Assembly (NCBI GenBank): GCA_021769885.1
Contig: JAETSA010000002.1
Location: 62,001-126,000, forward strand
Origin: Bacillota bacterium
Lineage (GTDB): Bacteria > Bacillota > Clostridia > Oscillospirales > Acutalibacteraceae
DNA: 64,000 nt
Direction: 5' to 3'
The notes below the pieces were generated by a model. That model was not told the DNA's origin, did not search any database, and saw only the letters and a list, made by a program, of their open reading frames with translations. Shown here in pieces: positions 1 through 64,000 of this stretch (position 1 is the stretch's first letter; the number at the start of each line of letters is the position of its first letter). The translations under genes and the position numbers were made by a program.

Positions 1-1736
1 GTGCCCTCAGGATTTTCCTCGGAAAACCGCGTTAAGGTTGCGGAAAGCTCGTTTAAGTTTTGCACACGGTCTTCAAATTTTTCGGGTTCGGCACGCAGAG
101 AATTGACATAATCGGTTTCTTCCAAAATGCGGTTCAGGGTATCGGCAAGCGGCGCATCCTCCGAAAATGCGGCTATGCCTTCAATCATTGCGGCAAACGC
201 CTTTAATTTGCCTGCGGCACGCTTGAGTACCTCGTATTCATCCGCCGTTTTAAACACCTCGAACAGGGAAACGCCCAGCAAATCGGCAATCTCGTTGGCT
301 TTTTGGACGCTTGTGTCGCCGATGCCGCGTTTCGGCGTATTGATGATGCGCTGTAAGCGGATTTTGTCGGCAGGATTGTTGACCACCGACAAATATGCGA
401 GCGCATCCTTAATTTCCATACGGTCATAGAACTTGTGCCCGCCGATGATGCGGTAGGGTATCGCATTCTTGACCAGCGCACGTTCGATAGGCCCTGACAT
501 TGCATTCATACGGTACAGCACGGCGTGGTCACCGAAATGCCGCCCTTTCGCAACGGAAGAAAGGATTTTATCGGCAATAAAATTCGCTTCACCTGTTTCA
601 TCCTCTGCCGTTTCCAGTTCGATTTTTTCACCCGCGCCGTTCGCCGTCCAAAGATTTTTACCCTTTCTTTGGCTGTTGTTTTCAATAACGGCATTGGCGG
701 CATCCAAAATGCACTGTGTAGAACGGTAGTTTTGCTCCAAGCGAATAACCGTGGCATCGGAATAGCGCGTTTCAAAGCTTAAAATATTTTCAATCGTTGC
801 GCCGCGGAAACGGTAAATACTTTGGTCATCGTCGCCGACCACGCAGATGTTGCGGTAGCCGTCGGCAAGGAGAGAGGTCAATTTATACTGCGCGTGGTTG
901 GTATCCTGATACTCGTCCACCATCACATAGCGAAATTGGTGCTGATAGTGCTCCAATACGTCGGGATTTTCTTCGAACAGCCGCACGGTATTGAAAATGA
1001 TATCGTCAAAATCCATCGCATCGGCGTTTTTTAACAAACTTTGATACTTTTTATAGCATTCGCCGATTTTCTGCATACGGGTATCCTGCCCCGCTGTTTT
1101 CAAAAATTCGTCGGGCGGTACAAGGGAATCCTTAGCGCGGCTGATTTCGCCCAAAATCGTTTTGTGCGACAGGAATCGGTCTTCAATCCCCAACAGGCGC
1201 TGACATTCCTTCATCACGCGGCGGCTGTCATCGGTATCGTAAATCGTGAAACGGTTGGTAAAGCCCAGCTTATCCGCATTGCGGCGCAGGATTTTGACAC
1301 AGCTCGAGTGAAAGGTGCTCGCCCAAATGTCATTTGCCTCGTCGCCGAGCATCGCGCACAAGCGTTCTTTTAATTCGTTTGCCGCTTTATTGGTGAAGGT
1401 AATCGCCAAAATCTGCCACGGCTTCGGCGCACGGTCAGAAAGCACATCGGCAATATCGGGATAAACGGATTTGTCGCCCGCGAGGTAAGCTTGCATCAGT
1501 GCGATATCGTCCGTGTCGGGCGTGCGGTCAGCAAATTCAGAGGTGTACGCATGCCCAAAGCGCAGCATATTCGCAATGCGGTTGACGAGCACTGTCGTTT
1601 TGCCGCTCCCCGCGCCTGCCAGAATTAAAAGCGGTCCATCGATTTGAAAGACCGCTTTTTTTTGGCATTCATTCATTCGTTTAAATTCATTTTCAATAAT
1701 TTGACGGCGTAAAGAGAGAAATTCTGTTTGATTCAT
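1..1736 (-). CDS. pcrA: ATP-dependent DNA helicase PcrA/UvrD (3' part outside window)
   Basis: Superfamily 1A 3'-5' DNA helicase of repair and plasmid replication. About 578 codons are visible; the gene runs off the left edge, so the last quarter (motifs V and VI region) is not seen. Visible motifs: Q-motif MNECQKKAV near residue 21, Walker A GAGSGKT at 41-47, motif Ia ITFTNKAA, Walker B VDEYQDTN, motif III GDDDQSIYRFRG and motif IV QNYRS. About 40 extra residues sit between Walker A and motif Ia compared with Bacillus PcrA. The ATG at 1736 follows GGAG by about 11 bases. It lies 16 bases downstream of the fumarate hydratase beta gene and is probably cotranscribed with it. The family call is secure; PcrA rather than another UvrD-like helicase rests on overall resemblance. 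Confidence 0.95.
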   Translation of the reverse strand, partial: MNQTEFLSLRRQIIENEFKRMNECQKKAVFQIDGPLLILAGAGSGKTTVLVNRIANMLRFGHAYTSEFADRTPDTDDIALMQAYLAGDKSVYPDIADVLSDRAPKPWQILAITFTNKAANELKERLCAMLGDEANDIWASTFHSSCVKILRRNADKLGFTNRFTIYDTDDSRRVMKECQRLLGIEDRFLSHKTILGEISRAKDSLVPPDEFLKTAGQDTRMQKIGECYKKYQSLLKNADAMDFDDIIFNTVRLFEENPDVLEHYQHQFRYVMVDEYQDTNHAQYKLTSLLADGYRNICVVGDDDQSIYRFRGATIENILSFETRYSDATVIRLEQNYRSTQCILDAANAVIENNSQRKGKNLWTANGAGEKIELETAEDETGEANFIADKILSSVAKGRHFGDHAVLYRMNAMSGPIERALVKNAIPYRIIGGHKFYDRMEIKDALAYLSVVNNPADKIRLQRIINTPKRGIGDTSVQKANEIADLLGVSLFEVFKTADEYEVLKRAAGKLKAFAAMIEGIAAFSEDAPLADTLNRILEETDYVNSLRAEPEKFEDRVQNLNELSATLTRFSEENPEG

Positions 1737-1752
1737 AAAATGATATGCTCCG

Positions 1753-2283
1753 TTATTTTTGAAATAAATTGCCGCCGTGACAGTCGATTGCCACAGTCAG
1801 TGGAAAATCTTTAAAGGTCAGGCGTTTGACAGATTCACAGCCGAGGTCATCGTAAGCGATGACCTCGCATTCGGTAATGCATTTGCTCGCAAGCGCACCC
1901 GCGCCGCCTATGGCACAGAAATACACTGCGCCGCCCTTGACAATCGCGTCACACACAGCCTTTGTGCGCGGTCCTTTGCCGACCATCGCGGCAAGGCCCA
2001 TATCCAAAAGCTTCGGCGCGTAAACATCCATACGCCCCGAGGTGGTCGGTCCGCAGCTGCCGATGGCAAGTGCGGGCGGTGTGGGGGTAGGCCCTGCATA
2101 ATACACCACCGCGCCGTCGATTGGATACGGCAAGGCCTCGCCTGACTCTACAGCGGACATAATGCGCTTATGCGCCGCATCGCGTGAGGTGTAGACCGTG
2201 CCGCTTAAATACACGGTATCGCCCGCCGAAAGGGCGCGCGCTTTTTCTTTGATTTCATTCGTATTCAAATAGACTGTCTGCAC
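1753..2283 (-). CDS. Class I fumarate hydratase / tartrate dehydratase beta subunit
   Basis: Beta (C-terminal) chain of the oxygen-sensitive [4Fe-4S] fumarase/tartrate dehydratase family, which interconverts fumarate and malate. The 176 residues match a stand-alone beta subunit in length. The family signature GSCGPTTSGRMD lies near residues 73-84, followed by GKGPRTK and the AIGGAGAL loop. In this family the cluster-binding cysteines are on the alpha subunit, and no alpha gene is visible upstream or downstream. The start is a GTG at 2283 with GAGGGG placed six bases before it. Only three bases separate it from the coiled-coil gene upstream, so the two are translated from one message. Fumarase and L(+)-tartrate dehydratase cannot be told apart from this chain alone. 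Confidence 0.9.
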   Translation of the reverse strand: MQTVYLNTNEIKEKARALSAGDTVYLSGTVYTSRDAAHKRIMSAVESGEALPYPIDGAVVYYAGPTPTPPALAIGSCGPTTSGRMDVYAPKLLDMGLAAMVGKGPRTKAVCDAIVKGGAVYFCAIGGAGALASKCITECEVIAYDDLGCESVKRLTFKDFPLTVAIDCHGGNLFQK

Positions 2284-2286
2284 GGT

Positions 2287-3057
2287 TTACCCCTCTTTGG
2301 TTGCGTCAAATCGGTAAATGGTATTTGCGGATTCGCCTTGTGCGCCGTTCTGCAAAACGGTCAGGGCGCTATCCTGCAATGTGGCAAACTCCTCGCCGAA
2401 CTCTTCGATTTTGATGGAAATATCGGGCACGAATTTTTCCGCATCCTTGCGCGCAGACAGTGCCTGTGCAGATTTTGAAAGCTTCACGGAAAGTGCGGCA
2501 ATATTGGCGTGTAGTTCATCAATGGACTTTGTCAGCGTGGCGGCAAGGGCATCCACATCCGAGGAAAGGCGTGCAACCTCTGTCGCCTGTTGCGCAATAG
2601 ATTCGGATGCATCCTTACTCGTTTCATTCGCCTTTTTGTTGGCGGCGGTGACAATTTCATCGGAATATTTGCGTGCATCCAAGAATGCCGCGCCGAGCTG
2701 TGCTTCGGAAGCGCGGATTTCCTCCGCCTTTTTGGACATTTCGGATTTTTCCGAATCGATTTTCGCAAAGCGCGCGGTCAGTGCTTCGTTTTCGGATTTT
2801 AAAGCAGCATTTTCAGCTTGCGCACTCTCTAAAGCCGCGGCGGTTTCTGCAAGCTTTGCTTCTGCTGCTTTCGCCTGTTCGCATTCGTCAGTCAGATTGT
2901 CGACCATTTCGCTCAATTCGGAAATCATTGTATTTTGCTCGTCGAACATTTTTGAAAGCTCGGCAATTTCGCCCTTTAACTCTTCAACATATTCCAAAAC
3001 ATCGGCACGGCGAAAACCGCCGAACACGGAAGTTCTTAAAATTCTTTCGGATTCCAT
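2287..3057 (-). CDS. DivIVA-like coiled-coil protein
   Basis: 256 residues. The first 30 contain SVFGGFRRADVLEYVEEL, which resembles the DivIVA/GpsB N-terminal lipid-binding and dimerising segment (F-x-GF-R...DV..Y). It is followed by a long Ala/Glu/Lys-rich heptad pattern at about residues 20-125, then another helical stretch. Such proteins act as curvature or septum scaffolds at the membrane. An upstream in-frame extension to 3096 is rejected because GGGGAG lies six bases before the ATG at 3057 and the longer N-terminus looks nonsensical. It heads an apparent operon with the fumarate hydratase beta subunit and pcrA. Partner proteins cannot be predicted. Confidence 0.75.
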   Translation of the reverse strand: MESERILRTSVFGGFRRADVLEYVEELKGEIAELSKMFDEQNTMISELSEMVDNLTDECEQAKAAEAKLAETAAALESAQAENAALKSENEALTARFAKIDSEKSEMSKKAEEIRASEAQLGAAFLDARKYSDEIVTAANKKANETSKDASESIAQQATEVARLSSDVDALAATLTKSIDELHANIAALSVKLSKSAQALSARKDAEKFVPDISIKIEEFGEEFATLQDSALTVLQNGAQGESANTIYRFDATKEG

Positions 3058-3119
3058 ACTGTTTCTCCCCAAAATAAGAATTATGCACATACGCATTTTA
3101 TAGCATTTGTAATCAATTT

Positions 3120-3148
3120 ATTTTAGCACACTTTAGATTTTGCCGCAA
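3120..3148 (-). promoter_or_regulatory. Sigma-A promoter for the divIVA-like gene
   Basis: On the minus strand, TTGCGG (3148-3143), a 17-base spacer and TAAAAT (3125-3120), about 60 bases before the start at 3057. It lies in the 117-base gap after the ABC-F gene. Confidence 0.6.
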
Positions 3149-3173
3149 CCGTTTTCCTGCAAATAAGCGAAAA

Positions 3174-4658
3174 TCATTTTTGCAAATACACCGTTTGGGT
3201 TGCCGCATTCTCGCAAAACGCCGCATCGTGCTCGGCGAAAAGCAGAGCTGCCTCGGTATCTCTAAATAAATTTTCAAGCTGTATGCGCGACCAGACATCC
3301 ATATAGTTTAAGGGTTCATCCAAAATATACAGGTGCGCAGGGGTGCAAAGGCAGCGCGCAAGCTGTACTTTTTTCTTCTGCCCTGCCGAGCAATTTTCCA
3401 AACGGCACAAAAACTGTTCCCGCGAAAAATCAAGCTTTCGAAGAATCGTATAAAACAGCGTTTCATTTAAGGCGTTTGCTTTTAAGAAATCCTGTAATGT
3501 ACCGTGAAGTCCCTGTGTACCCTGCGGCAGGCAGGATACAACTAAATCTTTAGCGACATACAAATTGCCGCTGTACGAAAGTTCTTCGCCGCAAAGCAAT
3601 TTGAAAATGCTCGTTTTGCCTGCGCCGTTCTCCCCGTACAGATGGATTTTGTCGCCTTGACAGATTGAAAAGCTAACAGGCGCAAAAATCGGATTGCCGT
3701 CATAGCAAACCTGCAAATCACGCAGTTCCGCAAGCATATGGGATTTAAACGGCAAAGGGGTCAATTTTAAAGCTTCCGCAGTTTCTATATTTTTCAACAG
3801 TGCTTCCTTTTCCGAAATCGCCGTTTCACGCCGCTGTGCAATGGATTTTGCCCTCTGCATCATCTTGGCAGACTTATGCCCGATAAAGCCCCTGTCGGGT
3901 CTGAGTCCCGAATTTCTTGTTCCGTTTTTGCTTGCCTCCGCCTGCCGAGACCAGCCTGCGGTGCGTGCCGCCGCCGTTTGCAGACGGGTGATTTCTTTTT
4001 TGAGTTTCTCATTCTCCGCCGCCTCAAACGCATCGCGCTGTGCCTTGTTTTCCTGCCAAAGAGAAAAACTGCCCTTTTGAATTGCAATATCGGTTTTATT
4101 CACGGACAGTGTGTGGTCGGTACAGGCGTCCAACAGCGCACGGTCGTGCGACACCAAAATAAAGCCCTTTTTTCGTGCCAGATATTTGCCTAAGGTTTCA
4201 CGGGCGGCGCGGTCAAGATGATTGGTCGGTTCATCCAAAAGATAAAAACAGTTTTCCCGGGAAAACAAAATCGCGGTCTGCACCTTGGTCTGTTCGCCGC
4301 CCGAAAGGGTGTTATAAGGGCGGTATATCGCATCTTCCGACACGCCCAATGCGGACAGTTCCTTTCGAAAACGCCACATATTTTCGTCCCCCAGCCGTTC
4401 TGATACAATATCGCAAACCCATTCGGATTCGTTTTCCACAGGAAACGGATAATACACAAACGGCATAGTACAGCGAATCGTGCCGCTGTACTCATATTCG
4501 CCCAAAAGCAATTTCAGAAATGTGGTTTTTCCGCGCCCGTTGCGGCCTGTAAAGCCGAGCCGCCAGTCTGTATCCAAACGAAAGCTGACGTGTTCAAAAA
4601 TCGGTTCTGTGCCGCCGTCGTAAGAAAAAGATAAATCGTTGATTTCGAGTGTAGACAT
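3174..4658 (-). CDS. Lsa-type ABC-F ribosome-protection ATPase
   Basis: Soluble twin-ATPase protein of the ABC-F antibiotic-resistance group, which binds the ribosomal E site and displaces lincosamides, pleuromutilins or streptogramin A. The first cassette has GRNGRGKTT, LSGGEQTKV and LLDEPTNHLD. A charged interdomain linker (about residues 190-290) contains the ARD. The second cassette has GENGAGKTS, CSAGQKKKVQLARCL and ILDEPLNYMD. The DEPLNYxD form, the short linker and the 494-residue length fit Lsa/CplR rather than EttA/Uup. There are no membrane segments, as expected. The gene stands alone behind its own consensus promoter and a structured leader with a short reading frame, the usual arrangement for drug-inducible ABC-F genes. 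Drug range cannot be read from sequence. Confidence 0.88.
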   Translation of the reverse strand: MSTLEINDLSFSYDGGTEPIFEHVSFRLDTDWRLGFTGRNGRGKTTFLKLLLGEYEYSGTIRCTMPFVYYPFPVENESEWVCDIVSERLGDENMWRFRKELSALGVSEDAIYRPYNTLSGGEQTKVQTAILFSRENCFYLLDEPTNHLDRAARETLGKYLARKKGFILVSHDRALLDACTDHTLSVNKTDIAIQKGSFSLWQENKAQRDAFEAAENEKLKKEITRLQTAAARTAGWSRQAEASKNGTRNSGLRPDRGFIGHKSAKMMQRAKSIAQRRETAISEKEALLKNIETAEALKLTPLPFKSHMLAELRDLQVCYDGNPIFAPVSFSICQGDKIHLYGENGAGKTSIFKLLCGEELSYSGNLYVAKDLVVSCLPQGTQGLHGTLQDFLKANALNETLFYTILRKLDFSREQFLCRLENCSAGQKKKVQLARCLCTPAHLYILDEPLNYMDVWSRIQLENLFRDTEAALLFAEHDAAFCENAATQTVYLQK

Positions 4659-4670
4659 AAAAAGATTCCT

Positions 4671-4763
4671 CCGTAAAATGTGCGTTTCATTTTCTAAGCG
4701 TTAATAAAAATTTTTAAAAGCCGCAGGAAAAATCCTGCGGCTTTAAAGCGCACATTTTCACGG
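4671..4763 (-). promoter_or_regulatory. Leader terminator and Shine-Dalgarno-blocking stem of the ABC-F gene
   Basis: Bases 4717-4728 and 4733-4744 pair as a 12-bp stem with a 4-base loop. On the minus strand a T-rich tract follows, giving an intrinsic terminator before the gene. Bases 4749-4763 can pair with 4671-4684 (14 bp with one bulge), enclosing that hairpin and covering the first two bases of the GGAGG site at 4672-4668. Together they would stop both transcription and translation in the uninduced state. Confidence 0.75.
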
Positions 4764-4795
4764 AAAAATCCCCTGAAAAGGTACGAAAAGACGCG

Positions 4796-4853
4796 GTTTT
4801 GTTCCTGCGAAGCGCGCAACAAAACAGACGGCTTGTGCCGACGGCTCTGTTTT
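4796..4853 (-). promoter_or_regulatory. Two mutually exclusive leader hairpins
   Basis: Hairpin A pairs 4821-4828 with 4846-4853 (AAAACAGA/TCTGTTTT), with an inner CGGC/GCCG stem. Hairpin B pairs 4796-4803 with 4818-4825 (GTTTTGTT/AACAAAAC). Both use bases 4821-4825, so only one can form at a time. They lie between the leader peptide and the terminator, where an attenuator switch is expected. Confidence 0.6.
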
Positions 4854-4864
4854 ACGCCGAAAAT

Positions 4865-4885
4865 TTAGCAGGAAGCTATACGCAT
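4865..4885 (-). CDS. Leader peptide MRIASC upstream of the ABC-F gene
   Basis: A six-codon frame, ATG CGT ATA GCT TCC TGC then TAA. CGGAG lies about nine bases before the ATG and the frame begins about 30 bases after the -10 element. Short leader peptides whose translation stalls on drug-bound ribosomes are the known induction device of ABC-F and Erm genes. An overlapping frame from the ATG at 4893 (MKRCV) has worse spacing. No homology can be claimed for so short a peptide; the call rests on position, ribosome site and downstream attenuator. Confidence 0.6.
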   Translation of the reverse strand: MRIASC

Positions 4886-4917
4886 CTTTTCATCTCCGTT
4901 CACTTTTTACTGTATGT

Positions 4918-4946
4918 ATTGTAACGGAAGTTACCCGTTTTGTCAA
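4918..4946 (-). promoter_or_regulatory. Consensus sigma-A promoter for the ABC-F gene
   Basis: TTGACA (4946-4941), 17 bases, TACAAT (4923-4918) on the minus strand. It is one of the best promoters in the window. It sits immediately after the GH2 gene stop codon and gives a leader of about 250 bases. Confidence 0.9.
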
Positions 4947-4950
4947 GGCT

Positions 4951-7014
4951 TCAATACCGCCAAGTCACGGTATCCGTCACGCTGTTTCCTACGGCGGAAA
5001 CCGTATTTTCTCCTCGGCGCAACGGCACATTGCGGAACACAAAAACGTGTTTTTGGCGATTGGCGGCCGCTTTTTTCGTTTTAAAAGGTTTGCCGTTGAC
5101 CGTAAGCGAAACCGTATCCGCATTAGAGTAGACCTTAACCGTAATTTTCTGTTTTTCACGCTTTTGGAATCGGCGCGAGGTAATATAAGTCACGGGTTCG
5201 TGCGCCCAATAGGCTTTGTAAAGATAAAACGCATCTTTTTTCGTTTTGCGGTCGTAGGTGACAAGTCCCTTATTATTTCTGCCGGGCATTTCGCCTTCGT
5301 TGCGGATATCCACAGCGAAATCAAATAAATTCCATACGAAAGTGCCCCAAATTTTGTTGCGGCGCGGGGACATAAAATACCGAAGCGCGTGCTCGTGGAC
5401 GATGGAAGCCCATTCTTCGGGATGAAACGCGCACGTGGTGTCCTTCGGCTGTTTCGGATGCTCGGTATGGTGCAGAATATTTGCGCCTGCGCCGTATTCG
5501 GAAACCGCAACGCCCTTTCCGCCGTTGCCGCGCATATGGTAATTCGACTGATAGCGGAAATGCGACGGCTTGCCGATGTACCAGCCGGGGTAAATGTTAC
5601 AGCCCTTTACATCGGACTGCCAACGGTAGCCGTAGGTATGATTGAGTGCCATTGCGGAATACCGTTTGGAATCCAAGCTGTGAATCAAATCGTTTAATTC
5701 CGCCATCATATGCGCGGCGGTGTCCCCGTATTCCCTCATCACCTCGTTGGACATACTCCAGCAGAAAATCGACGGACGGAAGCCTTGCTGACGAATCAGC
5801 TCTGTCATTTGCAGTTTGGCATTTTCGAGCTGACGCGCAGTCACATTGGGGTCGATTGCCGTGTCGGTCGGCAAGGGGGACTTTTTCTCGCCGCCGATAT
5901 GGTCCACAAACGGAATTTCAGCCCAAACGAGCAGCCCGTATCGGTCACAAAGCTCATAAAAATGCGGATGGTGCGGATAATGCGCCAAGCGCACGGCGTT
6001 TGCACCGATTTCATAAAGAATCGAAAAATCCTCTTCGTGTTCCTTCAGCGTTATGGCATTGCCCATATTTTCTCTGTCCTGATGGCGGTTTACACCGCGC
6101 AACGGGTAGGACTTGCCGTTCAAGAAAAATCCTTTTTTCGGGATAATTTCAAAATAACGGATACCGATATATTTTTCGACCGTATCGAGTATTTTGCCGC
6201 CGTCCGAAAGCGTGCAAATCACCTGATAGCGGAATGGATCGGCTCTGCCGTTCCACAAATGCGGATTCGGGATTTCAAGCGTCACACACATATCTGTATG
6301 TGTGACCGCTTCGGTGACTTCTGCGGCAACCGTCTCTTCTTCGGAGAACATATTCGCTGTATCAAAATCCGTATGCGCAATCCCTGCGCACGGCTCGAAG
6401 CAATTCGGAACCTGTACGCGCACGTGCAGTCGGCAGTTTTCTATAGGTGCATCGATTTTTACACGGACACAAAGCGCTGCGAACTCGCGCACCTCGCTGT
6501 TATTCTGATAGCTTATCTGCACACCGTCCGAGCCGAAATCGGACAACGAAAAATGCGTCCTTTCCACGGTGCACAAATTCACCTCACGGTAGATCCCGCC
6601 GAAAAAGGTGAAATCCGCTTCCAGCGGAATCACATCGGGAAACGGCGAATTGTCGGCTTTGACAAGAATCGTATTTTCGCCGTTTTTGAGTGCATCGGTA
6701 GCATCGAATCGGAACAGCGTGTAGCCGCCGCGGTGCTGACCTAAGTGTGTGCCGTTAACATACACATCGGCAACTGAATTTACGCCCAAAAATTCCAAAT
6801 AATAGACTTTACTGTCCTCTTTTTCCAAATGCAGGGTACGGCGATACCACCCCGCGCCGCGATAGTAGTCGTTGCCGCCGTCCTGCCCATCTAAAGCATT
6901 CCAAGTATGCGGCACGGTAATTTCCTGCCAATCGGTGCGTGCCAAAGCCTCGGATAAGGTTTGCGCGCCGAGATAAAAATCCCAGTTCCCTGTAAGCGCT
7001 GTGCGCCGTGCCAT
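4951..7014 (-). CDS. Glycoside hydrolase family 2 (beta-galactosidase/beta-glucuronidase type)
   Basis: 687 residues with the GH2 order: sugar-binding jelly roll (about 1-150), Ig-like domain (about 165-285), TIM barrel (about 290-600) and a C-terminal DUF4982-like beta domain (about 600-687). The acid/base glutamate is E424 in WSMSNEV and the nucleophile is E506 in VSEYGAGA. RGVNRHQD near 306-313 and RLAHYPHHP near 342-350 are typical of the beta-galactosidase branch. There is no signal peptide, so it should act in the cytoplasm on an imported glycoside. It starts 12 bases after the nitrilase gene and shares its transcript. Beta-galactosidase is most likely, but beta-glucuronidase or another GH2 specificity is possible. 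Confidence 0.9.
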   Translation of the reverse strand: MARRTALTGNWDFYLGAQTLSEALARTDWQEITVPHTWNALDGQDGGNDYYRGAGWYRRTLHLEKEDSKVYYLEFLGVNSVADVYVNGTHLGQHRGGYTLFRFDATDALKNGENTILVKADNSPFPDVIPLEADFTFFGGIYREVNLCTVERTHFSLSDFGSDGVQISYQNNSEVREFAALCVRVKIDAPIENCRLHVRVQVPNCFEPCAGIAHTDFDTANMFSEEETVAAEVTEAVTHTDMCVTLEIPNPHLWNGRADPFRYQVICTLSDGGKILDTVEKYIGIRYFEIIPKKGFFLNGKSYPLRGVNRHQDRENMGNAITLKEHEEDFSILYEIGANAVRLAHYPHHPHFYELCDRYGLLVWAEIPFVDHIGGEKKSPLPTDTAIDPNVTARQLENAKLQMTELIRQQGFRPSIFCWSMSNEVMREYGDTAAHMMAELNDLIHSLDSKRYSAMALNHTYGYRWQSDVKGCNIYPGWYIGKPSHFRYQSNYHMRGNGGKGVAVSEYGAGANILHHTEHPKQPKDTTCAFHPEEWASIVHEHALRYFMSPRRNKIWGTFVWNLFDFAVDIRNEGEMPGRNNKGLVTYDRKTKKDAFYLYKAYWAHEPVTYITSRRFQKREKQKITVKVYSNADTVSLTVNGKPFKTKKAAANRQKHVFVFRNVPLRRGENTVSAVGNSVTDTVTWRY

Positions 7015-7026
7015 ATGTTCACACCT

Positions 7027-7914
7027 CTATTTTCTGTAATCGTTTCTGACGAACGGCATCTCTATGCGTTCTTCCGTCAGCAGTTTATATTTTTGCGGAT
7101 GGCGGTAAGCATTCCCCCACGCTTCGTGGTTACGGTAGTCCCGCAGTTTATCTATGGGAAACACCGCCATATATATGCCCTCCTGCTCGCCTGCCTCGAC
7201 AAGCAGCGTATCTCTGGATTCTACGGTATCGGGGCGGATTTCGCCGTAAGCGATGCCGTCATAAGCGGCGGAATGCCCGTTGCAGTCGGGTTTCCCGTAC
7301 GGATAATTTGCCACTGCCACGCCGACCATATTTTCAAACGCGCGGGTACGCAGCTGCATCAGTCGGTTCTGCTCCAGCGGACAGGCATTTGGAATCAAAA
7401 GGATTTCCGCGCCTTTGAGCATCAAAATCCGCGCACTTTCGGGAAATTCGCGGTCATAGCAAATCATCGCGCCAATCTGTATATCTCCCGACGCCGTGTT
7501 TAGCGTGGCTGTATAAAAGTCATCTCCGGGCGTTAAGTTTTTCTCCACCCAAAAGTCACAGGTATGCACCTTGCTATAGGTCAAAACTTCTTTCCCAAAG
7601 CGGTCAAAAACGGTAACGGTATTGCGCGGCAGCGGAGAAAACTGCTCAAGATAGGTTACGGCAATTGCCATATCCAGTTCCTGTGCCAAATCCCGATAGG
7701 CATTTAAAAATGCACCGTCGCGCGGAATGGCGGTTTTTCGCATTTCTTCAGCGGATTCGGGAAGAGAGTAGCCGTTGCTCCACACCTCGGGAAACAGCGC
7801 GAGATCTGCGCCCATTGCCTTTGCCCGTTTACAGGCATCTATCCCCTTTTGCAGATTACCAGTCTCTGTATCGGTCGGCAGGAGCTGTAACAATGCGACT
7901 GAAAATGTGTTCAT
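7027..7914 (-). CDS. Nitrilase-superfamily carbon-nitrogen hydrolase
   Basis: 295-residue cytoplasmic amidohydrolase that cleaves C-N bonds of amides or carbamoyl compounds through a Glu-Lys-Cys triad. The triad is visible: E43 in LFPEVW, K115 in YSKVHTCDF and C152 in MICYDREFPES. The length fits the omega-amidase/N-carbamoyl-hydrolase size class. AAAGGA precedes the ATG and a promoter lies 30-60 bases upstream. It is the first gene of a two-gene operon with the GH2 glycosidase. That pairing does not reveal the substrate. C-N hydrolase is certain; the precise activity is not. Confidence 0.9.
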   Translation of the reverse strand: MNTFSVALLQLLPTDTETGNLQKGIDACKRAKAMGADLALFPEVWSNGYSLPESAEEMRKTAIPRDGAFLNAYRDLAQELDMAIAVTYLEQFSPLPRNTVTVFDRFGKEVLTYSKVHTCDFWVEKNLTPGDDFYTATLNTASGDIQIGAMICYDREFPESARILMLKGAEILLIPNACPLEQNRLMQLRTRAFENMVGVAVANYPYGKPDCNGHSAAYDGIAYGEIRPDTVESRDTLLVEAGEQEGIYMAVFPIDKLRDYRNHEAWGNAYRHPQKYKLLTEERIEMPFVRNDYRK

Positions 7915-7945
7915 TGTGCGTTCCTTTCACAAATATTCTATTCGT

Positions 7946-7974
7946 ATCATAGCATATTCAATCGGCGTTTGCAA
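7946..7974 (-). promoter_or_regulatory. Sigma-A promoter for nitrilase-GH2 operon
   Basis: TTGCAA (7974-7969), 17-base spacer, TATGAT (7951-7946) on the minus strand, just upstream of the AAAGGA ribosome site. Confidence 0.75.
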
Positions 7975-7985
7975 TCAGGAGTTTT

Positions 7986-8526
7986 GTGCGGGCGCAACGC
8001 GCAAGCGCCCCTACGACTTGTAGGGAACGACCTCTGTGTCGTTCCGCATGGAGAGTAATTTTTTTGCGGGTTGTCGAGGACGCCGACCCCTACAGGGTTT
8101 GCGTATCGCCGTTTGGTTTGTGCGAAAGCCGACCGTGCTCAGGCGGGCGTGGAAACCCGCCCCTACGGGATTGCACTTTCCCATTGGGTTTGTTCGAAAA
8201 TCCAACCGTGCTCGGGCACAACGCGCAAGCGCCTCTACAACTTGTAGGGAACGACCTCTGTGTCGTTCCGCATGGAGAGTAATTTTTTTGCGGGTCGCCG
8301 AGTCGGCAACCCCTACGGGATTTGCGTATCGCCGTTTGGTTCGTGCGAAAGCCGACCGTGCTCGGGCGGGCGTGGAAACCCGCCCCTACGGGATTGCACT
8401 TTCCCATTGGGTTTGTTCGAAAATCCAACCGTGCTCGGGCGGGGCTTGGAAGGTCTCTCCTGCCGGCTCGGTTGCGCTTCTGCATACTTCCGTATGCAGA
8501 GGTCTCCACCGGAGACCCGCCCCTAC
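7986..8526. repeat. Modular hairpin array A
   Basis: A 540-base non-coding array between two minus-strand genes. It holds about nine GC-rich imperfect palindromes, for example 8364-8390 (arms GGGCGGG and CCCGCCC, then CTACG), 8243-8270 (GGAACGAC/GTCGTTCC after TGTA) and 8292-8318 (GGGTCGCC-type arm, then CTACG). Linkers such as CGTTTGGTT...GCCGACCGTGCTC separate them. Bases 7990-8213 and 8214-8440 are tandem copies with a period of 224. The last module (8438-8526) carries an extra nested segment. Open frames across the array are by-products of GC bias. Confidence 0.85.
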
Positions 8527-8584
8527 GCATATACCAAATTTACTTTGTGGGAGGGGAGATTCTTCGCCTACGGCTCAGAATGAC

Positions 8585-8627
8585 AAAAAGCGGCACAATC
8601 CTCCGAAAAGGACTGTGCCGTTTTTAT
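8585..8627 (-). terminator. Intrinsic terminator after yhgE-like gene
   Basis: GGCACAATCC pairs with GGACTGTGCC around CCGAAAA, flanked by A and T runs. It lies downstream of the minus-strand gene ending at 8694; the flanking runs would allow use in either direction. Confidence 0.8.
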
Positions 8628-8693
8628 CTTTCTTGATAGAATTTCAAATACAAGCCCGTTCAATTGGAACAGACAGTTTATCCATCTGTCTGC

Positions 8694-10823
8694 TTACAGC
8701 AAGCCTGTATCCTCAATCCGTTTGGAGAAGAAGCGGATGGGCTTGCGCATCAACGCGCGCACGCCTGTGCCGATGACCAATCCAATCAGGATATAGGCAC
8801 AAAGCTTCAGCAATTCCAACCAATAATGATTGCCGTACACGCCGCAGACACATTCACGCATCGCATCAATGACAAAAGAGAACGGCAAATACGGATGAAT
8901 CTTTTGGAAGAACGACGGTGTAACATCAATCGGGAACGTACCGCCCGAGCCGCCGAGCTGTACCACCAGCAAAATAACCGCCACTGCTTTGCCGATATCG
9001 CCGAACGCCGCCACCAGAGAATAAATAAAGAACGAGAAAACCAAGCCCGCAACACAGCCTGCGAAAATAAATTTTGCGGGATGATAACACTGAATTTTCA
9101 GGAAATACAAATCTCCGAGACAAATAATCAGGCTTTGCACCAACGAGAACAGCAGGAAAATCAGCAAACGCCCGAAATATTCCTGATACGGCTTGACACC
9201 GCCGAGCTCTTTCTTATTCTTCACATCGGTTTTGAGAATCGCGACCAATACAATCGCACCGACCCAAATCGCAAGCGTTGTGTAAAACGGTGCCATAGCG
9301 GAGCCGTAATTGTCAATTGCATAGACCTTTTCGGTCTGTACCGCCACGGGGCACGCGATAAATTCGCCGAGTTCATCGGAATTACTGCCCGTAAAATTCA
9401 ATACGGCATTGACCATTTCACTGTCGGAAAGCCCCGAAAGCTTTGCGGATAAACTGTCTAACTGCGTACAGCAGCCGTCCAACAGCGTGTGCAGTGCGCT
9501 AAGCATACTGCCTCCCGCGCCGACAGCGTCCTCCAAGGCAGAAGAAAGATTCCGAAGGGCGGGCATATCGTCATTGACGTCACCCAACAGGACGGAAAGA
9601 TTGGACATAACCGCCAAAAGACTGCCGACTTCATTGCGGAGCACGGGTTTGACGTCGGATTTATATGTATCGGAGATCCCTTTCACCGAGGCGGAAATCG
9701 ACCGCAGTTCCTTTGCAGATTCCGAAACGGGATTTCTCCCGCTTTGCAGCAGCCCTTCGATATCCCGAATTGTCGTTTGCAAACGGGCATTCGCAGCATT
9801 CAGTCGTGATAAAATATCCGTGACTGCCGGCAAAGAATCCGGCAGATTATTATGCACATTTTCAAGTGCATCGATTACAATCTGCAAATTTGCCTGCACA
9901 CTTTTGCAAACGGACAACGCCTTTTCAAGAGCGGCTGTATTTTTCTCGCCGGCGGCATCCTGCACGCTCTCTAAAGCCGCAGCCGCATCGGAAAGCGACT
10001 GTGCCGCGCTGAGAAGCACGGTATCGACCGAGGAAGTTACAGAATCCACAGACGCCTGCGCCAATTCCACGGTACTTTCCGTATTCTGCACAAGTGTATC
10101 CGTATTTTGAAGCAATGCGGTCAGATTGTCGGTATCCAAGGAGCCGTTCAGCGCCTGCGCCGCATCCATCACCTTTTCAAAGCTCGCAAGAGCGGCCGTC
10201 AAAGCGCCGATATTCTCTTTGGCGGAAGCAATCTTCTCCTGCAAATCCGCAAACAGCTCCGCACCGTGTTCATCCGCCACCTCCACGGCTGTGCCGAGCA
10301 CACCGTTCAGCAGGTCAACCACCGTCGTCACAAACGATTCATTCACCTCGGTCTGCACCGTCTGCACGACCTTATCCGTGATTTTGGTTGCAATCGCATT
10401 TTTCTTTTCGTTGGCATAGTATGTAATTTGCGGTTGAACAAACTCCGAAGTAATGATGCTCGTCAGAGATTCGCTGAAATCCGCCGCGATTTCAATGCCC
10501 GCATAATACTTCCCCGATTTGATGCCCTCCACAGCTTCTTCTCTGGATACAAACTGCCAGTCAATCAAATCGTTCGCCATAAGATTTTTTCGAATTTCTT
10601 CGCCGACATTGATAGAGATGTCTTTATAGGTATATCCCTTGTCATCAATTACTACGGCAACCTGCATATTGCCCGTACTGCTATACGGGTCCCAGTTCGC
10701 ATAAATATTAAACCACGCGTACAAAGACGGCAAAACCGCCACGCCGACCGCCAAAATAATTGCCATCGAATTGGTAAACAGCTTTTTTAAATCTCTTTTG
10801 AAAATTTTTCCGATTGTTTTCAT
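8694..10823 (-). CDS. yhgE: YhgE/Pip-family membrane protein
   Basis: 709 residues with the YhgE/Pip (phage infection protein) plan. One N-terminal membrane helix (about 17-40, ending SLYAWFNIYANWDPY, a hallmark of the family) is followed by a large extracytoplasmic region (about 41-535). Much of that region is Ala/Ser/Thr/Asp helical sequence. Five to six C-terminal helices (about 535-700) resemble ABC-2 permeases. Relatives include Lactococcus Pip, a phage receptor, and type VII secretion-linked proteins. The start overlaps the upstream small membrane gene by four bases (ATGA), so translation is coupled. No ESX genes are seen nearby. Family certain; role unknown. Confidence 0.9.
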   Translation of the reverse strand: MKTIGKIFKRDLKKLFTNSMAIILAVGVAVLPSLYAWFNIYANWDPYSSTGNMQVAVVIDDKGYTYKDISINVGEEIRKNLMANDLIDWQFVSREEAVEGIKSGKYYAGIEIAADFSESLTSIITSEFVQPQITYYANEKKNAIATKITDKVVQTVQTEVNESFVTTVVDLLNGVLGTAVEVADEHGAELFADLQEKIASAKENIGALTAALASFEKVMDAAQALNGSLDTDNLTALLQNTDTLVQNTESTVELAQASVDSVTSSVDTVLLSAAQSLSDAAAALESVQDAAGEKNTAALEKALSVCKSVQANLQIVIDALENVHNNLPDSLPAVTDILSRLNAANARLQTTIRDIEGLLQSGRNPVSESAKELRSISASVKGISDTYKSDVKPVLRNEVGSLLAVMSNLSVLLGDVNDDMPALRNLSSALEDAVGAGGSMLSALHTLLDGCCTQLDSLSAKLSGLSDSEMVNAVLNFTGSNSDELGEFIACPVAVQTEKVYAIDNYGSAMAPFYTTLAIWVGAIVLVAILKTDVKNKKELGGVKPYQEYFGRLLIFLLFSLVQSLIICLGDLYFLKIQCYHPAKFIFAGCVAGLVFSFFIYSLVAAFGDIGKAVAVILLVVQLGGSGGTFPIDVTPSFFQKIHPYLPFSFVIDAMRECVCGVYGNHYWLELLKLCAYILIGLVIGTGVRALMRKPIRFFSKRIEDTGLL

Positions 10824-11209
10824 TCTGCTTCCTCCTCGGATTCAGATTCTTCTGCTAAAATATCGTTTTCGGGAAATTCTGTTTGACTGTCCTTCTCTAA
10901 AAACGGCAGAACACGCGTTTGCATTTGATGCTTGCAGTAATCTGCCGTAGTGAATACACCGACATTCAGAAAAATCAGCACAATCCACAGCACCAGCCAC
11001 AGCATATATGCACCCGTTTTGCCGCTGACATACACGCCGACAGCGGTGAACAGCACAAACAGCACCGCCGAAACGATTTTGGCAATGCGCAAATATCGGC
11101 ATCCTTTCTGATAATTTTCCGTCAGTTTTTCCCGAAGCAGTACGAATTTTTGTGCGTACAGCGCCTGCTTCCCGCTTTCGGCAGATGTATTGTGTAGGTT
11201 TTCGTCCAT
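10820..11209 (-). CDS. Small two-helix membrane protein, partner of YhgE-like gene
   Basis: 129 residues: a charged N-terminal cytoplasmic segment of about 40 residues, two adjacent membrane helices (about 45-62 and 67-88) with a short GKTGAY turn, and an acidic tail ending in EESESEEEAE. I do not recognise a named family. The four-base overlap with the downstream yhgE-like gene and a shared strong promoter imply a functional link, perhaps as an accessory subunit. ATG at 11209. Confidence 0.7.
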   Translation of the reverse strand: MDENLHNTSAESGKQALYAQKFVLLREKLTENYQKGCRYLRIAKIVSAVLFVLFTAVGVYVSGKTGAYMLWLVLWIVLIFLNVGVFTTADYCKHQMQTRVLPFLEKDSQTEFPENDILAEESESEEEAE

Positions 11210-11246
11210 CTCCGAACGCTCCTTTCCGATAAATTAACACGTGTTC

Positions 11247-11275
11247 ATTATATCACTGCTTTTTTTCGGATTCAA
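11247..11275 (-). promoter_or_regulatory. Sigma-A promoter for the yhgE operon
   Basis: TTGAAT (11275-11270), 17 bases, TATAAT (11252-11247) on the minus strand, 38 bases before the start at 11209. Confidence 0.85.
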
Positions 11276-11351
11276 TATAGTTTATCAACAAATGTCTATA
11301 AACTTTGTGGGGATTTTTTGGAAATTTTCGTATATTTTGATTTTCCCAAAG

Positions 11352-11390
11352 AAAAAACGGCTTCAAACGCGTGTCCAAAGCCGTTTTTTA
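11352..11390 (-). terminator. Intrinsic terminator after the 11416 membrane gene
   Basis: AAAAAACGGCTT (11352-11363) pairs with AAGCCGTTTTTT (11378-11389). The A/T flanks make it potentially bidirectional. Confidence 0.85.
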
Positions 11391-11415
11391 TATACTATAT
11401 TATTATATAGAACAT

Positions 11416-12009
11416 TCAGGATTTTTCATACGGGATTTTTCGGGAAAGCATTTGCAAATCGTCGGCGGATTCCGCTTCATCCTGATACCCGGGATACTGC
11501 ACCGTGCATTCCGCAGACGACCATACCACCTCAACGCTCTCCAATTCACCCGAAAAGCCATACAACACCGCAGAATTTCGGTACACCGCCAAAAACGGTG
11601 TGTACCGCTTATAGACATGCGCAATCGGCTCGTCGGAATCGGTGCTATCCTCAAAAAAGACCTTATAGGCGTGATCGTCGGACAGTCGGCTGTCCGCATA
11701 AGAGGTCGCCGTCAGCAGGGACAGCGGAATGCTGATGAGCAGCAGTGCGGCACAAGCAACAGAAACGCAGACAGACAACAGGCGGTACAAATGCGGATTT
11801 TCGGCAGTTTGCCGACGGCGCTTCAAAGCGCGAACCACGCAAACCGTAAGGGCTAAAAACGAAAGGCAGATCGGCACAGCGAGTCTGCCGTGCAGCGGTG
11901 TGCCGAACAGGCAAACGGACACACCGAGCAGCTCGCAAATCCCCGCAAGCATAGAAAGACAAAAGAAAACAGAAAAAATCCAAAACGCTATATGTTGGGG
12001 TCTTTTCAT
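11416..12009 (-). CDS. Hypothetical membrane protein
   Basis: 197 residues not recognised as a family member. Three hydrophobic helices are visible (about 8-30, 43-60 and 76-100), followed by an approximately 95-residue soluble domain rich in acidic residues and tyrosine, probably outside the cell. AGAGGTG precedes the ATG at 12009. It has its own promoter and terminator and so forms a single-gene unit, divergent from the wall-anchored protein gene at 12214. No catalytic motif is visible. Confidence 0.65.
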   Translation of the reverse strand: MKRPQHIAFWIFSVFFCLSMLAGICELLGVSVCLFGTPLHGRLAVPICLSFLALTVCVVRALKRRRQTAENPHLYRLLSVCVSVACAALLLISIPLSLLTATSYADSRLSDDHAYKVFFEDSTDSDEPIAHVYKRYTPFLAVYRNSAVLYGFSGELESVEVVWSSAECTVQYPGYQDEAESADDLQMLSRKIPYEKS

Positions 12010-12047
12010 GCGGACACCTCTTGATGTATTATTTATAAGGTATACAT

Positions 12048-12076
12048 ATCATACAGGAAAGCGCGTGCGCCGTCAA
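12048..12076 (-). promoter_or_regulatory. Sigma-A promoter for the 11416-12009 gene
   Basis: TTGACG (12076-12071), 17 bases, TATGAT (12053-12048) on the minus strand. Confidence 0.75.
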
Positions 12077-12130
12077 GAAAATATTTCAGCAAAAAGTTCC
12101 AAAATATATAAAGGTTTTTTTGAATTTTTC

Positions 12131-12159
12131 TTGACATCGTGCTGAATATATAGTAAAAT
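12131..12159 (+). promoter_or_regulatory. Sigma-A promoter for the wall-anchored protein gene
   Basis: TTGACA (12131-12136), 17 bases, TAAAAT (12154-12159), 54 bases before the ATG at 12214. It is back to back with the promoter at 12048-12076. Confidence 0.85.
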
Positions 12160-12213
12160 CGTAAATGAATAAAGAACTTCGGTTCAAATTTAAGAAAAAA
12201 GAGGGACACACTT

Positions 12214-13080
12214 ATGAAAAAAGTTATTGCGGTTATGCTCGCGCTCGTTATGGCTTTTGCACTTTGCGTACCGAGCTTCGCAGAAGGTGAAGAAAGCAGT
12301 TTCGACATCAGCGCAATCGTTGAGCAGGTTAAGCAAATCATCGGCAGCATTGGCGGCGGTGAAGGCGGCGAAGGCGGCGTTGAGTTGCCCGATATCGGCG
12401 GCATCATCGACGGCATCATCAACGGCGGCGGCGAAACCCCCAGCCTTCCTGAAGTATCTCTGCCCGATATTGATCTTTCCAATATAACGCCCGAACAGGC
12501 TGCAACTGTGATTTCCATTATGCAGAAAACAGGCGCAACCAAAGAGGAAATTCAGGCAACACTTGACCAGATGCTTGCAGACGGTCAGATTCCGCAGGAA
12601 TCTTATGACACTTTGAAAGCAGCTTTGGATGCAGCTCCCGAAACGACCACAGAAGCTCCGGTTATTTCTGACGATCAGGTCGGCGAAGCGGCACAGAAGA
12701 TTATTGATGCACTGAAAAAAGCCGGTGTGACCAATGAGCAGATGCAGGGTGTTGTGGATCAGTTGTACGAGCGCGGCATCATTCCGCAGAACGTATACGA
12801 CGAAATCACCAGACGCATTAATGAATCCGAAAGCACCACTACAGCTTCCAATGAAGGCGGCATCGGCGGTTTCATCAGCGGTATTGTTGACAAAATCAAA
12901 GACTTGTTCGGTCAGGGCGGCGATGACAGCAATAACCCCGGTGGCGGAAATGATGCAAACAGCGGCAATTACGAAGGTAAAGAGCCGACCGGCGATACTG
13001 CAATTCTCTCGGTTGCGGCAGTTGCAGCGGTTGCAGGCGTTGCTTTGGTACTGACCAGAAAAAAGAAAGACGCTGAATAA
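12214..13080 (+). CDS. Secreted, probably sortase-anchored low-complexity protein
   Basis: 288 residues. Signal peptide 1-23 has a clear hydrophobic core and cleavage after PSFA. Glycine/glutamate-rich and GG-rich stretches lie at about 45-75. Two similar helical repeats (TPEQAATVISIMQKTGAT at about 91-108, and EAAQKIIDALKKAGVT further on) are each followed by a QIPQ/IIPQ turn. A Thr/Ser linker, a Gly/Asn/Asp-rich spacer and the tail EPTGD-hydrophobic helix-RKKK complete the protein. The tail is a reduced form of the (N)PxTGD sorting signal common in gut Clostridia, so attachment to peptidoglycan by sortase is likely but not certain. No enzymatic domain is visible. Single-gene unit with strong promoter and terminator. 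Confidence 0.8.
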   Translation: MKKVIAVMLALVMAFALCVPSFAEGEESSFDISAIVEQVKQIIGSIGGGEGGEGGVELPDIGGIIDGIINGGGETPSLPEVSLPDIDLSNITPEQAATVISIMQKTGATKEEIQATLDQMLADGQIPQESYDTLKAALDAAPETTTEAPVISDDQVGEAAQKIIDALKKAGVTNEQMQGVVDQLYERGIIPQNVYDEITRRINESESTTTASNEGGIGGFISGIVDKIKDLFGQGGDDSNNPGGGNDANSGNYEGKEPTGDTAILSVAAVAAVAGVALVLTRKKKDAE

Positions 13081-13104
13081 GCTTCTTTTGCAAATGTGTA
13101 TTGA

Positions 13105-13138
13105 CAAGCGGTTTCAGAAGAAACCGCTTGTTTTTTTT
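13105..13138 (+). terminator. Intrinsic terminator after wall-anchored protein gene
   Basis: CAAGCGGTTTC pairs with GAAACCGCTTG across AGAA, followed by eight T. Confidence 0.93.
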
Positions 13139-13156
13139 GCTTTTTTATGGTACAAT
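13128..13156 (+). promoter_or_regulatory. Sigma-A promoter for coaX
   Basis: TTGTTT (13128-13133), 17 bases, TACAAT (13151-13156). The -35 element overlaps the preceding terminator. Confidence 0.6.
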
Positions 13157-13210
13157 AGGCTGACTTTCAGGATAAGTTGACCCTTTATTTTAAACGCAGA
13201 GGTTTATATT

Positions 13211-13975
13211 ATGATTTTGACGATAGATATTGGCAACACCAATATGAATCTTGGTTTGTTTGACGGCGATACACTTTTTATGCGTGCCAGACTTGTGACC
13301 GAACGGCAAAAAACCGAAGATCAATTTGCTGTGGAATTTACGCAATTGTTTTCTATGCATCAGATTCCCCCGCAACAAATTGACGGTTGTATTATCAGCT
13401 CCGTTGTGCCCGAAATTACCGTTGCCGTTTCCACTGCGATTCAATGGCTGACGAAAAAAAAGCCTATGGTTTTACAGCCCGGGTTAAAAACAGGGTTAAA
13501 CATCTTAATTGACAACCCTGCACAGCTTGGGGCTGACCTCGCGGCGGGTGCAGTCGGTGCTTCCGCAAACTACCCCCTCCCCGCTTTTGTCATTGATTTA
13601 GGCACGGCGACAAAGATTTATGCTATTGATAAAAACAGAGGATTTCGCGGCTGTATGATTGCCCCAGGCATCGCAATTTCATTAAAGGCACTGACGGATA
13701 CCAGTTCTCTGTTGCCAACCATTAGCTTAGAACCGCCAAAAAAAGCGTGCGGCACAAATTCCGTTGAAAGTATGCAAAGCGGTGTGATTCTCGGCACTGC
13801 CGCAATGATAGATGGTTTGTTAGACCGTTTTACGGAAGAACTCGGTGAACCGCAAAGCATTTTGGCTACGGGCGGACTTTCTTCGTTTATTGTTCCGATT
13901 TGCCGCCACAAAGTACAGTATGACGGTAATTTGATTTTAAAAGGGCTAAAAGCCATTTACAAAAAAAACACATAA
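13211..13975 (+). CDS. coaX: Type III pantothenate kinase
   Basis: 254 residues of the ASKHA-fold CoaX family, which phosphorylates pantothenate in the first step of coenzyme A synthesis. The N-terminal phosphate loop is DIGNTNMNLG (6-15). The substrate region is NPAQLGADLAAG and the second phosphate motif is DLGTATK. The conserved acidic position in the NPxxxGADR-like signature is altered (QLGADL). AGAGGT precedes the ATG. The next gene, 60 bases downstream, is a damaged ECF transporter S component, which in this context suggests pantothenate uptake (PanT). Type III kinases do not respond to CoA feedback. Confidence 0.93.
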   Translation: MILTIDIGNTNMNLGLFDGDTLFMRARLVTERQKTEDQFAVEFTQLFSMHQIPPQQIDGCIISSVVPEITVAVSTAIQWLTKKKPMVLQPGLKTGLNILIDNPAQLGADLAAGAVGASANYPLPAFVIDLGTATKIYAIDKNRGFRGCMIAPGIAISLKALTDTSSLLPTISLEPPKKACGTNSVESMQSGVILGTAAMIDGLLDRFTEELGEPQSILATGGLSSFIVPICRHKVQYDGNLILKGLKAIYKKNT

Positions 13976-14035
13976 TTTTCTTCGCCAAATTTTGCGCTGC
14001 ATCCTGAAAAGGAGCAACAGCAAGGAGGAATATAT

Positions 14036-14564
14036 ATGTCAAATGTCAACCCAAAGACGCGCAAACAAAATACGGTTCTGCTCGTCGAAACCGCTATGTA
14101 CCTGCGGCCCGGCAGTCGGCGCTTTTTTAGGCGGCGTATTCGGCGTAACCAGCTTCATTCAGTGCTTTACCGGTAGTCCGCTCGGCGCAGTTTTGGGGTC
14201 AATCAGTATATGGCGTACCTTTGTGGTATGTGTGATTACCCGCATTCTTGCAGGACTTCTGTGCGGACTTTTGTACCGCGTTTGTGCAAAGCACGACAAA
14301 AAGCAAGGCTGGAGTTATGTTGTGGCAAGCGTTTCAGGTGCGCTTCTCAACACCGTATTCTTTTTGGGGGCACTCGCACTTCTGTTTTGGAATGTGCAGT
14401 TCACGCCCGAACAAGCCGCTTCACTCGGCGGTGTAGATACGGTTTTAAAAACCGTTATCGCCATTGCGGCGGGTGTGAATGCACCCATTGAAGCCGTCGT
14501 TTGCGCAATTCTCGGTTCAGCAATCGGCAAGGCAGTGTCGGTTGCAATCCGCAAATTGAAATAA
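14036..14564 (+). pseudogene. ECF transporter S component (PanT-like), frameshifted/internally deleted
   Basis: AGGAGG lies correctly before the ATG at 14036, whose frame reads MSNVNPKTRKQNTVLLVETAM, a normal S-component N-terminus. That frame then runs into a stop. The remaining family sequence, from CGPAVGAFLGGVFGVTSF through three further helices to AIGKAVSVAIRKLK, is in another frame joined near 14095-14105. Compared with family members, roughly 40-50 residues (helices 1-2) are missing at the junction. The gene follows coaX with no terminator, so its original job was probably pantothenate import with the shared EcfAAT module. A 190-codon open frame from 13992 covers the C-terminal part but has no ribosome site. 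An assembly or sequencing error is an alternative. Confidence 0.7.
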
Positions 14565-14592
14565 ACCACAAAAAACTGCAACCCAAAAACAA

Positions 14593-14617
14593 GACCCCCG
14601 ACATAACGTCGGGGGTC
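14593..14617. terminator. Bidirectional terminator between panT-like remnant and MFS gene
   Basis: GACCCCCGAC pairs with GTCGGGGGTC around ATAAC, placed between two convergent genes. Confidence 0.85.
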
Positions 14618-14638
14618 AAACTGTATTTATTAAAATAA

Positions 14639-16126
14639 TCAGTCTGCGTTTTCTTCTTCAATTTTGTCGATGACTTCCTGCGGAATCGCCTCGCCGTGCT
14701 TTACGACAGAGATGCAGAGAATCGCCAAAACAAACACAGCCGGTGCATACCAGAACAGGGACATATAAGTACCCGAGAACATACGAATCACACCGTAGAG
14801 AATCGGAGATGCAATCTGTGCAGAGAAAGTTGCGGTGTAGTAATATCCGGTGAAAGTACCAACCTTATCCAAACCGCCGATTTCTAATACAAGCGGCAAG
14901 GTATTCACGGTGATGAACATATTTGCCGCACCGCCGAGCACAAGCGCAACCCAAATCAAAGCAAAGCTTCTTGTTGCAACATAAAGTGCGAATACGACCA
15001 TAAACACGACAAGACCCGCAAGAATGGTTTTCTTTCTGCCGAACTTCTTGCCGGCTTTACCTGCAGGAAGAGCCGCAATCGCAGAACAAACAGCGAAAAT
15101 CGCCATCATAATTGTCGCTTGAGAAGTCGTTTTACCGAGGATTTCCGCAGCAAACAGTGAGAAATATGTAGTAATTGCATTGGTGCCGCAGAACAGGAAG
15201 AACAAGCCCATCAGCATAAAGATTAGGCTCTTCCGCTCGCCTTTGGAAAGCGCAGCCTTTGCAGCCGCTTTTTCGGCTTTCTTTTGTGCTTTCAGCGCAG
15301 CTTTATCGCTCTTTTCCTGAGAAGCCTGATTGCGTTCTGCTTTCACAGCAATGCTTGTATCCTCTTCTTTTACAAAGAACAAGAGTACCAACATACCGAT
15401 AATCATAACGATAGAGCCAACCAAGAACACGTACGGATAAATCATAGATTCATTTTCCGCAGTAATGGTGATTCCCTTGGCTTTATAAATCACCGAAACA
15501 ATTGTGCCGGCAACCATACCGACCAAACCGCCGAGACCGCCCATCAAATTGATAACCGCATTTCCCTCGGAACGAAGTTCAGGCGGCGTCAAGTCGGGCA
15601 TCAAAGCAACGACAGGTGCTCGCCACAGAGACATCACGAAAACAAACAAGATGATGAACACCATTGTAAGCGGCAAGGAAACCACTTTGGTTGCCGCCAA
15701 CGGAATCAAGAAAAACAGAATTGCCGAAATAGGCGCGCCGAACACAATGAACGGACGGCGTTTGCCGAGTTTAGAATGGCAATGGTCGGACAGCTTACCA
15801 AAGGTCGGTTGGAAAATAACGCCGAAAATATTATCAAACGTCATAATAATACCGATGAATAAAGGAACAAGCGTAAATCCGCCGCCCTCCAAGGCAACAG
15901 ATTCACCCTGCGCTTCTGCGAATTTGACAAGTGCGGGGAATCGCTCTACCAGTGCGGCACTCCAGCCGGAAACCATTGTTGATGCGCTCAGCAGATGATT
16001 TAAGATTTTCGTAATGTACGGATCGTAAATTGCCCACGCAATAGAGGTTGCCATAAAGCCAAATCCGGTCAAAATTGTTTTGCCGTAATTCAGCTTAGGC
16101 GCGTTTACAGTTTTTTCCAAAACCAA
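14639..16126 (-). CDS. MFS transporter (SLC45/sugar-cation symporter-like)
   Basis: About 495 residues with twelve predicted membrane helices. The cytoplasmic loop after helix 2 has GKLSDHCHSKLGKRRPFI, a form of the MFS motif A seen in sucrose/SLC45-like and GPH carriers. A long Lys/Ala-rich cytoplasmic loop (about 260-300) separates the two six-helix halves. A TTG start at 16126 is chosen: AAAGGAGA lies just before it, and a sigma-A promoter lies inside the longer frame that would begin at 16228. Solute is probably a sugar or sugar acid, but no neighbour fixes it. Confidence 0.85.
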   Translation of the reverse strand: MVLEKTVNAPKLNYGKTILTGFGFMATSIAWAIYDPYITKILNHLLSASTMVSGWSAALVERFPALVKFAEAQGESVALEGGGFTLVPLFIGIIMTFDNIFGVIFQPTFGKLSDHCHSKLGKRRPFIVFGAPISAILFFLIPLAATKVVSLPLTMVFIILFVFVMSLWRAPVVALMPDLTPPELRSEGNAVINLMGGLGGLVGMVAGTIVSVIYKAKGITITAENESMIYPYVFLVGSIVMIIGMLVLLFFVKEEDTSIAVKAERNQASQEKSDKAALKAQKKAEKAAAKAALSKGERKSLIFMLMGLFFLFCGTNAITTYFSLFAAEILGKTTSQATIMMAIFAVCSAIAALPAGKAGKKFGRKKTILAGLVVFMVVFALYVATRSFALIWVALVLGGAANMFITVNTLPLVLEIGGLDKVGTFTGYYYTATFSAQIASPILYGVIRMFSGTYMSLFWYAPAVFVLAILCISVVKHGEAIPQEVIDKIEEENAD

Positions 16127-16166
16127 TGCACTCTCCTTTTCCACAATCGGAATAAATTTCTTTCTT

Positions 16167-16195
16167 ATCATAACAGAAATTTTATGAATTTGCAA
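16167..16195 (-). promoter_or_regulatory. Sigma-A promoter for the MFS gene
   Basis: TTGCAA (16195-16190), 17 bases, TATGAT (16172-16167) on the minus strand. It supports the TTG start at 16126. Confidence 0.75.
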
Positions 16196-16252
16196 TAAAC
16201 ATTTTTCGATTTCGTATCTATTATTCACGTTTTATAAACGGATAAATAGAAA

Positions 16253-17572
16253 TCAATCCGGCGTGTTGCCGTTGTTTTCCCGCTCGGCGCGTTTGCGGTC
16301 GCGTTCGCGCTGTTTTTTGCGCTTCTGCACCTTTTTACGTCGGACGGACTCCAACACGACTTCTAAAATAATCAGTGCGGCTACCACGGCAATGACAATT
16401 GCAACACGACCCGCAGTGACAGTGGATTTGCCGCTTTCCCCTTCTGTTTGATTTGTCAATCCCGAAAGTGCCAGCCGAAGTTCATAATTCGCCTCGGTCA
16501 GACTGTTTTCCGAAACGGAAGAAGCGAGCACGGTTTTCGCATTGCCGATTGCTTTCTTCAGCGATTTTACGGATTCGGTACTGCAAAGCGTAACATCTAT
16601 ATTCTGTGCCTTTTCAATCGTTGCGCTGAGCCGTTCCTTTTGCAGAAGTACGCGTGCGCGGTATTCGCACAACTCCGTAATATTCTCTGTAATCAGCACG
16701 CTGTAGCCGCGCGCGGTAACGTCATTCCAGCCAATGGGATTATCTGCACGTTTGCCGCAGTGCGCAGGGTCGGTCATATCAATTACCGCTCTGCCCGCAC
16801 CCGGAAATTTTGCGAGGACGGATTCGCCGTATACCACACTGTACGGATTCCCTGAGGACAGCCACGTACCGACCGCGCCTGCCTGTAAGGTTTTGGAAAT
16901 CACGGATTTTGCGCTGAAAACCACATTGCCGTCATAACGTGAAATGACCAAGGGCATTGTCTGCTTCGCGGAAAGCCAATTTTTGACTTCTTTCTTGTCG
17001 CCGTCTGCAACAAAAACCACACTGCCCAAAAGATTATTATCGCTCAGTTGTGTATATATCTCGTCGCGCGTGTCCCAAACGCCATCCATCAGCAAAAGTG
17101 CTTTGCCCGAAAGCTTCTCGGCAATCTCCAGCAAGGTCGGCACGGTGCTTGCCGTAATTTTATCATGCAGACCGCCTTTTCCCGCACGCAAATGGTAGGT
17201 GGAAAGCTCATGATAACCGATATCGGCAAGGGATTTCTCCGCCGTGTTGCCGAGAGAATCCACACACATTCTCTGCAGTGTTTCGTCCGCCATCAGTACA
17301 AAAAAGCCGTCAGAGGTTTTACGCACAGTGACATATATCATATCTGCACCCGCCTCGGCGGCAGCGAGAATCCCCTCGCAGGACTGCTCCGGGTAATTTT
17401 GCGTATCGCCGTATTTCGAAACGACCAGTAAACCGCCCGACGGGTCCTTCAATTCGGAAAACACTGCGGGGGGCTGTGCTTCTTCTGCGGCAAACGCCGG
17501 CATTGCGCACAACAGAGTCATTAAAAGCGCCAAAAGCACACAAACGGCGCTTTTTGGAGAATGCTGCTTCAT
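16253..17572 (-). CDS. GDPD-like membrane-anchored protein lacking catalytic residues
   Basis: 439 residues: signal peptide 1-28 (cleavage after AFA), a barrel domain (about 45-310) with glycerophosphodiester phosphodiesterase spacing, a helical stretch (about 315-375), one membrane helix (about 388-410) and a very basic cytoplasmic tail. In active GDPDs the HRG, PEN, ExD and HD motifs bind metal and do acid/base chemistry. Here they read KYG (53-55), PEQ (61-63), YVT (80-82) and AD (95-96). Both catalytic histidines and both acidic ligands are gone, so a non-enzymatic role such as ligand binding is inferred. RBS AAAGGAGAGG; own promoter. Confidence 0.75.
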   Translation of the reverse strand: MKQHSPKSAVCVLLALLMTLLCAMPAFAAEEAQPPAVFSELKDPSGGLLVVSKYGDTQNYPEQSCEGILAAAEAGADMIYVTVRKTSDGFFVLMADETLQRMCVDSLGNTAEKSLADIGYHELSTYHLRAGKGGLHDKITASTVPTLLEIAEKLSGKALLLMDGVWDTRDEIYTQLSDNNLLGSVVFVADGDKKEVKNWLSAKQTMPLVISRYDGNVVFSAKSVISKTLQAGAVGTWLSSGNPYSVVYGESVLAKFPGAGRAVIDMTDPAHCGKRADNPIGWNDVTARGYSVLITENITELCEYRARVLLQKERLSATIEKAQNIDVTLCSTESVKSLKKAIGNAKTVLASSVSENSLTEANYELRLALSGLTNQTEGESGKSTVTAGRVAIVIAVVAALIILEVVLESVRRKKVQKRKKQRERDRKRAERENNGNTPD

Positions 17573-17615
17573 AAAACCTCTCCTTTTCGGTGCGAATTAA
17601 AATGGATTCACATTT

Positions 17616-17644
17616 AGTATACCAAATTCTGTAAAACAATACAA
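17616..17644 (-). promoter_or_regulatory. Sigma-A promoter for the GDPD-like gene
   Basis: TTGTAT (17644-17639), 17 bases, TATACT (17621-17616) on the minus strand. Confidence 0.65.
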
Positions 17645-17757
17645 TAGAAAATAGTGTTTTTTCGGCGAATTTCGATTCAAAAATACTAAATATAGTAGAC
17701 GTCTCAAAATGCACAAAAAACCGAATTAAAATTTTACTTTTTGCCGTGCATTTTATC

Positions 17758-17787
17758 TTGCAGACAGCCGCTCAAATGTGATACAAT
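17758..17787 (+). promoter_or_regulatory. Sigma-A promoter for HTH-nth-dnaD-dnaI operon
   Basis: TTGCAG (17758-17763), 18-base spacer, TACAAT (17782-17787), about 70 bases before the HTH start. Confidence 0.65.
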
Positions 17788-17855
17788 GGCTGAGTAGATG
17801 TGCTTGTTCGGCATACTTTGCCGAATGTATTTTCAGTTTAAAGGGAGTTTTTGCG

Positions 17856-18086
17856 ATGTCTTTCGGGAAAAATCTGAAAAATTTAAGATGCGCAAAACTG
17901 CCGCCGCTGACCCAAACCGATCTCGCAAATGCAATCGGTGTGACGCAGAGAAAGATATCTTTTTTAGAAACAGGTGCTTCTGAGCCGTCGCTTCGCGACA
18001 TTGCCGCGCTGTGCCGATTTTTTAACGTTTCTGCCGATTATCTGTTAGGGCTTCCGCGGGATATGGACTATCCGGAGCAATTATGA
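17856..18086 (+). CDS. XRE-family HTH protein
   Basis: 76 residues that are almost entirely one Cro/C1-type helix-turn-helix: LTQTDLANAIGVTQRKISFLETGASEPS fits helices 2-3, followed by the usual LCRFFNVSADYLLG end. The start at 17856 is preferred over 17778 because AAAGGGAG precedes it and the upstream residues are not HTH-like. It overlaps nth by four bases (ATGA). It may regulate its own operon, but no operator is obvious. Confidence 0.85.
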   Translation: MSFGKNLKNLRCAKLPPLTQTDLANAIGVTQRKISFLETGASEPSLRDIAALCRFFNVSADYLLGLPRDMDYPEQL

Positions 18087-18709
18087 CAAAAAAAGAACGT
18101 GCGCTTCTCGCTGTAGAAGCCTTAAAAAAAGAATATCCCGATGCACTGTGCTCCCTGACGGCGCAAAATCCGCTGGAGCTGTTGATTGCGACACGCCTTT
18201 CCGCGCAATGCACGGACGCGCGCGTCAATTTGGTAACCCCCATATTGTTCGCAAAATATCCGACCTTGGACGATTACTGCAACGCAGACGTCAAGGATAT
18301 TGAGGAAATCATTCACTCCTGCGGGTTCTATCACGGCAAGGCACGTGATATTATTGCGATGGCGCAAAAAATCAAAAGTGATTTCGGCGGCAAGGTTCCC
18401 GACACGATGGAGGGCTTAACTTCCTTGCAGGGTGTCGGCAGAAAAACCGCGAATCTGATTTTGGGTGACATATACGGAAAGCCCGCCGTGGTGACGGATA
18501 CGCATTTGATTCGGTTGGCGAACCGCATCGGTTTGGTGGAAACGAAAGACCCCGTGAAAGTGGAGACGGCACTTAGAAAGCTCCTGCCGCCTGACGAAAG
18601 CAATAATTTCTGCCACCGCACCGTACTGCACGGACGCGCGGTTTGCACGGCGCGCAAGGCGAACTGCGAAGCCTGCGTTTTAAACGAATTTTGTAAAAAG
18701 AAGATTTAA
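18083..18709 (+). CDS. nth: Endonuclease III
   Basis: 208-residue DNA glycosylase/AP lyase that removes oxidised pyrimidines. The helix-hairpin-helix LQGVGRKTANLIL contains the catalytic lysine, and VVTDTHLIRLANR supplies the catalytic aspartate. The C-terminal C-x6-C-x2-C-x5-C cluster-binding motif (CTARKANCEACVLNEFC) is intact. Length matches the family. It is second in an operon with an HTH gene upstream and dnaD three bases downstream; nth beside dnaD is a frequent Firmicutes arrangement. Confidence 0.96.
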   Translation: MTKKERALLAVEALKKEYPDALCSLTAQNPLELLIATRLSAQCTDARVNLVTPILFAKYPTLDDYCNADVKDIEEIIHSCGFYHGKARDIIAMAQKIKSDFGGKVPDTMEGLTSLQGVGRKTANLILGDIYGKPAVVTDTHLIRLANRIGLVETKDPVKVETALRKLLPPDESNNFCHRTVLHGRAVCTARKANCEACVLNEFCKKKI

Positions 18710-18712
18710 GGT

Positions 18713-19729
18713 ATGTATAAACTCAATCCCGAATGTTACGGTACTATGTTTGCAATTCCCGCAAGCGTGACAGATACATATTTGGCTGAAGCCAGCGGCA
18801 ACAGCATAAAGACTCTGCTCAAGATTTTTCGAAATCCGAGCGGAGTTGTTTCTGTAAGCGAAATTTCCGATGCGCTGTCGCTTTCGGCGGATGAAGTGCT
18901 CTCGGCACTCGACTACTGGGTCGCCAAGGGCATTTTGCTGTTTACGGACGAGGGCGGTAATATAAAATTTGTCCCGAAAGCGAAAACGCCCGAAGCACCG
19001 TCCAAGCAAAACGCAGAAAGTGTCCCCGCCCCTGCAAAATCCGTGGCTTCAGAGCCTATTATGCTTCCGAAGCCGACGATGGAACAAATCGCCGCACGGA
19101 TTCAGGAGGATGAAACCGTCCGCAGTCTTTTGACGGAAGCACAAGGCATTCTCGGGCGCACGTTCGGGCTGGATATGCAAGCCACGCTCCTAATGCTGTT
19201 TGACACCTACGGACTGCAAAAAGAGGTTATCCTAACGCTGATACAGCATCTTGCCGACAGCGGGCGCGGGTCTACGGCAAATATTCTTCGCATCGGAAAG
19301 ATTTGGGCAGAACGCGAAATCAATACATTGGACGCCGCTAACGAATATATTCAGAACGATTCAGCGGTCAATCGCCTGTTCACGGAGTTCCGTATCGCTA
19401 CGGGGATTTCCAATCCGCGACCGACGCAAAAGCAAAGCGAATATCTTTTGTCGTGGATGCAAATGCATATCTCTATGGAACTGCTGATTTTGGCATACGA
19501 AGAAACCGTGGAGCGGACAGGCAAGCTTTCGTTCGCATATATGCATAAGATTTTAAACAATTGGTACATCAACGGTTTAAAAACGCCGGAAGACATAGAA
19601 GCAAGCAAAGTAAGACACACGGCAGCAAAAAAAGCTGCTGAGGATAAAGAACGTTCTTTTGATTTGAATGACGCATTTCAAGCGGCTCTACACGCTTCCA
19701 AAAAAAAGACGCAAAAGAAGGCGGAATAA
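18713..19729 (+). CDS. dnaD: DnaD-family primosome protein
   Basis: 338 residues. The N-terminal winged-helix region (about 1-85) includes VSEISDALSLSADEVLSALDYWVAKGIL. A low-complexity Pro/Ala/Lys linker follows (about 88-115), then one or two DnaB_2-type helical domains (about 125-310). A characteristic helix motif lies near NNWYINGLKTPEDIEA. DnaD acts between DnaA and the helicase loader during replication start in Firmicutes. The dnaI-type loader gene begins three bases after its stop, which supports the call. Confidence 0.9.
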   Translation: MYKLNPECYGTMFAIPASVTDTYLAEASGNSIKTLLKIFRNPSGVVSVSEISDALSLSADEVLSALDYWVAKGILLFTDEGGNIKFVPKAKTPEAPSKQNAESVPAPAKSVASEPIMLPKPTMEQIAARIQEDETVRSLLTEAQGILGRTFGLDMQATLLMLFDTYGLQKEVILTLIQHLADSGRGSTANILRIGKIWAEREINTLDAANEYIQNDSAVNRLFTEFRIATGISNPRPTQKQSEYLLSWMQMHISMELLILAYEETVERTGKLSFAYMHKILNNWYINGLKTPEDIEASKVRHTAAKKAAEDKERSFDLNDAFQAALHASKKKTQKKAE

Positions 19730-19732
19730 GCA

Positions 19733-20707
19733 ATGGGATATCCAAAACAAATCTATAAACAAGCCGCCGCCGAACTGAAAGCCAGACGCGAGCAGGCACA
19801 AGCAACTGCCTCACTGCATAAAAAGCAATTTGCGGAAAAATGCCCTGCTGTGCTGGATATTGAAGCAGAAATGGCAAAAACAGGTTTGGAAGCCGTGAAA
19901 GCGGTCGGCGCGGGTGAAAATGCCTTAGAAATCGTACAAAATCTTGCAAAGTACAATTTGGAGCTGCAAAAAAAACGAAAAGAGCTCCTCACGGAAAACG
20001 GCTTTGCAGAGGACTTTTTGTTGCCGAAGTACACCTGTTCCGTATGTGAAGATACGGGTGTGAAAAACGGCGAACCCTGCACCTGCTATCAAAGCCTTTT
20101 GAAGACGCTTGCCTATAAAGAGCTTGCCGCAGAAACTCCCTTAAAGCTTTGTGATTTTGACAGCTTTTCCTTATCGCGATACTCTGATAAAGCCGATGCG
20201 AACGGTACGGTCATTCGCGAAGAAATGCGCGAAATTCTATCACGCTGTAAAACCTATGCGAACGAATTTACCCCTGCATCTGAAAGCTTATTCTTTGTCG
20301 GACGTACGGGACTCGGCAAAACGCATCTTTCCTTGGCTATCGCACAAGCCGTGATTCAAAAGGGCTACGGTGTCGTCTACGGTACAGCGCAAAATCTTTT
20401 AAGCAAGTTGGAAAAAGAGCGTTTCGGGCAAGCGGAAAATCAGGATACCGAATCCCTTTTATTAGATTGCGATTTACTGATTTTGGATGATCTCGGCACG
20501 GAATATACCACGAATTATATTGTTTCAGCTGTTTACAACATCATCAATACCCGTATGCTCCGAGGGCGAGCAACCATTATCAACACAAATCTGCCCATAG
20601 AACAATTAGAAAAAAAATATACTGACCGCGTTGTATCACGCATTCTCGGCAACTACACCGTATTTCATTTTCAGGGAAATGATTTACGCATTCCGACGTG
20701 GGAATAA
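19733..20707 (+). CDS. dnaI: DnaI/DnaC-type helicase loader ATPase
   Basis: 324 residues. A coiled N-terminal region is followed by a zinc ribbon (CSVCEDTG near 103-110, EPCTC near 117-121) and an AAA+ domain with Walker A GRTGLGKTHL (near 193-202) and Walker B LLILDDLGTE (near 248-257). Sensor 1 is seen as TIINTNLP. It loads the replicative helicase (DnaB at 46285-47649 here) during initiation and restart. The zinc ribbon is typical of Gram-positive DnaI rather than IS-borne IstB. The operon ends at the terminator just downstream. Confidence 0.92.
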   Translation: MGYPKQIYKQAAAELKARREQAQATASLHKKQFAEKCPAVLDIEAEMAKTGLEAVKAVGAGENALEIVQNLAKYNLELQKKRKELLTENGFAEDFLLPKYTCSVCEDTGVKNGEPCTCYQSLLKTLAYKELAAETPLKLCDFDSFSLSRYSDKADANGTVIREEMREILSRCKTYANEFTPASESLFFVGRTGLGKTHLSLAIAQAVIQKGYGVVYGTAQNLLSKLEKERFGQAENQDTESLLLDCDLLILDDLGTEYTTNYIVSAVYNIINTRMLRGRATIINTNLPIEQLEKKYTDRVVSRILGNYTVFHFQGNDLRIPTWE

Positions 20708-20716
20708 TACAAATTC

Positions 20717-20755
20717 AACCGCCGTCCTTTATCAAAAAGGCGGCGGTTCTTTTTC
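20717..20755 (+). terminator. Intrinsic terminator after dnaI
   Basis: AACCGCCGTCCTT pairs with AAGGCGGCGGTT (one bulge), followed by CTTTTT. Confidence 0.88.
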
Positions 20756-20767
20756 TGCGAAATATTA

Positions 20768-20796
20768 TTGCTTTTTGGGGAAATAGTTGGTAAAAT
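20768..20796 (+). promoter_or_regulatory. Sigma-A promoter for pyrB operon
   Basis: TTGCTT (20768-20773), 17 bases, TAAAAT (20791-20796). No PyrR-binding loop or attenuator hairpin is visible in the short leader. Confidence 0.6.
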
Positions 20797-20865
20797 ATAC
20801 GTTGAAAAAGCCGTGCGGCAGACGCACGTATTTCGGCACTACACAATCGGGAGATGTTAAAGCTT

Positions 20866-21936
20866 ATGCAGGCACACAATTTGATTGATTTGGAAACCGT
20901 TTCCAAATCGGATTTGCAGGAAATCATTTCACTTGCGGGTATGATTAAAGAAAATCCGTCCATTTTTACCGATGCCTGCCACGGAAAAATTATGGCAACG
21001 CTCTTTTACGAGCCGTCCACCCGCACAAAAATGTCCTTTCAAACTGCAATGCTTCGGCTCGGCGGGCAGGTAATCGGGTTTGACAATCCGTCGAATGCCT
21101 CTATCGCAAAAGGTGAAAGCCTCAAAGATACCATTCGTATGGTCAGCGGCTATGCGGATGTCATTGTCATGCGCAATCCCGTAGAGGGTTCGGCATATGC
21201 CGCGTCGCTGTATTCCGATATCCCGCTCATCAACGCAGGTGACGGCGGACATTTGCATCCCACACAGACCTTGACAGACATTGTCACGCTTTCCTATGAA
21301 AAAGGCACATTAGAGGGCTTGACCATCGGTCTTTGCGGCGATATGAAGAACGGCCGCACCGTGCATTCTCTGATTAAAACGCTGTCGAAATACAAAGGCA
21401 ACCGTTTCATTATGATTTCCACGCCCGAATTACAGCTGCCGCAGTATATGCTGGATATTTTGGAAGAAAGCGGCTGTACGTACAGCTTTTCGGACAGTCT
21501 GGAAAAATCCATCGGGGAATTAGATGTGCTGTATATGACGCGGATTCAGCAGGAACGGTTTCGTTCCCCGGAGGAATACGAAGCGCAAAAAGGCATATAC
21601 GTATTGGATGCCAAAAAGATGGAGCTTGCCAAAAAGGATTTGGCGGTTTTGCATCCCCTGCCGCGCGTCGATGAAATCACCGTAGAAGTGGACGACGACC
21701 CGCGTGCAAAATACTTTGTGCAGGCGGAATACGGTATGTATGCGCGTATGGCGCTGATTATTAAAATGCTCTCGAAGCGCGAGCCGAAGCCTGCACTGTC
21801 ACTGCAGAACGATACGGCGCACAGTTGTAAAAACCCGCGCTGTGTAACCAATACCGAAAGCTATGTGCCGCATCTGTTCTATCAAAAGGGAGGCAAGACG
21901 GTCTGCAAATACTGCGACAGTCTGACAGACGAATGA
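20866..21936 (+). CDS. pyrB: Aspartate carbamoyltransferase with PyrI-like zinc tail
   Basis: Catalyses carbamoyl phosphate + aspartate to N-carbamoylaspartate, the committed step of pyrimidine synthesis. The carbamoyl-phosphate motif FYEPSTRTKMSF, the GDGGHLHPTQTLTD segment and HPLPRVDEI are intact. After the usual end (MLSKREPKP) about 40 residues follow with CKNPRC and CKYC. These match the zinc-binding C-terminus of the regulatory chain PyrI (C-x4-C-x20-C-x2-C, with VTNTE after the second Cys), but the nucleotide-binding domain of PyrI is absent. I prefer the ATG at 20866 (MQAHNLID), 12 bases from GGGAG; an ATG at 20854 would abut that site. It overlaps the next gene by four bases. Confidence 0.93.
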   Translation: MQAHNLIDLETVSKSDLQEIISLAGMIKENPSIFTDACHGKIMATLFYEPSTRTKMSFQTAMLRLGGQVIGFDNPSNASIAKGESLKDTIRMVSGYADVIVMRNPVEGSAYAASLYSDIPLINAGDGGHLHPTQTLTDIVTLSYEKGTLEGLTIGLCGDMKNGRTVHSLIKTLSKYKGNRFIMISTPELQLPQYMLDILEESGCTYSFSDSLEKSIGELDVLYMTRIQQERFRSPEEYEAQKGIYVLDAKKMELAKKDLAVLHPLPRVDEITVEVDDDPRAKYFVQAEYGMYARMALIIKMLSKREPKPALSLQNDTAHSCKNPRCVTNTESYVPHLFYQKGGKTVCKYCDSLTDE

Positions 21937-22478
21937 AGGCGTTGATATTTTACGGTTCGCCGAAGCGCAACGGTCATACCGCGCAGCTTTGCTCCGCTTT
22001 CCTCAAGGGGCTTTCCAAGTCTTATGAGGTGGAAATCGTGCGGCTGTTTGAGCTGATGCCGACGCCATGCAATGACTGCGGCTACTGCAAGGCTTCTGAC
22101 GGCTGTTCCAAAAAAGACTTGGAGCAAGTGATGCGCAGTTTTTTTGAAGCGGATTTGGTGATTGTGGCAAGTCCTGTTTATCTGCTCTCCTACCCTGCAC
22201 CCTTGAAAGCTTTATTCGACCGCTTTCAGCGTTTCTATTCGGCGCGGTTTCGGCGCGGGATCTTAAAGCCCGTAGCAAAACCGAAAAAATCCGTTTTGCT
22301 TTTGACCGCAGGGTCTGACGGCGCAGAAGCCAAAGAAATCATCGAAAGGCAAACGAAACGTGCATTCTCCGTGATGAACACGGCGGTTATTGCCACGATT
22401 CTTGCAGATAATACAGATACCGAGCCTGTCCCTCAAACCGTTCTACAGCGGGCATTTTCACTTGCAAAATCTTTATAA
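21933..22478 (+). CDS. Flavodoxin-fold NAD(P)H-dependent FMN reductase / iron-sulfur flavoprotein-like
   Basis: 181 residues. The N-terminal FMN phosphate loop is GSPKRNGHT (8-16), the flavin-contact loop is ASPVYLLSYPAPLKALFDR, and there is a Cys cluster CNDCGYCKASDGC (about 46-58). The cysteine set is typical of iron-sulfur flavoproteins and related quinone/FMN reductases. It starts inside the pyrB stop region (ATGA) and sits 17 bases before a thioredoxin gene, pointing to redox service. Substrate unknown. Confidence 0.85.
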   Translation: MKALIFYGSPKRNGHTAQLCSAFLKGLSKSYEVEIVRLFELMPTPCNDCGYCKASDGCSKKDLEQVMRSFFEADLVIVASPVYLLSYPAPLKALFDRFQRFYSARFRRGILKPVAKPKKSVLLLTAGSDGAEAKEIIERQTKRAFSVMNTAVIATILADNTDTEPVPQTVLQRAFSLAKSL

Positions 22479-22495
22479 TCATAGGAGTTGTTTTT

Positions 22496-22813
22496 ATGGC
22501 AATTACAGAAGTTACGTTTCAAAATTATCAGACAGAGGTTTCACAAAGCGATGTTCCTGTTTTGCTTGATTTTTACGCGGAATGGTGCGGTCCTTGCAAA
22601 ATGCTGCACCCGGAATTAGAGACATTCGCCGAAGAGACAACCGATATTAAAGTTTGCCAAATCAATGTGGACAATGCACAGGAATTGGCACAGCTGTTCG
22701 GGATTCTTTCCATTCCGACGCTGGTGCTCATCAAAGGCGGGCAGGAAGCCGCAAGACGCGTCGGCGGCTGTGAGAAAGCGGATATTGACGCATTTGTACG
22801 CGGGAATGTGTAA
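22496..22813 (+). CDS. trxA: Thioredoxin
   Basis: 105 residues with the redox-active WCGPCK (C31, C34), the cis-proline loop SIPTLVLIKGG, and a standard single thioredoxin fold. It reduces protein disulfides in the cytoplasm. It is last in the pyrB-flavoprotein-trxA group and is followed by a terminator. AGGAG precedes the ATG. Confidence 0.95.
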   Translation: MAITEVTFQNYQTEVSQSDVPVLLDFYAEWCGPCKMLHPELETFAEETTDIKVCQINVDNAQELAQLFGILSIPTLVLIKGGQEAARRVGGCEKADIDAFVRGNV

Positions 22814-22841
22814 TCATTTGTAAAGAAAGATATGTATATAG

Positions 22842-22880
22842 AAAAACAGCTGGAGCGGAGTTGCTTCGGCTGTTTTTTAT
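22842..22880 (+). terminator. Intrinsic terminator after trxA
   Basis: AAAAACAGC (22842-22850) pairs with GCTGTTTTT (22869-22877), enclosing a CGGAG/TTCG-rich inner part and followed by more T. Confidence 0.8.
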
Positions 22881-22881
22881 G

Positions 22882-23412
22882 TATAGGGAACAACCTATGT
22901 GTCGGTTCCTGCATTCATTATATAAGTAAATTTGGTGCACGCGTAGGGACGGACGTCCCGTCCGCCTTTGGTTTGTGCAGATTTATCGGGCATGCAATGC
23001 GTCCCTACGGGTGTAGGGAACGACCTCTGTGTCGTTCCGTAAGGTTTTGGCAGGTTTTGACATTTGCTCGGGCGGGCGTGGAAACCCGCCCCTACAAGGG
23101 TTGCGTATCACCGTTCAGTTTTTGCAAAAGCCGACCGTCGGGCGATTCGTGAATCGCCCCTACGGGGGTGCGCGTTGTTTTATACATCGTAGGGACAGCC
23201 CTTGCGGCTGTCCGCATTTTTCATCTGCGGGTCGCCGAGGTCGTCGACCCCTACAATTGGTGGCAACCGTTTGGTTTTCGCGGATTTACAAGGTTGCTCC
23301 GGTCGGCGTAGGGCGGGGGCTTGCTCCCGCCGTTTCGGTTTTTGCAAAATCTAACCGTGCTCGGGCGGATGTGGGCATCCGCCCCTACGGGGTTGCGGTT
23401 CGCCGTTAGGTT
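22882..23412. repeat. Modular hairpin array B
   Basis: About 530 bases between convergent genes, holding about ten hairpin modules. Examples: GTAGGGACGGACGTCCCGTCC (22943-22963), the GGGCGGG...CCCGCCC module ending CTAC (about 23070-23095), GGGCGATTCGTGAATCGCCC (about 23139-23158), GTAGGGACAGCCCTTGCGGC (from about 23189), and a GGGCGGAT...ATCCGCCC module ending CTACG (about 23364-23388). Stem arms differ between modules yet stay complementary, while GTAGGG or CCCCTACG stays constant. No protein-coding signal. Confidence 0.85.
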
Positions 23413-23460
23413 TGTGTAGATTTTCGCGGAATGACAAAAAACAGTACGGCAAAAAAAGTG

Positions 23461-23490
23461 CCCCCGAAAGTCCGTTTAAACTTTTGGGGG
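23461..23490 (-). terminator. Intrinsic terminator after M28 peptidase gene
   Basis: CCCCCGAAAGT pairs with ACTTTTGGGGG. On the minus strand it is followed by a T-run. Confidence 0.85.
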
Positions 23491-23512
23491 CTTAGCATTA
23501 TATGTATTGCAA

Positions 23513-24850
23513 TTATTTCTTCTGCGGGCCGTTGTAGCCTTTTTCTTCCTGGAATGCGGCAATCTTGTCGATTACGCCGAGGAGCACATCAAAGCCATCG
23601 CCGACGGTTTCCAGCTCAAAGCGTTCGGGCATATCGCGCCAAGTGTGATAATAATAGGTCAGCACCGGGTTCTGCGCCGCGAAGGTAACGGATTTCACGC
23701 CTGCTTTGGTCATCGGGGTGCTGTCACAGCCGCCGACAGGATTGTGAATACAGCCGTTCGTTTTGCTTTCAATACCCATTTCGTTAAAGGTGTCTTTAAA
23801 CATCTTTTCCATATCGGTATCAAAGCGTGTGAACTGCCAATCGTCTTTAATAACGACCTCGAAATACTCTTTATCCGCAACGGAGTCAATGTTAATGTTC
23901 CAAGCGTTCTTGAGCATATCGTCATTTTTATGCTCAGCGGCAAACGCCATAGAACCGCGCAGACCCGCTTCCTCAGAACCGCAGTTAAAATCAATGATAC
24001 GGCAGTTTTTAGGCATTTTGTCGGGATTCTCTTTGAAATACTTCGTAACCGCATAGCTCAGCGCACAGCCTGTGGCGTTATCCATTGCGCCGCGGGAAGC
24101 ATTTTCTTCATTCGGGTCGTTCCACATAATGACAAAGCAGCTGCCGATGGCGGTAACAAGGGGCAGGAAATTCATCGCAAACAGGAAATCTTTCGTTGCA
24201 TCGGCATCGGCAACCATATATGCCCACTCCGCCTCAAAGCGCAAACCTGTCAAAATCACGGACATAGCAATCGAAACACCAATCAGGAAAAACACGCAAA
24301 TTGCGCCGAAGCCAACCTTGCCGTAAGTAGCGAGAATGCCGAGAATCGGCTTATCACGGTATTTATACGCGTGCTCGGAATGCCGCCAAGTCCAGCTGGT
24401 ATCGGTATGCCCCGAAAGGATGATGGTGTAATCATATTTGCCGTCTTCGGGAAGCAACTCACCGTATGTATTCTGCGAAATCTTCTGACGGAAGAACATA
24501 TCAAACCAAGGCTTATAAAGAAACACGCCTAAAATCAGCCATGCAACAACCGCGATACCTGCAAGTGCCATACCGTACCAAATTGTAGAAAAGGAAAGTG
24601 CGAAATACACAAGTCCGCTCATCACAAGACCGAACCAACCCGCATACGGAATGCCGCCGATGGACGAACGCGGCGAAACCGCAAATTCCTCGGTCTTCGG
24701 CTCAATGCCCAATTCGCGAAGCTTGTCGCCCATATAGTGTGCAAACTTGCGCTCCCCTTCGGAGCCCGGCAAACGGGACCCGACCTTATATGCCGCGTCT
24801 TTTACGATATCATAAGCGACCTCGGCATATTTTCTGCTTTCTTCTTTCAT
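23513..24850 (-). CDS. Membrane-embedded M28-family metallopeptidase
   Basis: 445 residues. Zinc ligands of the M28 aminopeptidase fold are all visible: H148/D150 in SGHTDTSW, D257 in AMDNATG, E293-E294 in GSEEAGLRGS, D322 in NIDSVAD and a C-terminal histidine in YYYHTWRD. Four hydrophobic helices interrupt the fold, two at about 68-112 before the first ligand motif and two at about 178-243 between the first and second. The ATG at 24850 follows GGAGG; a longer frame to 24904 is rejected. No signal peptide. It probably cleaves peptides at the membrane face; substrate unknown. Confidence 0.82.
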   Translation of the reverse strand: MKEESRKYAEVAYDIVKDAAYKVGSRLPGSEGERKFAHYMGDKLRELGIEPKTEEFAVSPRSSIGGIPYAGWFGLVMSGLVYFALSFSTIWYGMALAGIAVVAWLILGVFLYKPWFDMFFRQKISQNTYGELLPEDGKYDYTIILSGHTDTSWTWRHSEHAYKYRDKPILGILATYGKVGFGAICVFFLIGVSIAMSVILTGLRFEAEWAYMVADADATKDFLFAMNFLPLVTAIGSCFVIMWNDPNEENASRGAMDNATGCALSYAVTKYFKENPDKMPKNCRIIDFNCGSEEAGLRGSMAFAAEHKNDDMLKNAWNINIDSVADKEYFEVVIKDDWQFTRFDTDMEKMFKDTFNEMGIESKTNGCIHNPVGGCDSTPMTKAGVKSVTFAAQNPVLTYYYHTWRDMPERFELETVGDGFDVLLGVIDKIAAFQEEKGYNGPQKK

Positions 24851-24909
24851 AATTTTCCTCCAAATCTCTCTTTTGCGCGATTTGCCGCCGCAAATAAATA
24901 ACACTCTTA

Positions 24910-24938
24910 ATCATATTGCATTTCGGAGTTAAAATCAA
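24910..24938 (-). promoter_or_regulatory. Sigma-A promoter for M28 peptidase gene
   Basis: TTGATT (24938-24933), 17 bases, TATGAT (24915-24910) on the minus strand. Confidence 0.75.
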
Positions 24939-25061
24939 GTATTTTTTCCGCTTTTTCCCTGTTTTTTTGCAGTGGTGTATAATTTTGAAATGCAAAACTT
25001 CTTAAAAGTGCATCAATTTTGCACAGTTCTTGGCATTTTTTAAACAAAGTTTTGCAATCTA

Positions 25062-25091
25062 TTGTAATCGCCTGCGAATTTGTGCTATAAT
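25062..25091 (+). promoter_or_regulatory. Sigma-A promoter for GPH transporter gene
   Basis: TTGTAA (25062-25067), 18 bases, TATAAT (25086-25091). The rest of the AT-rich gap from 24939 to 25061 shows nothing else. Confidence 0.7.
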
Positions 25092-25124
25092 ATTAAAAAA
25101 TAATTTATCTTGGGGGAATTTTTT

Positions 25125-26564
25125 ATGCAATATATGAGCAAAAAGGAGCGATATTCTTTTTATGCCGGATTGTCAGGGCAAAATCTTGTCTATTCCTTTA
25201 TCGGCGCATCGTTTTTTACATACTTTATGACCGATATTGCGATGTTTCCCGCCGCTGTGGTCACCGTTTTGCTGATTGCCATGAAAGTATGGGACGGCGT
25301 CAACGACCCGATTATCGGCGCGATGGTTGACCGCCACCGCTTTAAAAACGGTGAAAAGCTGCGGCCTTTTTTACGCTATACCCCCCTGCCCGTCGGCATT
25401 ACGACGGTTTTGGTTTTCATTGTTTTCTCTACAAGAGAGGACCTTTTGTGGCTGCGCGTTTCCTATTTCGTGATTATGTATATCGCGTGGGATTTAGTTT
25501 ACACATTACAGGATGTTTCGATTTGGGGCATTACTGCGATGGTCTCCCCGAACGGTGATGAACGTGATTCCTTTGTGAAATGGGCACGCACCATCGGTTC
25601 AGTCGTGTACAGCGTATTCAGTATGGGGATTCCGATGGTTTTGGAGATGATTGCAAAAGCCACCGGCAGCAGTATGGCACTGATGACGATTGTGTTTGCG
25701 ATTATCTTTGGTTTGGGCGGTGCTATGCTCAGCTACCGCACCTATTACGCGCAGGAGCGTATCCGCGTCAACCCCCAAAAACAGCAAACCTCTTTGCTGG
25801 AATGCTTTTCGTTGCTTTTCAAAAATAAAATGCTGATGCTCGTCACCCTGTCCAATCTGCTCGGTGCGGTCGGCTTCGGCAGTCAGTTGGTGACCTATTT
25901 CTTCAAATACAAAATCCCTGCGGATTTCTTGGGCGCAGGCAGTTTTATCGGCGCACTCGGGCTTACGACCATCTACGCCGCAATTACAGGCGCACCCGGA
26001 TTTCTCGGTATGCTGTTTGCCGACAAAATGAAAAAGATTTTTAAATCTTATGTCAATGCGATTATCTTTATGCAAAGCTGTAATATCGTTGTGCGTGTGA
26101 TTGCCTACTTTATCGGCTATAACGGCGTGGGTCTGTGGATTGGTCTGGGACTTATCGGCATCGGCTGTATACCTTTGGGCGCGGCTTCGATTGCGCAAAC
26201 CTCGATTTTCTGTGACAGCATCGATTATATGGAATGGAAAACGGGTCAGCGTATGGAGGGCGTCACCTTCTCTATGCAGACCTTCTTCACAAAGATTTCC
26301 AGCGGCGTTACGGCAGGTCTTGCCACACTTGCACTGTATTTGATGGATTACAAAGCGATTGACGACAGTGTCGGCGTATTTGTCGGCACACAGTCCGCCG
26401 CGTTTGAAGCCTGGATTTGGCCGCTTGTGATGCTCACCCCCGCGCTTGCAAGCCTGTTGAGTATTATTCCTTTGCTGTTCATTCATTACACACCCGAACA
26501 GCGCGCACAGGTTGAAAAGGACTTGCAGGAACGCCGCGCGGCGGCAGGGATTGCCGTAGAATAA
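25125..26564 (+). CDS. GPH-family (MelB-like) sugar:cation symporter
   Basis: 479 residues, twelve predicted membrane helices. The signature region KVWDGVNDPIIGAMVDRHRF (about 50-69) matches the glycoside-pentoside-hexuronide family, including the cation-site aspartates of MelB helix 2. The later DSIDYMEWKTGQRMEGVTFS motif is also diagnostic. The ATG at 25125 has GGGGGAA before it. It is a single-gene unit ending at a bidirectional terminator and facing the inositol cluster. It could import a sugar, polyol or hexuronide; inositol is a guess from position only. Confidence 0.9.
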   Translation: MQYMSKKERYSFYAGLSGQNLVYSFIGASFFTYFMTDIAMFPAAVVTVLLIAMKVWDGVNDPIIGAMVDRHRFKNGEKLRPFLRYTPLPVGITTVLVFIVFSTREDLLWLRVSYFVIMYIAWDLVYTLQDVSIWGITAMVSPNGDERDSFVKWARTIGSVVYSVFSMGIPMVLEMIAKATGSSMALMTIVFAIIFGLGGAMLSYRTYYAQERIRVNPQKQQTSLLECFSLLFKNKMLMLVTLSNLLGAVGFGSQLVTYFFKYKIPADFLGAGSFIGALGLTTIYAAITGAPGFLGMLFADKMKKIFKSYVNAIIFMQSCNIVVRVIAYFIGYNGVGLWIGLGLIGIGCIPLGAASIAQTSIFCDSIDYMEWKTGQRMEGVTFSMQTFFTKISSGVTAGLATLALYLMDYKAIDDSVGVFVGTQSAAFEAWIWPLVMLTPALASLLSIIPLLFIHYTPEQRAQVEKDLQERRAAAGIAVE

Positions 26565-26592
26565 ATTTATAAAAACAGTCTCAAGGTTTAAC

Positions 26593-26626
26593 AAATCCCT
26601 CCTGTCGAATTGGACAGGAGGGATTT
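26593..26626. terminator. Bidirectional terminator between GPH transporter and TfoX-like genes
   Basis: AAATCCCTCCTGTC pairs perfectly with GACAGGAGGGATTT (14 bp, six-base loop) between convergent genes. It marks the 3' end of the inositol cluster transcript. Confidence 0.93.
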
Positions 26627-26633
26627 TGCATTT

Positions 26634-26954
26634 CTACGCTTTCTTTTTGCGGCGTTTGGGGAGTGCGGTCAGCGGTTCTAAGATGTTCACGACCGCTTGC
26701 AGCTGTTCGGCATTGTCCGCATCCAAAATATAATGCGGTTTTGCACCGTCATACGGTACACCGAGTTCGTTTTCGGAGAGAAGCGCTCGAAGCACCTCTA
26801 ACCGCTTTGCATACACGGTGTTATCACAAAGCAACAAAAGCGGCTTATCGTTGACATAGACCATATAGTCCCCGAACATTTTGCGATATCGCACGCCGCC
26901 GCAGGGCGCAACTTGCTCGCAAACGTATTCGACAAATTCAAGATTGGAAGCCAT
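26634..26954 (-). CDS. TfoX N-terminal domain protein
   Basis: 106 residues matching the TfoX/Sxy N-terminal fold: YRKMFGDYMVYVNDKPLLLLCDN and the later VPYDGAKPHYIL segment. There is no C-terminal TfoX domain. Stand-alone N-domains are widespread in Firmicutes and their role is unknown; competence control should not be assumed. It starts 25 bases after iolG and is the last gene of the inositol transcript. The tail is very basic (PKRRKKK). Confidence 0.85.
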   Translation of the reverse strand: MASNLEFVEYVCEQVAPCGGVRYRKMFGDYMVYVNDKPLLLLCDNTVYAKRLEVLRALLSENELGVPYDGAKPHYILDADNAEQLQAVVNILEPLTALPKRRKKKA

Positions 26955-26978
26955 TTTTTCGGTTTTCCTTCTTTTAGA

Positions 26979-27992
26979 TTACTGAATCTCGGAAAGCTTG
27001 ACGGGACGGTGCTCTTCGACGCTCTTTTTCGCCGCAAGACCGATTTTTACAGACTGCAATCCTGCGTGAATGCCGACAGGCACTTCGGTGTTGTTTTCGC
27101 AGGCGTTGACAAACTGCCGCATTTCTTCGGAGAAGGATTCCATATAGCGCTCTAAGAAGAAGAACAGCGGTTTTTCACCGGTCACGCCGTTTTCGTCGGC
27201 AATGACAGCGGACGAAAGTGTATCATTTGCCGTGGCAACCATACCTTTTGAGCCGAACAGCTCTGCGCGCTGGTCATAACCGTATGCCGCGCGGCGGGAA
27301 TTGTCAATCACTGCCAATGCGCCGTTTGCCATTTTCATCGTGATGATTGCGGTATCCACGTCACCCTGTTCGCCGATAGCGGGGTCAACCAACACGGCGG
27401 AGTTGACATACAGCTCCTCAACATCGCTATTTGTTAAGAAGCACGCCATATCAAAATCGTGAATGGTCATATCGAGGAAAATGCCGCCCGACACTTTGAT
27501 ATATGCGGGATTGGGCGGTTCGGGGTCGCGGGACGTGATTTTCAGAATATGTGCTTCGCCGATTTTGCCAGCGTCATACGCTTTGCGGACAGCGGCAAAG
27601 TTGTGGTCAAAACGGCGGTTAAAGCCGACCTGAAATTTCACCTCGGGATGTTTTGCGAGTGCATCTGCGACTGCCTGAATTTTCGCAACGGAATGGTCAA
27701 CGGGCTTTTCACAGAACACATGCTTGCCCGCTTCAATCGCTTCAATCGAAATTGCCGCGTGCGTGTCGGTCGAGGAGCATACCAAAACCGCGTCGATTTC
27801 GGGGTCTGCAAGGATTTCTTTATAATCCTTATAAATTTTTTCGACGCCGAAGCTTTCAATGAAAGCCTTGGTCTCGTCATTCATAAACGGGTCAGCCATT
27901 GCTTTGACAGCCGCATTTTTCACATGATAGGAAATAGATTCCAAATGCACCTTACCGATGCGCCCCGCACCGATGATACCGATGTTTAACAT
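26979..27992 (-). CDS. iolG: Inositol 2-dehydrogenase
   Basis: 337-residue Gfo/Idh/MocA oxidoreductase that converts myo-inositol and NAD+ to scyllo-inosose, the first catabolic step. The NAD loop is GIIGAGRIGKVH (5-16), the family motif CEKPVD contains the catalytic lysine, and DMTIHDFDMACFL carries the conserved Asp/His pair. GGAGG lies before the ATG at 27992; the longer frame to 28061 overlaps mmsA and is rejected. Its place beside mmsA, iolE, iolD, iolB and iolC makes the inositol assignment strong. Confidence 0.93.
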   Translation of the reverse strand: MLNIGIIGAGRIGKVHLESISYHVKNAAVKAMADPFMNDETKAFIESFGVEKIYKDYKEILADPEIDAVLVCSSTDTHAAISIEAIEAGKHVFCEKPVDHSVAKIQAVADALAKHPEVKFQVGFNRRFDHNFAAVRKAYDAGKIGEAHILKITSRDPEPPNPAYIKVSGGIFLDMTIHDFDMACFLTNSDVEELYVNSAVLVDPAIGEQGDVDTAIITMKMANGALAVIDNSRRAAYGYDQRAELFGSKGMVATANDTLSSAVIADENGVTGEKPLFFFLERYMESFSEEMRQFVNACENNTEVPVGIHAGLQSVKIGLAAKKSVEEHRPVKLSEIQ

Positions 27993-28005
27993 AGTTTTCC
28001 TCCAA

Positions 28006-29514
28006 TTAAATTGTGCCGTCCCATGTAGAGACGTTGGTGGTGGTTTTTTCTTCTTCGTCAAACCAGTGGGTGGTTACGGCTTTGCTCTCTGTATAGAAGC
28101 GGTATGCATCCTTGCCGAGACAGTGCAAATCGCCGAAGAAGGACTGCTTATGACCTGAGAACGGGAAGAAGCCGACCGGTACGGGGATGCCGACGTTGAT
28201 GCCGACCTGTCCGCCGTCGGTATGTCGCGCAAATTCGCGCGCGAAATAACCGCTTTGGGTGTAAATGACCGAGCCGTTTGCATACGGGTTTTCGTTCATC
28301 ATACGAAGCCCTTCGTTGAAGTCCTTGCAGCGCTTAATGCAAAGTACGGGGCCGAACACCTCATCTCTGCCGATGGTCATCTCATCGGTGACCTTATCAA
28401 AAATGGTCGGACCGACGAAGTAGCCGTTCTCATAGCCTTCAACTACGCAGTTTCTGCCGTCGAGCACCAATTCCGCACCCTCTGCGACGCCCTTGTCGAT
28501 GTCGGCAAGGACTTCTTTATAATGCTTTTCATAGGTAATCGGGCCGAGCTTTGAGGTCTTATCCCAAGACGGACCTACCTTGATTTGCTGTGCCTGTTTT
28601 TTGAGCTCTGCAACAAATTTGTCGGCAATCGCTTCCTCAACCACACAGCAGGAAAGTGCCATACAACGCTGACCCGCACAGCCGTATGCAGAGTTGATGA
28701 CGCCCGCAACGGTTCTTTCCAATGCCGCGTCCGCCATAACGAGCGCGTGGTTTTTCGCCTGGCAAAGTGCCTGACAGCGTTTGCCTGCCGCCGCCGCACG
28801 CTGATAGATTTTCAAGCCGACCGGTGTAGAACCGACAAAGGTAATGCCCTTGACATCGGGATGGTCGAGAATGGTATTGATTTCATTTCTGGAGCAGGTC
28901 ACCACATTGATAACGCCGTCGGGCACGCCCGCTTCCTTATAAATCTTTGCGAACAGCATTGCGGTTTTCGGTGTAAGGGAAGCCGCTTTCAACACCATCG
29001 TGTTGCCGCACGCAATGCAGGTCGGCGCCATCCAGCCGAACGGAATCATCGCGGGGAAGTTTACGGGAACAATGCCCGCAAACACGCCGAGCGGTTCACG
29101 GTATTTCACGGTGTCATAGCCGCGCGAAGCATCCATCAAGCTTTCGCCCATCATTAAAGACGGGACTTGTGTCGCAAGCTCTGTCCCCTCTTTTGCCTTG
29201 AGGACGTCGCCCTCTGCTTCGCCCCACACCTTGCCGTTTTCGCAGGCAACAGACATAGTGAGCTCTTCCATATGCTCCATAATCAGTTCACGGATTTTGT
29301 ACATAATCTGTGCGCGTTTAATTGCGGGCACAGCGCGCCAGCCGGGATATGCCGCCTTTGCCGCCGCAATCGCTTCGAGGACTTCGTCCTCTGTACAGCA
29401 CGGTGCCTGCCCTGTGACTTCGCCTGTGCTCGGATTGTGCAGGTCATACCAAGTATCCGCTTTGGAATCCTTGAACTGACCGTTTACAAAATACTGTAAT
29501 TTTTCAACTGCCAT
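28006..29514 (-). CDS. mmsA: Methylmalonate-semialdehyde/malonate-semialdehyde dehydrogenase (CoA-acylating)
   Basis: 502 residues of the aldehyde dehydrogenase superfamily, MmsA/IolA branch. It oxidises malonate semialdehyde with CoA and NAD+ to acetyl-CoA and CO2, the last step of inositol breakdown. The nucleophile is the cysteine of AYGCAGQRCMALSC, and the cofactor loop GITFVGSTPVG and FPFSGHKQSFFGDLH are characteristic of the acylating branch. AAAGGAG precedes the ATG at 29514. Followed 13 bases later by iolG. Confidence 0.93.
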   Translation of the reverse strand: MAVEKLQYFVNGQFKDSKADTWYDLHNPSTGEVTGQAPCCTEDEVLEAIAAAKAAYPGWRAVPAIKRAQIMYKIRELIMEHMEELTMSVACENGKVWGEAEGDVLKAKEGTELATQVPSLMMGESLMDASRGYDTVKYREPLGVFAGIVPVNFPAMIPFGWMAPTCIACGNTMVLKAASLTPKTAMLFAKIYKEAGVPDGVINVVTCSRNEINTILDHPDVKGITFVGSTPVGLKIYQRAAAAGKRCQALCQAKNHALVMADAALERTVAGVINSAYGCAGQRCMALSCCVVEEAIADKFVAELKKQAQQIKVGPSWDKTSKLGPITYEKHYKEVLADIDKGVAEGAELVLDGRNCVVEGYENGYFVGPTIFDKVTDEMTIGRDEVFGPVLCIKRCKDFNEGLRMMNENPYANGSVIYTQSGYFAREFARHTDGGQVGINVGIPVPVGFFPFSGHKQSFFGDLHCLGKDAYRFYTESKAVTTHWFDEEEKTTTNVSTWDGTI

Positions 29515-29540
29515 TTTATTTGCTCCTTTGTGGTTTTTAA

Positions 29541-29643
29541 GCGGCGGGAGCAAGCCCCCGCCCTACACCGCTTTGACTTCGCGAATTGCAAAGCAACTCC
29601 CTCCGCCACGCCTGCGGCGTGACACTTCCCTCGAAGAGGGAGG
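29541..29643. repeat. Short repeat remnants between iolE and mmsA
   Basis: GGCGGGAGC...CCCCCGCCCTAC (about 29543-29565) is one module of the hairpin family. A second element around 29598-29643 has GCCACGCC/GGCGTGAC and CCCTC/GAGGG arms. They fill most of the 151-base gap inside the inositol transcript. Confidence 0.65.
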
Positions 29644-29665
29644 CATATTTGGTATTTAAAAAGAA

Positions 29666-30559
29666 TTAAAGCCCCGAAACCTCGTTGATGTATTTTCTCG
29701 CTTTGATTGCGTACTCGAGCGGATTTGCTTTCGCGGGGTCTTGCTCGGCTTCTACAAGAACGTAGCCCTCGTAGCCGACCTCTTCCAGCACGTCGAAAAT
29801 CGGTTTAAAATCGAGTGCGCCGTCGCCGGGGACGGTAAATGTGCCCATACGAACGCCGTCCAAGAAGCTCAGATTCTCTTCCTTAACCTTTGCAATCACC
29901 TCAGGACGGATGTCTTTTAAGTGGACGTGACGCACGCGGTTGGCATATTTTTTGAGTACCGCCATATAGTCTTCGCCGCAGTACGCGAGATGACCCGAAT
30001 CAAACAGCAGACCGAACAGCTCGGGGTCTGTGTTTTCCATCATACGGTCGATTTCTGCCGCAGTCTGCACGACTGTGCCCATATGATGATGGAAGCAAAG
30101 CTGAATCCCCATATCCTTTGCTACCTTGCCGAGCTTGTTAAGCCCCGTGCAAAGCAGTTCCCATTCGCCGTCATTCATCACATATTTGTCGCGGAAAATG
30201 GATTTGTCCGTACCCTGAATGGAATGCCCCTGTTCGGATACGCCGACCACCTTCGCGCCCATTTCCTTTAAAAACGTAATGTGGCGGATGAAATCACGTT
30301 CGGTTTCCTCATACGGTTTTGTCGTTAAAAAGGTGGAGAACCACGCATTGCAAATCTGCATACCGCGAAGCTCTAACGCTTTTTTCAGTACGACCGCATC
30401 TTTCGGATATTTGTTGCCGATTTCACAGCCTGTAAAGCCCGCAAGAGCCATTTCCGAAACGCACTGCTCAAAGGTGTTTTCTGCACCGAGGTCGGGCATA
30501 TCGTCATTTGTCCAGGCAATCGGCGCAATACCAAGCTTCACCTTGCTTTTGTCTAACAT
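29666..30559 (-). CDS. iolE: Myo-inosose-2 dehydratase
   Basis: 297-residue TIM-barrel protein of the xylose-isomerase-like/AP endonuclease-2 superfamily. It removes water from scyllo-inosose to give the trihydroxycyclohexanedione used by IolD. Typical segments: [16 protein letters not shown] (11-26 region), [12 protein letters not shown] with metal-ligand histidines, [14 protein letters not shown] and LVEAEQDP. The ATG at 30559 shares one base with the iolD stop (TGATG), so translation is coupled. A TTG three bases upstream is the only alternative start. Confidence 0.94.
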
Positions 30560-32478
30560 CAATATTTCCTCGCTTTCTCTAAGTTCGCTTTTTTATTTTC
30601 GTAAGCCGCTTTAACAGCTTCATTTTGCGATGTACTTGCCACGCCGACGTGCCACCATGCACCGTAACCGTCGGTCATCGACTTCGGCAGAACCTTAATA
30701 TCAATCAGTGTAGACACCGTTTGCTTTTGGCTGTCGAGCAATGCAAATTCCAATTCTTCCATTGTTTTGGCGGTATAGGTTTTGACACCGTAGCCGCTCG
30801 CCGCCTTGGCAAAGTCAATCGGCACAAGGTCGCCGAGCAAATCGCCGTTTGCGTCGCGGAACCGAAATTCCGTTGCAAGATTGCCGATGCCGTTAGACAT
30901 TTCCAAATTGTTGATACAGCCAAAGCCGCTGTTGTCAAAGAGCAGAACATTGATTTTCTTATGCTCCTGCACGCTGGTTACAAGCTCAGAGTGGAGCATC
31001 AGATAACTGCCGTCGCCGCACATGGCATAAACTTCTTTTTCGGGGTCGGCAAGCTTTGAACCGAACGCCCCCGCAATCTCATACCCCATACAGGAATAGC
31101 CGTACTCCATATTGTAAGAATAACGGCTGTCCGAAGTCCACATACGCTGTAAATCGCCCGGAAGCGAGCCTGCCGCACCGACGCAAACCGCATCTGCGGG
31201 AATCAGCTCACGCACCTTTGCGACTGCCGCCGTCTGCGTCAGTCTGCCGCCGATTTTCTCTACGAACTCAGGAATCGTGCGCTCGTCGCGCGCCGCAATC
31301 AGGGGCTTAAAGCTTTCGTCGTATGTATAGTCGGCAAGGAACTGCATTTCCTTTGCCCAGCCGTCGCGTGCAGTCTTGATTTCATTGGTATACACCGAGC
31401 GGTAATTGTTTTCTTTCAAAACGGCGGAAAGTGCCTCCAAACCTAATTTTGCATCGGCGACCAGCTTCACTGCGCCAAGCTTATAGGCATCAAAGCGGGA
31501 TGTATTGATTGTCAAAACCTTGGCATCCGCACGGAACAGAGATTTCGAACCCGTGGTGAAATCGGAGAAACGCGTACCCACGCCGAGAATAACGTCCGCT
31601 TGCTTTGCGATTTCGTTGCCTGCGGAGTTACCTGTAACGCCTACGCCGCCGAGGTTATATTCGTTGCTCGAGAGACACGCGGTTTTGCCGCTCTGGGTTT
31701 CGGCAAACGGAATGTTAAAATCTTTGCAGAACTGTTCGAGTGTTTCACCTGCTTCGGAGTACCGCACGCCGCCGCCGCAAATGACAAGCGGTTTGGTCGC
31801 TGTCAAAAGGATTTCGGCGATATCCGCAACCTCTTCGGGCGCGGGGGCTGTGCGTGTAATTCTGTGCACGCGCTTTTGCAGAAATTCCTCAGGGAAATCG
31901 TAGCTCTCGCCCTCGACATCCTGCGGCATAGAAATGCAGACCGCGCCTGTTTCGGCGGTATCGGTCAGCACGCGCATCGCGTTAAGCATTGCGCTCATCA
32001 GCTGTTCAGGGCGCGCGATTCTGTCCCAATAGCGGCAAACGGCTTTATAAGCATCGTTTGTGGTAATGGAGAGCGACTGCACCTGTTCAAACTGCTGTAA
32101 AACGGGGTCTGGCTGACGGGTCGAGAATGCATCCGCCGGGAACAGCAAAAGCGGCACGTGATTGACGGTTGCCGTTGCCGCCGCCGTCACCATATTCGCC
32201 GCGCCGGGGCCGATGGAGGAAGAACAGGCGATAATTTTGCGGCGGTTATGCTGCTTCGCGAATGCCGTTGCCGCGTGCGCCATACCCTGCTCATTTTTGC
32301 CCTGATACACCGTAAGACCGCCGCGGTCGGAATCCAGTGCCTCGCCGAGTCCGCAGACGATGCCGTGCCCGAAAATGGTAAAAATACCGTCCACAAATTT
32401 GGTTTCTTTGCCGTCGAACGACACATACTGATTGTCTAAAAATTTGACAAGTGCCTGCGCCGTGGTCATATATGCCAT
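30559..32478 (-). CDS. iolD: 3D-(3,5/4)-trihydroxycyclohexane-1,2-dione hydrolase
   Basis: 639-residue thiamine-diphosphate enzyme that opens the inositol-derived ring to 5-deoxy-glucuronate. The acetolactate-synthase-like three-domain plan is clear. The N-terminal glutamate region includes [12 protein letters not shown], the middle domain has [10 protein letters not shown], and the ThDP/Mg motif [12 protein letters not shown]...[18 protein letters not shown] lies near 495-540. Length matches Bacillus IolD. It lies 12 bases after iolB and overlaps iolE by one base. Confidence 0.95.
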
Positions 32479-32490
32479 AGATATGCCTCC

Positions 32491-33261
32491 TTATTTCTCG
32501 TCTAACAGCCACTTGTGGTCGGGGTCGTCGATGCGCGTTTTGCGCCACGGGTCGCCGTCCAAATGGCGAATCATCCAAACATAATACATCGAATAGCCGG
32601 GCGCCGCCACCTGCTGGTGCGTTTTCATCGGGGTGATAGACAATGCGCCGCCGTTTGCAATCTTATAGCAATCGTCGCCGTTAAAGCCCACGCCGAAGCC
32701 CTGCGGTTTATCAAATTCATAATAGTAAAGCTCGGGTTGAGGATGGTAGTGCGGCGGGTAACTTGACCAGCACCCGGGCTTATGGAACACCTCGCCCAAA
32801 ACCATATTGGAATACGGTGCATTTTCATAATCGAACACCGTTAAGACCTGTCTGTGCGCCGTGCCGTTCCACTGCGCTTTGCCAAATTCCTGTAAAGTGC
32901 AGGTTTCAGGCGTATACCAAACCGTATCGAAATCATTCGCATTGTCGGTCTGCTGCACAAGAATCCGTGCATCGGTTTTCGCCGTTACTGTGACGGCTTT
33001 TTTGTGCGGAAAATGCACACAGTAGGGCTTGTCGAGAAACGGACTGCGGCGCGCGGCGGTTTCGGTTCTGCCCGAAAACAGATATTCTACCTCACCTTGC
33101 AGCAGCAGAATCGCGGTTTCGTTTTTGGCACTGCAAACGGTGACGGATTCGCCTGCTTTGAGCTGTTTTACCTTAATGGTCATCAGCATATCGGCATTTT
33201 TGCCGCCCATTTCGCAGAGAATTTTTTCGTTGTTTTCATTGAAAACAGGAGTTTCGTACAT
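32491..33261 (-). CDS. iolB: 5-deoxy-glucuronate isomerase
   Basis: 256-residue bicupin that converts 5-deoxy-glucuronate to 2-deoxy-5-keto-gluconate. The metal site is visible in the second cupin: SYPPHYHPQPELYYYEF gives the two His and Glu, and GALSITPMKTHQQVAAPGYSMYYVW gives the distal His. Length slightly below the usual ~270. Translated just upstream of iolD, with a short gap to the membrane protein before it. Confidence 0.94.
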   Translation of the reverse strand: MYETPVFNENNEKILCEMGGKNADMLMTIKVKQLKAGESVTVCSAKNETAILLLQGEVEYLFSGRTETAARRSPFLDKPYCVHFPHKKAVTVTAKTDARILVQQTDNANDFDTVWYTPETCTLQEFGKAQWNGTAHRQVLTVFDYENAPYSNMVLGEVFHKPGCWSSYPPHYHPQPELYYYEFDKPQGFGVGFNGDDCYKIANGGALSITPMKTHQQVAAPGYSMYYVWMIRHLDGDPWRKTRIDDPDHKWLLDEK

Positions 33262-33272
33262 GGTATCACCTT

Positions 33273-34013
33273 TTATTCTGTAGATTTATCGTTATAAACT
33301 GTGCCCGACAGCAAACAAATCTCTTTGACACAGCGTTCATATTTTCTGATATCGGAAAATATGCAATCGCCGAACATAGCGGGAATCAGCACCTCGCCCC
33401 GATTCAAGTCCACGGCAATGTTCAAAATCCCCTCCACGCGGCGCATAGTTTCCGCCGCATTACGGCTTAAAAATCCGTGCAATTCAGCATTACAGGCATC
33501 TGTCAAAATCAAATTCAATCGAACGGCTTTGACTGCTTCAAATTTGGAAATTTCAGGCTTAATTGCAAAAGCCTTGTTGATTTTCTTATTCAAACGGCTT
33601 TTCGCACGGTCAAATTCCGTTTTTGAAAAATCGGAAAAATAAACGGTTAAAGCACGAACATGCAAATTTTTTCTGAAAAAGAAAACGGCTTCGTTTTCGG
33701 AATAAATTTTGCTGTTTTGCACATACGGCAGTTCTCCGAGTTTTTCGAATACGGTTTCTTTCGGCAACGGCGTATTTAGAGTTAAAACATAAGGATGACA
33801 ATCTTCTATGCGGCGCATCCTTTTGTTATACAATACGAGAAGCACGATTGCAACGGCAATCAAAATGATAAAAGCAATACACCCAGGCCATTGCTTACCG
33901 ATCCCGAAAAGGATTGCCGCAACGGAAAAACCGCCGATACACAGCAAAAGAGTCGCTTCAAAAAGGCAGAACCGCTTCATTTTCCGAAGTCGGTCGAAAT
34001 AAGTTTTTCCCAT
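33273..34013 (-). CDS. Hypothetical two-helix membrane protein within the inositol cluster
   Basis: 246 residues, family not recognised. Two membrane helices (about 18-38 and 43-62) are followed by a ~180-residue cytoplasmic domain of mixed helix/strand character with many Lys/Arg. Cysteines are scattered with no metal motif. It sits 11 bases before iolB and 24 bases after another membrane protein, both unrelated in look to inositol enzymes. The pair may be insertions into the operon rather than pathway members. Confidence 0.6.
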   Translation of the reverse strand: MGKTYFDRLRKMKRFCLFEATLLLCIGGFSVAAILFGIGKQWPGCIAFIILIAVAIVLLVLYNKRMRRIEDCHPYVLTLNTPLPKETVFEKLGELPYVQNSKIYSENEAVFFFRKNLHVRALTVYFSDFSKTEFDRAKSRLNKKINKAFAIKPEISKFEAVKAVRLNLILTDACNAELHGFLSRNAAETMRRVEGILNIAVDLNRGEVLIPAMFGDCIFSDIRKYERCVKEICLLSGTVYNDKSTE

Positions 34014-34037
34014 CGTGGAACTCCTATTGTGTAAAAA

Positions 34038-34694
34038 TCAAACCGTATAAAAATAAACCTGATACGGTTCGTTCTCATCAACATGAACAGTAACTGTTTT
34101 CTTTTTCTGTTCTCCGGGTTGCAAAGTTCCGACATCAATCACATCCCGCAGAACAAAAGTATCATCAAATTTGCTTACGCTGAAAGCAAGCCGTCCCTCG
34201 ATGGGATCATTAAATATTGGGTTATTGTATTCGTTATTGGCAATTTCCGCCCAAACATCTAAAAGATATCCACCATTCGGGTCTTCTCGCAGATTTCCCG
34301 CTCCCCTGCTAACAATATAAAGTCCCCCTGTATCAGCTGGGGCAGGAATCGGACCGTAAATCAATGTCTGAATCCGAGTCACCTGCGAGGATTTTTTTGG
34401 GGTGGTTGTTTCCGCCTTTGGTTTATCTTTCTTTTTTTCCGTTGTGACGGGTGGTTTTTGTGTAGTCGGCTCCTCTGTTGTCGGTGCGGATGTGCTCTCA
34501 GAAGTTTCTTCCGTAGAGCTTTCGGATAACGAAGAAAGTGCGAGTCTAGACTCTTCCATAGATATGCGCTCATATTCCTGCTTCTGTGCACGCTTGCGTA
34601 CCGTTGTCACTGTAATCACAACAGAAACAAGGACAATTATGCAGGCGATGGCTACAGCTATAATCACTTTTTGCTTTTGGGACAGCTTTTTCAT
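34038..34694 (-). CDS. Membrane-anchored protein with Ser/Thr/Pro-rich stalk
   Basis: 218 residues: basic N-terminus, one membrane helix (about 10-32), a stalk rich in Ser, Thr, Glu, Pro and Lys (about 45-105, with TTEEPTTQKPPVTTEKKK), then a ~110-residue beta-type extracytoplasmic domain. That domain contains GAGNLREDPNGGYLLDVWAE. Function unknown. AAAGGGG precedes the ATG at 34694; a longer frame to 34814 enters the repeat array and is rejected. It precedes the 33273 gene and the iol genes on the same strand. Confidence 0.65.
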   Translation of the reverse strand: MKKLSQKQKVIIAVAIACIIVLVSVVITVTTVRKRAQKQEYERISMEESRLALSSLSESSTEETSESTSAPTTEEPTTQKPPVTTEKKKDKPKAETTTPKKSSQVTRIQTLIYGPIPAPADTGGLYIVSRGAGNLREDPNGGYLLDVWAEIANNEYNNPIFNDPIEGRLAFSVSKFDDTFVLRDVIDVGTLQPGEQKKKTVTVHVDENEPYQVYFYTV

Positions 34695-34738
34695 ATAAAT
34701 CCCCTTTACATATATCCGCATATGCAGATTTTTAATTT

Positions 34739-35033
34739 CGGCGGGCGATTCGTGAATCGCCCCTACGGGGTTTGTGCATCTCCGCTTGATTGTTCTGATT
34801 TTGCGGGCGAACACAGTTCGCCCCTACGGGTTGCGATTCGCCATTTGGGTTGTGCAAAATCCAACCGTGCTCGGGCGGGCGTGGATTTTCTCCGAAAACA
34901 GGCACCCTTTTGTCTGCTTCGCAGACATTTCCCCTATCAGGGGAATAACCCGCCCCTACGGATTGTGGTTCGCCGTTGGGTTTGCGCGAAATCCACCCCT
35001 GCTCGGGTCGCCGAGTCGTCGACCCCTACGATT
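34739..35033. repeat. Modular hairpin array C
   Basis: About five modules between iolC and the gene at 34038: GGGCGATTCGTGAATCGCCC then CTACGG, GCGGGCGAACAC...TTCGCCC then CTACGG, a long composite with GGGCGGGCGTGG...ACCCGCCC around a nested segment (about 34875-34960), and a GGGTCGCC...GTCGACCC module (about 35006-35030). The rest of the gap to 35274 (about 240 bases) shows no gene, promoter or strong terminator that I can defend. Confidence 0.8.
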
Positions 35034-35274
35034 TGCGGGACGCCCGAAGCACGTATGTAATTTTGTGCGGATTTTTCGCAGAACAAGACGTGGCTGCCGA
35101 CGGCATATACGGATATTCCGAGGCGGACACAACGCAGTTCTGCGGAAAATCAGTCAAAACTTTCACTTGCATAATTTTTTCAGAGTGCGTGCACCGTGTA
35201 TTTTTCGACGCCCGACGCGTATCGGGATACGCAAGTGGCAGAGAAAAATGCGCGGGGTGCGTGCTATGGAGAAA

Positions 35275-36291
35275 TTATGCGCGGGCGACCATTTCGCCGT
35301 ATTCTTCCTTTTCTTTGCGGATGAACTCCTTCACGGCTTCGACGGTGGGCATATCCTGCGAGCAAGCGTGACTGGCAACGAGCATCGCGGCAGAAGCTGA
35401 ACCAAATTCCAAAGCGTCCATCATTTCATAGCCTTCAAAAAGACCGTAGAGGAACGCGGAAGCGTAGCCGTCGCCGCCGCCGAAGGATTTCAGAAGCTTT
35501 ACGGGGAAGGGCTTAATGGAATAGCTTTCGCCGTCGTTGGTATAAGCAGTCGAGCCCTCTTTGCCGTGCTTGATAATGACGATTTTTGCGTTATAGCTGT
35601 GCCACAGTGCGGCGGTTTCTTTGTCGGTCAGACCGCTTTGCATCAGGCTTTCGGTCAAATCGTATTCCTCACGCGAGCCGAGGATGACATCTGCCTCCTT
35701 GGCGACTGCGGAATAATAAATCGCAATTTCATCGGCGTTTTTCCAATTGTAAGCGCGATAGTCGATGTCAAAAATAATCGGCACTTGATTGCGTTTGGCA
35801 AGTGCAACGGCTTTGAGTGCCGCCTCGCGCGAGGGGCTTTCGGCGAGTGCCGTGCCCGAAATCAACAGAGCTTTGGTTTGTTTGATGTACTCCTCATCAA
35901 TATTGGATACGTCCAGTTTTAAATCCGCCGCATCGTTGCGGTACATTAAAATGGAGCTTTCGGTTTTGGATTTGATTTCGGTAAAGGTCAGACCGATTTT
36001 TTCGCCGTTTTGGCAACGCGTGATGTGCGAGGTATCAATTCCCTCATTTTGGAAGAAATCCGTCACGAATGTGCCGAGCTGATCGTCGGAAACACGCGCA
36101 AAAAAGCCGATTTTCTTGCCCAAACGCGCAAGGCCCACCGCGATATTGGCGGGCGAACCGCCGAGATACCGCTTAAAGGTCGTGCTTTCGTTTAAGGGGC
36201 AATAGTAATCGACCGGATTGAAGTCTACGGCGACTCTGCCCAAGAGAATCAAGTCGTAAGGTTTGGTTTGGTCAAATTGAATGTATTGCAT
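35275..36291 (-). CDS. iolC: 5-dehydro-2-deoxygluconokinase
   Basis: 338-residue PfkB/ribokinase-family enzyme that phosphorylates 2-deoxy-5-keto-gluconate. The N-terminal signature is RYLGGSPANIAVGLARLG, and the C-terminal catalytic motif is FGGGDGYASAFLYG with the general-base aspartate. The start MQYIQFDQTKPYDLIL at 36291 follows AAAGGAG; an 88-codon upstream extension passes through hairpin repeats and is rejected. It lies between arrays C and D, after the aldolase gene and before iolB, so the pathway role is well supported. Confidence 0.92.
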   Translation of the reverse strand: MQYIQFDQTKPYDLILLGRVAVDFNPVDYYCPLNESTTFKRYLGGSPANIAVGLARLGKKIGFFARVSDDQLGTFVTDFFQNEGIDTSHITRCQNGEKIGLTFTEIKSKTESSILMYRNDAADLKLDVSNIDEEYIKQTKALLISGTALAESPSREAALKAVALAKRNQVPIIFDIDYRAYNWKNADEIAIYYSAVAKEADVILGSREEYDLTESLMQSGLTDKETAALWHSYNAKIVIIKHGKEGSTAYTNDGESYSIKPFPVKLLKSFGGGDGYASAFLYGLFEGYEMMDALEFGSASAAMLVASHACSQDMPTVEAVKEFIRKEKEEYGEMVARA

Positions 36292-36398
36292 TAAGGGTTG
36301 CTCCTTTAATAATAATTCATTTTTGCGAACAGGGACGGAAAGCTTTACTTTTGCGTGCGGTTCTCCGTCAGATTGTTCTGATTTCGGCGGAACGCCGA

Positions 36399-36456
36399 GT
36401 AGGGGCGAACTGCGTTCGCCCACGGGCGGGCATGGAAACCCGCCCCTACGGGGATG
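36399..36456. repeat. Modular hairpins D between aldolase and iolC
   Basis: Two adjacent modules, GTAGGGGCGAACTGCGTTCGCC (split as GGGGCGAAC/GTTCGCC) and a GGGCGGG...CCCGCCC module ending CTACG, lie inside the inositol transcript. Confidence 0.8.
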
Positions 36457-36532
36457 TATTATCGGTCGTTCCCTACGGCTTTTGCGTGGGCACTCTCCCC
36501 CTCTAATAGGGAGCAGAAAAGGTTGAAATTCG

Positions 36533-37444
36533 CTACTGCATATTGAAAATTTCAATATGTTTCTTCACATTTTGATAGACGCCCTCAACCTCGCAGGAGG
36601 AAAGCTCGAAGTAGTTCGGTTTCCCTTCTTTATTGTCGCAATAGGCTTTGGCGTAAGAAGCGAGGGCATCAAAAGAAGCCGTCGCAATATTGATTTTCCG
36701 CACACCCAACGTGATACAGCGGCGGAACATTTCGGGGGTGATGCCTGTGCCGCCGTGGAGCACCAACGGTGTTTTGACGGCGTTGTGAATCTCCTCTAAC
36801 ACATCGAAGCGCAGTTCGGGCAGTTTCGGATAATTGCCGTGTGCATTACCGATAGCAACCGCCAATGCATCCACACCCGTTTCGTCGCAGAAGTGAATTG
36901 CATCCGCAGGATTGGTGCACAGAATTTCGTGTGCTTTCCCCTCACCCTCATTGCCGCCGACCACACCGAGCTCGGCTTCCACCGTCGCGTCGTAATCGCT
37001 CGCGAGATTCACCACATTTTTCACGGTAGCAATGTTTTCCGCAAGCGGCATTTGCGAGCCGTCAAACATCACGGAAGTAAACCCGATATCCAGCGCCTTT
37101 GCGACAGTTTCGGTACGCAATCCGTGGTCGAGGTGCACCGCAATATCCACCGACGCGTTCTCCGCCGCCGCAATCATCATCGGACCGATGATTTCTAAGG
37201 GAGCATACGGCAAACGCACCTCGGCAATTTGCAAAATAATCGGCGTATTCGCCTCTTGCGCCGCCTTTACTGCGCCCAAAATCATTTCCATATTGCCGAC
37301 GGAAAATGCGCCGACGGCAATCTTTTTTTCTTCCGCTCTGTCGAGCAAGTCTTTCATTGCAACCAGTGCCATTTTAAAGCTGCACGCCTTTCTCGAATAC
37401 AGATGCATACAAAATCCGCCGCCTGAAACCGCATTCGGTTCCAT
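36533..37444 (-). CDS. iolJ: Class II fructose-bisphosphate aldolase family, probable IolJ (DKGP aldolase)
   Basis: Zinc-dependent class II aldolase, about 303 residues. Zinc ligands and active-site features: AVHLDHG, the VEAELG glutamate, AIGNAHGNY, and LHGGTG with the phosphate-binding NIATA segment. Upstream of iolC it should cleave 2-deoxy-5-keto-gluconate 6-phosphate to DHAP and malonate semialdehyde. A glycolytic or tagatose aldolase is the alternative. Start is uncertain: GAGGT sits well for the ATG at 37444, but family homology begins at the ATG at 37372 (MALVAMKDLLDRAEEKK), leaving a 24-residue unusual N-terminus. First gene of the cluster behind a promoter. Confidence 0.85.
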   Translation of the reverse strand: MEPNAVSGGGFCMHLYSRKACSFKMALVAMKDLLDRAEEKKIAVGAFSVGNMEMILGAVKAAQEANTPIILQIAEVRLPYAPLEIIGPMMIAAAENASVDIAVHLDHGLRTETVAKALDIGFTSVMFDGSQMPLAENIATVKNVVNLASDYDATVEAELGVVGGNEGEGKAHEILCTNPADAIHFCDETGVDALAVAIGNAHGNYPKLPELRFDVLEEIHNAVKTPLVLHGGTGITPEMFRRCITLGVRKINIATASFDALASYAKAYCDNKEGKPNYFELSSCEVEGVYQNVKKHIEIFNMQ

Positions 37445-37484
37445 ACACGCTACCTCATAAAACACCCATATTAAACTTTATATA

Positions 37485-37513
37485 TTTATAGCACTTTTGG
37501 CAAGGTTTTTCAA
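37485..37513 (-). promoter_or_regulatory. Sigma-A promoter at the head of the inositol cluster
   Basis: TTGAAA (37513-37508), 17 bases, TATAAA (37490-37485) on the minus strand. No IolR operator or catabolite-response element could be identified. Confidence 0.7.
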
Positions 37514-37618
37514 TGGGCGTTCCGTTAAAATTATCGCACAAGAAACTGTGAAAAATCACAAGAAAATCTTGAAAAAGTCCTTATTCTGTTCGTCGAATTT
37601 TGACACATCTGCAAAACA

Positions 37619-37649
37619 AAAAGCAAGGTGCGTAAAACACCTTGCTTTT
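37619..37649 (-). terminator. Intrinsic terminator after the CPA2 antiporter gene
   Basis: AAAAGCAAGGTG pairs with CACCTTGCTTTT, with T-rich sequence following on the minus strand. Confidence 0.88.
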
Positions 37650-37650
37650 G

Positions 37651-38856
37651 TTAGGACTGCATTGCTTTTGCGGGCGGTTGTATTTGTTTTTCGTCCCGCG
37701 CGAAAAGGAGTTTTAGGAATATCGGCGTTACAATGGAGGAAATCAAAATGAGCAAAATAACGGGCGTAAAGTATGCGGAAGAAATGATACCGCAGGAAAG
37801 CCCTTTCTGCGCCACAATCAGCGCGACCTCGCCGCGCGTCATCATACCGACGCCGATTTTTAACGAATCGCCCCATTTAAAGCGGCACACGCGCGCCATA
37901 AGTGAACAGCCGATAATCTTGCACAGCAGTGCCACAAGCACGAAGCCGATTGCAAAAATGACCAAATCGCCTGAAATTGCATCCAGTGAGGTTTTCAGAC
38001 CGATACTCGCGAAAAATACGGGTCCAAACAGCATATAGGAGCTGATATCCATTTTCTCGGCAATATATTCGGAATCGCGGATACTGCAAAGAATGATACC
38101 TGCGACATAGGCGCCTGTGATATCGGCAATGCCGAACAATCGCTCCGCCACAAACGCCATACCGAAGCAAAGCGCCAAGCCCGCAATCGGAATGCGGCGC
38201 GTGTGCGGCCAGCGCTTATCACACCAGCGGAACACCTTGTAGCAAATAAAGCCGAATACCAAAGAAGCCGCAAAGAACAGAAATGTTTTGAGCAGTACGG
38301 AGGCAGGGCTAACATCGCCGCCGTTTAAGCCGACTACAAAGGTCAGCACGATAATGCCGATGACATCGTCAATAATCGCCGCACTTAAAATGGTTGTGCC
38401 CAATTCCGATGAAAGCTTGCCGAGTTCCTTTAAGGTCTGCACGGTAATGCTGACAGAAGTCGCGGTCATAATTACGCCGATGAACACGGCACGGTAAAAT
38501 TCGGGCGAGCCGAGCGGCGAAAAGCCGTAAATACACATATACAAAAGTGTGCCGCCGACAAGCGGTATAAACACACCTGCGCACGCAATCGCAAATGCTT
38601 TTAAGCCTGTTTTCAGAAGATCCTGCAGATTGGTTTGCAAACCTGCGGAAAACATCAAAAGCACCACGCCGATTTCCGCCATCTGCGCCAAGAAATCGCT
38701 TTGGTCTACAAGCCCCAGAACACTCGGTCCGATAACCAAACCTGCGATGATTTCACCGACCACCTGCGGTGCTTTCAGCTTGCGCGCGGCAATGCCGAAC
38801 AGCTTTGCGGCAACAATAATGATACACAGACTTTTAAAAATTGCATATGGCTGCAT
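37651..38856 (-). CDS. CPA2-family cation:proton antiporter (Kef/NapA type)
   Basis: 401 residues, about twelve membrane helices and no C-terminal RCK/TrkA domain. Family marks: APQVVGEIIAGLVIGPSVLG (about 29-48), the TATSVSITVQTLKEL region and the paired acidic residues of SAAIIDDVIGIIVL (about 158-171), which carry the exchanged ions in CPA2 proteins. DMITRG-like MMTRGEVALI is near the end. It exchanges Na+ or K+ for H+ across the cytoplasmic membrane. Single gene with promoter and terminator. Confidence 0.9.
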   Translation of the reverse strand: MQPYAIFKSLCIIIVAAKLFGIAARKLKAPQVVGEIIAGLVIGPSVLGLVDQSDFLAQMAEIGVVLLMFSAGLQTNLQDLLKTGLKAFAIACAGVFIPLVGGTLLYMCIYGFSPLGSPEFYRAVFIGVIMTATSVSITVQTLKELGKLSSELGTTILSAAIIDDVIGIIVLTFVVGLNGGDVSPASVLLKTFLFFAASLVFGFICYKVFRWCDKRWPHTRRIPIAGLALCFGMAFVAERLFGIADITGAYVAGIILCSIRDSEYIAEKMDISSYMLFGPVFFASIGLKTSLDAISGDLVIFAIGFVLVALLCKIIGCSLMARVCRFKWGDSLKIGVGMMTRGEVALIVAQKGLSCGIISSAYFTPVILLILISSIVTPIFLKLLFARDEKQIQPPAKAMQS

Positions 38857-38892
38857 AAAGTATTTCGCTTCCCTTTTTCATTTTCCTGCCAC

Positions 38893-38921
38893 ATTATACA
38901 CGCCGAAAAGCACATTTGCAA
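38893..38921 (-). promoter_or_regulatory. Sigma-A promoter for the antiporter gene
   Basis: TTGCAA (38921-38916), 17 bases, TATAAT (38898-38893) on the minus strand. Confidence 0.85.
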
Positions 38922-38933
38922 ACAATAAAAAAG

Positions 38934-38962
38934 AAACCTCTGTTTTCCACAAACAGAGGTTT
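38934..38962 (-). terminator. Intrinsic terminator after tauE-like gene
   Basis: AAACCTCTGTTT pairs with AAACAGAGGTTT across five bases. A T-run follows on the plus side and AT-rich sequence on the minus side, so it may act on both strands. Confidence 0.82.
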
Positions 38963-38999
38963 TTGAGCGATTCGGTTTTGTGAAAAAGAGCGAAAAAAG

Positions 39000-39776
39000 T
39001 CACACCAAATAGTTGACGCAAATAATAATTACACCCAATACCGTAAGCACCGCGCCCGTAACGCGGTTGAGCGTTTTTGCAGAGGCTTTATTGGCAATTT
39101 TTGCGGCAACCTGCGCCCAAAGGAATGTAAATACCACGCAAAGCAACAGCACGAAGAGATTCGGTGCACCGCCAATCATAAAATGCGAAACAGAGCCTGT
39201 AAGCGCGGTAAACGCCATAATAAATACGCTTGTGCCGACAGCAGTTTTCAATTCATAGCCGAGCACGCTTGTTAAAATCAGAAGCATCATCATACCGCCG
39301 CCCGCGCCGACAAATCCGCATATGAAACCAATCAAGATACCGCAAAGGACGGACTGCACCGCACGTTTTTTCGGTGCGGTCGCCTGCATTTTTTCTTTGG
39401 TCGTCATAACGGGCTTGATTAAAAATTTGAGTCCTAAAAACAGCGTCATAAAATTGGAAAAGCCGCCCATTGTATGACTCGGTACAAGCTTTGCAACATA
39501 ACTGCCGACCACGGTAAACAGCAGCACCGTGAGCATCATAATCAATCCGTTTTTGACATCCAGATTTTTATTTTTCTTATACGTATAAGCAGACACGGCA
39601 CTTGCCAGCACATCGCTCGCCAAAGCGATACCGACTGCCGAATACGGCTCCATATGCAAACACGTAATCAGCAACGGGCTAATCACTGCCGCCGCAGAAA
39701 GTCCTGCGAAGCCTGTGCCCAAGCCTGCACCGCACCCTGCCAAAAAGCAAACCAATACGGTTATAAAGATTTCCAT
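39000..39776 (-). CDS. TauE/SafE-family sulfite/organosulfonate exporter-like protein
   Basis: 258 residues with about eight membrane helices in two homologous halves. The glycine-rich GAGLGTGFAGLSAAAVISPLL near the start and GFVGAGGGMMMLLILTSVLGYELKTAVGTS in the middle are the repeat signatures of the TauE/SafE family. It probably moves small anions such as sulfite or sulfonates. AGGTG suits the ATG at 39776 better than the one at 39785. It is downstream of hisF by 36 bases, possibly by read-through only. Confidence 0.85.
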   Translation of the reverse strand: MEIFITVLVCFLAGCGAGLGTGFAGLSAAAVISPLLITCLHMEPYSAVGIALASDVLASAVSAYTYKKNKNLDVKNGLIMMLTVLLFTVVGSYVAKLVPSHTMGGFSNFMTLFLGLKFLIKPVMTTKEKMQATAPKKRAVQSVLCGILIGFICGFVGAGGGMMMLLILTSVLGYELKTAVGTSVFIMAFTALTGSVSHFMIGGAPNLFVLLLCVVFTFLWAQVAAKIANKASAKTLNRVTGAVLTVLGVIIICVNYLV

Positions 39777-39811
39777 ATATATCACCTGACACTCCGCATA
39801 TGCATACGCAT

Positions 39812-40579
39812 CTACACGGTTACCGGACGAACGGGAATGCCTTTTTCGGAAAGATATGCTTTTAAGTCCGCAATCGGAATTTCATTGAAATGAAACAGTG
39901 AGGCGGCAAGCACGGCATCCGCCTGACCGACGGTGAACGCATCGTAAAAATGCTCCAATGCGCCCGCACCGCCCGAAGCAATAACAGGGACATCCACCCG
40001 CTCGGAAACCGCTTTCGTCAGTGCCAAATCATACCCCTGCTTTTGCCCGTCACAGTCCATACTCGTTAAAAGAATCTCGCCTGCACCGCGGCGAACCGCT
40101 TCTTCTGCCCACGCGAGCGCATCGATTCCCGTCGGCAGTCTGCCGCCGTTTAAGTAAACTTCCCAACCGCCCTGTTCCGTACGTTTTGCGTCAATCGCGC
40201 ACACTACGCACTGACTGCCGAATTTATACGCCGCGTCATTAATTAAATCGGGATTGCGCACAGCGGCAGAATTGACCGAAATTTTATCCGCACCTGCGCG
40301 CAGAAGCTCCTTAAAATCGTCGGTCGTTCGAATCCCGCCGCCGACGGTAAAGGGAATAAAAATCGAATCTGCCACACGCGAAACAATATCCAGCATTGTG
40401 CCCCTGCCCTCGTGCGTGGCGGTGATATCCAAAAGCACAAGCTCATCTGCGCCTTTTTTATCATAGGCAATCGCACACTCTACAGGGTCGCCCGCATCGC
40501 GCAGATTGACGAAGCTTACGCCTTTCACGACGCGTCCGTTTTTCACATCCAAACAGGGAATAATTCGTTTTGCGTACAT
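39812..40579 (-). CDS. hisF: Imidazole glycerol phosphate synthase, cyclase subunit
   Basis: 255-residue (beta/alpha)8 barrel that uses ammonia from HisH to make imidazole glycerol phosphate and AICAR. Catalytic D11 ([12 protein letters not shown]) and D130 (CAIDAKR) are present, and the phosphate loops TVGGGIR and ASGGAG are intact. The start overlaps the hisH stop (TGATG), so the two chains are translated together. No other histidine genes lie in the window. Confidence 0.95.
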
Positions 40580-41205
40580 CAGCGCACCCCTTTCTGCAAT
40601 TCGGCAAAGTTGCGAAGAATCTGCAAGCCGACCGCGCCGCTTTTTTCGGGATGGAACTGCGTTGCATACAAATTTTTGCGGACATCCGCCGCCGAAGCGT
40701 CAAAGGTGATGCCGTATTCCGCAGTTGCCGCCACGTTTTCGCGGTTTTTGGCAGCCAAATAATAAGAATGCACAAAATACACATAAGCCCCGTTCGGCAC
40801 ACCGCGATAAAGCGGGCAATCGGGTGTAATTTCCAAAGAGTTCCAACCGATTTGCGGAATTTTTAAGCCGATTTCTTTCGGGAAGCGACGCACTTCGCCT
40901 TCCAATACGGAGAGCCCCGCAATGCCAACGCTTTCTTCGCTTTTCTCAAACAGCATTTGCAGTCCTAAGCAGATGCCCAAAAAAGGCGTATCGGAAAGCG
41001 CGGCGGCTTTCACGGTGTCTAAAAGTCCTGATTTTGCAAGACAATCCATTGCGTCGCCGAACGAGCCGACACCGGGCAAAATCACAGCGTCCGCCGCCTC
41101 AATTTCCGATTTGGAATCGGTAATCAAATTCTTTGCGCCGATAAAATCCAGTGCTTTCTGCACACTTTGCAGATTCCCTGCGCCGTAGTCAATTATTGCA
41201 ATCAT
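40579..41205 (-). CDS. hisH: Imidazole glycerol phosphate synthase, glutamine amidotransferase subunit
   Basis: 208-residue class I glutaminase. Triad: C79 in GICLGLQ, and the His/Glu of [17 protein letters not shown] and the SYYL oxyanion-side segment are typical. AGGAG precedes the ATG at 41205 ([10 protein letters not shown]); the frame to 41226 is rejected. It delivers ammonia to HisF. It follows a HAD phosphatase gene at 54 bases, which could be part of the same message. Confidence 0.95.
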
Positions 41206-41259
41206 TATGTACTCCTGAAGTTTCAATATACTAGGTATTTTAGCACAAGAAAATGCGGT

Positions 41260-42009
41260 TTACAACAGCATTTCGGTGATTTCACGGAAATTTGATACAG
41301 TGTGCGCCGCCGCCTGTTTCAGCTCCGCGCGCCCCGACGATATAGCGAAAGAATGAAAGGTGCGAATCATAGATAAATCGTTTAAATTGTCCCCTGCAAC
41401 CGAGAGGTCGTTCGCGGAAGCATCGAAATACTGCAAAACGGCGCGAAGTCCGCTGACTTTATCCGTATGCGGTGCGCAGACATCGGCATATACACCGTTT
41501 TGGTGCGCTGTGAACCACTCGGGAGCGGACGCATTCAGCAGGTCAACATAGTGCTGTGCGGTCCCCTCATCAGCAAAGCAAGTCGTCATTTCGTGAAAGC
41601 CGTCTGCTTCCGACAATTTTTCAACGGGCAAAACGGTTGCCGACGCATAAATCGACGGCACACCCATATCATACCACAAAAGCTCTTGAAACCGAGACGC
41701 GCTAAAAAATGCGCCGCCGCACTCCACTGTTTTTCGGTACAGCGGCAAAACACCTTCGCGCGGGATGCGGCGTTCGAAAAGGATATTGTTTTCGGCATCT
41801 AAAATCATACCGCCTGTACAGCAAATCAGGAAATCGTAGGTCACATTCTGCCGTTCGGTTTCATAGAGGGCGGTCGCGAGGTGTCTGCCCGTAACAATGC
41901 CGAATTTGTTGCCTGCGGCACGGAAACGGGCGATTGCGGCTTTATCTTCGGCAGAGACCGTACCGTTTCGGTAGAGTGTACCGTCAAAATCAGTTGCAAG
42001 GATTTGCAT
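41260..42009 (-). CDS. HAD-superfamily (Cof-type) phosphatase
   Basis: 249 residues of the Cof/IIB HAD hydrolases. Motif I DFDGTL (near 6-11) holds the nucleophile, motif II is seen as VTGR, and GDNLNDLSMI near 200 gives the metal aspartates. The substrate is probably a sugar phosphate or similar small metabolite. AAAGGAG precedes the ATG at 42009 (MQILATDFDG); the longer frame crosses the repeat array. A role as histidinol phosphatase for the adjacent hisHF is conceivable but unsupported. Confidence 0.88.
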   Translation of the reverse strand: MQILATDFDGTLYRNGTVSAEDKAAIARFRAAGNKFGIVTGRHLATALYETERQNVTYDFLICCTGGMILDAENNILFERRIPREGVLPLYRKTVECGGAFFSASRFQELLWYDMGVPSIYASATVLPVEKLSEADGFHEMTTCFADEGTAQHYVDLLNASAPEWFTAHQNGVYADVCAPHTDKVSGLRAVLQYFDASANDLSVAGDNLNDLSMIRTFHSFAISSGRAELKQAAAHTVSNFREITEMLL

Positions 42010-42089
42010 ATGTATGCTCCTTTTCGGGTTGGTATTCTGCGTGTGGGTGAAGAAGTGCGGACGACGCAGAATGCATTTGATTCGCAAAG

Positions 42090-42222
42090 CGTAGGGACGG
42101 ACATCCTTGTCCGTCCGCGGGCGAACGCAGTTCGCCCCTACGGGGTTGTGCACCACCATTCGGTTTGTGCGAAATCCAACCGTGCTCGGGGCGCCGAGTC
42201 GTCGCCCCCTACGGGGTTGTTA
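42090..42222. repeat. Modular hairpin array E
   Basis: Three modules: GTAGGGACGGACATCCTTGT with its CCGTCC return arm, GCGGGCGAAC/GTTCGCCC then CTACGG, and GGGGCGCC...GCCCCCTACGG, joined by the linker TTCGGTTTGTGCGAAATCC. Lies in the 279-base gap between ftsH and the HAD gene. Confidence 0.8.
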
Positions 42223-42246
42223 TTTAATTGGGGCTTTTACAAGCAA

Positions 42247-42281
42247 AAGAAACCACATTCGTTTTCGGAACGTGGTTTCTT
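42247..42281 (-). terminator. Intrinsic terminator at the end of the rnj-ftsH operon
   Basis: AAGAAACCAC pairs with GTGGTTTCTT with an inner ATTCG/CGGAA extension, placed just after ftsH. Confidence 0.88.
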
Positions 42282-42288
42282 GTTTTTG

Positions 42289-44340
42289 TTACGGGTTCGG
42301 AGAATCGGAATCGCTTTCTGCTGTATCTTCGGACGGAGCATCCGTAGCGGCGGTATCGGGAGCTTCCGTGGGTTCTGCCGCTTCCCCGTTCGGGGCTTCG
42401 GCGGAATCTGCTTCTGCATCCTTTGCCGCAGGTTCGCCGTCTGCCGTTTCGGCTTTTTCCGTCTTCGGCGGTTCGCTCTTTTTCATCGGCGGCAGTTCTT
42501 TGCCTTCCATCAGCAGGTTAAACTCTTCTGCATCAATCTTTTCACGCTCGACCAATGCTGCGGCGACCGCGTGCAGCTTGTCGAGATGCGCACGCAGAAT
42601 TTCCTCGGTGCGCTTGTATGCCGCGAGGATGATGCTTTCCACTTCCTTGTCAATCATAGAAGCGACTGCCTCGGAATAGTTACGCACGTGGTTATAATCC
42701 TTACCGATAAAGACCTCATCGTTATCCTTACCGAATGCAATCGGTCCGAGTTTTTCACTCATACCGTATTTGGTAACCATTTTGCGGGCAACCTCAGATG
42801 CGCGCTCAATATCGTTCGATGCGCCTGTGGAAATATCGTCAAAAATGATTTTTTCAGCCACTCTGCCGCCCAACAGCCCGACAATATCGTCCAGCATTCT
42901 GGAGCGCATCATATGCATTTCGTCTTTTTCGGGCTGATACATCGTAAAGCCGCCCGCCATACCGCGCGGAACGATGGAAATGTGCGTAACGGGGTCTTTG
43001 TGCTCCAAATAATACGAGGAAACCGCGTGGCCTGCCTCGTGATAGGCGGTGATTTTTTTGTCGCGCTCGGTGATGCGGTGCGATTTTTTCTCCGTACCGA
43101 CAAGCACTTTCATCGTGGCTTCTTCGATTTCGGACATCGTGATGGCTTTTTTCTTTCTGCGTGCGGCAAGAAGCGCCGCCTCATTGAGCAGATTCTCGAG
43201 ATCCGCACCCGTAAAGCCGACGGTTGCGCCCGCAATGTAAGAAAGCTCCACATCAGGCGCTAAGGGCTTGCCTTTGGCGTGCACCTTTAAAATATCTTCG
43301 CGTCCGCGCACATCGGGATAATTAACGGTGACCTGACGGTCAAAACGACCGGGACGCAAAAGCGCGGGGTCGAGAATATCGGGACGGTTGGTTGCGGCGA
43401 TGACAATTACGCCCTCGTTTGCACCAAAGCCGTCCATTTCTACAAGTAACTGATTGAGCGTCTGCTCACGTTCGTCATGTCCGCCGCCCATACCTGCGCC
43501 TCTGTGGCGGCCGACGGCGTCAATTTCATCAATAAAGATAATCGACGGTGAATTTCGTTTTGCCTGGTCAAACAAATCGCGGACGCGCGACGCGCCGACA
43601 CCGACATACATCTCGACGAAATCGGAACCCGAAATCGAGAAAAACGGAACATCCGCTTCGCCTGCAACCGCACGGGCAAGCAGGGTTTTACCTGTACCGG
43701 GAGGGCCGACAAGCAACACGCCCTTCGGGATTCTTGCACCCAAGGCGCTGAATGCCTGCGGGTCTTTGAGAAATTCGACGATTTCTTCCAATTCCTCTTT
43801 TTCTTCATCCGCCCCTGCAACGTCCTGAAAGGTGGTTTTGCGGTTGTCGTCGCCGCCTTTTTTGATACGTGCTTTGCCGAAAGACAAGGTGCGGTTATTT
43901 TCGTTTTGCATCTGCCCCATTTTACGGAACATAATGAACATCGTGATGCCGAGCAAGGCCATCAAGCCAATCGACGGCAACAGGCTGACCCACCAGGAGT
44001 TCGGCGAGCCGGATTTATAATCCGCGCGAATCGGCGCATCGGGATGTTCACGGTTATACTGCATTACCTGCTCGTGTACGTCCTCGACAAACAGGTTGAC
44101 ATTCGGCACGGTATATTCGTACTTTGTATCGTCCCCCGCGACCTTGTATTCCAACACGCCGCTGGTCAGATTGAGCATATACTCCGTGACCTCGTGATTT
44201 TCAAACTTTTGCACCATTTGGGAATAGTCCGTTTTGGCTTTGGTCTTTTGCCCTGCCACCACATACACCGCAACGCACAGCACAAGTGCCAACGGAATGG
44301 CGATGTAGGGCACAACGGCTTTCCAATCTATTTTTTTCAA
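42289..44340 (-). CDS. ftsH: ATP-dependent zinc metalloprotease FtsH
   Basis: 683-residue membrane AAA+ protease that degrades misfolded and regulatory membrane proteins. Helix 1 (about 9-29), extracytoplasmic domain (about 30-115), helix 2 (about 117-137), Walker A GPPGTGKT (212-219), Walker B IIFIDEID, second region of homology ending [20 protein letters not shown] in overlapping parts, and zinc motif HEAGH (434-438). A tail from about 615 on is almost wholly Glu/Ala/Asp/Pro/Ser/Thr, longer and more acidic than in Bacillus. It closes the operon, 29 bases after hpt. Confidence 0.96.
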
Positions 44341-44368
44341 AGGCCTTCACTCCTTATGTTGTTTCTGC

Positions 44369-44938
44369 TTATTCGCCGCCGTAAACGGACGGTTTTAAAA
44401 TGCCGACATACGGCAGATTTCTGTATTTTTCGTCGTAATCGAGCCCATAACCGACCACAAACGCATCGGGAATCGTCGCGCCGACATAATCTGCTTTAAT
44501 ATCGGCGGTGCGGCGGTCGGGCTTGTCTAACAGTGTGCAGATGCGCACGCTTGCAGGTTTGCGGGTCAGCAGCAGTTCTTTTAAATAGCTCAGGGTTTTG
44601 CCGCTGTCTAAAATATCCTCCACAATTAAAAGGTCTGCACCCTCGACAACATTCGTGTCTAAATCCTTAATGATTTTGACGACGCCCGAGGATACCGTAC
44701 CCGCGCCATAGCTGGAAACGGACATAAAATCGATATAACACGGAATGTCAATAGCACGCATTAAATCGCCCATAAACACGACCGAGCCTTTTAAAACACT
44801 GACCAAAATCAGCGGATGTGTGCTGTCACGGTAATCCGCGCAGATTTCACGGCCAATGCGCGAAACGATTTCCCGAAGGTCTTCTGCACTTAACAAAACG
44901 CGTTCCACATCAGCGGACATAGAATTTGCTTTACACAT
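44369..44938 (-). CDS. hpt: Hypoxanthine phosphoribosyltransferase
   Basis: 189 residues. The PRPP-binding motif is VEDILDSGKTLSYL; SVLKGSVVFMGDL and the C-terminal VVGYGLDYDEKYRNLPYVG loop are typical of bacterial HPRT. It salvages hypoxanthine and guanine. The start at 44938 (MCKANSM) follows GGGGG and overlaps the tilS stop by eight bases; MSADVERVLL at 44920 is the alternative. The tilS-hpt-ftsH order is conserved in Firmicutes, where TilS and HPRT can form a complex that acts on ftsH expression in Bacillus. Confidence 0.95.
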   Translation of the reverse strand: MCKANSMSADVERVLLSAEDLREIVSRIGREICADYRDSTHPLILVSVLKGSVVFMGDLMRAIDIPCYIDFMSVSSYGAGTVSSGVVKIIKDLDTNVVEGADLLIVEDILDSGKTLSYLKELLLTRKPASVRICTLLDKPDRRTADIKADYVGATIPDAFVVGYGLDYDEKYRNLPYVGILKPSVYGGE

Positions 44939-46292
44939 TAGTATTGCCCCCACAAAAGAAAGTTAGCACAAAAAATGTATCTGTTTCGTCATTCGGCACA
45001 GCGTTTGCCGAAGCACCTGCCCCGCCGAGCCACAAAAGCGCACCGTCCCCGCCGACGAGTATCGGCACGGCGTTGCGGGATTCAGGCGGGATTTTCATTT
45101 CGTTCATCCACTTTTTCAAAGATTTACTGACTGCGCGCTTTTGAAAGGTAAATCGGTCGCCGGCACGGCGGCTTCGGAGTGCGGCAGTGCCTTTTATTTT
45201 AGCACAATCGACTGCATTCGCCAATAGTTCTTTGTGAAGATTTTGTAAATCTTTTCGTGTATATTTTTGAATTTTTATGCGCCCTGCGGGCGTAGATACC
45301 TCCATCGGGCAGTCCCCAAAGCACAACGTCTGTGCCCATTCGGAAATCGAAGCTTCGCACGGAAATTCCAAAAGTCCCTGACGGGTGCGTACCGTCACGC
45401 CCGACGGCAGGGAAACACTGCCGTTTTTAAAAAGAAGCGCATATACGGACTCGATATGTGCCGCCGTACACATTACACCGACCTTTTCTTCTAAAATTGT
45501 CTGCAAAGCGCGGCAGGCAATCGCTTTCGGTGCGGATTTTAAAGGCTCTATCGGAATTGCATTTTTATTTTTGAAGCTCTGCACCAGCGAATGTGCCTGA
45601 AGCTCCAACACTTCGTTTTCGGCACGCAGACGTGCGGTCATTCCCGACACGCCTGTCAGAAGCGACGGATTGAGTGTCTTTAACACAGGCATTACCTCTA
45701 ACCGAATGCGGTTTCGGCTGTACACGTCAGAAAAATTGGTTTCGTCGGTAACATACTCCAAATGATTTTCGGCACAATACTGCTCGACCTGCTCCCGTGA
45801 GCTGAACAGCAGGGGTCGGATAATATTTTCCCGCACGGGCGGAATGCCGCAAAGCCCGCGCAAGCCTGTACCGCGGGTCAAATTCAGCAATACGGTTTCT
45901 GCATTGTCATCCGCCGTGTGCGCTGTGGCAATCTTACCGCTTTCCCCCGCGACGCACCGAAAAGCTTCATAACGCAGTCTGCGCCCACATTCCTCTGTGC
46001 TTTCGTGAGTTTCACGGCTGATTTTCGGCACATCCATATACTCGACGGTCAGCGGAATTTGCAGAGTTTCACAAAATACACGGCAAAACTGCGCATCTCT
46101 GTCCGCCGCCGCACCGCGAATGCCGTGATGCACGTGTACGGCTTGCAGGGTAACGGACAGCTCCGCCTGTAAAGAATACAGCAAATGCAAAAGACAGACA
46201 GAGTCCGCCCCGCCTGAAAGCCCGACAGTAACCGTATCGCCCGCCGTGCACATTCCGTATTCCCGTAAGGTTTTCAAAACCGCATTACGCAT
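44931..46292 (-). CDS. tilS: tRNA(Ile)-lysidine synthetase
   Basis: 453 residues. The PP-loop ATP motif is SGGADSVCLLHLL (about 26-38). ATAHTADDNAETVLLNLTRGTG and the later NRIRLEVMPVL are family signatures, and a C-terminal substrate-recognition domain includes RRAGDRF. It changes the wobble base of tRNA-Ile(CAU) to lysidine, which is essential for AUA decoding. The start at 46292 overlaps dnaB by eight bases; the longer frame to 46349 lies inside dnaB and is rejected. Confidence 0.94.
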   Translation of the reverse strand: MRNAVLKTLREYGMCTAGDTVTVGLSGGADSVCLLHLLYSLQAELSVTLQAVHVHHGIRGAAADRDAQFCRVFCETLQIPLTVEYMDVPKISRETHESTEECGRRLRYEAFRCVAGESGKIATAHTADDNAETVLLNLTRGTGLRGLCGIPPVRENIIRPLLFSSREQVEQYCAENHLEYVTDETNFSDVYSRNRIRLEVMPVLKTLNPSLLTGVSGMTARLRAENEVLELQAHSLVQSFKNKNAIPIEPLKSAPKAIACRALQTILEEKVGVMCTAAHIESVYALLFKNGSVSLPSGVTVRTRQGLLEFPCEASISEWAQTLCFGDCPMEVSTPAGRIKIQKYTRKDLQNLHKELLANAVDCAKIKGTAALRSRRAGDRFTFQKRAVSKSLKKWMNEMKIPPESRNAVPILVGGDGALLWLGGAGASANAVPNDETDTFFVLTFFCGGNTNV

Positions 46293-47649
46293 CGTGATAC
46301 AGCTCCGGTGTGGAGAACATCGTGTAACTGCCGTTCCAGTGCAGGTCAATATCCCCCGTACTGCCGTGACGGTTTTTCGCGACGATAACCTGCGCTTTGT
46401 TTTCGTCGGTCACAACGGTTTCGTTCTTTTCTTCATCATAATAGGATTCACGGTACAGCATCAAAACGATATCCGCATCCTGCTCAATAGAACCCGATTC
46501 ACGCAGGTCCGAAAGCTGCGGCTTGTGCGATTTGCCGCGCCCCTCTGTGGAACGCGAAAGCTGTGAACAGGTAATGACGGGGATTTTTAAATCCTTCGCC
46601 ATCAGCTTTAAGCTTCTGGTGATTTCGGAAACCTCCTGCACACGGCTGTCGGTGCGTTTCGTGCCCTGCATCAACTGCAAATAGTCGATAATGACGCAGT
46701 CCACATCGCGCATTTTGCGCACGCGCGCTTTCATTTCGGGCACGGTGATATTGGCTGTATCGTCAAAATACAATTCTGCCGTACTCAAGGATACAGTCGC
46801 CTGTGCAATGCGTGACCAATCGTCATCGGACAGCTCACCCGTACGCATTTTTTGGCTTTCCACACGCGCTTCGGTCGAAAGAATACGCTGTGCCAACTGC
46901 TCCTTACCCATTTCGAGCGAGAAAAAGACGACCTTTTTCTTTGCCTGCACCGCGACATTGCGGGCAATATTTAAGGCAAAGCTTGTCTTACCCATTGCAG
47001 GGCGTGCGCCGACCAAAATCAAATCGGATTTATTTAAGCCCGTCATATATTTGTCGAGCAAGGAGAAGCCCGTCGGAATCCCCTTATATTCCGCCGCGAG
47101 TGCGGGGTCGGACAGCTTTTGGAGATTCTCGTAAACCTCATTGGTGATAATCTCGGAAAGACGGGTCGGCTCGTTTTCTTTTGTACCCTGACGGATATTA
47201 TAGATTTTCTGCTCCGCCGCATCCATAATGGTATCGGCAGACAGCTCCTCATCCGACGCATTTTTGAGCATTTCCGTTGCCGCTTCCATAAGCGTGCGCA
47301 GATAATACTTTTCTTTAATAATCTTCGCGTAGGATTCGACATTCGCCACACTCGGTACGGACTGTGCCAGCTGTGCTAAATAGTTTCTGCCGCTCGCTTC
47401 GTCATATTCGCCGCTTCTTTTGAGCTCCTCGGCGACAATCAGCGCATCGACCTTTTGATTTAAAAGCTTTAAATTCGCAATAATCGAATAGATGGTCTTA
47501 TGCTGCGGTATGTAAAAGCTGTCAGACGAGCGAATGATACCCGAAACACGGTCAAAGCACGCGGAATCAATCAAAATCGATCCGAGCACCGCCTGTTCCG
47601 CATCCATACTGTACGGTTCTTGAATTTTATCAAACAAAAGGCTGTCCAT
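46285..47649 (-). CDS. dnaB: Replicative DNA helicase
   Basis: 454-residue RecA-fold hexameric helicase. The N-terminal helical domain begins PYSMDAEQAVLGSILID. The C-terminal motor has Walker A GARPAMGKTSFALN and Walker B VDCVIIDYLQLM, then LKIPVITCSQLSRSTEGR. No intein is present and the length is standard. It sits between rplI and tilS in the usual Firmicutes order. Its presumed loader is encoded at 19733-20707. Confidence 0.97.
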   Translation of the reverse strand: MDSLLFDKIQEPYSMDAEQAVLGSILIDSACFDRVSGIIRSSDSFYIPQHKTIYSIIANLKLLNQKVDALIVAEELKRSGEYDEASGRNYLAQLAQSVPSVANVESYAKIIKEKYYLRTLMEAATEMLKNASDEELSADTIMDAAEQKIYNIRQGTKENEPTRLSEIITNEVYENLQKLSDPALAAEYKGIPTGFSLLDKYMTGLNKSDLILVGARPAMGKTSFALNIARNVAVQAKKKVVFFSLEMGKEQLAQRILSTEARVESQKMRTGELSDDDWSRIAQATVSLSTAELYFDDTANITVPEMKARVRKMRDVDCVIIDYLQLMQGTKRTDSRVQEVSEITRSLKLMAKDLKIPVITCSQLSRSTEGRGKSHKPQLSDLRESGSIEQDADIVLMLYRESYYDEEKNETVVTDENKAQVIVAKNRHGSTGDIDLHWNGSYTMFSTPELYHDA

Positions 47650-47670
47650 ACAGATTCTCCTAAGTAATCA

Positions 47671-48111
47671 TTATTCGCTGACTTCGACGGTCAGCGTTGC
47701 GGAAATGCCTGTATACAGCTTCACTTCCGCAGAATAGGTTCCGAAATTCTTAATGTCCGCAACAGACAGTTTACGCTTATCCACCGCGACACCCAACTGC
47801 TTGGTAATAGCTTCTGCAACGTCCTTTGCCGTCACAGAGCCGAACAGTCTGCCATTCTGCCCTGCTTTCGCGGTCAGGCGGACGGTTTTGCCGTTTAATT
47901 TCGACTGTGCGTCCTTCGCGTTGGCGATGTCCACATCAATTTTGTGCTGTTTGGACGCTTCGCTGTTTTTGTACTCGGTTAAGGTCTGTGCATTCGCTTC
48001 CACGGCAAGCCCTTTCGGGAACAGGAAATTGCGCGCGTACCCGTCGGACGCTTTGACCTTATCGCCTGCCTTGCCAAGACCTTTGACGTCTTTTTTCAAA
48101 ATAACTTCCAT
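47671..48111 (-). CDS. rplI: 50S ribosomal protein L9
   Basis: 146 residues. The N-terminal rRNA-binding signature VKGLGKAGDKVKASDGYARN (9-28) is followed by the FLFPKGLA loop, a long connecting helix and a C-terminal domain with AKAGQNGRLFGSVT. ACGGAGG precedes the ATG. Between gdpP and dnaB as in many Firmicutes. Confidence 0.97.
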   Translation of the reverse strand: MEVILKKDVKGLGKAGDKVKASDGYARNFLFPKGLAVEANAQTLTEYKNSEASKQHKIDVDIANAKDAQSKLNGKTVRLTAKAGQNGRLFGSVTAKDVAEAITKQLGVAVDKRKLSVADIKNFGTYSAEVKLYTGISATLTVEVSE

Positions 48112-48138
48112 AGTATAACCTCCGTTTTAAAAGTCGGT

Positions 48139-50106
48139 TTATTGATTTTCATAATATTCGTCGATTGCTTTTTTGAGCATCTGCCGCGCTTCGGACAAAT
48201 CCGTGTTCGCCAGCTGTACCGCCGCCATCGTTTGGTGCCCGCCGCCGCCGAGTGCTTCCATAATCAACTGGACATTCACCTTGCCCATAGAGCGTGCGGA
48301 AATATTGGCGGTATCGCCCGTTCGGAACAGCACAAAGGACGCGGAAACGTCACTGACCGTCAAAAGCTCGTCTGCCGCCTGGGCGGAAATGATGCGAATA
48401 TCCTTGTGCTTGATATCCGCCACGGACACAGCGCAATTCCGATAGCTTTGCGCATTCAAAACGACCTGCCCGCGCAGTTTTTTATTTTCCATACTGCTGT
48501 TGAAAAAGCCCTTGACGGTCACAGTATCCGCCCCGCGTGCACGTAAGTACGCCGCCGCTTCAAAGGTGCGCACGCCCGTGCGCAAAGCAAACTCCTTTGT
48601 GTCGAGCATAATGCCCGCCAAAAGTGCGTTCGCCTGCACTGCGCCGATGATGGGCTTTCTTTGCATATACTGCAAAAGCTCCGTAACCATTTCGCAGGCG
48701 GAGGACGCGTGCGGCTCGTGATAGAAAATAACCGCATTTTGGATATAATCCACCGTTTTTCTGTGGTGGTCAATCACGACCACAGACGGGGATTTTTCGT
48801 AAATTTCAGGCTCTTCCGTGAAATCGGCTTTGTGCGTATCCACAACAAACAGTAATGTTTTTTCTGTCACGGTGTGGCGTGCGATATCAGGGTGGATAAA
48901 CAAATCGCCGTCAGACTGCGCCTTCATATACTCCATCAGAGGTGTGGCCAGACTTGTTTTTTCATAAGTCACGATTTTCGCCGACTTACCGAATGCACCC
49001 GCCGCCGCGCAAACGCCGACTGCCGCACCGATGCAATCCAAATCCGAGAACTTATGTCCCATCACAAGCACATTGTCACAGCCTCGTATCAGCTCCGCAA
49101 TCGCGGACGCGACCACGCGTGTGCGGACTTTTGTCCGTTTTTCGACGCCCTTGGAAACCCCGCCGAAAAAGCGGTAGGTTTCATCCGAATTTTTCATCGC
49201 GGTTTGATCCCCGCCGCGCCCGAGAGCCATATCCAACGCCTGCCGCGCTTCGCTTTCCGCCTCACCCAAGGTTTCGCCGCGCCCGATGCCGATAGACAGT
49301 GTGATGCCGACAGACGCACCGTGATATGTATACGAGCGCACCTGCTCCATTACATTGAATTTTTTGGCAATCATTTTTTGCAATTCCGCTTCACGCATCA
49401 CGGCAAGTGCCCTGCCGCTCGACAGCGTGCGGAACACGCAGTTGTATTCGGAAAACCAGTTTTCGGCAATCCGCCCGATGTCGCTGATGATTTCGGCATA
49501 TTCGCTCTCTTTATAAGAACGGTAGATTTCATCGGCACTGTCGGTCGCGACCATTGCGACCACGGGCTTCGCCTGCGCATACGCCTTCGCCGTCTTTTTG
49601 AGCTCTGTATCCTCCGTGAAAATCAGTGCGTAGGACTGCCTGCCCGCGCAGTCGATATGGCTGAAATAGACAGTAAACTCCTTATCGCCGACAGTGGTTG
49701 AAAAAACGGTCTGTTCCCGAATGTCACGCAGTCTTTTCCCGCCTGTAAACGGGCAGATACTGCCGTCCTGCGGCGGCAAAAGTGCAAGCAAATCGTTTTG
49801 AAACTTTTGGTTGTACCAAACGATACGGTCGGCACTGTCAAATACTGCAACGGGCAGAGGGAAGCTGTTCAGTGCAGAGTTTTCTTCTGCCGTAAGCCCA
49901 TGGCTCAGTGCCTGCACCGTACGGCGAATCACCTTGAAATCGTGATGCGCCTTCCATACGGCCGCCACCGCCAAAAGCAACCAAACACACAGCTCTATAA
50001 GCGCCGCCCAAGGATTCCAAACTGCGGTTACGGCGCAGAGTGCGCCCCCGAGCAGTAAAGAAAGAAAAGACAGCGGATAGGTGCGAATCAGCAGCTTCGG
50101 ATTCAA
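48139..50106 (-). CDS. gdpP: Cyclic-di-AMP phosphodiesterase GdpP
   Basis: 655 residues: two N-terminal membrane helices (about 11-52), a PAS-like domain (about 60-160), a degenerate GGDEF domain (about 170-300) and a DHH/DHHA1 phosphodiesterase module (about 335-650). The metal motifs are GHKFSDLDCIGAA, VVDTH and VVIDHHRK. It hydrolyses c-di-AMP and so tunes potassium, wall stress and beta-lactam tolerance. The start is TTG at 50106 with GGAGGTG inside the last codons of rnj, implying coupling. All DHH aspartates look intact. Confidence 0.94.
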   Translation of the reverse strand: MNPKLLIRTYPLSFLSLLLGGALCAVTAVWNPWAALIELCVWLLLAVAAVWKAHHDFKVIRRTVQALSHGLTAEENSALNSFPLPVAVFDSADRIVWYNQKFQNDLLALLPPQDGSICPFTGGKRLRDIREQTVFSTTVGDKEFTVYFSHIDCAGRQSYALIFTEDTELKKTAKAYAQAKPVVAMVATDSADEIYRSYKESEYAEIISDIGRIAENWFSEYNCVFRTLSSGRALAVMREAELQKMIAKKFNVMEQVRSYTYHGASVGITLSIGIGRGETLGEAESEARQALDMALGRGGDQTAMKNSDETYRFFGGVSKGVEKRTKVRTRVVASAIAELIRGCDNVLVMGHKFSDLDCIGAAVGVCAAAGAFGKSAKIVTYEKTSLATPLMEYMKAQSDGDLFIHPDIARHTVTEKTLLFVVDTHKADFTEEPEIYEKSPSVVVIDHHRKTVDYIQNAVIFYHEPHASSACEMVTELLQYMQRKPIIGAVQANALLAGIMLDTKEFALRTGVRTFEAAAYLRARGADTVTVKGFFNSSMENKKLRGQVVLNAQSYRNCAVSVADIKHKDIRIISAQAADELLTVSDVSASFVLFRTGDTANISARSMGKVNVQLIMEALGGGGHQTMAAVQLANTDLSEARQMLKKAIDEYYENQ

Positions 50107-50109
50107 GGC

Positions 50110-52035
50110 TTACACCTCCATAATAATCGGTAAGACCATTGGGTTGCGTTTGGTTTTTGTATAAGTCAAATGGGATATTTCGTCGCGCAGACGGTTGCGG
50201 ATGGCGGCAAAATCACGCACGTGCTCATACACGCAATCTGCAAGCACGCTTTCGCAAAGGCGTCGGGATTCCTCCATCAGCTGTTCGGATTCGCGCACAT
50301 ACACAAAGCCGCGTGTGACCACATCGGGTCCCGCGAGGACTTCGCCGCTTTCCTTTTCAATCGTTACGCCGATAATGATGATACCGTCCTCCGCAAGACG
50401 TTTTCTGTCGCGCAGGACAACAGAGCCGACATCGCCGACGCCGCTGCCGTCCACAAAGACCATACCTGCGGGGACTTCACCCGAAATGCGGATACGGTCG
50501 TTTGTAAGTTCGACCTCTTTGCCGTTATCTGCAATCAGAATATTGCCGTCGGGGATACCCATAGTGCGCGCAAGTGCCGCGTGCTTTTGCAAATGCTTCT
50601 GCTCACCGTGCACAGGCAGAAAATATTTCGGCTTGACAAGGCTCATCATAATTTTTAATTCTTCCTGACAGGCGTGCCCCGAAACATGCACATCGTACAT
50701 TTTTTCGTGCACAACCTCCGCGCCCTGCTTTAACAGCTCATCGACCACCTTGCCGACCATTTTTTCGTTGCCGGGAATCGGGGTTGCGGAAATAATCACG
50801 TAGTCGTTCGGTCCGATTTCCACACGGCGGTGCTCTGAAAACGCCATACGGTACAGTGCCGACATCGGCTCGCCCTGACTGCCGGTTGTAATCACGACCA
50901 GCTTTTCGGGGGGATAACGGTTGATGCTGTCAATACCGATTAAAATGCCCTCGGGCACGTGGATATAACCAAGCTCTGCCGCAATGGATACCACGTTTTC
51001 AAGGCTTCTGCCCGAAAGCGCAACCTTTCGTCCTAAGGATTCCGCCACATTGATAATCTGCTGTACGCGGTGGATATTCGACGCAAAGGTCGCGACAATC
51101 AAACGGCGGTTACCCGCTTTGCGGAATTGCAGTTCGAAGGTCGTGCCGACCTTCCGTTCACTTTCGGTGAAGCCCGGTTTCATAGCGTTTGTAGAATCCG
51201 CCAAAAGGCACAGCACCCCCTGCTCACCGAGGGCGGCAAGACGGGCAAGGTCAATCACACCGCCGTCTATCGGCGTTGTATCGATTTTAAAGTCACCTGT
51301 CTGCACCACAAGCCCCGCAGGGGTGTTGATGGCCAGTGCCACCGCATCGGGGATGGAGTGGTTTACGTGAATAAATTCCGTTTCGAAGCAGCCGAGCTTG
51401 ACTTTGTCGCCGGGTTTTATCACATTCAGATTGCATTTGTCGAGTATCTTGTGCTCTCGAAGCTTACCTTCAATCAAGCCGATGGTAAGCCTTGTTGAAT
51501 ACACAGGAATATTCAAAGATTTCAGCAAAAACGCCAACCCGCCGATATGATCCTCGTGACCGTGGGTAATTAAAATACCTTTGATTCTGTCGGCATTCTC
51601 GAGGACATAGGAAAAATCGGGAATCACGAGATCGACACCGAGCATTTCGGGGTCGGGGAACGCAAGACCGCAGTCTACAAGCAGCATATCGCCTTGGCAT
51701 TCATACAAGGTCATATTTTTGCCGACCTCATTAAGACCGCCCAAAAATGCAATTTTCAACGGCACATTCGGCTTTTTGCGTTTGCCTTTTTGCGAAGGCT
51801 GCCGTTTGCCCGCCGTTTTTTGTGCGTTTTTCAGCGCATTGTAATACTTTTTCTGCTGCATTCCCTCGGGGGAATTGCTTAACCCCTGCATAAGCGACTT
51901 TTTGCCGCCCTGCTTTTTTTGCTGCGCATTCGGTTTCGGCGCAAACTTACCACTGCCCGCACTGCCTGACGCACGCGATTTCGTGCCGTTCTTCGGTGCA
52001 GACTTTCTCGGCATTTCTTTGTTTTGATTTGCCAT
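50110..52035 (-). CDS. rnj: Ribonuclease J
   Basis: 641 residues. The metallo-beta-lactamase core has HGHEDHIGG and the beta-CASP region has FASNIHRVQQ, TTGSQGEPMSAL and HVSGHACQEE; the usual C-terminal domain follows. It performs 5'-3' exo- and endonucleolytic mRNA decay. About the first 90 residues are an added Lys/Arg/Gly/Ser/Gln-rich disordered segment (KSAPKNGTKSRASG, QQKKQGGKK), likely to bind RNA. It is first of the seven-gene operon and has its own promoter and a 5' hairpin. Confidence 0.94.
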   Translation of the reverse strand: MANQNKEMPRKSAPKNGTKSRASGSAGSGKFAPKPNAQQKKQGGKKSLMQGLSNSPEGMQQKKYYNALKNAQKTAGKRQPSQKGKRKKPNVPLKIAFLGGLNEVGKNMTLYECQGDMLLVDCGLAFPDPEMLGVDLVIPDFSYVLENADRIKGILITHGHEDHIGGLAFLLKSLNIPVYSTRLTIGLIEGKLREHKILDKCNLNVIKPGDKVKLGCFETEFIHVNHSIPDAVALAINTPAGLVVQTGDFKIDTTPIDGGVIDLARLAALGEQGVLCLLADSTNAMKPGFTESERKVGTTFELQFRKAGNRRLIVATFASNIHRVQQIINVAESLGRKVALSGRSLENVVSIAAELGYIHVPEGILIGIDSINRYPPEKLVVITTGSQGEPMSALYRMAFSEHRRVEIGPNDYVIISATPIPGNEKMVGKVVDELLKQGAEVVHEKMYDVHVSGHACQEELKIMMSLVKPKYFLPVHGEQKHLQKHAALARTMGIPDGNILIADNGKEVELTNDRIRISGEVPAGMVFVDGSGVGDVGSVVLRDRKRLAEDGIIIIGVTIEKESGEVLAGPDVVTRGFVYVRESEQLMEESRRLCESVLADCVYEHVRDFAAIRNRLRDEISHLTYTKTKRNPMVLPIIMEV

Positions 52036-52080
52036 TCAAGTTCTCCTTACATTCAATTGATAAATATTGTGATTATGTAG

Positions 52081-52110
52081 AACCTGCTCTCAAAGCACAA
52101 AAAGCAGGTT
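52081..52110 (-). promoter_or_regulatory. 5'-UTR hairpin of rnj
   Basis: AACCTGCT pairs perfectly with AGCAGGTT over a 14-base loop, between the promoter and the ribosome site. There is no following T-run, so it is not a terminator. A role in transcript stability or RNase J autocontrol is inference. Confidence 0.55.
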
Positions 52111-52135
52111 GAATATCATACAGATAGATTATAAT

Positions 52136-52164
52136 ATAATACTATTAAATTGGAATTGTGTCAA
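52136..52164 (-). promoter_or_regulatory. Sigma-A promoter for the rnj-gdpP-rplI-dnaB-tilS-hpt-ftsH operon
   Basis: TTGACA (52164-52159), 17 bases, TATTAT (52141-52136) on the minus strand. The -35 element overlaps the stop of the upstream gene. Confidence 0.9.
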
Positions 52165-54461
52165 TGCCCTGCAAGTTTTTCTTCGATGTCCCCGCACAGC
52201 TCACAGGCGGTTTCATAGCTTGCAGATTCCGCAAAAATGCGCAGTTTCTTACCGGATTTCTGCGGCACGAGCAATACACGGCCGTTCTCGTTTTCCAGCA
52301 AAACGCCCTCTTTTTGCGGTACGGCGTTCGGAGAATGCAATACCTCTAATAATTCTGTCGGCGAAAATTTGATCGGCACGGTGCGCCGCCGCACAAAGAA
52401 TTGCGGCACGGACTGTAAAAGTGCGGGCAGGGATTTCCCGCTTCGCTGTAAAACGCCGAGCAAACGGATACTCAAAAACAATGCGTCGCGCACATACAGC
52501 TGTTCAAGAGCCAGCCGGCGGGCGTCACGGTCACTGTCGTCTGCGGGGGTGTGCAAATACCGAATCGCACGCCGTCCGTGCACTGCCGCCATCGCAGTCA
52601 GCGCAAACGGTGCGTCAAAGGCAACGGCTACGTCCCGCCCGCTTTCAAACTCCGCCTGACAGCAGATTGCCATCAGCTTGTCGTGCGGAATCCAGCCGCA
52701 TTCGCGGTGAAAGGCAGACACCTGCGTGCCGTCGTAATTGAGCTTCAGGGTAATCTCGTCCCCGCTCTGCGTTTCCAGGCGGTACAGGCAATCCTCCAAC
52801 AGCATATTGATTTTTTCATTCGGACAGCGGACGCTGATTTGCTGTCCTTCCAGAGATGTGCCCGCCTCGCGCACCAATTCACGCAGATACACCGCCTCTA
52901 AGCTTTCCATATCGGAAATCTCTTTTGCACCGTCGGGCGATATCCTGTAAAAATCGCCGCCGTGGAAGCGTGCTTCAATCTCCCGCTGGACACTGCGCGG
53001 CAAAGGCAGACCACCCGCGCAAAACAGCTGTAACCGCAGTCTGCCGCCGCGTTCGGAAATATAAATGCCGCTTTGCAGAGAACAAAATGCGGTGTAAAAA
53101 TACAGCTGCGGCAAAAGACATTCGCCGAAATTCCATACACTGCTCCCCTGCACCGCCATAGCCCCCGCCAAAATATGGTATGCCGCGTGTCCCGCGCACG
53201 CGCTGTCGGCGGCAATGCCGATTTTTTTGCCGATTGCACTCGACGCGATACTGCGACCCAAAAGGCTCAGGCGTACAGGGTCTAATTCCACGCCGGAAAG
53301 CCCGCAGATGCCGTTATCCGAAAACAGCTCGGTACGCGATACGCCGTATTTCAGATTCCCTGAAACGTGTGTACCGTTCGCAATATATTTTTTCGGCCAA
53401 ATGCACGCCTGCGGTCCGACACAGGCGTGGCTTCCGATGACGCAATCCGCGCCGACGGCGCTTTCCTCGAACACCTGTGCGCCGTATTTTAAAACGGTAT
53501 TTTCACAAATGACCGCCTGATTTACGACCGCTTTATCGTATACCGCCGTATTTTGCAGTAATACGCTTTCACAAATTTTTGCACCCTTTCCGATGTAACT
53601 GCCATCGCCTATCACGGTGTTCGGACCGATGACCGCCCCCGTGCCGATGACCACATCCTTGCCGATACACACAGGCGGCACGAGCTGATACTCCCCCTCA
53701 GGGAGGGTTTCCTCCGCATACACACCGCTTGCAACGGCACGGCGCGGAAGACGCACCTTGCCCGCAAGCATATCCGCTTGACAGGTGCGGTAGGCGGTTA
53801 AATCCCCGATGTCGCACCAATACCCTTCGGCAAGGCAACCGAAAATCGGCAGTTTTTTTCGAAGCAGCATCGGAAACAAATCCTTGGAAAAATCAAAGCT
53901 TTGTTTTTCGGGAATATACTCTAAAATTTCGGGTTCCAGTACATAAATCCCCGTATTGGCACAGCTTGTGGAAACACCGTTCCAATCGGGTTTTTCGCAA
54001 AAGCCAATGACTGCGCCGCTTGCATCCGTATGCACAAGCCCATATTCGCGCGGGTCCTGCACCTCGGTTGTGACAATGGTCACTGCCGCGCCTTTTTCAC
54101 GGTGATATGTGAGAATTTTCGTAAAATCAAAATCACAAAACCCGTCCCCGCTGACAATCAAAATCGGCTCTTTTTCGTCCCCGAGTGCCGCCTTTACGCT
54201 GCCTGCCGTACCGAGCGGCTGTGCTTCCTCCACACAGCGCAAGTGCATATCCTGCTTCGGATACGCATCTATATACTCTGCAATCACCTCGGGCATATAG
54301 GCGGTCGTCAAGGTGACATCCGTTGCGCCGTGCGCGCGCAGCAGCTCCAAAATGTACGAGAGAACAGGTCTTCCCAAAAGCTTTGCCATCGGTTTCGGTA
54401 CAGTACAGGTCAACGGACGTAAGCGTGTGCCGAAGCCACCCGCTAAAATAACGGCTTTCAT
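52161..54461 (-). CDS. NDP-sugar pyrophosphorylase fused to degenerate phosphomannomutase
   Basis: 766 residues. The N-terminal nucleotidyltransferase has GGFGTRLRPLT (8-18), PKPM, VSGDGFCD and FCEKPDW. Left-handed beta-helix repeats (about 255-385, such as IGTGAVIGPNTVIGDGSYIG) follow. The last ~370 residues align in outline with phosphomannomutases (NGICGLSGVELDP start), but the phosphoserine loop reads AADSACAGHAA and the DGDxDR metal loop reads NYDGTQV. The mutase half is therefore probably inactive. The active half should make GDP-mannose or a similar NDP-sugar for wall polymers. GGGGG sits nine bases before the ATG at 54461. Confidence 0.85.
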   Translation of the reverse strand: MKAVILAGGFGTRLRPLTCTVPKPMAKLLGRPVLSYILELLRAHGATDVTLTTAYMPEVIAEYIDAYPKQDMHLRCVEEAQPLGTAGSVKAALGDEKEPILIVSGDGFCDFDFTKILTYHREKGAAVTIVTTEVQDPREYGLVHTDASGAVIGFCEKPDWNGVSTSCANTGIYVLEPEILEYIPEKQSFDFSKDLFPMLLRKKLPIFGCLAEGYWCDIGDLTAYRTCQADMLAGKVRLPRRAVASGVYAEETLPEGEYQLVPPVCIGKDVVIGTGAVIGPNTVIGDGSYIGKGAKICESVLLQNTAVYDKAVVNQAVICENTVLKYGAQVFEESAVGADCVIGSHACVGPQACIWPKKYIANGTHVSGNLKYGVSRTELFSDNGICGLSGVELDPVRLSLLGRSIASSAIGKKIGIAADSACAGHAAYHILAGAMAVQGSSVWNFGECLLPQLYFYTAFCSLQSGIYISERGGRLRLQLFCAGGLPLPRSVQREIEARFHGGDFYRISPDGAKEISDMESLEAVYLRELVREAGTSLEGQQISVRCPNEKINMLLEDCLYRLETQSGDEITLKLNYDGTQVSAFHRECGWIPHDKLMAICCQAEFESGRDVAVAFDAPFALTAMAAVHGRRAIRYLHTPADDSDRDARRLALEQLYVRDALFLSIRLLGVLQRSGKSLPALLQSVPQFFVRRRTVPIKFSPTELLEVLHSPNAVPQKEGVLLENENGRVLLVPQKSGKKLRIFAESASYETACELCGDIEEKLAGH

Positions 54462-54491
54462 AAAAAAAATCCCCCTAACAAGTAAATATCG

Positions 54492-54508
54492 GCAATAGTA
54501 TTGCCGAC
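54492..54508. promoter_or_regulatory. Perfect palindrome upstream of the pyrophosphorylase gene
   Basis: CGGCAATA-G-TATTGCCG, a 17-base perfect inverted repeat 31 bases before the ATG at 54461. It is placed where a repressor operator or start-site-proximal hairpin would lie. A clear -35/-10 pair could not be fixed around it. Confidence 0.5.
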
Positions 54509-54577
54509 AAAAGGGAGATTTAAACGGAAAAAGCCGCAGGAACTGTATAACACCGCCAAAATCTGCCAATAAGAGAA

Positions 54578-54606
54578 TTAACAATTTTTTCCGAGTGTCT
54601 TAGAAT
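54578..54606 (+). promoter_or_regulatory. Sigma-A promoter for the lipoprotein gene
   Basis: TTAACA (54578-54583), 17 bases, TAGAAT (54601-54606). Confidence 0.65.
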
Positions 54607-54630
54607 AAACAAACAAGGGAGAAATACTGT

Positions 54631-55086
54631 ATGCGTACAAAGCTTTTACTTTTGATTTGCATTTTTGCCGCTCTGCTTTGCCTTTCGGCGTGCGGACAGC
54701 GGCGTACATTTGAAAAGATTGAGGAAACAACAGGCAATTCGGAACCCTCCACCGCCGCTGTCGCCGCCCTGCCTGTAACAACAGAGCCGGAAACGGAAAC
54801 AACGGCACCGACGACGGAGCCTGCCGCCCCTGCACGCAGAACGCCGTCGCAGACACGCCGTCCGCAGAGCAGCCAAGGCGGCACACAAAATGCGGACGCG
54901 CCCGAAAACGGCGATACGGAGGACAGCGGAAATCAACCGAACGGCGGGGACGTGCAAAATCCGCCGCAGGATGCAGAAAATCCCGAGGGCGGGAATCCGG
55001 AATCCCCTGAAAATCCCAGTGAAAACGAACCGAATCCCGCACCATCCGAGCCGGATTCTCCTACCGACGCACCGTCGGCAGAATGA
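54631..55086 (+). CDS. Low-complexity lipoprotein
   Basis: 151 residues. The signal peptide with lipobox LSAC (cysteine at 21) predicts diacylglyceryl attachment. The mature part has no folded domain: Thr/Glu/Pro-rich (about 45-70), then Asn/Pro/Glu/Gly/Asp-rich to the end. It resembles a wall-spanning spacer without a head. AAGGGAG precedes the ATG. It shares a bidirectional terminator with the convergent ABC permease gene. Confidence 0.75.
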   Translation: MRTKLLLLICIFAALLCLSACGQRRTFEKIEETTGNSEPSTAAVAALPVTTEPETETTAPTTEPAAPARRTPSQTRRPQSSQGGTQNADAPENGDTEDSGNQPNGGDVQNPPQDAENPEGGNPESPENPSENEPNPAPSEPDSPTDAPSAE

Positions 55087-55092
55087 TATACA

Positions 55093-55122
55093 AAAAGCAG
55101 AGCCGCGACGCTCTGCTTTTCT
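55093..55122. terminator. Bidirectional terminator between lipoprotein and ABC permease genes
   Basis: AAAAGCAGAG pairs with CTCTGCTTTT across eight bases, with T-rich flank. Confidence 0.9.
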
Positions 55123-55137
55123 TTATATATGCGGACT

Positions 55138-55785
55138 TTACACATCCAACTGTGCAAATCGCCGTTCGGCGATTTTGTCTGCGGCAAAGGTCAAACCGAC
55201 ATAAAAAATCGCACCGAACAACAGCACAAAACACTTTTCGGGGAAAAACTGCGGGTCGGGTGTATCCAGCTTTTCTTTAAAAATCGGCAAAATAAAGCAA
55301 AGAGACTCTAAAATCAAAATTCCGAGAAATAGTATAGCCGCCGCCACCGCAAAGGATTTACCGACCTTTGCGGGATTTCTATAATACAGCGGGAAAAAGG
55401 TTACGTTGAACACGCCGAGCAACAGTAAAGAAAATCCGAACAGTGCGAGATTCGCATCCATTCCCGCGGCGTTTTGCGCGCCGAGCAGACGGATGCGCAA
55501 AAGTGAAAATAAAGCCGCCAAAATCAACTGTGCCGATTCAAAAACGACGGCAAACAGGATTCTCGCGCGTACCGCATCACATTTTTGAATCGGCTGTAAT
55601 ACGGTATAAAAAACATCGCCGTTTTCGCGTCCGCCGAGGCACGCAAAGAAAATGCCGAGCGTGCAGTAAAAAAATGTGACATATAAGGGATAATTCGGAA
55701 TCAACAGCATCGCGGACAGCAACAAAAACAGAACCGTTGTCGGGTGCGTCACCAATCGAAATTCTTTATATAACAAGGCTTTCAT
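55138..55785 (-). CDS. ABC-2-type transporter permease
   Basis: 215 residues, six predicted membrane helices, no ATPase motif. The N-terminus KALLYKEFRLVTHPT is typical of ABC-2 permeases of the YtrC/bacitracin-export-like type. It forms the membrane part of a transporter with the ATPase encoded directly upstream, whose stop overlaps its start by four bases. Substrate unknown. Confidence 0.82.
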   Translation of the reverse strand: MKALLYKEFRLVTHPTTVLFLLLSAMLLIPNYPLYVTFFYCTLGIFFACLGGRENGDVFYTVLQPIQKCDAVRARILFAVVFESAQLILAALFSLLRIRLLGAQNAAGMDANLALFGFSLLLLGVFNVTFFPLYYRNPAKVGKSFAVAAAILFLGILILESLCFILPIFKEKLDTPDPQFFPEKCFVLLFGAIFYVGLTFAADKIAERRFAQLDV

Positions 55786-56627
55786 ATGCTCGCCTGCCTT
55801 TCTAAATGCACCATAATCTGTTCTAAATCCGCAGGCGCAGCGGGAAGTGCCAAGGACTCTGCAACTGCGGTACGGACGAGTGCCGTACAGCCGCGCTTGT
55901 CTTCGGAAAGACCGATGAGGCGGTCTTTATAAGCTTCCGCTTTCTCGGCAGAATCAAAGGATACCGCACGGTAGCTTTCTAAGAAAGACTGCATCGGCGC
56001 TTCGGCGAGGATTCGACCGTTGCTGATATAGACAATATCGTCCGCACATTTCTCCAAATCCAAGATAATATGTGTGGAGAAAAGAATGCTGACGCCCTCT
56101 TTTTGCAGTTTCAGAAATTCATCTAACAATTCCGCACGGGAAACAGGGTCAAGTCCGCTGGTCGGTTCATCCAAAATCAGCAATTCTGCGTGATGGGACA
56201 GCGCAAGTGCAAGCGAAAATTTCACCTTCATCCCCTCAGACAGCATATCGGGTGTTTTTTCGGGGTCTAAAGAAAAGCGCTGTAAATACCTTTTGAATGC
56301 TGTTTCGTCCCAATTCGGATAAAATCGGCGCGTCACATCCGCCAAAACGCGCAGTTTCTTTTTCGGGTAAAACCGCACGCCGCCTGATACAAAGCCGATT
56401 TTTTGCTTGATTGCCTGCTCGTGCGCGGAGAAATCCTGCCCGAAAAAGCGAACCGAACCGCTGTTGGGCGTGACAAAATGCAACAGGCTTTTGAGCACCG
56501 TGGTCTTACCCGCGCCGTTTCTGCCGATAAAACCGGCGATGCGCCCCTCGGCCACGCGAAAGGTGACGTTTTGCAGGGCAAAATTTTCGTAACGCTTGCA
56601 AAGATTTTCAATTTCCAATACAGCCAT
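55782..56627 (-). CDS. ABC transporter ATP-binding protein (YtrB-like)
   Basis: 281 residues. Walker A GRNGAGKTTVLK (37-48), Q-loop GFVSGGVRFYPKK, signature LSEGMKVKFSLALAL, Walker B LLILDEPTSGLDP and the switch histidine in STHII. A C-terminal ~70-residue extension follows the ATPase core. It powers the permease encoded next to it. The trio AbrB-ATPase-permease recurs in Clostridia and resembles GntR-led ytr operons that respond to wall antibiotics. Confidence 0.92.
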   Translation of the reverse strand: MAVLEIENLCKRYENFALQNVTFRVAEGRIAGFIGRNGAGKTTVLKSLLHFVTPNSGSVRFFGQDFSAHEQAIKQKIGFVSGGVRFYPKKKLRVLADVTRRFYPNWDETAFKRYLQRFSLDPEKTPDMLSEGMKVKFSLALALSHHAELLILDEPTSGLDPVSRAELLDEFLKLQKEGVSILFSTHIILDLEKCADDIVYISNGRILAEAPMQSFLESYRAVSFDSAEKAEAYKDRLIGLSEDKRGCTALVRTAVAESLALPAAPADLEQIMVHLERQASI

Positions 56628-56632
56628 CTGCG

Positions 56633-56866
56633 TTACAGCTCCTCTTCCGCTTCGGGCAATTCTCCGTCAAAAATGCGGGAGGCAAGCGCCGAGAACATCT
56701 CCTGCGGCGGAATGGCAAGCCCGCGTTTGCAGTCCCCGAGTAATAACAAGGTGTCGCCCGGCTGAATCCCGAACATCTCACGTGCCGCTTTCGGAATGAC
56801 AATTTGCCCCTTTTCCCCAACGGTCACACTCCAAGCCCCTTTGCCTTTCGGTATCTTCTTTGGCAT
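56633..56866 (-). CDS. AbrB/SpoVT-family DNA-binding regulator
   Basis: 77 residues. The swapped-hairpin AbrB domain is seen in WSVTVGEKGQIVIPKAAREMFGIQPGDTLLLLGD, quoted here in parts as VGEKGQIVIPKAAREMF and IQPGDTLLLLG. It is five bases upstream of the ABC ATPase gene and is the natural regulator of that transporter. Its own leader has four GTAT direct repeats nine bases apart that could be its operator. A toxin-antitoxin role is unlikely because no toxin partner follows. Confidence 0.88.
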   Translation of the reverse strand: MPKKIPKGKGAWSVTVGEKGQIVIPKAAREMFGIQPGDTLLLLGDCKRGLAIPPQEMFSALASRIFDGELPEAEEEL

Positions 56867-56891
56867 ATTTCTCGCTCCGTTTCGTTAAAAA

Positions 56892-56922
56892 GTATGAAAA
56901 GTATGATTTGTATAACTTGTAT
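56892..56922 (-). promoter_or_regulatory. Four GTAT direct repeats with 9-base period
   Basis: GTAT occurs at 56892, 56901, 56910 and 56919, exactly nine bases apart, between the transcription start and the AbrB-like start codon. A fifth GTAT at 56930 overlaps the -10 element. This looks like a binding array for a repressor or an RNA-binding protein. Confidence 0.5.
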
Positions 56923-56926
56923 TCTT

Positions 56927-56955
56927 ATTGTATATCGAATTTACCGCTTTGTCAA
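56927..56955 (-). promoter_or_regulatory. Consensus sigma-A promoter for the AbrB-ABC operon
   Basis: TTGACA (56955-56950), 17 bases, TACAAT (56932-56927) on the minus strand. Confidence 0.92.
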
Positions 56956-57000
56956 TAGGCAAACTTCTAAGAAAATCTTAAGAAACAGCCGAAAGGAAGT

Positions 57001-57381
57001 CGGGAGATATGCACGAACACATTTTGCCGCAGCACGAAAAGCACCGCCGTGCAGAAAATCCAAAGCTATCTTACGTATCCGCTTTTTGTCAAGCCCGTGC
57101 GCGCGGGGTCTTCATTCGGCATTTCCAAAATCACCGATGCAAATGCTTTAGACCGCGCAATTGAGCTCGCATTCTGCTATGATGCGGAAGTCACCGTGGA
57201 AGAAGCGATAGACGGCTTTGAAGTCGGCTGTGCAGTGCTCGGCAACGAAACGCTGACGGTCGGGCGTGTGGATGAAATTGAGCTTTCCGACGGATTCTTT
57301 GACTACACGGAAAAATATACCGTGTGTGGAAAAAAGCAGAATGGAAAAAGTGTAACAACAAAAAAGAAAGAAGCTGTCTAA
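57001..57381 (+). pseudogene. Fragment of a VanG-type D-alanine--D-serine/D-Ala ligase
   Basis: The frame reads STAVQKIQSYL, then PLFVKPVRAGSSFGISKI, VEEAIDGFEVGCAVLG and VGRVDEIELSDGFFDYTEKY. These are the ATP-grasp core of VanG-like ligases, matching almost word for word what I know of that family. The N-terminal third is missing (stops lie just upstream) and after TEKYT the frame continues into unrelated VCGKKQNGKSVTTKKKEAV. About 95 of ~350 residues remain and the C-terminal catalytic part is lost. The only start is a GTG at 57049. It borders the AAA/SEC-C island. Confidence 0.8.
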
Positions 57382-57401
57382 AACAACTTCTTCAACTGAC
57401 T

Positions 57402-57433
57402 AAAGCGGTACGGGATTTCCTGTACCGCTTTTC
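57402..57433 (+). terminator. Intrinsic terminator after vanG fragment
   Basis: AAAGCGGTAC pairs with GTACCGCTTT around GGGATTTCCT, followed by T. Confidence 0.85.
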
Positions 57434-57480
57434 GCATAAATACAATATATAATGAAGCAAAAAAAGCATTAAATCAATAA

Positions 57481-57507
57481 AGTTTTTACGAAATACAAGT
57501 AAAAACT
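57481..57507. promoter_or_regulatory. Inverted repeat upstream of the DUF4143 ATPase promoter
   Basis: AGTTTTTAC (57481-57489) and GTAAAAACT (57499-57507) are perfect 9-bp arms with a nine-base gap, ending two bases before the -35 hexamer. Candidate operator. Confidence 0.5.
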
Positions 57508-57508
57508 A

Positions 57509-57537
57509 TTGATATTTCGGAGGTTTTTAGATATAAT
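57509..57537 (+). promoter_or_regulatory. Sigma-A promoter for DUF4143 ATPase
   Basis: TTGATA (57509-57514), 17 bases, TATAAT (57532-57537), with AAAGGAGGAG close behind. Confidence 0.85.
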
Positions 57538-57558
57538 AGTAGCAAAGGAGGAGATGTT

Positions 57559-58758
57559 ATGATCGTTAGACCCCATTATTTAGATTTACTGAAAACTTAC
57601 CGTGATGTACCGTTGGTGAAAATCCTTGCCGGTATTCGCCGTTGCGGGAAATCTACAATTTTAGAAATGCTTAAGGACGATTTGATAAAAAGCGGCGTTC
57701 CCGCCGACCACATTATCAGTATGCGTTATACCTCGGAAGATTTTGACGACGGTATGACCGACAAGGATATGTATAACGGTATCAAGGAGAAAATGACAGA
57801 CGGTGAGCGTTATTATCTTCTGCTTGATGAAGTGCAGGAAATTACAGACTGGGAAAAAGCCGTCAACAGTCTGCTTGAAAACGCCAACACAGACATCTAT
57901 GTAACAGGCTCCAATTCTAAGCTGATGTCAAGTGAAATATCCACCTATCTGACGGGACGGTATATCTCAATCCCCGTGTTTACGCTGTCTTTTTCCGAGT
58001 ATATGGATTTCAAAAAGGCAAGCGGACGCACGCCGAAAGAACTGCTTACCGAATATATCCGCATGGGCGGCTTCCCTATCGTTGCGCTGAGCAATTTTGA
58101 CGAGGGCGCGGCATATCAGATTGTCGAGGGCATTTACAATTCCGTTATCACCAGTGATATAACGAAACGGCACAGCATCACGAACTTTGACCTGTTCAAC
58201 CGTGTTGTGAAGTATATCGTTGAGAATGTCGGCAAGACCTTTTCCGCTAACGCTATCGTGAAGTTTTTGAAAAGCGAGGGGCGTTCTCTCTCGGTGGAAT
58301 CGGTATATAACTATTTGGAATGGCTGGAAAAAGCCTTTGTAATCTACCGCTGTCAGAGATACGACCTGCAAGGAAAATCCGTACTGAAAACGCAGGAGAA
58401 ATTCTATCTTGCGGACGCTTCTCTGAAATACTGTATGATGGGCTTTAATCCAAAATCTGTTGCTGCAATGCTTGAAAACATTGTGTACTTTGAGCTTCGC
58501 AGAAAAGGCTATGAGGTCTATATCGGCAAGAACGAAACAAAAGAGATTGACTTTGTGGCGGTACGGCGCGACGAGCGTATCTATGTGCAGGTGTGCCGCA
58601 ATCTGCCGGAAGAATCCGACCGAGAGGTTGTAAATCTCCTTGAAATCAAAGACCACTACCCCAAGTATGTCGTAACGCTTGACGAGCTTGCCGCAGGCAA
58701 TATCAACGGCGTAAAGGTTGTGCATTTAGCGGATTTTTTGTTGGCTGAGGATTATTAA
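57559..58758 (+). CDS. AAA_14/DUF4143 ATPase
   Basis: 399 residues. P-loop GIRRCGKST (25-33), Walker B YYLLLDEVQEI (D90, E91), TGSNSKLMSSE as sensor 1, and FSEYMDFKK. A C-terminal DUF4143 domain (about 200-360) carries a restriction-endonuclease-like core (E..RRKGYEVYIGKN...EIDFVAV, with the E-x-D and QVC pattern). Such proteins are abundant in anaerobes and often lie in variable regions; their role is not established. It has a strong promoter and ribosome site and is followed at 34 bases by the HEPN-like/SEC-C gene. Confidence 0.85.
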   Translation: MIVRPHYLDLLKTYRDVPLVKILAGIRRCGKSTILEMLKDDLIKSGVPADHIISMRYTSEDFDDGMTDKDMYNGIKEKMTDGERYYLLLDEVQEITDWEKAVNSLLENANTDIYVTGSNSKLMSSEISTYLTGRYISIPVFTLSFSEYMDFKKASGRTPKELLTEYIRMGGFPIVALSNFDEGAAYQIVEGIYNSVITSDITKRHSITNFDLFNRVVKYIVENVGKTFSANAIVKFLKSEGRSLSVESVYNYLEWLEKAFVIYRCQRYDLQGKSVLKTQEKFYLADASLKYCMMGFNPKSVAAMLENIVYFELRRKGYEVYIGKNETKEIDFVAVRRDERIYVQVCRNLPEESDREVVNLLEIKDHYPKYVVTLDELAAGNINGVKVVHLADFLLAEDY

Positions 58759-58792
58759 ATTATAGGTATGAGCAAACAAGGAGGCGATATTT

Positions 58793-60460
58793 ATGAATTA
58801 TTTGTTGGCAGCTAAAATGCGTTACTATCATAACGATAACTCGGAAACAATTTTATCGAAAGTTTGTGATTCAATTTCTCGAAATTTGAGTGGGTGTAAG
58901 CATGAGTTACTTTGTATATTTGACGATATAATAAATATCGAACCCTGTTGCTACTGGAACAGAAATGTATTTGAACAGACTGACAAGGAATTGCAAAATC
59001 TGATAGTACAAAACCCTAATATTTTTATTGATGATGAAATATTTGAGTTGTTTTTAGCCGGTTATAATGCTTATATGCAAGTGACAAATGTAATAAACGA
59101 TTTATCGGGTCTTAATGATAGTCCCGCAATGAAAAATAGGCAGTATCGTATTCCCACCTATGTATCAATAGTCGAAGGCTGTCTTACGAATCTATATCGT
59201 TTTATTGCACTAATCCTTAATCAAACAACGGATAAAAACTATGCGGCAACATATAAATTGAATCCATTATGCGAAATCCTTAATAAAAATAGTTTTAACA
59301 AACTCACTGATGCAGTTAATATAAACATACGCAATGCGATCAACCACGGAGGCATTGTTTTTAAGGAAGATGGTCAAAAGATAGATTTTCATTATACAGA
59401 AAATAGGAGAAGTGTGTCGAGTACACTTACAACATACGAGTTTGATCGGCTAATAAATGATGCTTATGATACTGCAAGTGCCATCGTGTTAGGCATTACA
59501 ACTTTCTTAAATTCCAATTGGTCTATTGTAACAGTTAATACAACAGATAAAACATTCGCCGCATTTAGTTTACTTGGTATGGAATTAAGCGTTCCGTCAA
59601 TCCGCTGTCGCTATATTAGCGAATCAGCGTGCAGTGATCAGCTTAATGCAGAGTTTTGGATTGCAAATACCGATAGAGAATATCTGATCCAAACCGCTGT
59701 TGTTCTGTCTATGATGATATATTCACGCTATGGAGATTATAAAAAATATTATATATCGTTTAGTAGTGAACGGCTTATGACAAGTTGGGTACGCTTTACT
59801 AATCAGCAGATATTTGATATGTTGAATAAACATCGAGAATTATCAGAGGTTTTGAGTGAAGCGATTGGAAATAAGGAAGTCATGATATTCACTCCCTCTA
59901 CTGAACCTATAAATTTGCAGGAAATTAAATACTTTCGCTTTCCGAACTACCAATGTGATTCTTACAAGATAAGCCAAATTGAAGATGCAAGTATGCCAGA
60001 TAGAAAACGGCTAAAATGCCGTTTATATATCGGTGATGTTGACGAAAGAGAAAAGATTATTGAAATTCTTAGGGAAAGCATTGACTGGTTAAAAACGGTG
60101 AAAAATGTTGATTCACCAACCATCCATCATAAAAATGGAGACATGGAAGCAGATGCGCTCTATATAACTGTATATCGATATGATGCCAGAAAAAACAAAG
60201 AACTATATCCCAATAATTCTAATTTCGTATGTTTTGCAGACTACAATCAAAATGGTTCAACAACCTTGTTAAACGGAGGTCTACCCGCTAACATATGGTC
60301 TCAATTTCATCATGAAAAAATCGGGAACATAGATATTGCATGGCGAGAAGGCAAGTATTTAACACGCCATGTACAAAAGATAGGTGCTAATTCATTATGT
60401 CCCTGTGGAAGTGGAAAAAAATTCAAGAAATGTTGCCGAGGAAAAGGAATATTTGATTAA
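58793..60460 (+). CDS. HEPN-like protein with C-terminal SEC-C zinc motif
   Basis: 555 residues, no whole-length family recognised. Visible: a helical N-terminal half with [12 protein letters not shown] (R180-x4-H185), the R-x4-6-H pattern of HEPN RNases/nucleotide-binding domains. A long middle region of mixed structure follows, and the end is a classical SEC-C motif [13 protein letters not shown] (C536, C538, C547, C548). AT content and codon use (many ATA, AAT, TTA) differ sharply from its neighbours, pointing to recent transfer. The gene follows the DUF4143 ATPase on the same strand and sits in an island beside a tRNA. A defence or stress role is inference from architecture and context only. 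Confidence 0.7.
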
Positions 60461-60472
60461 AGCTTAATACAT

Positions 60473-60510
60473 AGCCGAGAGGTTTTCGATTGAAAGCCCC
60501 TCGGCTTTTT
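60473..60510 (+). terminator. Intrinsic terminator after SEC-C gene
   Basis: AGCCGAGAGG pairs with CCCCTCGGCT (one mismatch), followed by TTTTT. Confidence 0.85.
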
Positions 60511-60604
60511 CTATTGCGTAAGCAACAAGGTTCCCGGCACCTGTTCAAAATCTTTGATTTTGCCAACGGGTGGGGTTCTTGTTTTAGAACGGAGGTGAAA
60601 AAGT

Positions 60605-60880
60605 ACGCCATATATCCCGCCGGAGATGGTGGAGAAAGCCCGTGAAATGGATTTGCTGACCTATCTGAAAAGCTGTGAGCCGCAGGAGCTTGTTCATTTC
60701 GGCGGTAACACCTACTGCACCCGTGAGCACGACAGCTTGAAGATTTCAAACGGCAAACGGTGTTGGTTTTCCCGCAGAATCGACGGCTATTCTGCGCCTA
60801 ACTATCTTAAGCAAGGTAATCTGACCTTGTTAGAAAAAGTGTTAGAAACTCCAATTTTCAAGGTAGTCAAGGAAAAATAA
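60605..60880 (+). pseudogene. Truncated mobile-element primase-like protein (DUF3991/Toprim type) with ACG in place of ATG
   Basis: From GGAGGTG the expected frame reads xPYIPPEMVEKAREMDLLTYL, then HFGGNTYCTREHDSLKISNG and WFSRRIDGYSAPNYL. These match the N-terminus of the primase/toprim proteins carried by conjugative transposons of gut Firmicutes. The usual first codon ATG is ACG at 60605-60607; the next ATG is at 60626. After about 65 residues the family match ends and the frame stops, so over three quarters of the protein is missing. It is a remnant, about 50 bases from the 3' end of a tRNA-Leu, where integrative elements often insert. Confidence 0.7.
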
Positions 60881-60930
60881 AAGAAACCTTGATAACCGCT
60901 GAGAGCAAGCAAAATCAAGGTTTCTTTTAT
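60877..60930. terminator. Long inverted repeat/terminator between primase remnant and tRNA-Leu
   Basis: A 16-bp perfect stem, 60877-60892 (ATAAAAGAAACCTTGA) with 60915-60930, around a 22-base loop. It serves the tRNA transcript on the minus strand and possibly the plus-strand remnant. Confidence 0.8.
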
Positions 60931-60931
60931 T

Positions 60932-61018
60932 TGGTGCCGGTGGCCGGGGTCGAACCGGCACGGTATCGCTACCACTGGATTTTGAGTCCAGCACGTCTGC
61001 CAATTCCATCACACCGGC
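60932..61018 (-). tRNA. tRNA-Leu (anticodon CAA)
   Basis: 87-base class II tRNA. The acceptor stem GCCGGTG pairs with CACCGGC, the anticodon loop is CTCAAAA with anticodon CAA, there is a long variable arm, the T arm is GCCGGTTCGACCCCGGC and the 3' CCA is encoded. The 3' end faces the island at 57001-60930. Confidence 0.95.
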
Positions 61019-61041
61019 AGGTGGATTTTTAATGCTTGTAT

Positions 61042-61070
61042 ATTATAACGGATTCCTTTCAAAAAATCAA
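61042..61070 (-). promoter_or_regulatory. Sigma-A promoter for tRNA-Leu
   Basis: TTGATT (61070-61065), 17 bases, TATAAT (61047-61042) on the minus strand, 24 bases before the tRNA. Confidence 0.88.
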
Positions 61071-61155
61071 CAGGAAATTTTCGCTTTTTCAAAAAATTTT
61101 CGATTTTTCAAAAAAATACCAATTAAAAAAATTCGGATTTTTTCACTGTGAACGC

Positions 61156-61184
61156 TTGCCTTTTGAACATATAGGGTATATAAT
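61156..61184 (+). promoter_or_regulatory. Sigma-A promoter for the Gfo/Idh/MocA gene
   Basis: TTGCCT (61156-61161), 17 bases, TATAAT (61179-61184). Confidence 0.85.
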
Positions 61185-61217
61185 GCCAAAAAACCAACCG
61201 CCAAAGAAGGATGCACT

Positions 61218-62519
61218 ATGAAAAACAAACCCGTAACCGCTGTAATTGTCGGCGCAGGACACCGCGCACTGATTTATGCAAAATTGGCGCTGACGAATCC
61301 CGAGCTGTTAAAAATTGTCGGTGTTGCCGACCCCGATCCCATTCGCCGCAAAAGCACAATGGAGCGGTTCGGCTTTCCGGAAGAAAACTGCTTTGAAAAT
61401 GCCGAGGCACTCTCTAAAGTACCGAAAATGGCAGACGCTGTCATCAACGGCACTATGGATCAACAGCATTTGGAAACTTCCCTGCCCCTTTTAAAAATGG
61501 GATATGATATGCTGTTGGAAAAGCCGTTTGCGACAAACGAACAGGAAATGCGCGCCCTTGTGGACTGCGTGCGCGAAAACGGCAACAAGGTTATGATTTG
61601 CCACGTTTTGCGCTATACGCCGTTTTATCTTTCCATTAAAGAACGTGTTGCGCGCGGCGAAATCGGCGAGATTATCAATATTCAGACCAACGAGCACGTC
61701 AGCTATCATCATCTTTCCACTTCATATGTGCGCGGAAAATGGGCAAACTCCGATGAATGCCACACCTCTATGCTGCTGGCGAAATGCTGTCACGACATAG
61801 ATATGATGATGTGGATGATGTCGGAAACCAAGCCTGTTTCGGTTTCAAGCTTCGGCAGTAAATTCCAATTCAAGCCCGAAAATGCACCGAAAGAAGCAGG
61901 CACACGCTGTCTTGTGGATTGCCCGCTTGTCGATACTTGCCGATATTCCGCAAAACGGTTGTATCTCGACCAACCCGAGCGTTGGGCTTTCTATATTTGG
62001 GATAAATTAGAGGGCATTGAAAATCCGACCGACGAGGACAGAATCAACCTGTTAAAGGGCGACAGCAATTACGGCAAATGCATTTATAAATGCAACAACA
62101 ACGTCGTTGACCATCAATCCGTGCTCATCAATTTCGCAAGCGGCGCAACAGGCACGCACAATATGGTCGGCGGTTCTTCGCGCTCTATGCGCCATATTCA
62201 CATCATCGGTACAAAAGGTGAAATTTACGGAGATTTTGAGGAATCCAAATTTGTAGTTTCCAAGATTCATCCCACAAAGACCGACGAAAAAATTGTGGAA
62301 GAAGTCGATTTGCGCGTAACGGGCGATATGGTCGGTGCATACGGCGGACACGGCGGCGGCGATGAAAAGCTTGCGGAGGATTTCGTGAAATTCCTGCGCG
62401 GCGAAACGCCGAGTCTTGCCTGCACATCTATTTTCGATTCCGTAGCAGGACATTTGTGTGTCTATCTTGCAGATAAATCCCGCGAGGCAGGCGGTGCACC
62501 GCAGGCAGTACAACTTTAA
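61218..62519 (+). CDS. Gfo/Idh/MocA-family oxidoreductase
   Basis: 433 residues. The Rossmann loop VIVGAGHRALIYAKLA (9-24) departs from the usual GxGxxG by GAGHRA. The active lysine is in LLEKPFA and the conserved His/Asp pair in CCHDIDMMMWMM. A cysteine-bearing insert CLVDCPLVDTCRYSAKRLYL (about 234-253) distinguishes this subgroup; Cys spacing hints at metal or cluster binding. It is probably a sugar or cyclitol dehydrogenase. Single-gene unit with consensus promoter and terminator; similarity to IolG at 26979 is family-level only. Confidence 0.87.
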   Translation: MKNKPVTAVIVGAGHRALIYAKLALTNPELLKIVGVADPDPIRRKSTMERFGFPEENCFENAEALSKVPKMADAVINGTMDQQHLETSLPLLKMGYDMLLEKPFATNEQEMRALVDCVRENGNKVMICHVLRYTPFYLSIKERVARGEIGEIINIQTNEHVSYHHLSTSYVRGKWANSDECHTSMLLAKCCHDIDMMMWMMSETKPVSVSSFGSKFQFKPENAPKEAGTRCLVDCPLVDTCRYSAKRLYLDQPERWAFYIWDKLEGIENPTDEDRINLLKGDSNYGKCIYKCNNNVVDHQSVLINFASGATGTHNMVGGSSRSMRHIHIIGTKGEIYGDFEESKFVVSKIHPTKTDEKIVEEVDLRVTGDMVGAYGGHGGGDEKLAEDFVKFLRGETPSLACTSIFDSVAGHLCVYLADKSREAGGAPQAVQL

Positions 62520-62532
62520 TCCGATGCAAATA

Positions 62533-62571
62533 AAAATCACCGAAAGGTTTTTAGGTCTTTCGGTGGTTTTT
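62533..62571. terminator. Bidirectional terminator after the Gfo/Idh/MocA gene
   Basis: AAATCACCGAAAG pairs with CTTTCGGTGGTTT, then T-run; convergent with the small HTH gene. Confidence 0.88.
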
Positions 62572-62775
62572 TTATTCCTCGGTGATTTTAAACAATTCAT
62601 TGGGTGTGCATTGCAACAGCAAACACATCGTTTCAATATTTTCATAACGAATAGATTTGGTTTGATTGTTTATCATTTTATTAAAATTCTGATAGCTCAT
62701 CCCCAACTGTTTGTACAGCCAATATTTCGTTTTTCCTTGTTTTTCTAATAAATTCAGAACATCTAATTTAATCAT
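62572..62775 (-). CDS. Small XRE/Cro-type HTH protein
   Basis: 67 residues, a single HTH domain: TKYWLYKQLGMSYQNFNKMINNQTKSI covers helices 2-4 and the end LLLQCTPNELFKI is typical of the YozG-like group. The ATG at 62775 follows GGGGAAA; the frame to 62790 (MGKYL) is less likely. No partner gene. Regulatory target unknown. Confidence 0.8.
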   Translation of the reverse strand: MIKLDVLNLLEKQGKTKYWLYKQLGMSYQNFNKMINNQTKSIRYENIETMCLLLQCTPNELFKITEE

Positions 62776-62882
62776 AAGATATTTCCCCATAAGATATAAG
62801 ATAAGGAGATAATAGTTTATAATTCCTCTTTACATATAGACTATTGCGTTAGATAAAATCGGGTGATTTGTGCGTTGCTGTT

Positions 62883-63240
62883 GGGTTTGTGCAAAATTCA
62901 GCCGTGCTCGGGCGAATACAGTTCGCCCCTACGGGCGTAGTGCAAGTTTGTCATTCTGAGCGTAAGCGAAGAATCTCCCGCAGCACAAAGTGAATTGAAT
63001 AATGTGTAGGGAACAACCTCTGTGTTGTTCCGTAAATTTTATCAGGCTTCGGTGGGCGCTTCGTGAAGCGCCCCTACAATTGGTGGGCAACCGTTGGGAT
63101 TTCGCGGATTTGCAAGGTTGCTCGGGCGGGCGTGGAAGGTCTCGCCTGCCGGCTCGGTCGGCGCTTCTGCATACTTCCGTATGCAGAGGTCTCCACCGGA
63201 GACCCGCACCCCGCCCCTACGAGGTTCGTGCACCTGCATA
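62883..63240. repeat. Modular hairpin array F
   Basis: Modules: GGGCGAATACAGTTCGCCCC then TACGG, a TTCTGAGCGTAAGCGAAGAA element (62954-62973) whose inverse lies near 8560-8580, GTAGGGAACAACCTCTGTGT with its GTTCC arm, GGGCGCTTCGTGAAGCGCCC then CTAC, and a long composite at about 63123-63220. That composite carries the same nested GGTCTC...GAGACC segment as array A. The remainder of the 62776-63398 gap has no gene. Confidence 0.82.
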
Positions 63241-63398
63241 GACGGTAGGGCGGTAGGGCGACACTGTGATATTTATGAATCGGCGCAAATTTTCACGAAA
63301 TTTTTTACAAAATTCTTGCCAAAATCGGCAATGCAACACTTTGTTGCGTGACAAAACGGGAAATTTATGCTTAAATAAAGATAAAGGAGGCGAGGTCT

Positions 63399-64000
63399 AT
63401 GGAAAAAGTGTCTAAAAATCTTCGGCGGTTACGCAAAGCAAACCTGATGACCCAAGAGCAGTTAGCGGAAGAACTGCACGTGACGCGGCAAGCGATATCC
63501 AATTGGGAAAACAACAAAACGCAGCCGGACATTGCGTCGCTCGCGCGGCTCGCAGAAATCTTCGAGGTGGAAATCGAAGAACTGATTTACGGTGAAAAAC
63601 GCCGTGTCGGTACAGAGCTTGCCGCAGAGCGTGTCAGCACGAAAATCCGTATCATTTTGTCGGTATCCGGCTCACTGCTGATTGGCGTCGGGCTGTGTCT
63701 GATTTTCGTAAGCTTTTGGAAGGATTTTCCTCTGCCGCTTCAAACCGCCTTTTCTCTGCTCCCGATGCTCGGCGCACAGGGGTTCGCGCTGTATGTATTC
63801 CTGCGGCGGCGTGCGGACGTGGTTTGGCGCGAATGTGCCGCTGTGCTTTGGTGCATCGGTATGATTTCCACCGTGGCGCTTATCAACAGCATATTTGATA
63901 TTCATTGCGGCTATATCAACTGCCTGTTTATGGATATTTTAATCTGCCTGCCCGCCGCATTTATACTGCGTGCGGTTTCCCCGCTCGCCCTGTACTTCTA
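63399..64000 (+). CDS. XRE-family HTH protein with membrane domain (3' end outside window)
   Basis: About 200 residues are visible before the window ends. The N-terminal Cro/C1 domain (about 5-60) includes MTQEQLAEELHVTRQAISNW and the QPDIASLARLAEIFEVEIEEL continuation, in two parts. From about 82 on there are at least four hydrophobic helices (LLIGVGLCLIFVSFW and others) reminiscent of DUF2157-type membrane regions. AAAGGAGG precedes the ATG at 63399; a weak promoter TTGCGT-N16-TATGCT lies upstream. Such fusions are thought to sense the membrane and act on DNA. Likely complete a short way beyond the edge. Confidence 0.85.
   Translation, partial: MEKVSKNLRRLRKANLMTQEQLAEELHVTRQAISNWENNKTQPDIASLARLAEIFEVEIEELIYGEKRRVGTELAAERVSTKIRIILSVSGSLLIGVGLCLIFVSFWKDFPLPLQTAFSLLPMLGAQGFALYVFLRRRADVVWRECAAVLWCIGMISTVALINSIFDIHCGYINCLFMDILICLPAAFILRAVSPLALYF

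Follow-up and report, generated by a model that had tools for sequence, protein, structure and literature searches.

The question raised by this locus is how its ARE-type ABC-F gene, located within the 64,000-nucleotide stretch of Bacillota DNA analysed here (the window), is controlled by the leader RNA that precedes it. Our answer is that the leader is very probably a ribosome-mediated attenuator. The gene product scored 414 bits against the NCBIfam profile of the ribosomal-protection ABC-F family (NF000355, cut-off 380) and 648.6 bits against the Lsa profile (NF000167), which lies under the curated cut-off of 750, so that the product is not formally an Lsa protein; the Lsa-type assignment made in an earlier sequence-only reading of this DNA holds for the broader family. 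The closest PDB entry by sequence is Lsa(A) (7nhk), and the nearest named relative of the gene (84% identity) is found in a MAG labelled Ruminococcaceae UBA7212 (locus L009).

The whole leader system is encoded on the minus strand, which the sequence-only reading had left unstated. The promoter and the six-codon leader with its own ribosome site that had been proposed were both recovered (Table 1), and the leaders of relatives are likewise preceded by purine-rich sites resembling GGAG; at the sequence level, the arrangement is that of a short upstream ORF (uORF) with a ribosome site ahead of an ARE-type ABC-F gene. The 271-nt leader RNA folds with a minimum free energy of -106.4 kcal/mol compared to -65.8 +/- 4.4 kcal/mol for shuffled sequences (z -9.2), and none of 200 shuffles was equally stable. 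No Rfam 15 family matched at its gathering score, the best sub-threshold match being rli61 (22.8 bits against 50).

Table 1 Features of the ABC-F locus and its leader, with positions in the window.
Feature	Position	Strand	Evidence or remark
Promoter TTGACA-17-TACAAT	4946-4918	minus	11/12 consensus letters
Leader ribosome-binding site GGAG	4894-4897	minus	8 nt upstream of leader ORF
Leader ORF MRIASC and stop (ATG CGT ATA GCT TCC TGC TAA)	4885-4865	minus	Sequence and relatives
Leader strand L, UUCCUGC (end of codon 4 to codon 6), predicted to pair with strand A	4874-4868	minus	MFE fold, covariation
Apical hairpin of the predicted anti-antiterminator	4821-4853	minus	MFE fold
Alternative hairpin of the sequence-only reading, 4825-4818/4803-4796	4796-4825	minus	Drawable from sequence
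Switching strand A, GCAGGAA	4808-4802	minus	MFE fold, covariation, truncated-transcript folding
3' strand predicted to pair with 4893-4881 (leader spacer and start region), lengthening the anti-antiterminator	4783-4795	minus	MFE fold
Predicted antiterminator, 4809-4787 with 4744-4722, engaging both terminator arms	4722-4809	minus	Inverted repeat, forced fold, probabilities
Predicted ribosome-site-sequestering stem, 4773-4749/4684-4661, enclosing the terminator	4661-4773	minus	Fold
Putative intrinsic terminator hairpin, imperfect U tract	4717-4744	minus	Fold, inverted repeat, T5:T3 covariation
Ribosome site GGAGG of the ABC-F gene	4672-4668	minus	
Lsa-like ABC-F ribosome-protection protein, 494 aa	3174-4658	minus	NCBIfam profile scores

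Strand A has two alternative partners in the predicted folds: leader strand L, giving the anti-antiterminator, or the 3' arm of the terminator, giving the antiterminator, which, among the inverted repeats listed for the region, is the longest (23 nt, 78%). The choice made by strand A would decide the outcome, since pairing with the leader leaves the terminator free to form while pairing with the terminator would result in read-through; predicted folds and covariation both point to anti-antiterminator, antiterminator and terminator being mutually exclusive in this way. Strand A, its two partners and the antiterminator had been overlooked in the sequence-only reading, which placed the switch in two hairpins sharing 4821-4825. 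Both hairpins can be drawn (4853-4846/4828-4821 and 4825-4818/4803-4796), and the second forms in L009 when that leader is folded with the ribosome placed at codon 6. However, the second hairpin needs AACAAAAC beside strand A, which was found in only two of 63 aligned leaders (the window and L009), and the pair is therefore not the conserved switch.

The terminator hairpin comprises the 12 pairs previously claimed (4744-4733/4728-4717) when the transcript ends at the hairpin, and 11 pairs in a longer fold. Its U tract is interrupted (UUUUAAAAAUUUUU), and a terminator scan flagged no terminator on the minus strand. Folding was computed with and without a stalled ribosome, using an assumed footprint of 15 bases before and 18 bases from the first base of the P-site codon, on transcripts truncated at the final base of the terminator 3'-arm core. 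For the window, the terminator had a probability of 1.00 without a ribosome; placing the ribosome at codon 3 or 4 brought the antiterminator to 1.00, and placing it at codon 6 to just 0.17. Across the 63 rows, the mean antiterminator probability was 0.01 for the free transcript and 0.79, 0.70 and 0.47 with the ribosome at codons 3, 4 and 6, respectively. With four bases transcribed past the core, the antiterminator still exceeded the terminator in 28, 22 and 12 of the 63 rows (codons 3, 4 and 6), and with eight bases in 16, 12 and 4; in the window it was already lost at four bases (0.03). Equilibrium folds of the fully transcribed terminator gave a terminator probability of 1.00 in the window despite the stalled ribosome, most rows behaving likewise (means of 0.79 and 0.89 at codons 4 and 6), and forcing the full-length window RNA into the antiterminator cost 14 kcal/mol. 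Full-length equilibrium folds thus failed to display the switch in most rows, whereas truncated transcripts showed it. Since the equilibrium favours the terminator once it is fully transcribed, the switch must be kinetic, with timing deciding between the two structures. The earlier suggestion that stalling on MRIASC frees the RNA from the terminator agrees with the truncated folds for codons 3 and 4, with the qualification that these folds and the shortened ORFs of some relatives point to a stall on the first codons more than to the peptide itself.

In the proposed mechanism, ribosomes would complete the short ORF and depart in the absence of drug, and the leader ORF, as predicted by the fold and by covariation, would pair with strand A and its tail. 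Strand A would then be kept from the terminator, the hairpin would form and RNA polymerase would presumably stop. A drug at the peptidyl-transferase site, for which a pleuromutilin, a lincosamide or streptogramin A are candidates given the Lsa-like product, would hold the ribosome on the first codons, so that L is masked and A is left free. According to the computed folds, A could then capture the terminator 3' arm as the arm emerges, allowing transcription read-through. In the species of the window, computation further suggests that the antiterminator opens the stem burying the ribosome site, which would constitute a second, translational lock.

Conservation was assessed in the upstream regions of 108 loci (80 relatives less two fragments, 29 further loci and the window itself), three of which had less than 70 nt of DNA. 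A hexa- or heptapeptide of the form M-x-x-x-[S/T/A]-[C/R] was present in 64 of these regions and missing from 44. Because the search pattern fixed both residue classes, the make-up of residues 5 and 6 in this 64-row set, including the Ser, Thr or Ala at residue 5 of all 63 aligned rows, is a matter of construction. Named carriers range from Oscillospiraceae-labelled genomes to Desulfosporosinus (L013) and Erysipelothrix (L040). Some of the 44 pattern-less loci have MK, MR, MRR, MRI or MII ORFs and two have MLSFFCK, while the distant relatives (34-37% identity) showed no hexapeptide and doubtful short ORFs at most. The alignment retained 63 of the 64 rows (L111 was dropped), 60 of them distinct and 50 used for model building; the leaders start with ATG (57), GTG (4) or TTG (2) and have six (48) or seven codons (15). 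In nine rows (MRKTTC, MRNTTC) the A strand was moved by three bases to a GC start on account of a misplaced gap, an adjustment that favours pairing.

Among the 60 distinct rows, paired cells amounted to 481 of 540 for L:A (shuffle mean 452), 569 of 660 for A:T3 (523) and 396 of 420 for T5:T3 (363). In each case the observed pairing was reached by none of 1000 column shuffles, a result which is not a probability because column shuffling ignores relatedness. As far as sequence comparison goes, the double changes are a stronger point than these counts: all four rows with Arg at position 6 (UGC to CGC) have a matching change in A. The ends of the helices are unsupported, with position 11 of A:T3 pairing in 21 of 60 rows, below the 26.1 expected, and position 9 of L:A being weak. 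Pairing with the tail of A extends to codons 2-3 in 38 of 58 rows, where 500 shuffles gave 20.9 rows on average and 30 at most, so that nearly the entire leader ORF would form one anti-antiterminator strand. An exact reverse-complement hexamer test (36 of 64 against 4.4 expected) was replaced by pair counts since it misses wobble pairs; RNAalifold recovered only the five-pair core of L:A from the 50-row alignment, because the apical hairpin does not align, and pairs were counted by script instead. The insert pattern of L009 was sought in the window and not found. Conservation of leader and stems, the check put forward with the sequence-only reading, was thus observed for the ORF and the core pairings, together with compensatory changes.

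The distribution of the leader was analyzed using a covariance model, R1, built from 50 sequences and 127 positions with only 5 pairs, for which E-values are rough. At E <= 1e-5 the model matched 51 places when run on 398 genomes of the same family and 45 when run on 295 of the same order. Together these make 91 distinct places, which include the window and many training rows. Of these, 86 were read as loci and the remaining five lie just upstream of ABC-F genes. In 80 of the 86 loci, an ABC-F N-terminus is encoded downstream in the same orientation, no more than 360 bases from the hit start. At the other six, the hit is followed by an ABC-F remnant (L143, L145, L174), by the end of the contig (L176, L196) or, in L159 (leader MIYVSC), by an ABC exporter with MsbA-type matches under the curated cut-offs. 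At E <= 1e-4, matches were obtained in 25 of 398 genomes sampled from the phylum and 26 of 291 sampled from the class, the two samples overlapping. Of the 45 new places that this gave, 34 were inspected: an ABC-F N-terminus follows 32 of them, and L223 and L226, judged by eye, precede N-terminal ABC-F remnants. In total, with the window and training rows included, 112 of 120 loci precede an ABC-F N-terminus, the others being five ABC-F remnants, two contig ends and the ABC exporter. When five genomes of the same genus were searched with R1, four had no match and one had a match at merely E 0.014.

The family extends to plasmids. The lincosamide/streptogramin resistance gene lsa(E), as annotated on enterococcal plasmids, is preceded on an Enterococcus faecium plasmid (L216, CP006623.1) by a leader encoding MYNFSC (R1 70.2 bits), and a Monoglobus plasmid ABC-F gene (L218) by one encoding MRNFSC (81.5 bits). 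For a gene on a Paenibacillus plasmid (L217) the score was 19.1 bits, and where the leader would lie there may be a start codon followed directly by a stop (ATG-TGA). Among 72,556 plasmid records, 102 cover no less than 80% of the 386-base region carrying the lsa(E) leader.

Sixty model hits fall outside the 64-row set, 57 of them with an A motif (49 distinct). Base 1 of codon 6 and base 3 of codon 5, which form the two central pairs that vary, each pair in 49 of 49 cases (null 44.5 and 42.0), counts that lean toward pairing because the model that found the hits itself contains both pairs; A was placed by the motif GC..G, which fixes its positions 1, 2 and 5 by construction. Of the three hits without the motif, L166 and L204 pair well by eye and L177 poorly.

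The stem that covers the ribosome site behaves differently from these pairings. In the window its 24 pairs, interrupted by a single bulge at 4755, cover GGAGG entirely; the sequence-only reading had correctly seen that the stem encloses the terminator, and had understated its length at 14 bp. In folding, the window ribosome site was unpaired with a probability of 0.00 in the free RNA and 0.50 with the antiterminator imposed, compared to 63-row means of 0.23 (free), 0.22 (with ribosome) and 0.37 (antiterminator imposed). As a control, helices between the pre-terminator stretch and the 32 bases before the gene were counted as beyond chance if no more than 10 of 200 shuffles gave a helix of that length. 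This was the case in 11 of 63 rows (about 3 expected), seven of which cover the ribosome-site motif, and not in the other 52. The longest stem is that of the window (19 unbroken pairs), followed by L012 (17) and L015 of Oscillibacter valericigenes (16), and the three have unrelated sequences; the L009 helix has 10 pairs and is not beyond chance. The notion that the stem is confined to the window's species and L009 was rejected, as the shuffle controls contradict it. Given its presence in 11 rows with unrelated sequences, the stem is a recurring extra outside the conserved core, and, judging from the folds, the ribosome-site lock appears to have evolved on more than one occasion, among a minority of the relatives. 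Attenuation could instead be mainly translational, with this stem doing the work and the hairpin being a minor terminator. The full pairing of the window ribosome site unless the antiterminator is imposed, the 11 stems beyond chance and the imperfect U tract are consistent with this, as is the description of cplR, in which the translational block is enough when the poly-U is mutated (PMC10201436). We nevertheless consider it unlikely, since the conserved and covarying parts are the terminator and antiterminator, while most rows lack a stem beyond chance.

A further question is whether the leader acts through its peptide or through RNA pairing. Of the 86 loci found by the model, among which are the window and training rows, 85 have a 6- or 7-codon ORF, with Ser (77), Phe (4), Cys, Ile, Ala or Leu (1 each) at residue 5 and Cys (78) or Arg (7) at residue 6. 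In L228 and L243 the ORF stops at codon 3 or 4, and TCCTGC or TCTTGC is kept at the same distance from the ATG; in six others (L233, L240, L242, L244, L246 and L175) the ORF is two or three codons long, and TTCTTGC follows its stop, shifted downstream by one base. These loci can therefore do without the end of the peptide, and they retain the pairing letters, which favours a ribosome held on the first codons. A rule requiring a small residue at position 5 was dropped, given the occurrence of Phe, Leu, Ile and Cys and the shortened ORFs. In ErmC- or MsrD-type leaders, the nascent peptide is read by the drug-bound ribosome. Sequence-specific stalling of this kind, with residues 5-6 (small, Cys) being read, would fit the predominance of Ser at residue 5 and the nine Thr and two Ala rows, in which base 1 of codon 5 breaks the RNA pair while a small residue is kept; the Thr rows are, however, one sequence type, as are the Ala rows. 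Identity of the MIN uORF is also reported to matter in vmlR (Obana 2023, PMC10201436), which counts against a purely RNA-level reading, although the same report does not expect PLSA drugs to act with much context-specificity on uORFs this short. With residue 5 being Phe, Leu, Ile or Cys in 7 of 85 loci, Cys and Arg alternating at position 6 in step with the pairing letter (4/4) and eight loci retaining the pairing letters after the stop, we regard peptide-specific stalling as quite improbable. The kept pairing letters support reading the conserved leader end, SC, as reflecting mainly RNA pairing rather than peptide recognition.

The conserved Cys codon might alternatively sense charged tRNA-Cys, as in the cysS attenuators, for which uORFs with Cys codons have been published, and UGC does stand at position 6 in most relatives; but the replacement of Cys by Arg in 7 of 85 loci, the ORFs that stop ahead of codon 6 and the ribosome-protection factor downstream in 112 of 120 loci make amino-acid sensing very improbable. 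That the leader has no regulatory role, being a terminator for the upstream glycosidase gene (which ends at 4951, five bases before the promoter) with chance complementarity, is hardly credible in view of the fold z-score, the conserved leader with three covarying helices and the model matches across the phylum.

Attenuation thus remains the preferred reading, and several known systems resemble it. Further points that count against it are the equilibrium folds of the complete terminator, the energy needed to impose the antiterminator, the small effect of a ribosome at codon 6, the interrupted U tract and silent terminator scan, the unsupported helix ends, the 44 regions without the peptide pattern and the scarcity of matches in the same genus. 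According to the published descriptions drawn on here, transcription and translation attenuation are combined in vmlR of Bacillus subtilis (Takada 2022, PMC9226507) and act together in cplR of Clostridioides difficile (Obana 2023, PMC10201436), so that the "uncommon double lock" of the sequence-only reading had precedents. The vmlR leader is described as having features that are seen or predicted in the window too, namely a short uORF within an anti-antiterminator, a mutually exclusive antiterminator, an intrinsic terminator, an extra ribosome-site hairpin and a PLSA-resistance ABC-F gene downstream; its uORF, in contrast, is the tripeptide MIN located in a bulge of SL-1, whereas in the window family the ORF itself, usually of 6-7 codons, is the pairing strand. 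In cplR, the reported uORF, terminator and ribosome-site sequestration have counterparts predicted for the window, but the uORF is MR[I/M] and the ribosome site is sequestered by the terminator stem and not by an outer stem. The lsaA gene of Enterococcus faecalis belongs to the same protein family, its reported uORF consensus being MAGN compared to M-x-x-x-S-C in the window family (PMC10201436). The lsa(E) plasmid leader has matching L, A and terminator-arm letters, and differs in its longer stretch between terminator and gene. The leader found before an ABC exporter (L159) shares its type of downstream gene with bmrCD of B. subtilis, where ribosome-mediated transcription attenuation of an ABC exporter has been described (PMC4191407). 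None of the published ABC-F uORF consensuses MIN, MR[I/M], MK[L/Q] and MAGN is matched by MRIASC or M-x-x-x-S-C. Separately, the short variants MK, MR, MRN and MKL that occur within the same RNA family resemble some of these consensuses. A literature search, mostly of titles, returned no description of an M-x-x-x-S-C leader or of an lsa(E) leader. The leader family is new by its consensus and by the use of the ORF as a pairing strand, and since dual attenuation is published for vmlR and cplR, it is a new family of a known kind of switch.

Joining these points, we see about an even chance that the following holds as a whole: peptide conservation is largely an illusion created by pairing, a stall on two to three codons suffices, and the ORF serves as the anti-antiterminator strand, its stop moving (codon 3, 4, 7 or 8) while the zipper is kept, in an undescribed phylum-wide RNA family that moves along with mobile genes, lsa(E) among them, and that can be captured by an ABC exporter. 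Conserved ABC-F uORFs have been taken as a possible sign of unknown sequence-specific stalling (Obana 2023, PMC10201436); pairing with the switching strand would be a simpler source of much of this conservation, and the stalling question becomes directly testable. Our reading also predicts that lsa(E) is inducible via such a leader, in which case resistance could be missed in uninduced testing.

The untranslated region of the closest relative, in a genome labelled Ruminococcaceae UBA7212 (L009), carries an insert between the terminator and the ribosome site that contains GTCATTCTGAGCGACGCGAAGAATCTC, which we take to be a dispersed repeat type; a search of the window for this sequence, allowing up to three mismatches, found no copy. 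The window itself holds an imperfect tandem repeat, with copies of 158 and 90 nt that are 90-94% identical and spaced by 223-224 bases. At the Paenibacillus plasmid locus, the leader-end letters that pair with strand A are retained 3' of the possible start-stop.

Features located in the window and in other loci
Feature	Locus and position	Strand	Remarks
Imperfect tandem repeat	window 7989-8440		flanked by two long ORFs
Possible start-stop leader, ATG-TGA	L217:1276-1400		Lsa gene, Paenibacillus plasmid
R1-type attenuator, leader MIYVSC	L159:1339-1630	minus	strand A and terminator match
Intact attenuator, truncated ABC-F gene	L143:1223-1414		

At three loci (L143, L223 and L226) the attenuator is intact and the ABC-F gene is broken off soon after its N-terminus; by eye, the long ORF adjoining the truncated gene in L143 looks like a serine recombinase. 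Downstream of the attenuator in L159 lies an MsbA-type ABC exporter gene in place of ABC-F, and we read this as a captured attenuator.

A further group of loci (L111/L131, L130, L149, L150, L176 and L196) concerns an MINFSCK leader and its Lsa-type gene. Four genera, drawn from three families, share this gene region with an identity of about 99% where the copies align. In a fifth genus, the leader alone is present at a contig end (L176; 98% over 128 bases). Because of the near-identity across genera, we conclude that this region was transferred recently, attenuator included.
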